The notes under the pieces are model-generated. The model saw only the letters and a program-made list of their open reading frames with translations, was not told where the DNA came from and did no database searches. From Anaerolineae bacterium (GTDB taxonomy: Bacteria > Chloroflexota > Anaerolineae > Aggregatilineales > Phototrophicaceae), in contig JALOOG010000029.1 of assembly GCA_025454525.1 (NCBI GenBank), positions 1 through 37,448 of the forward strand: a stretch of DNA of 37,448 nucleotides, written 5' to 3'. The position numbers were made by a program, and so were the translations under genes. The stretch's first letter is position 1. Each line of letters starts with the position of its first letter. Shown here one piece after another: positions 1 through 37,448 of the stretch.

Positions 1-159
1 TGTATGGCACTGGCACGTTTAGCGCCTTTCCCACGTCAAAAAATAGAAGCCGACTCACCTGATAACAACCGCGTTATCCCTGATTTAACTAATCCACTCG
101 TTGCCCTCGTGATCATTTATCATCGTGGTCAGCAGACTCAAAACAGTCCGCATGTGTGA
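1..159 (+). CDS. possible C-terminal end of an unidentified gene (partial)
   Basis: Frame 1 is open from the first base of the window to a TGA at 157-159, giving 52 residues with an ATG at 4. The tail reads ...LVALVIIYHRGQQTQNSPHV. It could be the end of a gene starting outside the window or a chance open frame; no Shine-Dalgarno site can be judged so close to the edge, and I do not recognise the sequence. A hairpin at 171-205 follows immediately, which mildly supports a real 3' end. Confidence 0.25.
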   Translation, partial: CMALARLAPFPRQKIEADSPDNNRVIPDLTNPLVALVIIYHRGQQTQNSPHV

Positions 160-170
160 GTGAACACGAA

Positions 171-205
171 TGCAGAGGACGTTTAGGTGATTCGTGTCCT
201 CTGCA
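171..205. repeat. 10-bp perfect inverted repeat (hairpin)
   Basis: TGCAGAGGAC (171-180) is exactly complementary to GTCCTCTGCA (196-205), with a 15-nt loop. A competing CACGAA/TTCGTG pair (165-170 and 191-196) overlaps it. Neither side has a T-run, so it is not a classical intrinsic terminator. It lies between the partial frame at 1-159 and a minus-strand coding remnant, where a convergent terminator would be expected. Confidence 0.45.
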
Positions 206-235
206 CAGTGAACAGATCATCAGAAATAGACGAGA

Positions 236-430
236 TTAGAACGCGAGGCGCGTCGTCGTGCCTAATTCAGCGCGTCCGGTGGTGTTTAACTTGAGGGGGT
301 AATTTTGACTAGGTGCAGGCTCTAAGTACCAAGTGGTCTCCAATTGTGTTGAGTCGATGCCATTGGCCCATGATGGAATACTGTTGATTCTGCTGCCCGG
401 TTTAAGGTGATCACCTTGAACTATTGCTAT
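236..430 (-). pseudogene. start-less coding remnant of unknown protein
   Basis: On the minus strand a frame is open from just after a TGA (431-433) down to a TAA (236-238), giving 64 codons. The peptide looks like real protein (...PSWANGIDSTQLETTWYLEP, then ...NYPLKLNTTGRAELGTTTRLAF) and has a C-terminus typical of an extracytoplasmic beta domain. It has no ATG or GTG and its only TTG is central, so it cannot be translated normally. It lies 33 nt beyond the stop of the 91-codon gene in the same direction. Either it is a decayed gene, or the upstream half sits in another frame after a frameshift. I do not recognise the family. GATC is scarce here, as in the flanking hypotheticals. Confidence 0.3.
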
Positions 431-463
431 TCAAAGCAGTTTACAACTAAAAACTGACCGTTT

Positions 464-739
464 TTAATCGTAAACATCTCCATCAATCGTATAATCTCGG
501 TTGGCATTCGGTCTCGCAGAAGGCTGAATGCGTGATTGAGGCTCACTTGACCGCTCAAGCTCTGTGAGGGCCATTTGCTTGGCCGATAAAATTTCCGCCT
601 GTGCTTGTTTCACCAGAAGCGTAAGCAGATGGGTAAAATGGTTAAACGCCTCTGCGGCCAGAAGCGCGGTGGTGGTGGCTGCCACCGGCGCGTTAACCTC
701 GTTTTGTCTGTCTGGTAAGGGTACTCCTTGATCGGTCAT
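464..739 (-). CDS. hypothetical 91-residue helical protein
   Basis: I do not recognise this protein. Residues about 20-65 form one long Ala/Leu/Gln-rich stretch (ALLAAEAFNHFTHLLTLLVK, then QAQAEILSAKQMALTEL) that should be an amphipathic helix or coiled coil. The C-terminal 25 residues are polar, low in hydrophobics and end in acidic DGDVYD, so probably disordered. There is no signal peptide. Its ATG overlaps the stop of the upstream 282-codon gene in an ATGA (736-739), which implies translational coupling and a shared operon. The composition suggests a small accessory or partner of the upstream protein; that is inference. Confidence 0.6.
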   Translation of the reverse strand: MTDQGVPLPDRQNEVNAPVAATTTALLAAEAFNHFTHLLTLLVKQAQAEILSAKQMALTELERSSEPQSRIQPSARPNANRDYTIDGDVYD

Positions 740-1584
740 GATTGATCCTTTTCAATTTTTCCGGTTTTTAAGTAGTCTTTCAACAAAGTGTAAAATTCAC
801 GAAGCGAATTTGCGACATTGGTTACACAGTACACCAGAACGCCTTCATCCATCGGAATGGCCTCCATCTGATGCGATCTGTTAGACCATATAACTTTATT
901 AGCCAATTCAACAATTTTCTCCACCGTTAGCGGGTAATTTACCGCTAAATCAGGGTATTCGGTCTTGAGATCTTCAATAAACCCGTTGATGTCGCGATGA
1001 TAACGCAAAGGGGTATCTAAAAGCGCTTCACTCACGGCACTATCCCCACGTATTTCTAAAACCCCTAATGAGACAAATACGCGCAATTCATCGATCATGC
1101 GCTTCGTATTTATCGGCCCGCCCTTGTCTAAAAAATGATGGAATCGCTTGTAATTACCCAAATCGTATACGGTATCAAAGGGTGATTTTTCCCATCGCTT
1201 TAACCATTGGAGGTACTCTTTTCCTTGGATGGTTAGGGTGACTGTTGATCCCCAGATTTCCACTTCCCCGTCATCGCTAAATATCGATGTGTAAACGTCC
1301 ACAAGCCAAGTTGCATTAAATCGATAATTTTCTGGCTGAAAGTTGTGATCGATATCATTTAATACTTCAGCGATCGTCGTTGAGCTTTCACCTGATACGT
1401 AGAGGGGTATTTCAGTATTAGGTGCTACTTTCACATCTTGAACTGAAATTTGTTCCAGAGTCTGAAACGGCTCAGTGGTAAGCAGTTGTCTAACCAGTTG
1501 TCTAACCAGTTGTGTGAAACGCTGTGCAGAACTGACCTGCTTCTCAAACCCGAACGTCAAATAGACTTCAAAATCCCAGCCCAT
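736..1584 (-). CDS. hypothetical 282-residue protein
   Basis: A soluble-looking protein without signal peptide or membrane segments. The N-terminus (MGWDFEVYLTFGFEKQV) reads as beta strands followed by a helix; the middle has alternating strands (DGEVEIWGSTVTLTIQGKEY) and the C-terminal third is helical, ending in a Lys/Glu tail. No catalytic motif stands out and I cannot name the family. The start is supported by an AAAGGATAA Shine-Dalgarno about 5-13 nt upstream of the ATG. A 12-bp tandem repeat encodes LVRQLVRQ near residues 26-33. It is the middle gene of a three-gene minus-strand set and overlaps the next by 4 nt. GATC is less frequent than in the genes beyond the tRNA, hinting at different ancestry. 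Confidence 0.65.
   Translation of the reverse strand: MGWDFEVYLTFGFEKQVSSAQRFTQLVRQLVRQLLTTEPFQTLEQISVQDVKVAPNTEIPLYVSGESSTTIAEVLNDIDHNFQPENYRFNATWLVDVYTSIFSDDGEVEIWGSTVTLTIQGKEYLQWLKRWEKSPFDTVYDLGNYKRFHHFLDKGGPINTKRMIDELRVFVSLGVLEIRGDSAVSEALLDTPLRYHRDINGFIEDLKTEYPDLAVNYPLTVEKIVELANKVIWSNRSHQMEAIPMDEGVLVYCVTNVANSLREFYTLLKDYLKTGKIEKDQS
1481..1512. repeat. 12-bp in-frame tandem repeat inside the 282-codon gene
   Basis: TCTAACCAGTTG occurs at 1489-1500 and again at 1501-1512, preceded by a partial copy (AGCAGTTG, 1481-1488). The unit is 12 bp, so the reading frame is kept and copy-number change would add or remove four residues (LVRQ) in a helix. Confidence 0.8.
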
Positions 1585-1610
1585 CGGCTTTATCCTTTCT
1601 GCTGTTAACT

Positions 1611-1841
1611 TTACGGAAAATCTTGTTCAATGACTTGGATATAAACACCTTTAGTTACGCCATCAACAACGGCACCCTGTACATTAAATGTCGGAACCGA
1701 AATAGTTATTCTTTGAGCGGTATTGACATGATCACAAAGGTAACCTCCAACTTCAGTGTAACCATCAATACGAGAACCTTGACGAGTGTAAAGTTGAAAC
1801 TCACTTATGTCTAATTTTTTAGTCGTTAATTTTGAAGACAA
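1611..1841 (-). CDS. hypothetical 76-residue protein, uncertain start
   Basis: An open frame with a beta-rich composition (ITISVPTFNVQGAVVDGV, KGVYIQVIEQDFP) and one Cys. The only candidate start is TTG at 1841 with no convincing Shine-Dalgarno, so the true N-terminus may differ. It lies 26 nt upstream of the 282-codon gene in the same direction and probably heads that operon. A 63-codon frame on the opposite strand overlaps it; I prefer this one because of operon geometry. I do not recognise the family. Confidence 0.4.
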   Translation of the reverse strand: MSSKLTTKKLDISEFQLYTRQGSRIDGYTEVGGYLCDHVNTAQRITISVPTFNVQGAVVDGVTKGVYIQVIEQDFP

Positions 1842-1928
1842 GTTTGTTTATGTAGAGTTATTGCGAATTTTGCCTATCTTTGGGGTATTTGTTTTAAGGT
1901 GAAAGGGTGTGAGTAATAAAATATAGTG

Positions 1929-1963
1929 AAAAACAAAACAGGTGAAATTATATTCACCTGTTT
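1929..1963 (-). terminator. intrinsic terminator of tRNA-Lys
   Basis: An 11-bp perfect stem (1936-1946 with 1953-1963, loop ATTATA) is followed on the minus strand by TGTTTTTC. It begins 19 nt past the tRNA 3' end, so it should terminate the tRNA transcript before the hypothetical operon. Confidence 0.75.
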
Positions 1964-1981
1964 GACTTAAGCTTTAAATAA

Positions 1982-2053
1982 TGACCTTGGAAGGATTCGA
2001 ACCTTCAACCAACTGATTAAAAGTCAGCTGCGCTACCGTTGCGCTACAAGGCC
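1982..2053 (-). tRNA. tRNA-Lys (anticodon TTT)
   Basis: A 72-nt cloverleaf on the minus strand. The acceptor stem is GGCCTTG/CAAGGTC with one G-T pair and discriminator A. The D stem is GCGC/GCGC, the anticodon stem GCTGA/TCAGT with loop CTTTTAA (anticodon TTT, reads AAA and AAG), and the T stem GAAGG/CCTTC with loop TTCGAAT. CCA is not encoded and must be added enzymatically. It has its own promoter (2069-2097) and terminator (1929-1963), so it is a single-gene unit. Its 3' end faces the atypical 1-1980 segment, the side where tRNA-targeting integrases insert. Confidence 0.96.
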
Positions 2054-2068
2054 GGTGACATAAAGGTC

Positions 2069-2097
2069 ATTCTACAAAAGAACCTTTCTGATTTCAA
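2069..2097 (-). promoter_or_regulatory. sigma-70 promoter for tRNA-Lys
   Basis: On the minus strand TTGAAA (2092-2097) and TAGAAT (2069-2074) are separated by exactly 17 bp. Transcription would start near 2062, some 9 nt before the mature tRNA 5' end. Confidence 0.75.
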
Positions 2098-2204
2098 GCA
2101 CAAATTTGATCAAAAACAGATTAGTTCTTATCACGTCCTTACAGGGATCGATCAGAGCATATGTTACACTTGAGCGATTGTTATCCGTTAAGGTGAGACC
2201 TCAC

Positions 2205-3752
2205 ATGACTGTTGATCCCATTAGCCTAGAAGTGTTTAAAAACCTGTTTATCTCGGTTGCAGAAGAGATGGGACTCACCCTTCAGCGCACCGCTTTTAGC
2301 CCGAACATCCGTGAACGATTGGATTTTAGTTGCGCGGTGTTTGATCTGTCGGGACGCATGATCGCACAAGCGGCCCATATCCCGGTTCATCTTGGCAGTA
2401 TGCCCGCGTCGGTAGAATCCGCATTACAGTCAATCAGCACATGGAATCCCGGTGATGTCGTGATCCTCAACGATCCCTATCACGGAGGAACACATCTACC
2501 AGACATCACGATGATCTCTCCGGTGTTTTGGGCTGAATCGGTCGCTTTTTTTGTGGCGAGTCGCGCTCATCATGCCGATGTGGGCGGTATGTCCCCCGGA
2601 TCATTGCCGCTTAGCACAGAATTATATCAAGAAGGTCTGATTATCCCGCCGATCAAGTTAATCGAACACGGGACACAATTAGACGGGGTGTTAAAGCTCA
2701 TCTTAAGCAATAGTCGCGCTCCACAAGAACGCGCAGGCGATCTAGCCGCTCAACTCGCCGCACAACGGATCGGCGCGATTCGATTGGATCATTTGATTCA
2801 AACGCACGGGATCGATCGTTGCTTAGCGCACACCGAAGCGCTCTTAGATTACGCGCAACGCATAACCCAAGCCCTGATTCAAGCGCTACCAGACGGCACC
2901 TATACTTTTTGTGACTATCTTGAAGGTGACGGTCAAAGCGATGATCCTTTGCGGATCATGGTGACGATCCGCATTGTGGATGATCAAATGACGGTTGATT
3001 TTACCGGAAGCGCCTCACAAACCCTTGGCAATGTGAACGCAGTAGAAGCGATAGTGCGTTCAGCGACTTGGTACGCGGTACGATTATTGGCAACCGATGA
3101 TCTTCCAGTGAATCATGGGTGTTTTGTGCCTGTCAAGGTGATCTGTCCACCGCATAGCTTGTTGAGTCCTGATTTTCCGGCGGCCGTCGCTGTGGGCAAT
3201 ACCGAAACCAGTCAACGAATTGTAGACACGGTGTTAGGCGCATTAGCCCAAGCACTCCCGGATCGCATTCCGGCGGCGAGTCAAGGCACGATGAATAACT
3301 TGACGATTGGCGGGCGCGATTTTGTCTACTATGAAACGATCGCGGGCGGCCATGGCGCGAGTCCGATCGGGCCCGGTTTAAGCGGGCGGCATAGCCACAT
3401 GACCAACACGTTAAATACACCGATAGAGGCCTTAGAACACGTTCTCCCCTTGCGCGTGTTGCGTTATGCGTTGCGTGAAGATGAAAATGCGGGTGGTGGT
3501 GGGGTACATCAAGGCGGCGCGGGGATCGAGCGGGTTTACGAGTTTTTAACCCCGTGTCGGGTGACGATTAACAGTGAACGGCGGTTGATCGCACCCTATG
3601 GGCTTCAAGGCGGGCAATCGGGGCAAACAGGCCAAAATAACCTGATTCGCGATGAAGTTGTGCAACCTTTGTCGGCAAAAGTGACCTTTCAAGCACAAGT
3701 CAATGATCGCTTGGTGATCAAGACTCCCGGAGGCGGCGGATGGGGCAAATAA
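2205..3752 (+). CDS. hydantoinase B/oxoprolinase family protein (HyuB-like)
   Basis: The family comprises ATP-dependent N-methylhydantoinase/5-oxoprolinase beta-type subunits and acetone carboxylase relatives. The N-terminus (MTVDPISLEVFKNLFISVAE), AFSPNIRERLDFSCAVFD, the NDPYHGGTHLPDITMISPVF block, ASRAHHADVGG and the C-terminal glycine-rich TPGGGGWG are all characteristic. Length is 515 residues, normal for HyuB. I use ATG 2205 because AAGGTGAG lies 8 nt upstream and the family N-terminus begins there; the frame stays open upstream to 2106. Such proteins usually pair with a HyuA ATPase subunit, but none is beside it, so it is an orphan here or its partner is elsewhere. The 3' end overlaps the next gene by 13 nt. 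Substrate cannot be told from sequence. Confidence 0.9.
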   Translation: MTVDPISLEVFKNLFISVAEEMGLTLQRTAFSPNIRERLDFSCAVFDLSGRMIAQAAHIPVHLGSMPASVESALQSISTWNPGDVVILNDPYHGGTHLPDITMISPVFWAESVAFFVASRAHHADVGGMSPGSLPLSTELYQEGLIIPPIKLIEHGTQLDGVLKLILSNSRAPQERAGDLAAQLAAQRIGAIRLDHLIQTHGIDRCLAHTEALLDYAQRITQALIQALPDGTYTFCDYLEGDGQSDDPLRIMVTIRIVDDQMTVDFTGSASQTLGNVNAVEAIVRSATWYAVRLLATDDLPVNHGCFVPVKVICPPHSLLSPDFPAAVAVGNTETSQRIVDTVLGALAQALPDRIPAASQGTMNNLTIGGRDFVYYETIAGGHGASPIGPGLSGRHSHMTNTLNTPIEALEHVLPLRVLRYALREDENAGGGGVHQGGAGIERVYEFLTPCRVTINSERRLIAPYGLQGGQSGQTGQNNLIRDEVVQPLSAKVTFQAQVNDRLVIKTPGGGGWGK

Positions 3753-4486
3753 ACACGTTATTTCACACCGCGATCGGTTATGGTGAGATTAACGCGATCC
3801 ATGGGCAGTATGAATTGACCCTTCCTCACGCGGATCGCGATCGTTATAGTGACGCACAAGTAACCAGTTATCGATCGCCGTCTGCATTTACCTATCATCC
3901 CCCATTGCGAATGACGGTGCGCGCTTACGCGCAAGGTGACCTTCAAGGAACAGCTGGCTTTGGCTTTTGGAATCACCCCTTTGAGCCGGGATCAAAACGG
4001 TTACGTTTGCCTAAGGCGGTGTGGTTTTTCTTTGCCTCTCCGCCTAGTAACATGGCCTTAGCGCAAAATATATCCGGTTACGGTTGGAAAGCGGCCACAT
4101 TTGATGCAACTCGTCCCCTGTTTTTGGCGCTACTCCCCACGGCCCCGATCGGTTTCTTGCTGATGCGCGTCCCGATATTTTATCGACACCTCTGGCCGAT
4201 CGCACAACAGGCGATCGGGGTGAGTGAATATCGGATCGCCTCAACGATGCCAACTGCGGCCTACACCTATCAATTAGAGTGGCATCGCGATCGGGTCAAG
4301 TTCGCGATCGATGGAGACGTGATCCTTGAAACTCCCAACGCACCGCACGGGCCATTGGGATTCATCGCTTGGATCGATAATCAATATGCGGTGATCACCC
4401 CTCAAGGTCAATTTGGTTTCGGGTTATTAGAGCTAAATCACCCCCAAAGCTTGATCTTAGAGCAGATCCACATCGAGTCTCTCTAA
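3740..4486 (+). CDS. hypothetical concanavalin A-like/GH16-like beta-sandwich protein
   Basis: A 248-residue cytosolic-looking protein (no signal peptide) rich in beta strands and aromatics. Segments such as GTAGFGFWNHPFEPG, AVWFFFASPPSNM, YQLEWHRDRVKFAIDGDVI and GPLGFIAWIDNQYAVITPQG resemble LamG/GH16-type jelly rolls, which often carry a GFGFWN...P strand and a 'V.F.IDG' strand pair. I see no GH16 catalytic ExDxE motif, so I do not claim hydrolase activity. Its ATG lies inside the last codons of the HyuB-like gene (13-nt overlap), implying translational coupling and linked function. The role is unknown. Confidence 0.6.
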   Translation: MGQINTLFHTAIGYGEINAIHGQYELTLPHADRDRYSDAQVTSYRSPSAFTYHPPLRMTVRAYAQGDLQGTAGFGFWNHPFEPGSKRLRLPKAVWFFFASPPSNMALAQNISGYGWKAATFDATRPLFLALLPTAPIGFLLMRVPIFYRHLWPIAQQAIGVSEYRIASTMPTAAYTYQLEWHRDRVKFAIDGDVILETPNAPHGPLGFIAWIDNQYAVITPQGQFGFGLLELNHPQSLILEQIHIESL

Positions 4487-4506
4487 GAGCTTTAAGGTTT
4501 TGCCTT

Positions 4507-4512
4507 TATAAT
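4507..4512 (+). promoter_or_regulatory. perfect TATAAT -10 hexamer before the UbiD-family gene
   Basis: TATAAT lies at 4507-4512, ending one base before the GTG at 4513 that gives the longest open frame. The hexamer 17 bp upstream (TAAGAG) is a poor -35. If it is a real promoter, transcription begins near 4519 and translation must start downstream, which agrees with the chosen GTG at 4555. Confidence 0.4.
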
Positions 4513-4554
4513 GTGTGTTTAGAACGTTTTGAACATTGTAAATGGATTGTGGTT

Positions 4555-6054
4555 GTGGCTTATCGTAATCTTGATGAATTTATCGTGCGTTTGGAAACAG
4601 CGCGACAAGTGCGTAAATCCAAGCGTCCGCTTCGCAATTTAAGCGATCTTCCCATTGATCAAAAGACCTTATGGGTCGAATCAGATGATACCCTGCCATT
4701 GGTGACACGCTTGTTTAACACTGAAACCAAAATGGCATGGGCGTTAGGGGCAGAGTCCTTAGCGCTATTCGGTCAACGCTTTGAGCGCTTATTTGATCCG
4801 CAATTGTCGAATAACCTGATGGGACGTGCCGCAGATTTTTTAGGCATTCTTCGCACCATTACCGCGCCGATCGGTAAACTCAAAACAATTTCAGTCCAAC
4901 ATCATATCCATATTGCACCGAAACTCCCTCGCTTACCGTTTCTATCTCACGGTGAAGGGGATTATTTATTCGGAGCGCAACTTGTGACCCCGCAGGGGGT
5001 GACATCAGATCATGTTCGCTTTTATCAATCCGATCAACTCGGTGTCCCTTTTATAACGAAACAATCTGAACCGATTCCGATCGCGATCGTCTTGGGAGGA
5101 GATCCGGCGCAAATTTGGTCAAGCATGATCCCGTTACCTCAAACGTTACCATCCTATTTTCTCGCAAATTGGATTCGCGGACAAGCGATCCCGCTTGCTC
5201 CGGCACATACCATCCCGTTGGATATTCCCGCTAATGCGGAGATCGTGATCGAAGGGTGGTTAGATCCGAGTCAAACGGTCTCTGAATCGATTTATGATCC
5301 CCAAAAGCGGTTATCGGGTCATGAAACGCTCACGTTGATGCAAGTGACCGCGATCACACATCGCGATCAAGCGGTTTGTCCGATGATCAGCGCGGACGAT
5401 CGTCACTTTATGCAGCAGGCAACCAAGCGGTTATTTTTGCCGATCCTCAAATTGCAATATGCGGATATTGTGGATCTGCAAGCGTATTTTGACGGCGATC
5501 TAATCATCGTGCGCGCTCATACCACCCACGCGCAAAAGATCCTCTTTGGACTCTGGGGGACAGACATCGCATGGCAAAATCGCATGATGATGATCGTACC
5601 GGAATCGATTCCAGCAGATGATCTTAACGGGGTGATATATCACTTATTCAATGCGGTCAATTGGGGTGAGGCGCTCACAGTGGTACAGGGACGAGTAGAT
5701 CCACTCTTGAGACAAAATGGCATTAAAACCAAAATCGGCATTGATGCAACTCAGACGATCCAACCTAGCACCGAACCCTCGGCGCGTGTGGTTTCAGTGG
5801 ACGGTATTCGGGATTATGTGTGGTGTGGTACGGGGTTGTTACTGCTCCATTTGGAAGCAAGTGGCGATCCCGAAACGATCATCAAGGCACTATGGGCAAG
5901 CGGTTATGACTGTAATATGATCGTGTGTGATCAACGTGTTGATCTTGCACAAAGTGAGCAACTCCTCCATCAATTGGTGTATGGGGTTATGTGGCAAGAA
6001 GATATTTGGTTTCATCAACAACGCATCGGCATTAACGCCACAGCAGTAAGGTAA
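4555..6054 (+). CDS. UbiD-family (prenylated-FMN decarboxylase-like) protein, divergent
   Basis: UbiD enzymes are prFMN-dependent (de)carboxylases; in quinone synthesis they decarboxylate the prenylated aromatic ring. Family features visible: N-terminal AYRNLDEFIVRLE (E. coli UbiD: KYNDLRDFLTLLE), VLGGDPAQI, and PANAEIVIEGWLDP followed by MQVTAITHRDQA and FLPILKLQYADIVDL. I chose GTG 4555, giving 499 residues, the usual length; the frame also allows GTG at 4513 or 4549. Oddities: aligning by eye to E. coli UbiD, the conserved Arg in YRQQ becomes Gln (FYQSD), and the EGPYGDHTGYY segment is replaced by an unrelated ESIYDPQKRLSGHE. It may be a specialised or non-catalytic paralogue. The next gene is the quinone methyltransferase, so I infer a late menaquinone role (MqnL-like or its partner). 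Confidence 0.78.
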   Translation: MAYRNLDEFIVRLETARQVRKSKRPLRNLSDLPIDQKTLWVESDDTLPLVTRLFNTETKMAWALGAESLALFGQRFERLFDPQLSNNLMGRAADFLGILRTITAPIGKLKTISVQHHIHIAPKLPRLPFLSHGEGDYLFGAQLVTPQGVTSDHVRFYQSDQLGVPFITKQSEPIPIAIVLGGDPAQIWSSMIPLPQTLPSYFLANWIRGQAIPLAPAHTIPLDIPANAEIVIEGWLDPSQTVSESIYDPQKRLSGHETLTLMQVTAITHRDQAVCPMISADDRHFMQQATKRLFLPILKLQYADIVDLQAYFDGDLIIVRAHTTHAQKILFGLWGTDIAWQNRMMMIVPESIPADDLNGVIYHLFNAVNWGEALTVVQGRVDPLLRQNGIKTKIGIDATQTIQPSTEPSARVVSVDGIRDYVWCGTGLLLLHLEASGDPETIIKALWASGYDCNMIVCDQRVDLAQSEQLLHQLVYGVMWQEDIWFHQQRIGINATAVR

Positions 6055-6065
6055 ATGGGTCAATT

Positions 6066-6776
6066 ATGCAACTACAAGGCAAAGACAAAGCAACTTACGT
6101 ACAAGGCATGTTCGGACGGATTGCCGAACGTTATAACCTGATGAATCGCATTATGACCGGGGGGCAAGATCAACGTTGGCGGCGGTTTGTGGTACAAAAA
6201 GCGCAAGTTCCGCCCAACGGAGTGATCTTAGATCTCGCCACTGGGACGGGTGACATCGCGTTTGAGGTATTACACGCACATCCTAACACCAAAGTGTTCG
6301 GGGCGGATTTTTCGTTGCCGATGATGTTTGTCGGTAAACGTACCCTGTTAGGGGATCTGGTCAATTGGTGTGGCGCAGATGCACTCAATTTACCGTTTCC
6401 CGATCAAAGCTTTCATGCGGTGATGTCTGGTTATCTGTTACGCAACGTCACCGACATTCGTCAAGCATTGCGCGAACAAATGCGCGTTCTCAAACCGGGT
6501 GGAAAAATCGTGGTGTTGGATAGCTCACCACCGCCCCCGAATTTACTCCGACCGTTTATCATGCTGTATTTGCGTTATGGGATTCCCCTTTTAGGGCGGA
6601 TCATCAGCGGGAAACAAGGTGCGGATGCGTATCGTTACTTACCAGAATCGACACAGGCGTTTAAGACACCACAAGAACTCGCCGCGTTGATGCGTGAGGC
6701 GGGGGTGCAGAATGTCGAATTTAAAACCTTTATGTTCGGCACGATGGCGGTACATTGGGGCAATAAAGCCAATTAA
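6066..6776 (+). CDS. ubiE: demethylmenaquinone methyltransferase MenG/UbiE
   Basis: This is the SAM-dependent C-methyltransferase that performs the final ring methylation of menaquinone (or the ubiquinone equivalent), probably at the cytoplasmic membrane face. Seen: VQGMFGRIAERYNLMNRIMT (UbiE signature 1 region), SAM motif I ILDLATGTGD (about residues 54-63), the RVLKPGGKIVVLDSS signature 2, and near the C-terminus YRYLPESTQAFKTPQEL. The usual Glu of signature 2 (LExS) is Asp here (LDSS), a mild change. Length of 236 residues is typical. It follows the UbiD-family gene by 11 nt in the same direction. Which quinone is made cannot be read from this locus. Confidence 0.93.
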   Translation: MQLQGKDKATYVQGMFGRIAERYNLMNRIMTGGQDQRWRRFVVQKAQVPPNGVILDLATGTGDIAFEVLHAHPNTKVFGADFSLPMMFVGKRTLLGDLVNWCGADALNLPFPDQSFHAVMSGYLLRNVTDIRQALREQMRVLKPGGKIVVLDSSPPPPNLLRPFIMLYLRYGIPLLGRIISGKQGADAYRYLPESTQAFKTPQELAALMREAGVQNVEFKTFMFGTMAVHWGNKAN

Positions 6777-6786
6777 TGCTGACCGT

Positions 6787-6809
6787 GGGATGGGTTATTC
6801 ATCCATCCC
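6787..6809. terminator. weak hairpin between convergent ubiE and infA
   Basis: GGGATGG (6787-6793) pairs with CCATCCC (6803-6809) around a 9-nt loop, overlapping the infA stop. No T-run follows on either strand, so termination here is uncertain. Confidence 0.3.
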
Positions 6810-7046
6810 CGGTTTACCACCGTCACGATGACGATAGGTGATCCGTCCACGGGTAGGATCATAGACGCTCATCTCAACCTTCACCCGATCACCCACCGCG
6901 ATACGGATGTAAAATTTACGCATTTTGCCGGAAAGATAAGCGAGGATTTTGTGACCGTTGTCTAGCTGAACCAAAAATTGCGTATTTGGAAGGGCTTCAA
7001 TCACATTGCCTTCAACTTCAATTTTATCGTCGTTTTTATTCGACAT
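6795..7046 (-). CDS. infA: translation initiation factor IF-1
   Basis: A small OB-fold factor that occupies the 30S A site during initiation. The hallmarks [58 protein letters not shown] match IF-1 throughout. It has 83 residues against about 72 for E. coli; the surplus is a charged N-terminus (MSNKNDDK) and a C-terminal tail ending [12 protein letters not shown] replaces the usual MRKN or MRKH. AAGGAG lies 4 nt upstream of the ATG. It is separated from its common home beside rpmJ/rpsM and follows rpsU, after a 99-nt gap with a hairpin, in the direction of the rpsA-like gene. Confidence 0.96.
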
Positions 7047-7102
7047 AGAACTCCTTAAGGGTTATCACCAACACAATTTCCATTATAACTGATCCATAAA
7101 CG

Positions 7103-7129
7103 AGAGGGGTGATTTAAAATCACCCCTCT
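7103..7129 (-). terminator. GC-rich hairpin after rpsU
   Basis: AGAGGGGTGA (7103-7112) pairs with TCACCCCTCT (7120-7129), a perfect 10-bp stem. On the minus strand it is followed by CGTTTATGG, only a weak U-tract. It probably reduces rather than abolishes read-through from rpsU into infA. Confidence 0.6.
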
Positions 7130-7144
7130 TGGGTGTCACTCTCA

Positions 7145-7345
7145 CTATTTACCTTGCGCCTTACGTTGGCGACGACGAGAACGGCGGATCGCTTTTTTCT
7201 TCTCAATACGACGCAGTTCGCTCTTAGAAATGTGCCAACGTTTGCGGCGTACCGTGCTTAAAATGCCCGCATTCGTAACACGCTTACGAAAACGGCGCAA
7301 GAGTTGTTCTTGCGTTTCATTCGGTTTGAGTCGGACGGATGCCAT
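7145..7345 (-). CDS. rpsU: 30S ribosomal protein bS21
   Basis: A 66-residue highly basic protein of the 30S platform, near the anti-Shine-Dalgarno end of 16S rRNA. Family features: MASVRLKPNETQEQLLRRFR, the KRWHISKSELRRIEKK core, and the Arg/Lys-rich tail RSRRRQRKAQGK. The frame can begin at a GTG four codons earlier, but that GTG lies inside the Shine-Dalgarno AAAGGGGGTGA, which sits ideally before ATG 7345, so I use the ATG. It lies 49 nt downstream of the S1 gene in the same direction, and S21 and S1 are physical neighbours on the ribosome. Confidence 0.94.
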   Translation of the reverse strand: MASVRLKPNETQEQLLRRFRKRVTNAGILSTVRRKRWHISKSELRRIEKKKAIRRSRRRQRKAQGK

Positions 7346-7394
7346 CGAGTGTTTCACCCCCTTTCTGAGTAAATTTGCTGTGAAACACGCTCAC

Positions 7395-8642
7395 CTATAC
7401 GGTTACGGTATCATCCGGCTGGAGGGCCGATTGTACAACATCGCCTGAGGCATCGCTATCCTCAGCTTGGACTTCAGGCAACACCGCTAAAACTACATTG
7501 GGATGTTGCTCTTGCCAACGCATGACTTCATCTTTTGTCACTTCTTTGAGGCTTAACCCTAAACGTTGTTTGTCGGATTCGATGCTGATCACTCGCATCA
7601 ACAAACGATCGCCTTCACGGATAAATTCACTCGGATGCGAGGGCGCGGGATTGGAGATCTGGCTGACGTGTAAGAGGGCTTCGACTCCGGGTTCCATGCT
7701 GACAAACGCGCCAAATTCAGACAAACGTGAGACCATACCGTCCACCAGTTGGCCAACATGGTACATTTCATCAACGATCGACCACGGATTCGGTTGCAAG
7801 CGTTTTAAGCTTAAGCCAATCCGTTTGCCTTCATCGTCTAAGCGCAAGATGTAAACCGTCACTTCATCGCCCACATTTAACACTTCACGCGGGTGTTTCA
7901 CGCGATGCCAAGCTAATTCGGAGATGTGGATCAAACCATCTGCACCACCGAGATCAACAAACGCCCCAAAGTCGCGTAATCCGCTCACGACACCCTTACG
8001 CACTTCGCCTTCTTTAAGTTCTTCTAATAACACTTCTTTGCGCGCATCACGGCTACCGCGTTGCGCGTCACGTTGGCTAAAGACTAAACGGCGGCGTTTC
8101 CGGTTGACTTCGATCACCTTGAGGTTGACAGGCTGCCCCACTAAGCGCGTGAGATAACTGGTGCGTTCGTCTTCGCTCAAGCCGCGTGGGAGATCGGCGA
8201 CATGACTGGCTGGCACAAAACCACGCAAATTGCCAAACAAGATAATCAGGCCGCCGCGATTCGCATCAGTGACCGCACCGCGCCAGACTTCATCTTTTTG
8301 GAGCAGATCTTCGGCCAATTTCCAATCTTCATTTTGACGGGCTTGTGAAATCGACAATACCAGATTGCCGTCTTCGTCTTCCAAACGTAGGATCGTTACA
8401 TCAACATCTTGTCCAACCTTGAAATCCGAAGGCTGCATTCCTAGACGTTCTAGATCACGACGCGAGACAAAACCATCGCGCATCGACCCCACACCGATGA
8501 TTAACCCCTGATTATCGACAGATAACACCGTTCCAGCGACCAGATCGCCCCGCTCTAATTGATCTTCCTCGAAAGAAGCTTCTAAAAGGGCGGCAAAGTC
8601 TAGCTCGTCGTATACCATGTTCTTCATATTTTGATTCAACAT
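7395..8642 (-). CDS. rpsA: 30S ribosomal protein S1-like, four S1 domains
   Basis: An RNA-binding protein that brings mRNA to the 30S subunit. Four S1 repeats are visible at about residues 31-101, 117-191, 212-281 and 296-367; repeats 3 and 4 have the full GxVSxLxxFGAFV...G.xGLxHxSxL pattern (KGVVSGLRDFGAFVDL, DGMVSRLSEFGAFVSM). The acidic C-tail after 380 is probably flexible. Length is 415 residues, typical of the four-domain S1 of Gram-positive-like and Chloroflexota bacteria rather than the six-domain E. coli form. Start 8642 is set by GGAGGG 8 nt upstream; the open frame reaches 24 codons further but lacks that site. A consensus promoter (8829-8857) implies a leader of about 180 nt. Confidence 0.92.
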   Translation of the reverse strand: MLNQNMKNMVYDELDFAALLEASFEEDQLERGDLVAGTVLSVDNQGLIIGVGSMRDGFVSRRDLERLGMQPSDFKVGQDVDVTILRLEDEDGNLVLSISQARQNEDWKLAEDLLQKDEVWRGAVTDANRGGLIILFGNLRGFVPASHVADLPRGLSEDERTSYLTRLVGQPVNLKVIEVNRKRRRLVFSQRDAQRGSRDARKEVLLEELKEGEVRKGVVSGLRDFGAFVDLGGADGLIHISELAWHRVKHPREVLNVGDEVTVYILRLDDEGKRIGLSLKRLQPNPWSIVDEMYHVGQLVDGMVSRLSEFGAFVSMEPGVEALLHVSQISNPAPSHPSEFIREGDRLLMRVISIESDKQRLGLSLKEVTKDEVMRWQEQHPNVVLAVLPEVQAEDSDASGDVVQSALQPDDTVTV

Positions 8643-9013
8643 ATCTATAAATCCCTCCGAACGAAATTTGGTGTTGATCTTAAGGGCAAGACAATGCGAA
8701 ATGAGGCAACCCAAGACGGATTGACTTGTTTACAACTTGATTGTGACACCCTACAAGGATACGTCAGAAATGAAGCGTAGCTCGCCTAAAGTTAAGCGAA
8801 CGCTGTTCCCTCCCATAAGATCGGCGGCATTATACTCATCAAGTATTTTCTTGTCAATCACCGAGATAAAAATTTCCAATTTTGCCCGCAACAATTTCGT
8901 ACAAATTGCTCAAAAACCTTTGTATGAGTTCACAAGCGGAAATTGGACTTAAGTGGCTCTATTTGTTGGTGTTACGATAGGTATCTCAGTTAGTGCATAG
9001 TATGGGTTAAACC
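8643..9013. other. 371-bp divergent intergenic region (rpsA leader and exporter upstream region)
   Basis: It contains the rpsA promoter (8829-8857) and about 180 nt of rpsA leader (8643-8822). The leader includes a short AGCGTTCGCT self-complement and a GGGAGGG Shine-Dalgarno-like run near its 5' end but no riboswitch class I recognise. On the plus side I find no convincing -35/-10 pair for the ABC exporter at 9014. Confidence 0.6.
8829..8857 (-). promoter_or_regulatory. fully consensus sigma-70 promoter for rpsA-rpsU-infA
   Basis: On the minus strand TTGACA (8852-8857) and TATAAT (8829-8834) are separated by exactly 17 bp, a perfect match to the housekeeping consensus. The predicted start is near 8822. 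Confidence 0.88.
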
Positions 9014-10852
9014 ATGACAGGACAAACTCAATCTCCAGTAGCCGATGTGCGTTGGCTAGGGAAACTCTTGTTCGTGCATCGTTGGGCAGCAATTAGCGCG
9101 GTGTTATGTGGTATGGTTGGTGGTATCACCGCTTCGTTAGAACCTTTTATCATCGGTCTGATGATCGATCGGCTTAGCCAACCGGAACAAATTTTAACGC
9201 AACTGCGCCTGATGAACCCACCCCCACTCACCGCGGATCTGATCGTTGCACACAATCAAACCACTTTAGTAACCGATTTGGTCGAATTCATCGCGTTGAT
9301 GATCGGCCTAGCGGTGATCACGGTGATCGCATTCTATGGTCAGCGTCGGTATAGTGGCACGATCGCTTATGGGGTCAATTTTGATATTCGCAAACAACTT
9401 TTTGAAAATATGCTCACTTTGGAACAAGGCTTTTATCAAAAATACCCGACGGGTGACTTGATCTCACGGATGCACGCGGACATTGTCTTGATCTGGCAAT
9501 TATTCGCGCTGGGCTTTACACGGATCGGGAGCGCGATTACGACGGTGATCGCTGTGTTTATCTTGTTAGCGATCGAAAGCCTTCCGCTAACGATCTTGGT
9601 GTTTGTGGTCTTGACGATCTCCACCAGTATTCAGATGCGGGTAGGATTGGTGATCGCGCCCTTGTTTGAGAAAGTGCAAGATCAAGCGGGCGTGATGGCC
9701 GCCCTAGTGCAAGATGCTGTGAGTGGGATTCAGACGATCAAAACAGCGGGCAAAGAGTCCGGTGTTGGTGAGGCGTTTTATCGCGAAAACAAAGAATATC
9801 GACATCGTTGGTTATTCTTCAAACGACGTAATGAGCCGATCGGGTTGCTCCCCAATATGATCAGCGAGACCACGGCGGCAATTGTGGTGTTAGCGGGTGG
9901 GGTGATGACGCTCAACGGTGCGCTAAGTTTGGGTAATTTTACCAGTTTTCTCCTATATTTAGCGATGATCAGCACGGTCTTACTACAAATTGGCACGGTT
10001 TATCAACGGTATCAGCAGACTCGCGGGGCATTGACCCGCCTCACCCCCTTGTTACAACATGCCACGATCAGCAGTAAAGACTCAGCGCAAGGAGTCGAAC
10101 GTCTCAATGGTGCGATCACCTTTGAACGGGTGTCTGTCCGCCTTGATGACACTGAACTGCTAAAATCGATCTCGTTTCAGATTCCAGCCGGGAAAACGGT
10201 CGCCATTGTCGGGCCGACGGGGTGTGGAAAATCGCTCTTGGTGAGCCTGTTAGGGCGGGTGATCGATCCGAATGAAGGGCGGGTGTTGATCGATGGGGTT
10301 GATATTCGCGATTATACGTTGGATGAATTGCGTCGTGAGATCGCCTATGTACCGCAATCCACCTTTTTATTTAGCCAACCGTTGCATCAAAATGTCCGCA
10401 TGGGGCGCGATGAGATTAGCGAATTAGCGTTAGACAATGCCCTAAGGATCTCACGGGTGAGCAACGATATTCCGCAATTGCCGCAGGGCATAGATACCTT
10501 GGTGGGTGAGCGTGGCGTGATGCTCTCCGGTGGGCAAAAACAGCGCGTGGCGATTGCGCGGGCAGTGATTCGCGATCCGGCAATTTTGATCCTTGATGAT
10601 GCGCTCTCCAGTGTTGATACCCAGACAGCGGCGGATATTCTTAGCGAGTTGCGTCAAGTGATGCGAACCCGCACTAGCCTGATCATCGCGCACCGCATCG
10701 CCACCGTGAAAGACGCGGATTATATCTATGTGATGAGCAACGGTGAAATTGTGGAGCAAGGCACCCATATTGAGTTGATTGCGGCGCAAGGGGTATATGC
10801 TCAAATGGTTGAACGTGAATTTAGCGAGGATGTGTTAGAAAATGCAGACTAA
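9014..10852 (+). CDS. ABC exporter half-transporter, degenerate-site subunit
   Basis: A type-IV (ABCB-like) exporter half: an N-terminal membrane domain with about six helices (residues about 25-330), then a nucleotide-binding domain. Walker A is GPTGCGKS (about 400-407), signature LSGGQKQR (about 504), Walker B ILILDD (about 523-528) and the H-loop IIAHRIAT. The residue after Walker B is Asp (LDDALSSVD) instead of the catalytic Glu, while the partner gene keeps Glu. This is the TM287/BmrC-type arrangement of heterodimeric multidrug or lipid exporters. A Shine-Dalgarno is weak (GGGTT). It overlaps the partner gene by 11 nt, so the two are translated together. The substrate cannot be deduced. 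Confidence 0.92.
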   Translation: MTGQTQSPVADVRWLGKLLFVHRWAAISAVLCGMVGGITASLEPFIIGLMIDRLSQPEQILTQLRLMNPPPLTADLIVAHNQTTLVTDLVEFIALMIGLAVITVIAFYGQRRYSGTIAYGVNFDIRKQLFENMLTLEQGFYQKYPTGDLISRMHADIVLIWQLFALGFTRIGSAITTVIAVFILLAIESLPLTILVFVVLTISTSIQMRVGLVIAPLFEKVQDQAGVMAALVQDAVSGIQTIKTAGKESGVGEAFYRENKEYRHRWLFFKRRNEPIGLLPNMISETTAAIVVLAGGVMTLNGALSLGNFTSFLLYLAMISTVLLQIGTVYQRYQQTRGALTRLTPLLQHATISSKDSAQGVERLNGAITFERVSVRLDDTELLKSISFQIPAGKTVAIVGPTGCGKSLLVSLLGRVIDPNEGRVLIDGVDIRDYTLDELRREIAYVPQSTFLFSQPLHQNVRMGRDEISELALDNALRISRVSNDIPQLPQGIDTLVGERGVMLSGGQKQRVAIARAVIRDPAILILDDALSSVDTQTAADILSELRQVMRTRTSLIIAHRIATVKDADYIYVMSNGEIVEQGTHIELIAAQGVYAQMVEREFSEDVLENAD

Positions 10853-12656
10853 TCAAATCCCGATTCGGCAAGCGCTAACGGATCGTTATCTGTTGCGAAT
10901 GCTGGCACGCTTTGTCACGCCCTATTGGAAACAGCTGATGTTGGTGTTTTTGATGCTGTTAGGGGTGACAGGATTGTCGCTCTTACCCCCCTACTTGATT
11001 CAGCGATCGGTGGATGGCCCGATCACCGAAGGCAATTTAGCCGGATTGATCCCTTACGCAGTCTTCTATTTTTTGTGTATTCCGGCCCTGTTTGTGTTGC
11101 GATTTGGTCACATCTACTTGTTACAAACTGTCGGCCAAAGCGCGTTGATGAATTTGCGACAAACCTTGTTTGAACACATCCTCAAACAAGATATGCGGTT
11201 TTTTAATAAGACCCCCGTAGGTCAGATCGTTTCGCGTTTATCTAGCGATATTGAGGCGCTCACCGAGTTACTGTCTACCAGCATCGTGATCGTGATCAGT
11301 AACTTGATCACGTTGGTGGGAATCGTGATCGTGATGTTTGTGATCAATTGGCGCTTGGCTTTAATCAGTCTGGTTGTGTTACCGATCATGACTGGATCTA
11401 CGATCTATTTTCGCACCTCAATTCGACAATTGGCCACTCGTTTACATAAATTGGTGGCGGATTATCAGGCGTTTTTAAACGAACAATTCGGCGGGATGCT
11501 GATCGTACAACTTTTTGGCCGTCAACATATCAGCCGTCGTGAATTTGATACCTTGAACGCAGGTTATCGCGATATTCATAATGAGATGCGCGATCAATAC
11601 ACGGCCTTTTCGTCAGTGTTGCAAATGCTCTCGGTGATCGGCCTCGCGATGGTGTTATATGGCGGTGGACAAGGCTTACTGGCAGGATGGGCGACATTAG
11701 GCATGTTGATCTCGTTTATCCAATATTCACGGCGATCCTTTGAACCGATCATGTTGTTGTCGGAACAGTTTACCCAGATTCAAACTGCGCTATCAGCGGC
11801 CGATCGAATCGCCAGGATGCTAAGCGTTGAACCGGAGATCGTTGAACGTCCCCAAACGATCCCCTTAAATGACCGTGAAAAGTCGGTGACTTTTGAAAAG
11901 GTCGAATTTAGCTATGAGCCGGGGACTCCGGTGTTACGCGATGTGAGTGTACATATTTCGGCGGGTCAACGAGTCGCGATTGTCGGTGCGACCGGTGCGG
12001 GTAAAACATCGTTAGCCGGCCTCATTGCACGTTTTTATGATGTCACTAGCGGACAAATCTTGATCAATGGGATTGATGTGCGGGATCTATCAATCGCGGA
12101 TCTGCGTAAGCATGTGATGGTTGTGCCGCAAAATCCCTACTGCTTTAACGGCACGATCGCCGATAATTTACGCTTGTTTGATCCGACGATCACCGATGAA
12201 CAGATGATCGCCGCGGCAAAAACCGCATGTGCGGCCCCTTTCATTGAACGGTTGCCCGGAGGTTATGATTATATGTTATTGCCCGGTGCGGCCAATTTAT
12301 CTCAGGGTCAACGACAATTGCTTGCTTTGGCCCGCGCCTTGATTCACAACCCTGATAGCATCCTCGTGTTAGATGAAGCCACAAGTAACATCGACACCGA
12401 AACAGAGACTCTGATCCAAATGGGTTTACAACAGGTATTGCAAAATCGCACCAGTTTGATCATTGCACATCGTCTAAGCACGGTGCGTGATGCAGATCGG
12501 ATCTTGGTGATGAAACACGGTCAGATTGTGGAAGACGGTACACATGAAACCTTACTCCGGCAAAATGGACTTTACACCCGGTTGTATCAGCGCCAATTCC
12601 AAGAAACCAACGGTACCGCGCAACTGGCCGAATTGACCCGTAAACAAACACGTTAA
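10842..12656 (+). CDS. ABC exporter half-transporter, consensus-site subunit
   Basis: Partner of the preceding half-transporter. Membrane domain at about residues 20-320 with several long hydrophobic helices (e.g. LLSTSIVIVISNLITLVGIV), then a nucleotide-binding domain with Walker A GATGAGKT (about 381-388), signature LSQGQRQLL (about 486), Walker B ILVLDEATSNID (about 506-517) with the catalytic Glu, and the H-loop IIAHRLST. The altered signature (LSQGQ for LSGGQ) pairs in the heterodimer with the Asp-bearing Walker B of the first subunit, forming the degenerate ATP site as in TM287/288. Start ATG 10842 overlaps the upstream gene, with GAGGA about 10 nt before it. Confidence 0.92.
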   Translation: MQTNQIPIRQALTDRYLLRMLARFVTPYWKQLMLVFLMLLGVTGLSLLPPYLIQRSVDGPITEGNLAGLIPYAVFYFLCIPALFVLRFGHIYLLQTVGQSALMNLRQTLFEHILKQDMRFFNKTPVGQIVSRLSSDIEALTELLSTSIVIVISNLITLVGIVIVMFVINWRLALISLVVLPIMTGSTIYFRTSIRQLATRLHKLVADYQAFLNEQFGGMLIVQLFGRQHISRREFDTLNAGYRDIHNEMRDQYTAFSSVLQMLSVIGLAMVLYGGGQGLLAGWATLGMLISFIQYSRRSFEPIMLLSEQFTQIQTALSAADRIARMLSVEPEIVERPQTIPLNDREKSVTFEKVEFSYEPGTPVLRDVSVHISAGQRVAIVGATGAGKTSLAGLIARFYDVTSGQILINGIDVRDLSIADLRKHVMVVPQNPYCFNGTIADNLRLFDPTITDEQMIAAAKTACAAPFIERLPGGYDYMLLPGAANLSQGQRQLLALARALIHNPDSILVLDEATSNIDTETETLIQMGLQQVLQNRTSLIIAHRLSTVRDADRILVMKHGQIVEDGTHETLLRQNGLYTRLYQRQFQETNGTAQLAELTRKQTR

Positions 12657-12682
12657 ATCTAAAATTCGTCTAGGGGATCGGT

Positions 12683-12715
12683 TACAATAAACGATGTATA
12701 TTCCAATCGGAGGAG
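12683..12715 (+). promoter_or_regulatory. possible -10 and strong RBS of the cyclophilin gene
   Basis: TACAAT (12683-12688) resembles a -10 but has no clear -35. GGAGGAG (12709-12715) is a strong Shine-Dalgarno site 10 nt before the ATG. The gene may also be read from the exporter operon, which ends 69 nt upstream. Confidence 0.4.
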
Positions 12716-12725
12716 TAAAACTCAC

Positions 12726-14057
12726 ATGAAAAAGGCGCTCTTTTTATTAGCATTGGTGATCGCGTTGATCGGGAGCGTGTCGTTGATCGCCGCGCAAACC
12801 GAAGAACCTGCGACAACTGAAGAACCTGCTGCGACCGCTGAACCGACGAGTGAAGCCGTGCCAGTGGATCAATCTACCCCTCAAGAATTTTGCGATGCGG
12901 CTGTACCTGCCACTGATCCGGCAACCCGTGAATACACCCAAATGGAACAGGTTTTGCAACCCAACATCGATTACCGTGCGATCTTCTGCACCGACTCTGG
13001 CGCGGTCTATATCGATCTGTATGAGAGTGTGGCCCCTAGCACGGTCAATAACTTTGTGTTTTTGGCGCAAAATGGCTATTACAACAACACCATTTTTCAT
13101 CGGGTGATCCCGAATTTCATGGCGCAAGGTGGTGATCCCACTGGCACAGGTTCGGGTGGGCCGGGGTATCAATTTGCGGATGAATATCCGTGGTTTGTTA
13201 CCTTCGATCGCCCCGGTCTGTTGGCGATGGCAAACTCTGGCCCCAACACCAACGGTAGCCAATTTTTCATCACCACCGTCCCGACACCTCACTTGAACTA
13301 TGCTCCAGTCGGTGGTGCATTGCGTGGTCATACAATTTTTGGGGCGGTGTTACAAGGTCAAGAAAATGTGTCGGCTTTCTTGGTGCGTGATCCCCAAGAT
13401 CCCGCTCAACAAAACAATCCCACCACCCAATTACAAACGGTGCTGATCGTCACCGATCCACGCACGGTAGAAACAACGTTCATGCCGGCCGCCACGATCG
13501 ATCCCTCGTTGATCATCAACAGCTTACAAGAACTCGAAGCGCAAGCAAATGAGGATTTCGGTGTTGAAGTTAGCCCGTTATTGGCAGCCGAAGAAACCGC
13601 CAACGCCGCTCCAGAAGCCTTCCGTAGTAGCTTGTTGACGGGCTTACAAAGCTTCAATTTTAGTCAAGGGGCGTTTGTACGGGTGAATAACACCAATTGT
13701 AATCTGGCCTTCAATTACACCAGCACCAGCTATCGCCTGTATGGGTTTACAAGCGCAAATGACGCGAGAGCCGCGCTTACTGATGGACTCTTTACGCGCT
13801 TAGCAGAGGCTGAAGGCCTAACCCAAAGCACAGAAACAGCTTTGGGTGTTCCGGTATTCACCGCCGATGTACAAGCTTGTAACGTCAATGCACGCACGGG
13901 TCGGATCTACGTACAACGCGGGCGTTATGTGGGTGCGATGGAGATCACGATCCCCGCGGATGTCCCCTTCACCCTCACGGATGCGTTGGAACAATTGACC
14001 TCTCGCATTTTTGAAACGACGCTTGCCCCCGTGTTAGTTCCAGAATTGACCCAGTAA
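12726..14057 (+). CDS. secreted cyclophilin-type peptidyl-prolyl isomerase with extra C-terminal domain
   Basis: A peptidyl-prolyl cis-trans isomerase acting outside the cytoplasm. Residues 1-23 form a signal peptide (MKKALFLLALVIALIGSVSL...AAQ), followed by a low-complexity Glu/Pro/Thr/Ala linker (about 24-45). The cyclophilin domain spans about 78-245: TIFHRVIPNFMAQGGDPTGT, the LLAMANSGPNTNGSQFFIT core and GHTIFGAV. The catalytic Arg of FHRV and Gln of FMAQGGD are present. The remaining 200 residues, with paired cysteines (NNTNCNLAF, VQACNVNA), match nothing I recognise. At 443 residues it is more than twice a minimal cyclophilin. It follows the ABC exporter and ends at a strong terminator. 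Likely client: folding exported proteins, by inference. Confidence 0.9.
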   Translation: MKKALFLLALVIALIGSVSLIAAQTEEPATTEEPAATAEPTSEAVPVDQSTPQEFCDAAVPATDPATREYTQMEQVLQPNIDYRAIFCTDSGAVYIDLYESVAPSTVNNFVFLAQNGYYNNTIFHRVIPNFMAQGGDPTGTGSGGPGYQFADEYPWFVTFDRPGLLAMANSGPNTNGSQFFITTVPTPHLNYAPVGGALRGHTIFGAVLQGQENVSAFLVRDPQDPAQQNNPTTQLQTVLIVTDPRTVETTFMPAATIDPSLIINSLQELEAQANEDFGVEVSPLLAAEETANAAPEAFRSSLLTGLQSFNFSQGAFVRVNNTNCNLAFNYTSTSYRLYGFTSANDARAALTDGLFTRLAEAEGLTQSTETALGVPVFTADVQACNVNARTGRIYVQRGRYVGAMEITIPADVPFTLTDALEQLTSRIFETTLAPVLVPELTQ

Positions 14058-14068
14058 AACCACAATAA

Positions 14069-14096
14069 AAAACCCGTCAAATTGACGGGTTTTTTT
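14069..14096. terminator. strong bidirectional intrinsic terminator
   Basis: AAAACCCGTC pairs with GACGGGTTTT around an AAATT loop (14069-14093). A T-run of eight follows on the plus strand and TTTTTTATT on the minus strand. It separates the convergent cyclophilin and dppC genes and serves both. Confidence 0.93.
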
Positions 14097-14104
14097 TGAT
14101 GCGG

Positions 14105-15031
14105 TTAGTTGGTTTGAGTCGGATCAAAGGCATCGCGAATGCCGTCACCGATGATATAGAGACACAACACCGAGATCCAGATCGCTAATCCCGGCGGTGG
14201 GATCAAATGCGGCCCCTGTGTGAGGAATTGTTGCGCCTTGGTGAGCATATTTCCCCATGTCGCTTGGGGAGGCAATACCCCTAAGCCAAGGAAGCTTAAT
14301 CCGGCTTCTGCCAACATGAGATTACCAATGCCGCGCGCTAACACGATCGCGGTGATCGAGATCAAGTTAGGCGCGATATGAGCAAACATGATCCGAAATG
14401 ATGATGCACCTAAAGCGCGGGCGCTCAACACATAATCAAGCCCGCGAATCGCAAGCGTTTGTCCACGAATAATCCGTGCAATCCCCGTCCAACTGATCAA
14501 CGCGATCACAAAAATGAGCGCTTCAGCGGTCGGAGACAATACAGCAGAGATTAAGATCAACAGATAAAGCGCGGGAATCGAGTCTAAGGTGGTGATCAAC
14601 CAGTTAAAAATATCGTCTACCACACCGCCGAAATAACCGGTAATGATTCCGATCGATAAACCGATCGTCAAAGAGGCCACTGCACCAAAAAACCCGATCG
14701 ATAAAGACACCCGCCCGGCATGTAACAAGCGGGCCAGTTGATCACGTCCAATATCGTCGGTTCCTAAGTAATGCACCCCTAGATCCGAAACCGCGCCGTA
14801 TGGCTCAAAGTTGTAGATAGCGTTGGTCTCATTCGGGTCGATTCTTAAAATGTGGGTGGTGATCACATCGGCAAAAATCGCCAGCAAACTAAAAACCAAG
14901 ATCACAAACAGCGCCATCATCGTTAAGCGATCGCGCCAAAGCCGCCGGAGTCCCTTGGTAAAGAGGGACTCACTGCGGGCAGGTTTGTTGGGGGTTTGCG
15001 TTAAATTAACGACAGAGGTTTGCGAACTCAT
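14105..15031 (-). CDS. ABC importer permease, DppC/OppC family
   Basis: Inner-membrane permease of a peptide/nickel-type (family 5) importer. It has 308 residues, an N-terminal cytoplasmic tail with RRLWRDRLTMMAL leading into TM1, a periplasmic stretch with HYLGTDDIGRDQLARLLHAG (hallmark of DppC), five further hydrophobic segments, and the EAA loop SARALGASSFRIMFAHIAP that docks to the ATPase. AGGG lies about 10 nt upstream of the ATG. It follows dppB by 11 nt. No ATPase genes (DppD/DppF) accompany it, so the pump must borrow ATPases encoded elsewhere. Confidence 0.92.
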   Translation of the reverse strand: MSSQTSVVNLTQTPNKPARSESLFTKGLRRLWRDRLTMMALFVILVFSLLAIFADVITTHILRIDPNETNAIYNFEPYGAVSDLGVHYLGTDDIGRDQLARLLHAGRVSLSIGFFGAVASLTIGLSIGIITGYFGGVVDDIFNWLITTLDSIPALYLLILISAVLSPTAEALIFVIALISWTGIARIIRGQTLAIRGLDYVLSARALGASSFRIMFAHIAPNLISITAIVLARGIGNLMLAEAGLSFLGLGVLPPQATWGNMLTKAQQFLTQGPHLIPPPGLAIWISVLCLYIIGDGIRDAFDPTQTN

Positions 15032-15042
15032 GAAGATACACC

Positions 15043-16116
15043 CTAATTGTAACGAATACGGGGATCAATTAGCCCGTATAATATATCAGACAAAAGATAA
15101 CCTAAAATGGTCGCAACTCCCGCATAGACCGTTACGGCCATCACGATCGGGTAATCACGCGCACCCACTGCCTCAATCACGGTTCGCCCTACACCGGGGT
15201 AATTAAAGATCGTCTCGGTAATCACCGCGCCCCCCAATAAACCCGTAATGGCGGGCCCTAAGAAGGTCGCGATCGGGATCAACGCATTTCGCATCCCATG
15301 ACGGAACCAGACTTGACGGGCGTTTAACCCCTTGGCGTGGGCCGTGCGAATATAATCTTGTGAGACCACATCCAACATTGAAGCGCGCATATAGCGTGAC
15401 CAACCGGAAACGATGCCGATCGCTAATGAAAAGACGGGCAATACCATATATTCTAGGCGTTCGTAAATGGGTGGACAGGAGTCCGTAATCAGGGTTTGGC
15501 ATCGATCGCCTAATGGAAACCAACCCAAAGTCTTGGCAAATACGAGTAATAAAATAAGCGCAAAGAAAAAGCCCGGAACTGCATCAAACACCACTGCCAA
15601 CACACGGGTGATATGATCAAACCACTTACGATGATTCACCGCAGCCAACACACCCACAATGATCCCGAACGTCCCACCGATGATCAGTGAGGCGACCCCT
15701 AATTCGATCGTCCCCGGTAAACGTTCGATCAATACATCTAACACCGGCCGCCGTTTAGAAAAGGAACGCCCAAAATCCCCCCGTATAATCCCATAACGAT
15801 TTCCGGGTGGTAACACTTCGCCATTTGGGCCGGTTAACGAGATCAAGACAGCACGATCGGAGATCCCATCCCCATCGCTATCCCAACGCATCCAATCGTC
15901 ACCTAAAAGCCAACGAATGTACTGCACCGACAAGGGATCATTCACCCCTAATTCGACCCGAAAACGTTCAATATCTTCCATGCTCATCCGTGATCCGAAG
16001 GTTAATGCCGCTACCGGCCCACCGGGAGTGATCGCCATGAGAAAATATGACAAGAGCGTGATGCCAAAAAAGATCGGGATGGCTTGGATTAAACGCCGAA
16101 CCACATATTTAAACAT
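15043..16116 (-). CDS. ABC importer permease, DppB/OppB family, with inserted acidic loop
   Basis: Partner permease with the DppB N-terminus MFKYVVRRLIQAIPIFFGIT and the EAA loop AHAKGLNARQVWFRH. I set the start at ATG 16116 (AGGTG 5 nt upstream); the frame extends 24 codons further without support. Length is 357 residues, above the family's usual 310-330. The excess is a periplasmic insertion at about residues 72-111, between YIRWL and GDFGRSF, which normally follow closely. It contains DSDGDGISD (79-87), the pattern of an EF-hand-like or thrombospondin-type calcium loop. A further loop with two cysteines (GDRCQTLITDSCPPIYE) lies in the second half. It is preceded by a perfect hairpin after the binding-protein gene. 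Confidence 0.92.
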   Translation of the reverse strand: MFKYVVRRLIQAIPIFFGITLLSYFLMAITPGGPVAALTFGSRMSMEDIERFRVELGVNDPLSVQYIRWLLGDDWMRWDSDGDGISDRAVLISLTGPNGEVLPPGNRYGIIRGDFGRSFSKRRPVLDVLIERLPGTIELGVASLIIGGTFGIIVGVLAAVNHRKWFDHITRVLAVVFDAVPGFFFALILLLVFAKTLGWFPLGDRCQTLITDSCPPIYERLEYMVLPVFSLAIGIVSGWSRYMRASMLDVVSQDYIRTAHAKGLNARQVWFRHGMRNALIPIATFLGPAITGLLGGAVITETIFNYPGVGRTVIEAVGARDYPIVMAVTVYAGVATILGYLLSDILYGLIDPRIRYN

Positions 16117-16143
16117 ATCACACCTACAATCTAACGAGAGTGG

Positions 16144-16180
16144 GAAAAACTTTTCCCGTTGAAAAGTCAACGGGAAAAGT
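16144..16180 (-). terminator. intercistronic hairpin/attenuator after the binding-protein gene
   Basis: A perfect 14-bp stem (16149-16162 with 16167-16180, loop AAAG) is followed on the minus strand by TTTTTC. It lies between the binding-protein stop (16213) and dppB (16116). It should terminate most transcripts and protect the 3' end of the binding-protein mRNA, giving more binding protein than permease. Confidence 0.85.
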
Positions 16181-16212
16181 AAAAACAAGCGAGATCAAGC
16201 GTTACGAGAAGC

Positions 16213-17964
16213 TCACGGAACGGGGATCACCCAAGAGTCTTCGTTCCAAAGGGTCGGGGAGGCGGCGTTTGGCATCGGACTCCAACCTTGGATGTAAGGT
16301 TGACCGACGGTCAAAGTCTTAGAACCACCGATCCAGATCCACGGGCTTTCATCGTGGAGGATTTGTTGGACTTCACCGTACAACGCCGCACGTTCTTCCA
16401 GATCGCAACCGGGTAACGCACGCGCTTCATCCAACAATTCGGTTACGCGCTCATTGCTATAGGACACCGCGTTGAAACCAATGCCAGGGACATCGTTTTC
16501 AGGCGCAAACGTCACGGTAATACCATCCGGATCAGCCGGGAAGCCGAAGCCCCAGAAGATCATGACCGCATCGAACGTTTGGCCGGTGAAGGTTTCCACC
16601 AACACGTTGAAGTCAATCGCTTGGAAGTTAACATTGAAGCCGACCTGACCCCATTGATCTTGCAGGATCGTGCCGAGAGCTTCTTGTGAGGTGTTGCCAG
16701 CATTGGTCAACAATTCAAATTCAAGCAACGTTCCGGCTTCGGCGGTTTCACAGCCATTGCATTCACGCACGCCATCACCGTCGCTATCCGTCCAGCCAGC
16801 TTCTTCTAACAATTCAGCGGCACGTTCGGGATCAAATGGATAGGGTTGGATGTCGTTGTTGTGCGCCCAAGAGTCCGGACGTGAGTGGGTCGCCCCTTGA
16901 ATACCGAAACCGAAGAACGCGCCTTCGTTCAATTCTTCAAAGTTCATGGCGTAGTTCAACGCTTGACGGACGCGGACATCACCGAGGATCGGGTGAATAC
17001 CTTGTTCGATCAGGTTGCCTTCTTCATCCAAGCCCGGTTGCGGGTTGCTGGGATCAGCAAGATTCAGACCGACGAAACGATAGTTCGCACGTTCGCTCTC
17101 GAAGCCAACGTATTGTCCACCGTTCACCAGATCTAACAATTCTTGTTGGCGATTTTGCGGAACGCCCATGGTGGTCAATTGACCATTGAGGAATTGTTCC
17201 ACTTGGATCGTTTGATCAGCCACGTTCTTGAAGATCCAGCCTTGCGGCACGATGTAACCTGCTTCAGCATCGGGATAGTTTTGGTCAGGAACAAGCGTGA
17301 CCTGTTCACCGGGGCGGTAGTTCAAGAAGCGCCATACACCCGATGTTACCGGAGCGGTCAAGTTGAAGTCTGATTCGTTCATATCAGCGTTATTCGGGAA
17401 TGCTTCACGCCAAACATGAGCGGGGACAACCGGAATCGTTGCGGCGCTATCAAGCGCGTTACAATCGGGGTTGACGAAGGTGATCACCACGGTTTGAGCA
17501 TCTGGTGCTTCTACGCTGGAGATGAGATCGCGCAAGGTGATCAAGTTGCTGTTGACGGTCACGTTTTCATCAACGATCACTTCCCACGAGTAGAGAACAT
17601 CGGCTGAAGTCACCGGAGTACCATCGCTCCACACCCAGTCATCACGCAAGGTGAAGGTGTAGACCAAGCCATCATCCGAGATGCTCCAGTCAGAGACGAG
17701 ACCGCCTGCCGCGCCGGGAGCGTAATAGCCTACTTCATTGTCCAAGCCGAGTAAAGCGGGATACAAGCGCGCCCACACGGTGCTGGAGGTACCATCGGTC
17801 GAAAGGAAGGGGTTCAAGGTCGAAATATCCGCGCCGAAGTTGGGCAGAATGATCGGGCCACCTTCACCAGCACCGGGCATTTCTTGGGCAAAAATAGGGA
17901 GTGACAAGATTGCCACAAGGGCCGCCACTACCCCAACCAAGAGAATCTTGGTCAGTTTGTTCAT
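16213..17964 (-). CDS. family-5 (peptide/nickel-type) substrate-binding protein
   Basis: An extracytoplasmic solute-binding protein for the DppB-DppC permease. Residues 1-27 are a signal peptide (MNKLTKILLVGVVAALVAIL...IFAQ) with no lipobox Cys. Family 5 features follow: ISTLNPFLSTDGTS, VYTFTLRDDWVWSDGTPVTS, ADVLYSWE, VRQALNYAM and YNLTAP/VTSGVW-type core blocks. At about 390-405 there is TDSDGDGVRECNGCET, a calcium-loop-like insertion with two cysteines, a feature also echoed in DppB. ATG 17964 is chosen because AGAGGAGAG lies 7 nt upstream. Length is 583 residues. The ligand (peptide, sugar oligomer or other) cannot be told. First gene of the operon. Confidence 0.92.
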   Translation of the reverse strand: MNKLTKILLVGVVAALVAILSLPIFAQEMPGAGEGGPIILPNFGADISTLNPFLSTDGTSSTVWARLYPALLGLDNEVGYYAPGAAGGLVSDWSISDDGLVYTFTLRDDWVWSDGTPVTSADVLYSWEVIVDENVTVNSNLITLRDLISSVEAPDAQTVVITFVNPDCNALDSAATIPVVPAHVWREAFPNNADMNESDFNLTAPVTSGVWRFLNYRPGEQVTLVPDQNYPDAEAGYIVPQGWIFKNVADQTIQVEQFLNGQLTTMGVPQNRQQELLDLVNGGQYVGFESERANYRFVGLNLADPSNPQPGLDEEGNLIEQGIHPILGDVRVRQALNYAMNFEELNEGAFFGFGIQGATHSRPDSWAHNNDIQPYPFDPERAAELLEEAGWTDSDGDGVRECNGCETAEAGTLLEFELLTNAGNTSQEALGTILQDQWGQVGFNVNFQAIDFNVLVETFTGQTFDAVMIFWGFGFPADPDGITVTFAPENDVPGIGFNAVSYSNERVTELLDEARALPGCDLEERAALYGEVQQILHDESPWIWIGGSKTLTVGQPYIQGWSPMPNAASPTLWNEDSWVIPVP

Positions 17965-18014
17965 GAGAATCTCTCCTCTTAACAAGAATACAACAAAAAT
18001 TTAAACTGTAGCAT

Positions 18015-18082
18015 CACAGTTGGATCACTGTGTTATCTACCACAAGCCAAGCATTATAACGCAAATCTGGGTTTGTGCGACA
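18015..18082 (-). promoter_or_regulatory. promoter and operator-like palindrome of the importer operon
   Basis: On the minus strand TATAAT (18053-18058) lies 18 bp from TGTCGC (18077-18082), a good -10 with a poor -35. The predicted start is near 18046. Just downstream, CACAGT-TGGATC-ACTGTG (18015-18032) is a perfect 6-6-6 palindrome at about +14 to +31, placed where a repressor would block elongation or initiation. Confidence 0.5.
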
Positions 18083-18158
18083 TTTTTGTACATTTTACGC
18101 AAATGGTTTTGAGCAAGATTTTCGCTGTTTGGGCAAAAGCGTCTTGTATAAAAATGTC
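18079..18158. repeat. distant 14-bp inverted repeat between importer and SET genes
   Basis: GACATTTTTGTACA (18079-18092) is complementary to TGTATAAAAATGTC (18145-18158) except at one base, with 52 bp between. It lies in the 308-bp divergent region 17965-18272; the left arm overlaps the weak -35 of the importer promoter. Apart from the importer promoter, this repeat and a good RBS for the SET gene I see nothing else in that region. Confidence 0.5.
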
Positions 18159-18272
18159 ACAACTCCTAAACTCATAGCTTGTCTGCAATTGCTATAGCGC
18201 TTTGCTTAGAGAGTCGCAGAAATCTTCAAAGTGTTTCACACATTTTTAAATTTCATAAAGTGAGGTTTACAC

Positions 18273-18776
18273 ATGCTGCATCCTAACATCATTGCAGTCG
18301 AAAATCAGGTGATTCATGGCAGGGGGTTAACCGCGACCGCCCTCATCCGTGAAGGTGAAGTCGTTAGCCGTTTGGATCCAGGTTTACCGACGATCGCAAT
18401 TGCAGAAATTTTAACGTGGTCGCAAGAAAAACAAGCCGATCTCCTACGTTATGGGTATCAATGTGATGATCAAACGATTGTGATCGAAAAAGAACCCGAA
18501 CGATACATGAATCACTCTTGTGATCCCAACACTTGGTGGTTAGATAACGACACGATGATCGCCCGTCGGGACATCCTCCCCAACGAGGAAATCACTTATG
18601 ATTATGCTTCTACAGAGATCACGATCCCCTATGTGATGATCTGTGGCTGTGGCAGTGTCTTATGTCGGCATCGTATCACCAATCTAGATTACTTAAATCT
18701 TGATTGGCAAAAACGCTTCGGCAATTACCTTCCTGAACACGTTCGTAACGCGATTTTAGCGTCTAAACAACGCTGA
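18273..18776 (+). CDS. SET-domain protein (putative protein lysine methyltransferase)
   Basis: SET domains transfer methyl from SAM to lysine side chains. In this 167-residue protein almost the whole length is SET: an N-terminal GRGLTATALIREGEVVSRL (typical 'G.G.FA...I..GE.V'), the pseudoknot motif RYMNHSCDPN (about residues 76-85), ARRDILPNEEITYDYAS with the catalytic-region YDY (about 109-111), and a post-SET-like CGCGSVLCRHRI (about 124-135) whose three cysteines could bind zinc with the NHSC Cys. AAGTGAGG lies about 7-14 nt upstream of the ATG. It stands alone, divergent from the importer. Substrate is unknown; ribosomal proteins or nucleoid proteins are possible. Confidence 0.9.
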   Translation: MLHPNIIAVENQVIHGRGLTATALIREGEVVSRLDPGLPTIAIAEILTWSQEKQADLLRYGYQCDDQTIVIEKEPERYMNHSCDPNTWWLDNDTMIARRDILPNEEITYDYASTEITIPYVMICGCGSVLCRHRITNLDYLNLDWQKRFGNYLPEHVRNAILASKQR

Positions 18777-18786
18777 CTGTAAGTAG

Positions 18787-18814
18787 AGGGATCGGTTAGT
18801 TAAGGACGATCCCT
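18787..18814. terminator. hairpin between convergent SET gene and treY
   Basis: AGGGATCG (18787-18794) pairs with CGATCCCT (18807-18814) around a 12-nt loop. Only TTTACC follows on the plus strand, so termination strength is moderate at best. Confidence 0.5.
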
Positions 18815-18824
18815 TTACCTCAAT

Positions 18825-21752
18825 TTACACACGTTCTAACAAGGCGATCGGAAAATCGTGTAACGCCTCATGTACCCATAATTGCGAAGAGGCCTGAATC
18901 GTTTTACCAGTGAATAGATTGCGATACGTCTGTCCCGCCTCTACCGTAAGCGAGGTATCTTGCCAGACCTCCGCGCCGATCGGGACACGGTTCACACCAT
19001 TGGTTAACGTCCAGATCAATACGGGGGCGATCACGATGATACTTTGATCCTCAAAGCAGCGTTCAAACGCGCAGACGTGTTTCGCCTTTGCCCCTTGCGC
19101 GATCAACGGCCGATAATCCCCCTCATTAAACAAGGCCACTTGTGCGCGTCGAAAGTTAAGGATCATTTGTACCGACCACAACTTGATCGCACCTGTATGA
19201 CTTTCTCGCAAGAGCTTTTGAAGCAAACCAATTCGATCTTGATCGCCTTGTGCTTGTAACTCGTTTAACAAGGTGATCCGCTGTTCATAATCGACCGGCC
19301 GCCGATTATCGGGATCGACAAGGCTAAAATCCCATAATTCCGTCCCCTGATAGGTATCAGGCATCCCCGGCGCAGTCAACTTTAACAGCGTTTGTGACAA
19401 TGAATTGAACTGCCCATAAAATGCGATCGGTTGGGTGAATTGTGCGAGATCCGCGATAAATGCGGTGTTTTTCAGCACATGCACCACAAAGTTTTGTACT
19501 GATTCCGCGTAAATCGTGTTCGGGTTCACCCAACTGGTATGTACTTTGGCTTCATTCAGCGCTTTGTCCATGTAATTACAGATGCGATCGATATAGGTTT
19601 CATCAATCTGTCCGTCAAAGGGCATTGTCCCTACCAAGGCCTGATAGATCAGATATTCATCATTACGATCGGGTGCATCTTCTGTTCGGGCATAAGCGTT
19701 TTGTTCCCGCCAACGCCAGATCGCCGCCTCCCATTGAGCGGGAATTTCCGATAACAGGTTTAAACGCGCCCGTAGATCTTCGCTGCGCTTAGTATCGTGG
19801 GTGGTCAACGCCAACATGGTGTGTTTCCACCGGGCTTGATGCCACTGATTATGCTTGTGAAAATCATCGATCCCGATTCCGAATTGTTCCGGATTACCGC
19901 CGACCTCATTCAACGAGACCAAGCGGTTATAGATGTAAAAAGTGGTATCCTCAACGCTTTTAGCCATGACAGGCCCGGTAATCTGTTGAAAGCGCATCGC
20001 AAATTCGATCAAACTCGCACGTTCGGTTTCGGGAAATTCATAGATATTTTGCATCAACAGCGTATCGCGCACAAAATCAAGATTCGCATGTGGTAAACGC
20101 GGATTACGTTCTTTTGCCTCCGCCACTGCTAAATCAAGATAATAACGATCCCGCTCCGAAACCATACCCGGCCCAGTGATATAGGTGCGATAGATCGTCA
20201 TACACGCGGCGATCTCACGCAAGGCGGATGTTAAACCAGATCGGGTAAACCCACTAAATCGCCGATTCCGCGCCGCGATCCGTGCCAGCTGTCGGCCGCG
20301 GGCATTCAGTTCACTCGCTAACGAATGGGTGAGGATCAAAACCTTCATCTGATAGATCAATTCGCGAAAGTCGATCTTGCGCCCGATAAATTGGCTGTAT
20401 AACTGTTCAAATTGATGAACCTGATCGCGTTCGACAAAGATCCCGTTGACCGCAACCATAAAATCGTATCCGGTCGTGCCGTATACCGCCCAATCTTCTG
20501 GCAAGGGTTCAACTTCAGAGAGGATCTTCTCCCCCAACACATACAACGGCCATAAGCCACGCATCACCCCGCCCTGTTGCAAACGTGTCACCAACGTTCC
20601 AGCGGCGATCTCCGCGATATTCGGATTATCGGCCAGTTGTTGCGTTTGAGCCGTGATATAACCCGCTTGCAATTTCATAAAATAACCCGGGGGATCCCAC
20701 AATCCATCCGGATGATCGATTCGCACACCTGTAACTTTGCCCTCGCGCAACCATTGAAATAACAAACGATGCGCTTCCTCAAAGACGTTTGGCGCTTCAA
20801 TCCGTACCGCGGCCAGATCATTAATGTCAAAAAAACGCCGATAGTTGATCTCATCAGTGGCCACGCGCCAAAACGCTAGACGATACGGTTGACCTCGAAT
20901 GACCGCATCCAGCCGATCAAATTGATCCGACTCCCCCTCATTAAAACTTTGTAGCGCATGATCAAGGGCTTGACGAAATTCTACCGACTCGCCATGTAAT
21001 CGGGCGATCCGCCGATAGATCACGTTGGACTCGCGCCGTCGGATCGCGTGTTGATCCACTGCGTCATGTTCTGGGAGCGCCTGTAACGCATAGCGAATAC
21101 TCGCTAATTCTAAGGCCGCTTCGGTTTCATCAGGAAGCGCCTCATTTGCTAACGCCAACAACACTTGACACGCATTCAACGTAACTGGAAAACGCGCATT
21201 CCAGTAATACAACCAAAAGCGCTCTTGTTCATAGGTCAGCCGAAACTCTCCGGCCTCTAGTACCCGTCCATAGTGATCACCCAGTACGGGTAACAACAAT
21301 TTTTCTTGGACCCGATCCGCGAGATACCAATCGATGTCAAAAAATTCAGCATATGGTGAACTCATACCATGTTCCAACACATCCATCCACCACGGATTTT
21401 CGGTGCTGGCCCCCATATGATTCGGCACAAAATCCAACAATAAGCCCATGTCATGCGCTTTTAACGCGCTAATCAGCGCTTCAAAATCGTCTGTTGTGCC
21501 TAATTCTGGGTTGAGTTGCTGATAATCGACAATATCATACCCATGCGTACTACCGGAGCGCGGTTTAAACAGCGGTGACGCATAAACATCGCTGATCCCC
21601 AACGCATGAAGGTATGGGACTAAGCGCAACGCATCTTTCAACGTAAATTTGGCATGAAATTGAAAGCGATAGGTTGCCGTCGGAATCCGTCGCCCGGTGA
21701 GCAGGTCTTGGATGATCGTCTCAACATCAAGATTACTATTGGGAAAAGTCAT
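18825..21752 (-). CDS. treY: maltooligosyl trehalose synthase (GH13_26)
   Basis: It isomerises the reducing-end alpha-1,4 link of a maltodextrin to alpha,alpha-1,1, making maltooligosyl trehalose. TreY features: IPTATYRFQFHAKFTLKDA, the YASPLFKPRSGSTHGYDIVD barrel start, LLLDFVPNHMG, the nucleophile region VRIDHPDGLWDP (about residue 345), GEKILSEVEPLPEDW with the acid Glu (about 410), TTHDTKRSEDLRARL (about 651), and APGMPDTYQGTELWDF. I use ATG 21752 (GGAGGGG 7 nt upstream), giving 975 residues, at the long end of the family. It overlaps the treZ 3' end by 17 nt, so the two are translationally coupled. Cytoplasmic. Confidence 0.95.
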   Translation of the reverse strand: MTFPNSNLDVETIIQDLLTGRRIPTATYRFQFHAKFTLKDALRLVPYLHALGISDVYASPLFKPRSGSTHGYDIVDYQQLNPELGTTDDFEALISALKAHDMGLLLDFVPNHMGASTENPWWMDVLEHGMSSPYAEFFDIDWYLADRVQEKLLLPVLGDHYGRVLEAGEFRLTYEQERFWLYYWNARFPVTLNACQVLLALANEALPDETEAALELASIRYALQALPEHDAVDQHAIRRRESNVIYRRIARLHGESVEFRQALDHALQSFNEGESDQFDRLDAVIRGQPYRLAFWRVATDEINYRRFFDINDLAAVRIEAPNVFEEAHRLLFQWLREGKVTGVRIDHPDGLWDPPGYFMKLQAGYITAQTQQLADNPNIAEIAAGTLVTRLQQGGVMRGLWPLYVLGEKILSEVEPLPEDWAVYGTTGYDFMVAVNGIFVERDQVHQFEQLYSQFIGRKIDFRELIYQMKVLILTHSLASELNARGRQLARIAARNRRFSGFTRSGLTSALREIAACMTIYRTYITGPGMVSERDRYYLDLAVAEAKERNPRLPHANLDFVRDTLLMQNIYEFPETERASLIEFAMRFQQITGPVMAKSVEDTTFYIYNRLVSLNEVGGNPEQFGIGIDDFHKHNQWHQARWKHTMLALTTHDTKRSEDLRARLNLLSEIPAQWEAAIWRWREQNAYARTEDAPDRNDEYLIYQALVGTMPFDGQIDETYIDRICNYMDKALNEAKVHTSWVNPNTIYAESVQNFVVHVLKNTAFIADLAQFTQPIAFYGQFNSLSQTLLKLTAPGMPDTYQGTELWDFSLVDPDNRRPVDYEQRITLLNELQAQGDQDRIGLLQKLLRESHTGAIKLWSVQMILNFRRAQVALFNEGDYRPLIAQGAKAKHVCAFERCFEDQSIIVIAPVLIWTLTNGVNRVPIGAEVWQDTSLTVEAGQTYRNLFTGKTIQASSQLWVHEALHDFPIALLERV

Positions 21753-23589
21753 CGATCCGCCCCTCCCCTTTGATATACACAGCAAACGCTTTAGGCGGGA
21801 TATGAATACGATCGGTTGGGAGTTGATCCGCGATCCCGCTCTCTACAGGTTGCCACTGTTCGGAGTCAAATTGCTTGCGCCATGATCCGTGCGTGATCGG
21901 ACAAACAATCTCCGCTGGTTTTTCCAAGTGTAAGTTATAGATGATCAACGCCTCGTCCGCTCCGTTGCGCCGATGCACGATCAACACCCGTTCCTGTTCA
22001 TATCCCCACACGTCCAGATCGTTTTTATCGGGATTCTGTAAAGCGGGATGACTTTTCCGCAAAGCCAAGAGTGTCTGATAAAACGCCTCATGATCGCGAT
22101 GTGGAGCGTTTTGTCGCAAGTCGTGATTTAATTTAGAGTGGAGAAAGGTCTGTTCTGATTGTGGATCGGGGGTTTCGCCTTGCCATTGGAATGAGGCAAA
22201 TTCGGCCGCCCGACCTTTTCGCACTGCTTCGATCAGATCCGGATCATCAAAACTGACAAAATACAAAAACGGCGCGGTTTCGCCATATTCTTCACCCATG
22301 AAGATCATCGGGGTATACGGGGATAACAGGATCACACCGGCCGCGACCCGCGCCGCCGCAAAATCTACCAAGTGCGTGATCCGATCGCCATTCATGCGAT
22401 TGCCGACTTGATCATGATTTTGTAATGACACCACAAAGCGATGTCCTAAAACCGAACGCGAGGATGTGCCGTGTTTACGTTGATGAAACGGTGAATATTC
22501 CCCCGAATAGACAAACCCATCGCGGATCGCCTTGATCAACTGCTCAAAGGTGGAATAGCGCGGTGAACCATAATCCAGATAATAACCCAACGTCTCCCCT
22601 GTCAATAGGACATGGAGACAATGATGCAGATCATCAAACCATTGCCCATCGATCCCGATTCCGCCCGCTTCTTGAGAGCGTAACAAGCGGACATCGCTTC
22701 GATCATTTTCCGCGATCAAATACACCCGCCGATTGTGTTGATCGGCCCATTGGTGGACGGTGGCTGCCAATTCTTCTAAAATCGTGCGCGCCGAAAAATC
22801 AAATAACGCATGGGTCGCATCCAAACGCAACGCATCAATGCGATACACCGCGAACCAATAGATCGCATTTTCGATAAAATAGCGTCGGACTTCATCGCTA
22901 TGTGCGCCGTCAAAGTTGAGGCTTGTCCCCCAAGGTGATTTATATCGTTCGGTGAAATACGGCCCATATTGCGAGAGGTAATTTCCCTCCGCGCCCAAGT
23001 GGTTATAGACCACATCCAAGATCACCGCTAAACCGCGCTGATGACACGCATTCACCAACGCCTTTAACCCATTCGGGCCGCCGTAACTGTTTTGTACCGC
23101 ATACGGCAATACCCCGTCATAGCCCCAATTACGTTCACCGGGAAATTGCGCCACAGGCATGATCTCGATTGCGGTGATCCCCAACGCTTTCAGGCGATCT
23201 AAGTTTGGGATCACCGCTTCAAACGTACCTTCGGGTGTGAACGTCCCGATATGAAGTTCATAGATCACATAATCGCGTAAGGGCAAGTTATACCACGTTA
23301 CGTTGTCCCAATTAAACCCTGAATCGACCACCACTGACCAACCATGCACCGTATCCGCTTGGGAATGTGAGGCGGGATCGGGCAAGGGTTGCCCATTGTT
23401 GATCTGATACTGATAACGATCACCGACCTTAGCGGACGGCACTATTAAGCGATAGTACCCTTGATCGTCGGGGTGCATCGGTAAGGTTTGACCCTCTAGA
23501 CATAACACTAAACGTTCGGCATTTGGGGCCCATACCGTAAACTGTACCCCACCCTCTGCTAATGGGATCGCCCCTAAAACATCTCTCAT
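21736..23589 (-). CDS. treZ: malto-oligosyltrehalose trehalohydrolase (GH13_10)
   Basis: It releases trehalose from maltooligosyl trehalose made by TreY. An N-terminal CBM48-like beta domain (about 1-95, GVQFTVWAPNAERLVLCLEG) precedes the GH13 barrel: YVIYELHIGTFTPEGTFEA, VILDVVYNHLG, the nucleophile DALRLDATHA (about 258), the acid in LIAENDRSD (about 290) and SLQNHDQVGNR (about 391). All three carboxylates are present. The Shine-Dalgarno GGAGG directly abuts the first ATG (23595) but is ideally spaced from the second (23589), which I use; 617 residues. It is the first gene of treZ-treY and is divergent from glgX across a region with repeated operator-like motifs. Confidence 0.95.
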   Translation of the reverse strand: MRDVLGAIPLAEGGVQFTVWAPNAERLVLCLEGQTLPMHPDDQGYYRLIVPSAKVGDRYQYQINNGQPLPDPASHSQADTVHGWSVVVDSGFNWDNVTWYNLPLRDYVIYELHIGTFTPEGTFEAVIPNLDRLKALGITAIEIMPVAQFPGERNWGYDGVLPYAVQNSYGGPNGLKALVNACHQRGLAVILDVVYNHLGAEGNYLSQYGPYFTERYKSPWGTSLNFDGAHSDEVRRYFIENAIYWFAVYRIDALRLDATHALFDFSARTILEELAATVHQWADQHNRRVYLIAENDRSDVRLLRSQEAGGIGIDGQWFDDLHHCLHVLLTGETLGYYLDYGSPRYSTFEQLIKAIRDGFVYSGEYSPFHQRKHGTSSRSVLGHRFVVSLQNHDQVGNRMNGDRITHLVDFAAARVAAGVILLSPYTPMIFMGEEYGETAPFLYFVSFDDPDLIEAVRKGRAAEFASFQWQGETPDPQSEQTFLHSKLNHDLRQNAPHRDHEAFYQTLLALRKSHPALQNPDKNDLDVWGYEQERVLIVHRRNGADEALIIYNLHLEKPAEIVCPITHGSWRKQFDSEQWQPVESGIADQLPTDRIHIPPKAFAVYIKGEGRIDDFSQ

Positions 23590-23746
23590 ACGCATCCTCC
23601 AATACCACTTACAAGTAATCTAACGGTCAATTTTACAAACTGGGTGCATATTTATTAAGAGTTAGATTAAAGAAGGCGTGTACTCACCCTTTGTTTACCT
23701 TTTTAATCTAACATGAAATATATTGCAGTCTTTGTAAAGAGGTATC
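23590..23746. promoter_or_regulatory. divergent treZ/glgX control region with three TAATCTAAC motifs
   Basis: GTTAGATTAAA (23661-23671) and TTTAATCTAAC (23702-23712) form a perfect 11-bp inverted pair 30 bp apart. A third copy, TAATCTAAC, is at 23616-23624. Candidate promoter elements are TTTACC...TATATT (19-bp spacer) toward glgX and TTAATA...TAAAAT (17 bp) toward treZ, both imperfect. The right-hand copy lies between the glgX hexamers, as a repressor site would. A single regulator probably controls both transcripts; its identity is unknown. Confidence 0.6.
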
Positions 23747-25858
23747 ATGGTTTTCCAGATAGAGCATCCGCCACTAACAGCCGTCGATCAAATTGCTGGA
23801 TTTAACGTGCGTCCAGGGAATCCTTTGCCATTTGGGGCGAGTTTTGTACCCAATGGCATCAACTTTTCGGTGTATTCTTATCATGCTACTGCCTGTACTT
23901 TAGTCTTATTTCGTAGAGGGGAATTTCAGCCATTTGCCGAAATTCCTATTCCCGAAAGTTATCGACTTGGTTCCGTGTTTCCGATTACCGTGTTAGATCT
24001 GGATTACAGTACCATTGAATACGGTTATCGCATGGATGGCCCCCAGCTAGAAGGCGAAAATCTCCACCGCTTTGATCCCTCTAAAATCCTGTTAGACCCC
24101 TACGCTAAAGCGGTGGGTGGTCGTGAAATCTGGGGAACGCATCCCAACTATGAGGTTATTTCACAACATCGCGCTCGAATCGTCCGGGTTGATGACTTTG
24201 ATTGGGGCGTAGATCGCCCGCTTGAAACCCCGATTGAAGATCTGGTGATCTATGAATTGCATGTGCGCGGGTTCACAAAACATGCGAGTTCAGGGGTCGA
24301 TTCCGCCGGAACTTATCAGGCCTTGTGTCAAAAGATCCCCTATTTGAAAGCGTTAGGGATTAACGCGATCGAACTCATGCCGATTTTCGAGTTTGATGAG
24401 TTTGAACATTCGCGCATCAACGAAAAAACGGGTGAAATGCTCCTAAATTATTGGGGATATAGCCCCGTTGCATTTTTTGCACCAAAGGCCGGTTTTGCGG
24501 CCACTGGTGCAACTGGCGGTGAGATCAATGAACTCAAATTGTTGATCAAAACGATGCACGAACATGGCATTGAAGTGATCCTTGATGTGGTGTTTAATCA
24601 CACCGCCGAAGGCAATGAAAAAGGCCCGACGATCTCGTTTAAAGGAATCGATAATAGCACCTATTACATCCTGACTCCTGAAGGCTACTACTATAACTTC
24701 AGTGGGACAGGGAATACCTTTAACTGCAATCATCCCACTGTGCAATCGTTTATCATGGATTGCTTGCGCTATTGGGTTGCGGAATATCATGTAGACGGGT
24801 TTCGCTTTGACCTCGCCTCAATCATGACTCGCGATACAGAGGGAATGCCGATGGGCGATCCCCCGCTTTTGCGAAAAATGGCGTTTGATCCGATTTTAGC
24901 ACGCACCAAATTGATCGCCGAACCTTGGGATGCAGACGGGTTATATCACTTGGGCAGTTTTCCCGCCTATAAACGGTGGGCCGAATGGAACGGGTTCTAT
25001 CGGGATACCATGCGCCAATTTATGAAAGGTGACTTTGGGCAGATCACCGAAGTATGTCAAGCGATCTTAGGCTCACCTCATCTCTATCCCGGACGTGGGC
25101 CGATCGCCACGATCAATTTCATCACCGCTCACGATGGTTTTACGATGATGGATCTGGTCTCGTACAACGAAAAACAAAATGCCAAAAACCTAGAAGAAAG
25201 TGGCGCTAACGATAACCATAGTTGGAACTCTGGTCATGAAGGCCCGACTGATGATCCAGAGATCGGCGCTTTTCGCTTACGACGTATCAAAAACGCGCTA
25301 CTCTTGTTGATGGTCAGTCAAGGAACGCCGATGATCTTGATGGGTGATGAGATTGGACGCACTCAACAGGGCAATAACAACACTTATGCCCAAGATAACG
25401 AGATCAGTTGGTTTAATTGGGATCTGCTCACGGAACACGCGGAGCTATACCAATTTTTTAAGGACGCGATCGCGCTCCGTATGGCGCATCCGGTCTTACG
25501 AAACGGACACTTTTTACGCGGTGAAGACTATATGGACAAAGGCGCACCGGATATTTCATGGCATGGTGTAAAACCGTTTGAGCCAGATTGGTCAGATCAA
25601 AGTCGCACCCTAGCGTTTATGCTCAATGGTGAATATGCAAAAAGCGGCCTGACAAAAGATGATCATCTCTATGTGGCGATGAATATGCACTCCGAGACGA
25701 TTACCTTTGCTTTACCACCTGCGCCGAATCAAACGATGTGGCATTTGTTCACCAACACGGGCGAAACTCATCCTACAGACGGACAAACACCACACCTTGA
25801 ACATCAGCAGGAGATCAATCTGATTGGTTATTCGATAGCGGTGCTGATCGGCAAATAA
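23747..25858 (+). CDS. glgX: glycogen debranching enzyme / isoamylase (GlgX/TreX, GH13_11)
   Basis: It hydrolyses alpha-1,6 branch points of glycogen, giving linear maltodextrins, the substrate of TreY. Seen: an N-terminal CBM48 domain with NVRPGNPLPFGASFVPNGIN (a GlgX/TreX hallmark), VIYELHVRGFTKH, VILDVVFNHTAEGNEKGPT, nucleophile VDGFRFDLAS (about residue 351), acid LIAEPWDADG (about 390), ITAHDGFTMMDLVSYN (about 461) and TPMILMGDEIGRTQQGNNN. Length of 703 residues fits TreX. AAAGAGG lies 5 nt before the ATG. Its divergence from treZ-treY and shared motifs indicate co-regulation of the TreX-TreY-TreZ route. Confidence 0.95.
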   Translation: MVFQIEHPPLTAVDQIAGFNVRPGNPLPFGASFVPNGINFSVYSYHATACTLVLFRRGEFQPFAEIPIPESYRLGSVFPITVLDLDYSTIEYGYRMDGPQLEGENLHRFDPSKILLDPYAKAVGGREIWGTHPNYEVISQHRARIVRVDDFDWGVDRPLETPIEDLVIYELHVRGFTKHASSGVDSAGTYQALCQKIPYLKALGINAIELMPIFEFDEFEHSRINEKTGEMLLNYWGYSPVAFFAPKAGFAATGATGGEINELKLLIKTMHEHGIEVILDVVFNHTAEGNEKGPTISFKGIDNSTYYILTPEGYYYNFSGTGNTFNCNHPTVQSFIMDCLRYWVAEYHVDGFRFDLASIMTRDTEGMPMGDPPLLRKMAFDPILARTKLIAEPWDADGLYHLGSFPAYKRWAEWNGFYRDTMRQFMKGDFGQITEVCQAILGSPHLYPGRGPIATINFITAHDGFTMMDLVSYNEKQNAKNLEESGANDNHSWNSGHEGPTDDPEIGAFRLRRIKNALLLLMVSQGTPMILMGDEIGRTQQGNNNTYAQDNEISWFNWDLLTEHAELYQFFKDAIALRMAHPVLRNGHFLRGEDYMDKGAPDISWHGVKPFEPDWSDQSRTLAFMLNGEYAKSGLTKDDHLYVAMNMHSETITFALPPAPNQTMWHLFTNTGETHPTDGQTPHLEHQQEINLIGYSIAVLIGK

Positions 25859-25864
25859 GCGCTA

Positions 25865-25906
25865 ATATCCCCTTGCCTATCACGGTTAAGGTAAGGGGAT
25901 ATTTTT
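25865..25906 (+). terminator. intrinsic terminator of glgX
   Basis: ATATCCCCTT (25865-25874) pairs with AAGGGGATAT (25893-25902), extended by GCC/GG across one mismatch. It runs into TTTTT on the plus strand. It overlaps the tatC stop codon (25905-25907), so little space separates the convergent genes. Confidence 0.8.
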
Positions 25907-26705
25907 ACGGACGGGGAGTGCTAAACCGCCGGCCGATCATCACCAACAAGATACTAAACAGATACAAGACCAATAACGGCCCCATCACGATAAACATATT
26001 CACCGGATCTACGGTGGGTGTGATCAAGGCGGCTGCGATGGCTGCACCGACGATCGCGATCCTCCAATTACGGATCAAAACAGCGGCCGTCACCAGTCCC
26101 AAAATCGACAAGACAAAGAACACCAACGGGGTTTGAAATGCCACTCCCATCCAAAATAACAGAGAGGTGACAAAGCTTAAATACAGATCGGCTGTCCATT
26201 CCGGCCGAAAGACCGTGGGTGCAAATCCTTCTAAAAACCCTAACGCGGGTGGCATCAAGATATACCAAGAGAACACCACCCCGCCTAAAAATAAAATGGT
26301 GATCGCCGGCAAGGAAGATAAAACAAAGCGCTTTTCACGCCGAGTCAACCCCGGAAAGATAAACATCAACAATTGGTAGGTGATCAACGGGATAGATAAC
26401 ACCGCGCCCATCATCAGAGCCACACGGAAATAAGCGACTACGCCCCCTGTCGGCCCTAATGTCACTAATTGACATTGCGCGGGTTGATCCACCACTTGGC
26501 AATAAGGTTCACGTAAGACATCAAAGGCGGTTTGTGTAAACAAGAGCGAGAATAACGTCCCAATGATCAAGCCAAGAAATGCCTTGGTTAAACGTTGGCG
26601 TAACTCATTAAGATGATCAAAGATCGACATCCGTGCGCCATCCCCATCGTTTTCGGGAAGGGGCGCAGGGGGAGTGGGCGATCGGCGAAAAGGTAATTTT
26701 GACAT
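25905..26705 (-). CDS. tatC: twin-arginine translocase subunit TatC
   Basis: The membrane core of the Tat pathway, which recognises twin-arginine signal peptides. The family start MSIFDHLNELRQRLTKA (from residue 26) is clear, followed by about six transmembrane segments with YFRVALMMGAVLSIPLITYQ, FPGLTRREKRFV (the conserved first cytoplasmic loop) and GVAFQTPLVFF. The C-terminal Arg-rich tail (GRRFSTPRP) is cytoplasmic. A 25-residue Pro-rich N-terminal extension precedes the family start; an alternative start at Met26 is possible, as the Shine-Dalgarno for the first ATG is weak. No tatA or tatB is adjacent. TACAAT at 26743-26748 (minus) could be its -10. Confidence 0.93.
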   Translation of the reverse strand: MSKLPFRRSPTPPAPLPENDGDGARMSIFDHLNELRQRLTKAFLGLIIGTLFSLLFTQTAFDVLREPYCQVVDQPAQCQLVTLGPTGGVVAYFRVALMMGAVLSIPLITYQLLMFIFPGLTRREKRFVLSSLPAITILFLGGVVFSWYILMPPALGFLEGFAPTVFRPEWTADLYLSFVTSLLFWMGVAFQTPLVFFVLSILGLVTAAVLIRNWRIAIVGAAIAAALITPTVDPVNMFIVMGPLLVLYLFSILLVMIGRRFSTPRP

Positions 26706-27003
26706 TGTGGCTTCACAAGGGTTTTAGGTTAAGGCTGTCACGATTGTACACTAAAACGGACAATTCAAAAGAGCTTCATTCAATGGTCATCAGGGCAATC
26801 GATACACCGTGCTTTTAATTTGTCCTAAAAAATCTTAATGTGGTTGGTGGACGCGGCGGCTAAAGGAAAAATTTTTTCGGCGGTATCGTAAATTCAATTG
26901 TAAGAATTGGCATTACATCTCCAAAAAACAGCTATTCCATCCAACTGAATCACTCCCTTTCAAAGCTACGATACGTAAATGATAGCACAGATGAGCGAAA
27001 AAG

Positions 27004-27021
27004 TCGTAACAAATGTTACGA
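27004..27021. promoter_or_regulatory. 18-bp operator-like palindrome
   Basis: TCGTAAC-AAAT-GTTACGA is a perfect 7-4-7 inverted repeat, the size of a TetR- or similar dimeric repressor site. The nearby TTACGA...TACGAT (19-bp spacer, 27041-27046 as -10) could be a weak promoter reading toward the mini-ORF. Confidence 0.5.
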
Positions 27022-27090
27022 TTCAGCCGCGCACTTATGCTACGATCTAGGGAGTAGAGGACGTGTGAGGTATTTTTTGGGAAGATCATC

Positions 27091-27179
27091 ATGTATTACG
27101 ATAAAGCTTGCATCACTGCTGCTACTACTGCGGTGAAACGATAGAACATTTGTTATCGCCGCCGCATGAGGTAAAGTGA
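27091..27179 (+). pseudogene. broken Cys-rich (zinc-ribbon-like) mini-ORF
   Basis: ATG 27091 opens a 17-codon frame (MYYDKACITAATTAVKR) ending at a TAG (27142-27144). A one-base frame change after MYYDK would instead give LHHCCYYCGETIEHLLSPPHEVK, ending at a TGA at 27177. The CYYCGE pattern resembles one knuckle of a zinc ribbon or HNH protein. I interpret it as a frameshifted remnant; a chance resemblance is possible given the length. Confidence 0.22.
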
Positions 27180-27280
27180 TTAACGTCATCTTATCCTGAT
27201 GACCTTGATCAACGCGGTTTTAAGGCGATCAACGGTAAGATCAAAAAGTCAAAGCAAAGTTAAGCTTAAGAGTGCATGTT

Positions 27281-27309
27281 TTGACAATTTGTTAACCGCG
27301 TCTTAAAAT
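27281..27309 (+). promoter_or_regulatory. near-consensus sigma-70 promoter of the EF-G-like gene
   Basis: TTGACA (27281-27286) and TAAAAT (27304-27309) are exactly 17 bp apart. Transcription should start near 27316, leaving a 30-nt leader with GGAGG (27333-27337) 8 nt before the ATG. Confidence 0.85.
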
Positions 27310-27345
27310 TTAACCCATCATCAACTAGGGTTGGAGGCAATAGCC

Positions 27346-29424
27346 ATGAAAGAGTATACGACGGAGATGCTGAGAAATGTCGCTCTAGTGGGCCACCAAG
27401 GATCGGGTAAAACCTCCTTGGTGGAAGCACTCCTCTTTAATACTGGCGCAATTTCCCGGTTAGGCAAGGTTGAAGAAGGCACAACCGTATCAGACTGGGA
27501 TGAAGATGAAAAACACCGTAAAATTTCGCTCTCCACTTCGGTAATCCCCCTTGAATTTGAAGATCACAAGATTAATGTATTGGATGCGCCGGGTTCAACC
27601 GATTTTCAAGGTGAGATCAAAAACGCGATCCGCGTGGCAGACTCGGTGATCGTGGTGGTCGATGCGGTGGCCGGGGTAGAAGTCGGTACGGAACTCGCTT
27701 GGGAATATGCCCAAGTGTACCAACAACCGATCATCGTGGTGATCAACAAAATGGATCGTGAAAATGCGGATTTTGAACGTACTTTAAACAACCTAAAAGA
27801 GACTTATCCCGACTATAAATTTATTCCGGTGATGTTGCCGATCGGTCAAGAGGCCGATTTTAAAGGCGTGATCAATGTCCTCACCCAAAAAGCCTATTAT
27901 GGCGCGGGTAAAGAACGTTCTGAACTGCCCGCTGATCTTGTTGAAAGCACGCATCAGGCCCATTTAGCATTGGTAGAAGCGGCCGCTGAAGCCGATGATG
28001 CGTACATCGAAAAATACTTCAACGAAGGTGAATTGACCTTTGAAGAAATTCGCGATGGGATGCGAAAAGCGGCCCGCAATCATCAACTCAATACGGTGCC
28101 GGTGTTTGTCACCTCTGGGACTAAAAATGTCGGTACTTACACGCTTTTAGAGGCGCTCCCCGTGTATACATCTGCGCCTTCCTTGCGTCGCTTTGGCACA
28201 CATCGCGAAGGCAACCCCGAAATTGAATATAACACCGCGCCACAAACCGATGAAAAACCCCTAGGGGCCTATGTCTTTAAGACCGTGAATGATCGTTTCG
28301 TCGGCACGCTCTCATATATCCGCATTTTCTCCGGTTACATTAAAAATGATAGCCGGAACTTCAATAACACCCGTCAAAGCGAAGAGCGCTTTAATAACTT
28401 GATGGTGGTGCGCGGAAAAGACACTTTCCCCGCCCCGATCTTACACGCGGGTGATATTGGAGTGGTCGCAAAACTCACCTCCACGCGCACAGGCGATACG
28501 ATCGCCGATCGAGATCAAAAGTTTGAGATTGTGAAACCCAACTTCCCTGAACCATTATATGCGATCTCGCTCACGCCCCGTACCCAAGCCGATAGCGCCA
28601 AAATGGGTACAATCCTGACCAATTTATGCGAGGCGGATCCCACTTTACGTTGGCGGCAAGATGCCGATACGAAGCAGATCCTGTTAGAGGGGATGGGTGA
28701 AGCGCATGTGATGTTGGCGATCAGTCGAGCAGAACGCTTAGGGGTGGGGATCGATACCCACTTGCCAAAAGTCCCCTATCGCGAAACGGTATCGCGTGAA
28801 GCTCAAGCAACCTATCGCCACAAGAAACAAAGTGGTGGTTCAGGTCAATTCGGTGAAGTGAGCTTGCGAGTATTGCCTAACGCGGGTGAAGGGTTTGTGT
28901 ATGAGGCAAAAATTTTCGGCGGTGCGATCTCACATCAATACATCCCGTCGGTGGAAAAAGGTGTGCTGTCTGTGTTACCGAACGGCGTGATCGCGGGTTA
29001 TCCGATCGTAGATGTGAAAGTGGTCGTCTTTGATGGCAAAGAACATCCGGTAGACTCAAAAGACATCGCGTTTCAGATTGCCGGACGTGAAGCATTTAAA
29101 GAAGCCTTTGCCGAAGCCGGCCCGGTGTTATTAGAGCCGATCATGGAAGTGAAGATCACGATCCCAGAACCGATCTTAGGGGATGTGATGAGCGATCTGA
29201 ATACCCGACGTGGGCGGGTGATGGGGATGGATACGCTTGGGGTTAAAAGTGTCGTGACAGCCGAAGTCCCGTTCGCGGAGATGATGCGCTACGAAAATCA
29301 ACTCCGTTCGATCAGCGGTGGGCGTGGGATCTACACGATGAAATTTGTACGTTATGAGCGCGTTCCGTCGCATCTGGCCGAAGGCATTATCAAAGCCCAT
29401 ACCGCCGAAGCACACGCGGAATAG
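27346..29424 (+). CDS. EF-G-like translational GTPase (EF-G type 2)
   Basis: A five-domain translational GTPase of 692 residues. G1 is GHQGSGKTS (16-24), G3 DAPG (80-83), G4 NKMD (134-137), and the C-terminal EF-G domains are clear (YRHKKQSGGSGQFGEVSLRV, LNTRRGRVMGMD). It is not canonical EF-G: switch I has DWDEDEKHRKIS instead of the DWMEQEQERGIT type, and switch II DAPGSTDF has Ser84 where EF-G and EF-Tu have the GTPase-activating His (DTPGHVDF). These traits place it with the EF-G-2-like paralogues, whose role (slow translocation, ribosome rescue or assembly) is poorly known. I use ATG 27346 (GGAGG 8 nt upstream), not the TTG at 27331. It is monocistronic with its own promoter. A standard fusA probably exists elsewhere. 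Confidence 0.88.
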   Translation: MKEYTTEMLRNVALVGHQGSGKTSLVEALLFNTGAISRLGKVEEGTTVSDWDEDEKHRKISLSTSVIPLEFEDHKINVLDAPGSTDFQGEIKNAIRVADSVIVVVDAVAGVEVGTELAWEYAQVYQQPIIVVINKMDRENADFERTLNNLKETYPDYKFIPVMLPIGQEADFKGVINVLTQKAYYGAGKERSELPADLVESTHQAHLALVEAAAEADDAYIEKYFNEGELTFEEIRDGMRKAARNHQLNTVPVFVTSGTKNVGTYTLLEALPVYTSAPSLRRFGTHREGNPEIEYNTAPQTDEKPLGAYVFKTVNDRFVGTLSYIRIFSGYIKNDSRNFNNTRQSEERFNNLMVVRGKDTFPAPILHAGDIGVVAKLTSTRTGDTIADRDQKFEIVKPNFPEPLYAISLTPRTQADSAKMGTILTNLCEADPTLRWRQDADTKQILLEGMGEAHVMLAISRAERLGVGIDTHLPKVPYRETVSREAQATYRHKKQSGGSGQFGEVSLRVLPNAGEGFVYEAKIFGGAISHQYIPSVEKGVLSVLPNGVIAGYPIVDVKVVVFDGKEHPVDSKDIAFQIAGREAFKEAFAEAGPVLLEPIMEVKITIPEPILGDVMSDLNTRRGRVMGMDTLGVKSVVTAEVPFAEMMRYENQLRSISGGRGIYTMKFVRYERVPSHLAEGIIKAHTAEAHAE

Positions 29425-29608
29425 AATAACCCTTTAAAAGAGAAGTAACATCAGGAAAGTTTCTTGGGTACAACCCCACCCTAGCCCTCATCCATACATG
29501 AGGAGGGAACTGGACAGCATAGTATGGGGTGGGGTGTCTCCATTAACGGGATACTTTTCTAAGGTTGATGAGTGGGGCGCTGGAAGATGCCGCCCCACCG
29601 ATTCCTAT
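29425..29608. repeat. nested hairpins between convergent EF-G-like and GH31 genes
   Basis: Three perfect inverted repeats: ACCCCACC/GGTGGGGT (29473-29480, 29528-29535), nested CCTCAT/ATGAGG (29486-29491, 29498-29503), and GTGGGGCG/CGCCCCAC (29572-29579, 29591-29598). No T-tract follows any of them, so they are not classical terminators. The 29473-29535 unit could be a dispersed REP-like element; that needs copies elsewhere in the genome. Confidence 0.5.
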
Positions 29609-32242
29609 CTAATGCGTGGCGCTGTCTTTAAGCGCGTGTGATTTAGCCACAAACAGATCACCATATAAGACCTGTAAATGCCATTCTTCGAGATGTTTGG
29701 TATCGATCACTTTGAATTTCGGGATCACGCCGGATTGGAGGTCAAAGTGCCAACCGCGCCGTGTCACCAAGCGATAACGCATGTGATCAGCTTGTTGATT
29801 GTTCCAGATGATCAGCGGTTGTTGTTCAGGGGCGGCATTTTGGATAAAGGTCGCACCGACACCCGTTAACACCTCTAACAACATCTGGAGCTGACTCGCT
29901 TGTAAGATCGGTGTGAATGGTGCAAGGGCTTGAACATCCTGCACGATCGCGGGTAAATGTTCTCCGATCAAGCGCTTGGTGATCGAATCTAGCTTAAAGT
30001 TTCGGAGCATCCGCTCACATTTTTCCCAACGCCGATCCCGTTTCGCACGTAAATCGGTCGGATGTGTCACGGTGAGAACTAACCGATCGCTTGGGCTTAA
30101 GAGCATCTCACCTAGCGATAGCGTTTCAGTTTGGGTGTGATACTGCGACTCGACATAACGCACATCCCCTTGAACGCGGACATCGATCTCTACATCGGAG
30201 CGCACGCCGCGTAAGTGCAAGCGATACTTACGGATCTGGGGCAAATGATCGCTTTGTCCGGTGACAGGCGCGATCGTGAAGATTAGTTGTTCGGGGTGCC
30301 ATTGTTGAGTCATGGGGGTAATGCTATACGAGTCGTTGAGGTAAGCGTTGCTCTCTCCGTCATCTTCATATAGCTCAAAGCGACGATCTGCGCCGGGGAA
30401 AATATACACATCCAATGTTTCGGGGTTATCGATCCCGCCCCATGCGACTTTTTCAGCCAACGGGATGATCGCGCCTGCTTTGGCAAATACCGGAATATCC
30501 GCTAGTTGACCGTAGATCGCGTTCCATGTATCCCCGTGATAAGCTTCACCGGTGAAAAAGTCGTACCACTCCCCTTCCGGCAACCAGACGACTTGACGAC
30601 TCATTTGAGTCAGGGGGTCAATCGGGGAGATATGCGGCGCGGCGATCAACTCGCTACCAAAGGTGTATTGATTGGGGCAATGATAGGCCTCCTCACGTTC
30701 AGAGTGTTCATGATACATCGGCACAATTGGTTGTAAGCGATCGCGATAAGCGCGCCAAGACATCGCATACAGATAGGGAATGAACGCATGACGTAAGCGC
30801 ATCGCCTCACCCGCGATACGGAAAGTTTCGGCATCATAACCCCAAGGTAAACGCTCATGATAGGGATTTTTGGTGCTATGGAGACGAAAGATCGGGCTAA
30901 AGAGGCCATATTGCACCCAACGGGTATACAATTCTGCGTCTTCTGTGCCGAAAAAGTGACCGCCGATGTCATGACTCCACCAACCGTAACCAACATTCGC
31001 CGCAGTAGCTGTAAAATAGGGTTGATAGGCTAACGACTCCCAAGAGACTACTGTATCCCCCGAAAAACCGATCGGATAGCGGTGATTGCCTAATCCCCCC
31101 CAACGCGAAAAGATGAACGGGCGCTTTTCCCCCGTCCGTGCGAGATCGTAAAAATGTAAGTGATTCAACCACCAGAGCGGATCAAGCCCTGATTTGCCGC
31201 TTTGCGTGCCTTGTTGCCAATCCATCCACCAAAAATCAACGCCCTGATCTTCAAAAGGATGATGCAACACCTCGAAATAGGCTTGTGCAAAGGCTGGATC
31301 GGCGATCTGGAATTTGACGGGTTGCCCGGACTCGCCCCCTAAACGCTCACGAATCGCCTCATAAAGGTCTTCGTGAGGATGCACCCCGTCAGCCGGATGC
31401 AGATTCAACGCGGTTTTGAGGCCATTGAGATGTAAAAAGTCGATAAAGGCCTTGGGATCGGGAAATAACGCACGATTCCATGTATATCCCGTCCAACCGC
31501 GTGATTGATTACCCGTTTGAGTGATATGCCAATCCATATCGACAATACAGACGGATAACGGAATCGCTTGGGCCTTAAATTCGTTCATTAACCCGGTCAA
31601 TTCAGGTTGGGTGTATTCCCAATAGCGACTCCACCAATTGCCTAAGGCAAAACGAGGTAACAACGCGATCGGGCCGGTGATCTGCATGTAATCGCTTAAA
31701 CAGGCCTGATAATCATGCCCATAGCCAAAAAAGTACAGGTCAAGATAACCGTCATTCGCGGGACGATTCTGTAACCAACCTTGATCATCAAAAACCAATC
31801 GTTGCGAATCATCAACCATAGCCCAACCATCACGCGAGATCAAGCCGGGTTCTAACACCGTTTGACCGGATACCCCGTCTAGGGTGCGGGCCGTGCCTAA
31901 CAAGTTGTTGGGGTTGGGTTGACCGTAATACCAAGTGCGACCTAAGGCCTTTAATTCGATCGTGAGGGTGGTGGTCGAAAACCCGGCCGGCGAGTTTTGA
32001 TAGTTGATTTTGAGATATTCCGTCTCAATCACCACCTGATCTTGATCGCGAGTCACGGTAAAAGCCGGAGTCGGTTGATCGCGATACCAAAATGCTTGAG
32101 TAGCGCGATCTTCAAAGACTCCGGTTGGACTAAACTCCATGCGGATCAAGCGTGTGGTGAGCAAGGTAAAACGCGCTTGTCCAATGTGTGCGATCGACTC
32201 TGATCGGGCGATCGGAGCAAATGCTAATTTAAACTGTTGCAT
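29609..32242 (-). CDS. glycoside hydrolase family 31 (alpha-glucosidase-like)
   Basis: A retaining alpha-glycosidase acting on alpha-glucosides or related sugars; no signal peptide, so cytoplasmic. GH31 features: an N-terminal beta domain to about 200, then the barrel with IPLSVCIVDMDWHIT, nucleophile block DFWWMDWQQG (about residue 340), acid/base Asp in IGFSGDTVVSWESL (about 395), GYGWWSHDIGGH, and after the barrel LPEGEWYDFFTGEAYHG and VAWGG-linked beta domains. WWMDWQQG rather than W.DMNE marks a distinct GH31 subgroup. The last 145 residues or so are an extra, partly helical domain I do not recognise. I start at ATG 32242 (GGGGAA upstream), giving 877 residues. It lies 14 nt after the mutase gene. 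Confidence 0.9.
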   Translation of the reverse strand: MQQFKLAFAPIARSESIAHIGQARFTLLTTRLIRMEFSPTGVFEDRATQAFWYRDQPTPAFTVTRDQDQVVIETEYLKINYQNSPAGFSTTTLTIELKALGRTWYYGQPNPNNLLGTARTLDGVSGQTVLEPGLISRDGWAMVDDSQRLVFDDQGWLQNRPANDGYLDLYFFGYGHDYQACLSDYMQITGPIALLPRFALGNWWSRYWEYTQPELTGLMNEFKAQAIPLSVCIVDMDWHITQTGNQSRGWTGYTWNRALFPDPKAFIDFLHLNGLKTALNLHPADGVHPHEDLYEAIRERLGGESGQPVKFQIADPAFAQAYFEVLHHPFEDQGVDFWWMDWQQGTQSGKSGLDPLWWLNHLHFYDLARTGEKRPFIFSRWGGLGNHRYPIGFSGDTVVSWESLAYQPYFTATAANVGYGWWSHDIGGHFFGTEDAELYTRWVQYGLFSPIFRLHSTKNPYHERLPWGYDAETFRIAGEAMRLRHAFIPYLYAMSWRAYRDRLQPIVPMYHEHSEREEAYHCPNQYTFGSELIAAPHISPIDPLTQMSRQVVWLPEGEWYDFFTGEAYHGDTWNAIYGQLADIPVFAKAGAIIPLAEKVAWGGIDNPETLDVYIFPGADRRFELYEDDGESNAYLNDSYSITPMTQQWHPEQLIFTIAPVTGQSDHLPQIRKYRLHLRGVRSDVEIDVRVQGDVRYVESQYHTQTETLSLGEMLLSPSDRLVLTVTHPTDLRAKRDRRWEKCERMLRNFKLDSITKRLIGEHLPAIVQDVQALAPFTPILQASQLQMLLEVLTGVGATFIQNAAPEQQPLIIWNNQQADHMRYRLVTRRGWHFDLQSGVIPKFKVIDTKHLEEWHLQVLYGDLFVAKSHALKDSATH

Positions 32243-32256
32243 AACATTCCCCGTGG

Positions 32257-33843
32257 TTAAACCGTTAATTGTGGGCGATATTCCCCGAATACTTCGCGCA
32301 AGGTATGGCACACTTCGCCTAATGTCACCTGATTTTCGACACATTCAATGATGATTGGCATCAAATTGTCCCGGCCACGGGCGGTATTTTCGAGTCGTTG
32401 ACGCAATTCCGCCGCTTGACTTGCATCACGTTCAGCACGTAATTGCGCTAGATGTTCACGCTGTTGCTGTTCAATGGCGGGATCAACTCGCAATAGCTCT
32501 TGATCACGGTGTTCATCAATAACAAATTCATTGACTCCCACGATCACCGCTTCATGATGCTCAACCGCACGTTGATAGGCATAAGAGGCAGTTTCGATCT
32601 CGTTATTGATATAACCGGCCTCAATGGCGGCTAATGCCCCGCCTAGCTCATCGATCCGTTGGAGATAGGTTTCGACCCGTTGCACAATGTCTTCGGTGAG
32701 GCTTTCAATTAGATAGCTGCCTCCCAAAGGATCGACCACATCCGCTACTCCGGTCTCATAAGCGATGATCTGTTGGGTGCGTAGTGCGATCTGCACAGCC
32801 TTTTCGGTGGGCAAAGCAAGCGCTTCATCCATGCTATTGGTATGGAGCGATTGTGTCCCCCCTAAGACGGCGGCTAACGCTTGTAAGGCGACGCGAACGA
32901 TGTTGTTTTCTGGTTGTTGAGCGGTGAGAGTGCTTCCGCCCGTCTGAGTGTGAAAGCGTAATAACAGGCTTTTTTCGTTTTTCGCGCCGAAACGTTCCTG
33001 CATGATCTTGGCCCAAAGCTTACGGGCGGCACGGAACTTTGCGATCTCCTCTAAAAATTGATTGTGCGCGTTGAAGAAAAATGACAGTTGCGGCGCAAAA
33101 TCATCAACGTTTAACCCCGCGTCGATCGCCGCCTGTACATAGGCGATCCCATTCGCTAAAGTGAACGCGACTTCCTGTACGGCGGTGCTACCCGCCTCAC
33201 GGATGTGATAACCGCTGATGCTGATCGTGTTCCAATTGGGGATATGTTCTTTGCAATAAGCGAACATATCGGTAATCAAGCGCATTGAGGCCACGGGAGG
33301 ATAGATATATGTCCCACGGGCGATGTATTCTTTCAAAATGTCGTTCTGTACCGTGCCGCGTAACTGATGTTCTGGGACACCCTGTTGTTTGCCTACCGCG
33401 ATGTATAACGCTAATAACACCGAGGCCGGCGCGTTGATCGTCATGCTGGTAGACACTTTATCCAGCGGAATCCCTTCAAATAACCGGGCCATATCACGGA
33501 TACTGCTGATACTCACGCCCACTTTGCCCACTTCACCCATCGCCATCGGATCGTCCGCGTCATAGCCGATCTGGGTGGGCAGATCAAAGGCCACAGATAA
33601 ACCACTTTGGCCTTGTTCCAACAAAAAGCGATAACGGGCGTTGGATTCTTCGGCGGTCGCATAACCCGCATATTGGCGCATTGTCCAAAAACGTGAACGA
33701 TACATCGCGGGGTGAATGCCGCGAGTAAAGGGGTATTTTCCGGCCTGTTCAGTGGTGAGATCAGGCGGAAGATCCGATGCCGAATAGGTTGCTTTTAACG
33801 GAATATCCGACGATGTGGTAAAGGTATTCTTGCGATCGGCCAT
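32257..33843 (-). CDS. methylmalonyl-CoA mutase catalytic (large) chain without B12 domain
   Basis: It binds acyl-CoA for the adenosylcobalamin-dependent methylmalonyl/succinyl-CoA rearrangement. Typical blocks: [108 protein letters not shown]. The Arg of PPVASMRLI, which holds the substrate carboxylate, is kept. HPAMY replaces the PYPTMY type seen in enzymes such as P. shermanii, as in archaeal-type mutases. At 528 residues it ends before the cobalamin-binding domain, so a separate small chain must exist outside the window. ATG 33843 follows AAGGAG by 8 nt. It lies between the aldo/keto reductase and GH31 genes. Confidence 0.93.
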
Positions 33844-33861
33844 AAAATCCACTCCTTAAAT

Positions 33862-34887
33862 TTATCTATTTAGGTTTCGGGTGCGATAACCGTAGTGTTG
33901 AATGAAACGATACGGATACATTTCCGGTAATGCGCTTGCTTGATCTAATGTTTGTAATTCGTCTCCAGTGAGGTTTAGCTCCGCTGCGCCGAGATTGTCT
34001 TCTAATTGAGCCATGGTGCGAACGCCGATGATTGTGCTAGAGACGGCCGGTTGCGCTCGTAACCATGCTAATGCCACTTGCGAATAGGTCACGCCCCGCG
34101 CCTCCACAATTTGACCGATCGCCTCAATCACATTCCAATTGCGTTCAGTGGCGCGGCGATCCCATGCTTCTTCGACATCATCGGGCATCATCGCGATCCG
34201 CCCGTTATCTAAGTCTTGTGGGCGATCGCCACGTTTGTATTTACCCGATAAAAACCCACCGCCTAACGGACTCCATGGGGTAATGCCTACCCCTTCACTA
34301 AGGCATAAATCGGTGAACTCATATTCGATGTCACGCTTCACAAGGCTATATTGATACTGTCCGGCCACAAAGCGCGCATAACCGTTCGAGTCGCTCACCG
34401 CTAAGGCCTTCATCAGTTGCCACGCTTTAAAATTCGATACGCCGATATAACGGACTTTGCCAGAAGTCACCAGATCATCTAAGGCGCGTAACGTTTCTTC
34501 TAAGGGGGTCAATGGATCCCAACAATGTACATAATACAGATCTAGGTAGTCGGTAGCTAAACGTTTCAGACTCGCTTCTACTGCCTGCAAGATATGAAAC
34601 CGCGATAAGCCTTGTGTGTTCAGTTCACCTCCAAAACGGACTTTGGTCGCTAAAACCACTTGAGCGCGCCGATCTTTGATCGCTTGGCCGACAATTTCTT
34701 CCGATCGTCCACCAGCATACACGTTCGCAGTATCAAGATGATTACCGCCTGCGTCTAAATAACGATGAATGATCGCGGTGGCTTGATCGGCCGGAGTCCC
34801 GCGGGAATTTTCTTCCCCAAAGATCATCGTTCCTAAACAGAGGTCTGAAACCAAGAGTCCGGTACGTCCTAACAAGTTATATTTCAT
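33862..34887 (-). CDS. aldo/keto reductase
   Basis: An NADP(H)-dependent oxidoreductase of the (beta/alpha)8 AKR superfamily, 341 residues. N-terminal KYNLLGRTGLLVSDLCLGTM is typical; the catalytic tetrad is visible as Asp in NHLDTANVY, Tyr in ANVYAGGRSEE, Lys in LATKVRF and His in YYVHCWDP. Cofactor-binding blocks IGVSNFKAWQL, GITPWSPLGGGFLSGKY and IIGVRTMAQLEDNL follow. It resembles YajO/potassium-channel-beta-like AKRs. It starts 3 nt after the CYTH gene ends and is followed by the mutase after 18 nt, so it is in the same operon. Substrate unknown. Confidence 0.93.
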   Translation of the reverse strand: MKYNLLGRTGLLVSDLCLGTMIFGEENSRGTPADQATAIIHRYLDAGGNHLDTANVYAGGRSEEIVGQAIKDRRAQVVLATKVRFGGELNTQGLSRFHILQAVEASLKRLATDYLDLYYVHCWDPLTPLEETLRALDDLVTSGKVRYIGVSNFKAWQLMKALAVSDSNGYARFVAGQYQYSLVKRDIEYEFTDLCLSEGVGITPWSPLGGGFLSGKYKRGDRPQDLDNGRIAMMPDDVEEAWDRRATERNWNVIEAIGQIVEARGVTYSQVALAWLRAQPAVSSTIIGVRTMAQLEDNLGAAELNLTGDELQTLDQASALPEMYPYRFIQHYGYRTRNLNR

Positions 34888-34890
34888 GTT

Positions 34891-35502
34891 TTATGCTCCT
34901 AGCGGCGGTTCAAAGGCAGTTTGAGGCACGCTTATGCCCTCAAAATTTGCAAAGGTTAAATGCTCAAATGTCAGGTTAAGGTTACGACGCACATAATCAA
35001 ACAACCGTAGATAATTGGCGCGATAGCGCGTTGCATCGATTAAAGCGAGTTGATCGATCCCAACGCGGATCGCATCTGCTTCGCCTTCAATTTCGATAAA
35101 GTTTCCGTAGGGCATTTCATCCAAGACGATCTCTAAATCCCCTAGATGATAGGTGGTGCGATATTTTTCGTAGACCACATGTGGGAAAAAACCCAATTTA
35201 TGGAGGATCAATTCCATCGTTTCAAAGTCGCTTACTTCAACTTCAGCTTCAAAGCGGGCGGGAATATCGAGATCGATGATCTCGGTTGGGGGTTCTTTGT
35301 AGGTTAAACGCGCACGGGTGTCTTGACGCAAGCGCAACACGATATGACGCGGCGTTAGGGTGTGATCAGCGTTTTCATAGCGCACATTACGCTCAAATAC
35401 CCGCGGCGCAATCAAAACCGCGCCTAATGCCTCTAAGCGTTTCGCCACACTTGCTAGATCGGTGACATACAACTTAACTTCGGTTTCAGTGTGTTTTGTC
35501 AT
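34891..35502 (-). CDS. CYTH domain protein (class IV adenylate cyclase/thiamine triphosphatase-like)
   Basis: CYTH proteins form a tunnel-shaped beta barrel that handles triphosphates (triphosphatases, CyaB-type cyclases). The signature ExExK is at residues 6-10 (ETEVK), and paired charged strands follow: VLRLRQDTRARLTYKEP, ARFEAEVEVSDFETM, VYEKYRTTYHLGDLEIVLDEM and FIEIEGEADAI. The pattern GFFPHVVYEKYRT closely follows the CyaB-like subgroup. Length is 203 residues. It follows an unknown gene by 2 nt and precedes the aldo/keto reductase by 3 nt. Whether it makes cAMP or cleaves a triphosphate cannot be read from sequence. Confidence 0.88.
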   Translation of the reverse strand: MTKHTETEVKLYVTDLASVAKRLEALGAVLIAPRVFERNVRYENADHTLTPRHIVLRLRQDTRARLTYKEPPTEIIDLDIPARFEAEVEVSDFETMELILHKLGFFPHVVYEKYRTTYHLGDLEIVLDEMPYGNFIEIEGEADAIRVGIDQLALIDATRYRANYLRLFDYVRRNLNLTFEHLTFANFEGISVPQTAFEPPLGA

Positions 35503-35504
35503 GA

Positions 35505-35972
35505 TTAGACCATCTCACGGATCACTTCTGGGAAGTAAAAGCGGATCGCTTGCACAAGGGTCGCATGATGTCCTTGGGCGGTTGCAGGGGCAAGCAAGAC
35601 ATTTTTGAGAAAACTTCCGGCGGCACGTTCGATCAACCACCAATCTGTCCCATAAAATGGTACATTGTCCTGATCCGGCAATTTGTCAAACGAGAGCTTT
35701 TGTAACGTGGTGACAAACAGCTCATATTGAGTCAAGTCAATCACCCGCGTTAGGGGTTTATGATCAAAGCGGCCCTGATAGACCACCTCTAACAGGATCG
35801 CACCGCGATTCGGTTGCTTTAAGGTCGCGATACAATCCGAAGCGCGCAATTGATCGTAATGCACGGTAAAACGATAGACCGACTTCATCCCCGGTTGTAA
35901 GGCGACCTCTTTTAGGGGGGCTAAGCCACAACGTTGAGCGATCAATTTGAGGAAATGCACCTGTTTTTCCAT
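35505..35972 (-). CDS. hypothetical 155-residue protein
   Basis: I do not recognise the family. It is soluble and basic, with strands such as AILLEVVYQGRFDHK and SVYRFTVHYD, an aromatic YGTDWWLIERAAGSF block and a C-terminal FYFPEVIREMV. Tightly coupled to the CYTH gene (2-nt gap), which suggests a partner in the same process, perhaps a substrate or regulatory protein; this is inference. A GGAAG Shine-Dalgarno lies near the ATG. The strong terminator just upstream (35989-36018) isolates it from the MDR gene, so a promoter must lie in the 58 nt before it or read-through must occur. Confidence 0.7.
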   Translation of the reverse strand: MEKQVHFLKLIAQRCGLAPLKEVALQPGMKSVYRFTVHYDQLRASDCIATLKQPNRGAILLEVVYQGRFDHKPLTRVIDLTQYELFVTTLQKLSFDKLPDQDNVPFYGTDWWLIERAAGSFLKNVLLAPATAQGHHATLVQAIRFYFPEVIREMV

Positions 35973-35988
35973 AGGTACTTCCGCATTT

Positions 35989-36018
35989 CATAAAATAAAG
36001 GGCGCATTGATCGCGCCC
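35989..36018 (-). terminator. intrinsic terminator of the acyl-CoA dehydrogenase-MDR transcript
   Basis: GGGCGC (36000-36005) pairs with GCGCCC (36013-36018) around ATTGATC; on the minus strand TTTATTTTATG follows. It lies 12 nt downstream of the MDR stop. Confidence 0.8.
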
Positions 36019-36030
36019 TCAATTGTTAGG

Positions 36031-37062
36031 TTAGATACGGATCACCACTTTACCGAACACTTCGCCCGCTTCTAACAAGCGATGCGCGGTTTGGATCTCG
36101 CTTAACGGTAAAGTCTCGCTGATCACGGGTTTGAGTTGACCCTCAAACACCAAGTTCATCACGCGGACGTAATCGACATGGGGGCCCATCGTGCTTCCGA
36201 TAATGCTGATATGTTTGCTGAACAAATACCGGATGTCTAATTCAAAGATCGGGCCACTGGTATTGCCTACCACTAAGATCCGCCCGCCGATGCGTACACT
36301 GCGAATACTGTTAAACATCGTCTCTTGACCGACATTATCCACCACCACATCTACGCCTTGTTTTTGCGTGAGTTGATAGATCGCTTTCGACCAATCGGGG
36401 GTTTCTTCACGGTTAATGGTGACATCCGCGCCGAGTTCTTGCGCTTTACGACATTTTTCCGCATTGCTGCCCACGACATAGACTTTCGCGCCAGCTAACT
36501 TTGCGATCTGAATGCTGGCCGTATTCACACCTCCCCCCGCACCTACGATCAACACGGTTTCACCAGGGCGCAAGTTGCCGCGTGTGATCAATGAATGCCA
36601 AGCGGTGACATAGACGAGTCCGGCCGCCGATGCACCCTCAAATGAGACATGATTGGGGAGTTTTAAGAGATTACGCGCCGGAACAACCACATATTCAGCT
36701 GCTAAACCGGAATGATGCTCTCCTAAGATCCCGATGCGCCCCTGATTTTCGAGTCCCGTGTATAAAGTTGGGCTATCGGATGGGACGATCGTCGGATCGA
36801 TACAGACCCGATCCCCCGGTGCAAAACCCGTGACTCCCGTGCCAATCGCATCCACGATCCCCGCGCCGTCTGATCCGGTCACATGGGGCAGATGCAATTT
36901 GAGGCCATTCCATCCCACACGCACCCATAGATCAAGGCGGTTGAGGGCAGCCGCGCCCATTTTTAGCCGGACTTGCCCTGATCCAACCTCTGGAACCGGG
37001 AGATCGTCAACATATTTGAGAACATCGATCAAACCGTGTTCATAAAAAACCGCTGCACGCAT
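36031..37062 (-). CDS. medium-chain dehydrogenase/reductase, quinone-oxidoreductase-like
   Basis: An NAD(P)H-dependent oxidoreductase of the MDR superfamily (343 residues): a GroES-like N-domain with LPVPEVGSGQVRLKMGAAALNRLDLWVR and TGSDGAGIVDAIGTGVTGFAPGDRV, then the Rossmann domain with VLIVGAGGGVNTASIQIAKL and VDVVVDNVGQETM, and a C-terminal VFGKVVIRI. The four-Cys structural zinc loop of alcohol dehydrogenases is absent; the loop reads TIVPSDSPTLYTG, so this is a zinc-free quinone-reductase/crotonyl-CoA-reductase-like member. It starts 2 nt after the acyl-CoA dehydrogenase ends, so they share a transcript and may act on related acyl or enoyl substrates. Confidence 0.9.
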   Translation of the reverse strand: MRAAVFYEHGLIDVLKYVDDLPVPEVGSGQVRLKMGAAALNRLDLWVRVGWNGLKLHLPHVTGSDGAGIVDAIGTGVTGFAPGDRVCIDPTIVPSDSPTLYTGLENQGRIGILGEHHSGLAAEYVVVPARNLLKLPNHVSFEGASAAGLVYVTAWHSLITRGNLRPGETVLIVGAGGGVNTASIQIAKLAGAKVYVVGSNAEKCRKAQELGADVTINREETPDWSKAIYQLTQKQGVDVVVDNVGQETMFNSIRSVRIGGRILVVGNTSGPIFELDIRYLFSKHISIIGSTMGPHVDYVRVMNLVFEGQLKPVISETLPLSEIQTAHRLLEAGEVFGKVVIRI

Positions 37063-37064
37063 GT

Positions 37065-37448
37065 TTAACGCAAGCCTAATTCGTTGCGGGCGATCACCAT
37101 GCGTTGGACTTCGCTTGTCCCTTCATAGATGCGGGTGATCCGGGCATCGCGATAATAGCGTTCGACAGGCATCTCTTTGCTATACCCCATGCCGCCGTGA
37201 ATTTGCAAGGCTTCGTCGGTGACATACATCGCGGTTTCACTGGCGAACAACTTGGCCATGCTGGCTTCCATGGTGAAGCGTTGCCCCGTCACTTTGCCGC
37301 GTTGCTTTGCCAACACCGCGTTGTAGATCAATTGGCGACTGGCTTCGATCCGCGTTTTCATGTCGGCGATCTTTTGTTGGATCATCTGGAATTGGCCGAT
37401 CGGGCCCCCAAAGGCCTTACGGTTACGGGCATAGTCTAAACTCGCTTC
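37065..37448 (-). CDS. acyl-CoA dehydrogenase, C-terminal part (cut by window end)
   Basis: FAD-dependent alpha,beta-dehydrogenation of acyl-CoA. The frame is open to the last base, so the gene starts outside the window; 127 residues are present. The C-terminal helical domain is clear: [64 protein letters not shown] and a final [10 protein letters not shown]. The Glu of [10 protein letters not shown] is the position of the catalytic base in short/medium-chain enzymes. The chain length handled cannot be judged from this part. Confidence 0.94.

Follow-up and report, generated by a model that had tools for sequence, protein, structure and literature searches.

Does the tRNA-Lys gene near the left end of this contig mark the edge of a genomic island, and if so, of what kind? 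The window, the whole stretch of DNA analysed here, is the complete contig G000:C2 (37448 bases) of a 5.24-Mb draft genome in 230 contigs. A sequence-only reading had suspected a recently acquired segment left of the tRNA, on the grounds of a drop in GATC, unrecognised genes and the direction in which the tRNA faces. The tRNA-Lys(TTT) gene is real according to both ARAGORN and Rfam (tRNA model, 75.3 bits), its 3′ end points toward bases 1-1981, the low-GATC side, as that reading had it, and its only match in the genome (E<=0.001) is itself. Base 1 is where the contig begins, which puts any DNA further left out of reach. Our analysis indicates that the DNA beside tRNA-Lys is probably the border of an old mobile element, and the features that bear on this are collected in Table 1.

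Table 1 Features of the window around tRNA-Lys, with the kind of evidence for each.
Feature	Coordinates	Strand	Evidence
Contig end without an ORF of at least 60 aa	1..463		ORF list
91-aa ORF, candidate cargo	464..739	-	ORF list; without family or viral-contig match
282-aa ORFan gene, candidate cargo	736..1584	-	ORF list, length test
76-codon ORF with TTG start, doubtful gene, overlaps LSR-tail relic	1611..1841	-	ORF list
Putative decayed C-terminal tail of a large serine recombinase (LSR)	1807..1981	+	tblastn, frameshift-aware profile, spacing
79-bp block repeated behind tRNA-Met	1893..1971	-	80% identity to G000:C136:2283-2361
Terminator-like hairpin of tRNA-Lys, within the LSR-tail stretch of the other strand	1936..1963	-	Hairpin scan
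tRNA-Lys(TTT), presumed integration target	1982..2053	-	ARAGORN, Rfam
Conserved chromosomal block: hyuB, GH16-like, UbiD, UbiE, S1, two ABC transporters	2205..12656		OLB13 order

The GATC counts behind the original suspicion, 12 in 1-1980 and 26 in 2205-3752, proved exact; the corresponding expectations are 7.4 and 6.0 under a zero-order model, and 11.3 and 21.8 under a Markov-2 model. When 1980-base windows were moved along the whole contig in steps of 100 bases (mean 29.9, s.d. 5.8), the stretch 1-1980 had the lowest count, tied with the next step, and among 56 fragments of the same genome it ranked second lowest by GATC count and sixth by dinucleotide distance. GATC density tracks coding status, however: it is 16.2/kb in the coding DNA of the window (529 copies in 32569 nt, 24 genes), 7.4/kb in its other intergenic DNA (21 copies in 2819 nt, pieces of at least 30 nt) and 6.1/kb in 1-1980, where GC is 0.43, the other intergenic pieces having 0.415. 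The three left-side ORFs, if they are genes, are GATC-poor, with 3.6, 8.2 and 4.3/kb against 8.4 for the lowest of the 24 other genes. No tetranucleotide is more over-represented within 2054-37448 than GATC, whose 550 copies (3.98 times the zero-order expectation) lie mainly in genes. The drop in 1-1980 is the look of this genome's gene-poor DNA, and since its level matches that of other intergenic DNA it is not diagnostic of foreign origin; we reject GATC as evidence of transfer, of which composition by itself is no proof. The two sides of the tRNA are indeed unequal in composition, as the sequence-only reading held, but the difference is no greater than that shown by gene-poor DNA elsewhere in the window. 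If the edge is real, a compositional hint has led to it on mistaken grounds.

Gene order separates the two sides of the tRNA. Next to its tRNA-Lys, OLB13 (JZRA01000016.1) has seven genes of the window in unchanged order, namely hyuB, GH16-like, UbiD, UbiE, S1 and two ABC genes. The tRNA is divergent from hyuB in OLB13 and the window alike, and the UbiD match is weak (23% identity). Prado087 (L115) retains hyuB, UbiE, S1, the two ABC genes and the gene after them, on a contig that ends at hyuB. Judged by this synteny, the right side is old chromosome. Among named contigs, those whose protein comes nearest to hyuB of the window are for the most part Anaerolineae or Chloroflexi assembled from metagenomes. 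The collinearity between the window and OLB13 ends at tRNA-Lys, beyond which OLB13 has EF-G. This neighbour does not make the OLB13 left side evidently ancestral, because EF-G adjoins tRNA-Lys in only one of the 29 EF-G loci examined (taken from 92 relatives matched, some loci being cut by contig ends), and EF-G beside tRNA-Lys is therefore not supported as the ancestral order. The EF-G-like gene of the window lies at 27346-29424, 25 kb from tRNA-Lys; in G083, a member of OLB13's genus, a mutase-like gene comes after EF-G, an order that the window shares except for GH31. Across genomes the neighbour of tRNA-Lys may be an MFS transporter (G022), a 5′-nucleotidase (G010), a TPP enzyme (G016), an LSR (G007) or EF-G (OLB13). 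As a separate observation, nine hydantoinase-B-like genes are arrayed in each of two relatives (G010:C9:12637-30271 and G018:C8:192691-210265).

The sequence-only reading had proposed that the locus be compared in related genomes, and on doing so we found synteny kept only right of the tRNA, in OLB13, while at the DNA level 1-1981 had matches in none of 153 other genomes of the order (two candidates scored per genome, among the matches shown). The longest left-side ORF, of 282 aa, comprises 296 stop-free codons, which exceeds the maximum of 230 in 1000 dinucleotide shuffles and makes it too long for chance; by its length it is a real or recent gene. The sequence AGAAAGGA stands before it, and the 91-aa ORF overlaps its end by 4 nt. 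That the genes on this side are unrecognised was borne out, as none of the three ORFs matched Pfam, NCBIfam or PADLOC at E up to 1, and PHROGs gave two sub-marginal matches (E 0.032 and 0.18), both to the 282-aa ORF. For the 282-aa protein, no relative was found in any of 40 further genomes from the family and order, nor did searches of genome contigs, viral contigs, phages and plasmids bring one up, and PDB matches had E 0.32 or worse; two 15-bit matches among 399 other genomes of the phylum (50-58 residues, E 0.008-0.009) were taken as noise, and its single-sequence fold was unusable (pLDDT 39.6). A decayed fragment related to this ORFan lies at G000:C41:30049-30175 (L003), with 68% DNA identity over 150 query bases. 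Sporadic occurrence among relatives, seen here for both the DNA and the 282-aa protein, is a trait of tRNA-integrated islands. Another is an edge where an intact tRNA gene has its 3′ end, and here too the tRNA is whole and collinearity with OLB13 extends to its right only.

Among relatives, the DNA facing the 3′ end of tRNA-Lys can hold a large serine recombinase gene. In G007, which belongs to the same family as the window genome, a 576-aa LSR with a Resolvase domain (PF00239, 1.4e-20) followed by a Recombinase domain (PF07508, 5.6e-8) converges on tRNA-Lys, there the CTT and not the TTT isoacceptor, and its reading frame ends inside the tRNA. We used this LSR, together with three tyrosine-integrase proteins or fragments of the window genome, as tblastn queries against window positions 1-2300, 29 tRNA loci (23 of them tRNA-Lys) and six further loci. 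The same LSR family was recovered at tRNA-Lys in G014 (70% identity), G009 (57%) and G030 (60%, residues 342-576 only), which with G007 gives LSR genes at 4 of the 23 tRNA-Lys loci. The frames are open into the tRNA on the opposite strand in G007, G014 and G030, and the G009 gene has one in-frame stop, just before the tRNA. Weaker matches at L036, L042 and L038 fell wholly or largely within the tRNA. No att repeat was found within about 89 kb beyond the G007 LSR, where a 17-bp inverted match considered as the far att site was rejected on inspection. Relatives of the LSR were found in 14 plasmid records and 24 phage records, all below 60% identity (22-32% among the matches listed), and none was confirmed in viral contigs.

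Two further observations concern the structure of these genes. The LSR genes at L221:10311-11015 (G030) and L226:2055-2602 (G009), from genomes of different families, form a mosaic in which the bodies are 90.5% alike over 548 nt; then, no more than some 35 nt from a conserved ATACTGTAT, tails that differ in type take over, the G030 tail matching that of G007 (81% over 340 nt). We considered the conserved ATACTGTAT inside the gene as the exchange point, which was not supported, the mosaic break lying some 35 nt beyond it. G030 also carries a second LSR tail remnant (L221:16467-16685), about 6 kb from the tRNA-Lys end and beyond a short ORF that by eye looks toxin-like and two others that look transposase-like and Rhs-like, as if elements had piled up there.

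In the window itself, the LSR query matched 1857-2030 with E 2e-8 when the tRNA part was included, and 1-1981 with only E 0.88 when it was left out. The matching stretch reads toward tRNA-Lys and then antisense through the tRNA to 2030; beyond the tRNA the window has FAYLWGICFKV where the LSR has FAYLWHVTRRV, preceded in another frame by VVN-E...ELL as compared with VVNPE...ELL. To score this likeness apart from the tRNA, we built a profile of four LSR tails with the tRNA-coded residues left out and frameshifts allowed, and applied it to 300-nt flanks. The window flank scored 44.2, its best stretch ending near 1907, a score reached by none of 1000 shuffles (maximum 38.5), none of 2016 overlapping 300-mers of the window genome on both strands (maximum 40.5) and none of 23 other tRNA flanks (maximum 26.5; a 24th, L040, was dropped as too short), though the margin over these controls is modest and rests on about 100 nt. 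The distance from the FAYL codon to the tRNA end is 113 nt in the window and 110, 114, 116 and 118 nt in the relatives. The same profile gave the OLB13 flank 16.5, which was reached by 932 of 1000 shuffles and 1891 of 2016 segments, and a tail resemblance seen there by eye is not significant by profile or DNA test. Likewise set aside was L050 (G001), with a weak LSR match (E 0.008) and an ordinary profile score of 21.0.

LSR residues 1-497 had no match in 1-1981 (E<=0.01), which leaves the catalytic and recombinase domains unmatched there, and as far as similarity and position tell, the window holds a tail relic and not a member LSR gene. The relic is frameshifted near 1860 and interrupted by three in-frame stops, which indicates that it is old, contrary to the recent acquisition first supposed. 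The earlier statement that no integrase is visible was correct in that no LSR body lies in 1-1981, but it overlooked the apparent tail of a decayed serine-class integrase. Tyrosine integrases were considered as well: the genome has three (C99, C226 and C63), none matching window positions 1-2300 at E<=0.01. No second att copy was found in the whole 230-contig draft, in which the 3′ 22-mer of the tRNA, with up to 3 mismatches allowed, occurs once; the far end is not assembled onto the contig. Since the core common to the att sites of serine integrases is very short, an element of this class can do without a long repeat.

Part of the putative relic recurs elsewhere in the genome. The 79-bp block has a copy on contig C136 (E 6.9e-12; DNA score 76, reached by 0 of 2000 shuffles), behind a tRNA-Met gene that scores well in Rfam (71.4 bits), and at both loci it begins about 10 nt behind the tRNA. 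The C136 copy in turn resembles the LSR-tail DNA behind tRNA-Lys of G009, a member of another genus and the best of the four LSR loci in this comparison (23 of 25 bases; score 40, 0 of 2000 shuffles). Compared directly, the window is only weakly similar to G009 (score 22, 14 of 2000 shuffles) and not distinct from shuffles against G007 (score 17, 248 of 2000), so that the block is tied to LSR tails through an intermediate; by profile, the C136 flank scored a non-significant 24.2, a value that 97 of 1000 shuffles and 237 of 2016 segments attained. A hairpin begins 19-25 nt behind the tRNA in all six loci (window, C136, G007, G014, G030 and G009), and of the five scanned for a strict terminator pattern, the window, G007, G014 and G030 showed it and G009 did not. 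One might take the block for a duplicated tRNA terminator region of the genome unrelated to any integrase, given its strong hairpin followed by T-rich sequence and its similar start behind both tRNAs. We regard this as very unlikely, as the two tRNAs differ, the hairpin pattern occurs in the genome at these two places only, the likeness extends some 40 nt past the terminator, and related DNA lies inside the LSR gene tail of another genus.

Taken together, we favour, with a probability of about 0.7, the view that an integrative element once inserted itself at the tRNA 3′ end by means of an LSR and that what is left of it makes up the DNA to the left of tRNA-Lys. The LSR gene would converge on the tRNA with its frame running on through it on the opposite strand, so that the element would carry the tRNA 3′ end and terminator with it and the host tRNA would stay usable after insertion. 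In the window genome the LSR body would since have been lost and the tail decayed, with the ORFan pair (282 and 91 aa) as possible cargo. This view takes in the likeness and position of the tail, the relatives' LSR genes beside tRNA-Lys, and a right side that is conserved where the left is lineage-specific; integration at this site and the place of strand exchange we infer. The island edge originally proposed at the tRNA 3′ end is thus probably right, on the strength of the LSR-tail relic, the LSR genes of four relatives and a collinearity with OLB13 that extends rightward only, while its GATC basis falls away.

The alternative is that the left side is ordinary lineage-specific intergenic and ORFan DNA brought there by chromosomal rearrangement, the tRNA being a coincidental breakpoint and the LSR likeness a product of chance and tRNA conservation. 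GATC and GC that equal those of other intergenic DNA, a gene order around tRNA-Lys that varies between genera, and the confinement of several LSR tblastn matches (L036, L042) to the tRNA or its border would all agree with this. Yet the profile that omits the tRNA-coded residues still beats every control, the position of the relic fits the spacing in the relatives, and the 79-bp block behind tRNA-Met is left unexplained, and we consider a rearrangement unlikely. A bolder extension of the integrative-element reading, doubtful in our estimation, is an Anaerolineae mobile-element family with a dual-coded LSR tail, serving at once as integrase C-terminus and as tRNA 3′ part plus terminator, in which the tail and tRNA may stay behind as a landing pad for exchanged integrase bodies. 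Such a landing pad would explain tail-only loci such as the window, as well as the G030/G009 mosaic of nearly the same body with different tails.

One LSR family thus occupies tRNA-Lys in four genomes that belong to a single order, with putative relics at tRNA-Lys and probably at tRNA-Met in the window genome. If this reading is true, one piece of DNA serves as integrase tail, tRNA and terminator, and the element's own reaction may rewrite the end of its integrase gene, which is testable. In the open-licence PMC literature we found, among the matches listed, no paper on this LSR family at tRNA-Lys, which is weak evidence. Classical tRNA islands use tyrosine integrases; their edge falls at a tRNA 3′ end, the tRNA stays intact and the DNA beyond it is variable. 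The window resembles them in these three features of its edge, and differs in that 1-2300 shows no tyrosine integrase likeness and the tRNA end is not directly repeated. Dehalococcoides, in which the closest precedent occurs, belongs like the window genome to the Chloroflexota.

This precedent is formed by the ssrA islands with the serine integrase DsiB, described in the available excerpts of PMC3146451, where the 3′ end of DsiB always overlaps attL and may enter ssrA on the other strand. Likened by arrangement, both systems have a serine integrase beside an RNA gene, its 3′ end overlapping that gene on the opposite strand, and we count repeated insertion at one site as a further likeness (PMC3146451). 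The DsiB islands, however, target tmRNA (ssrA), whereas the LSR family here targets tRNA-Lys and probably tRNA-Met; according to the excerpted accounts they carry a six-gene module, which is not seen in the window, and they are marked by a direct repeat of about 20 bp (20 and 19 bp in two islands; PMC2764846), of which none was found at the window locus. Given the different target and the lack of a direct repeat at this locus, the system described here does not belong to the ssrA family. Serine-recombinase elements at tRNA genes also include the Mycobacterium AICEs (tRNA-Leu) and phage phiRSM1 (tRNA-Ser), and such integration was called rare in 2011 (PMC3218068). These belong to other phyla and use other tRNAs, and the excerpts of that paper mention no overlap of an integrase tail with the tRNA and terminator; what they have in common with the LSR family described here is the pairing of a serine recombinase with a tRNA target (PMC3218068).
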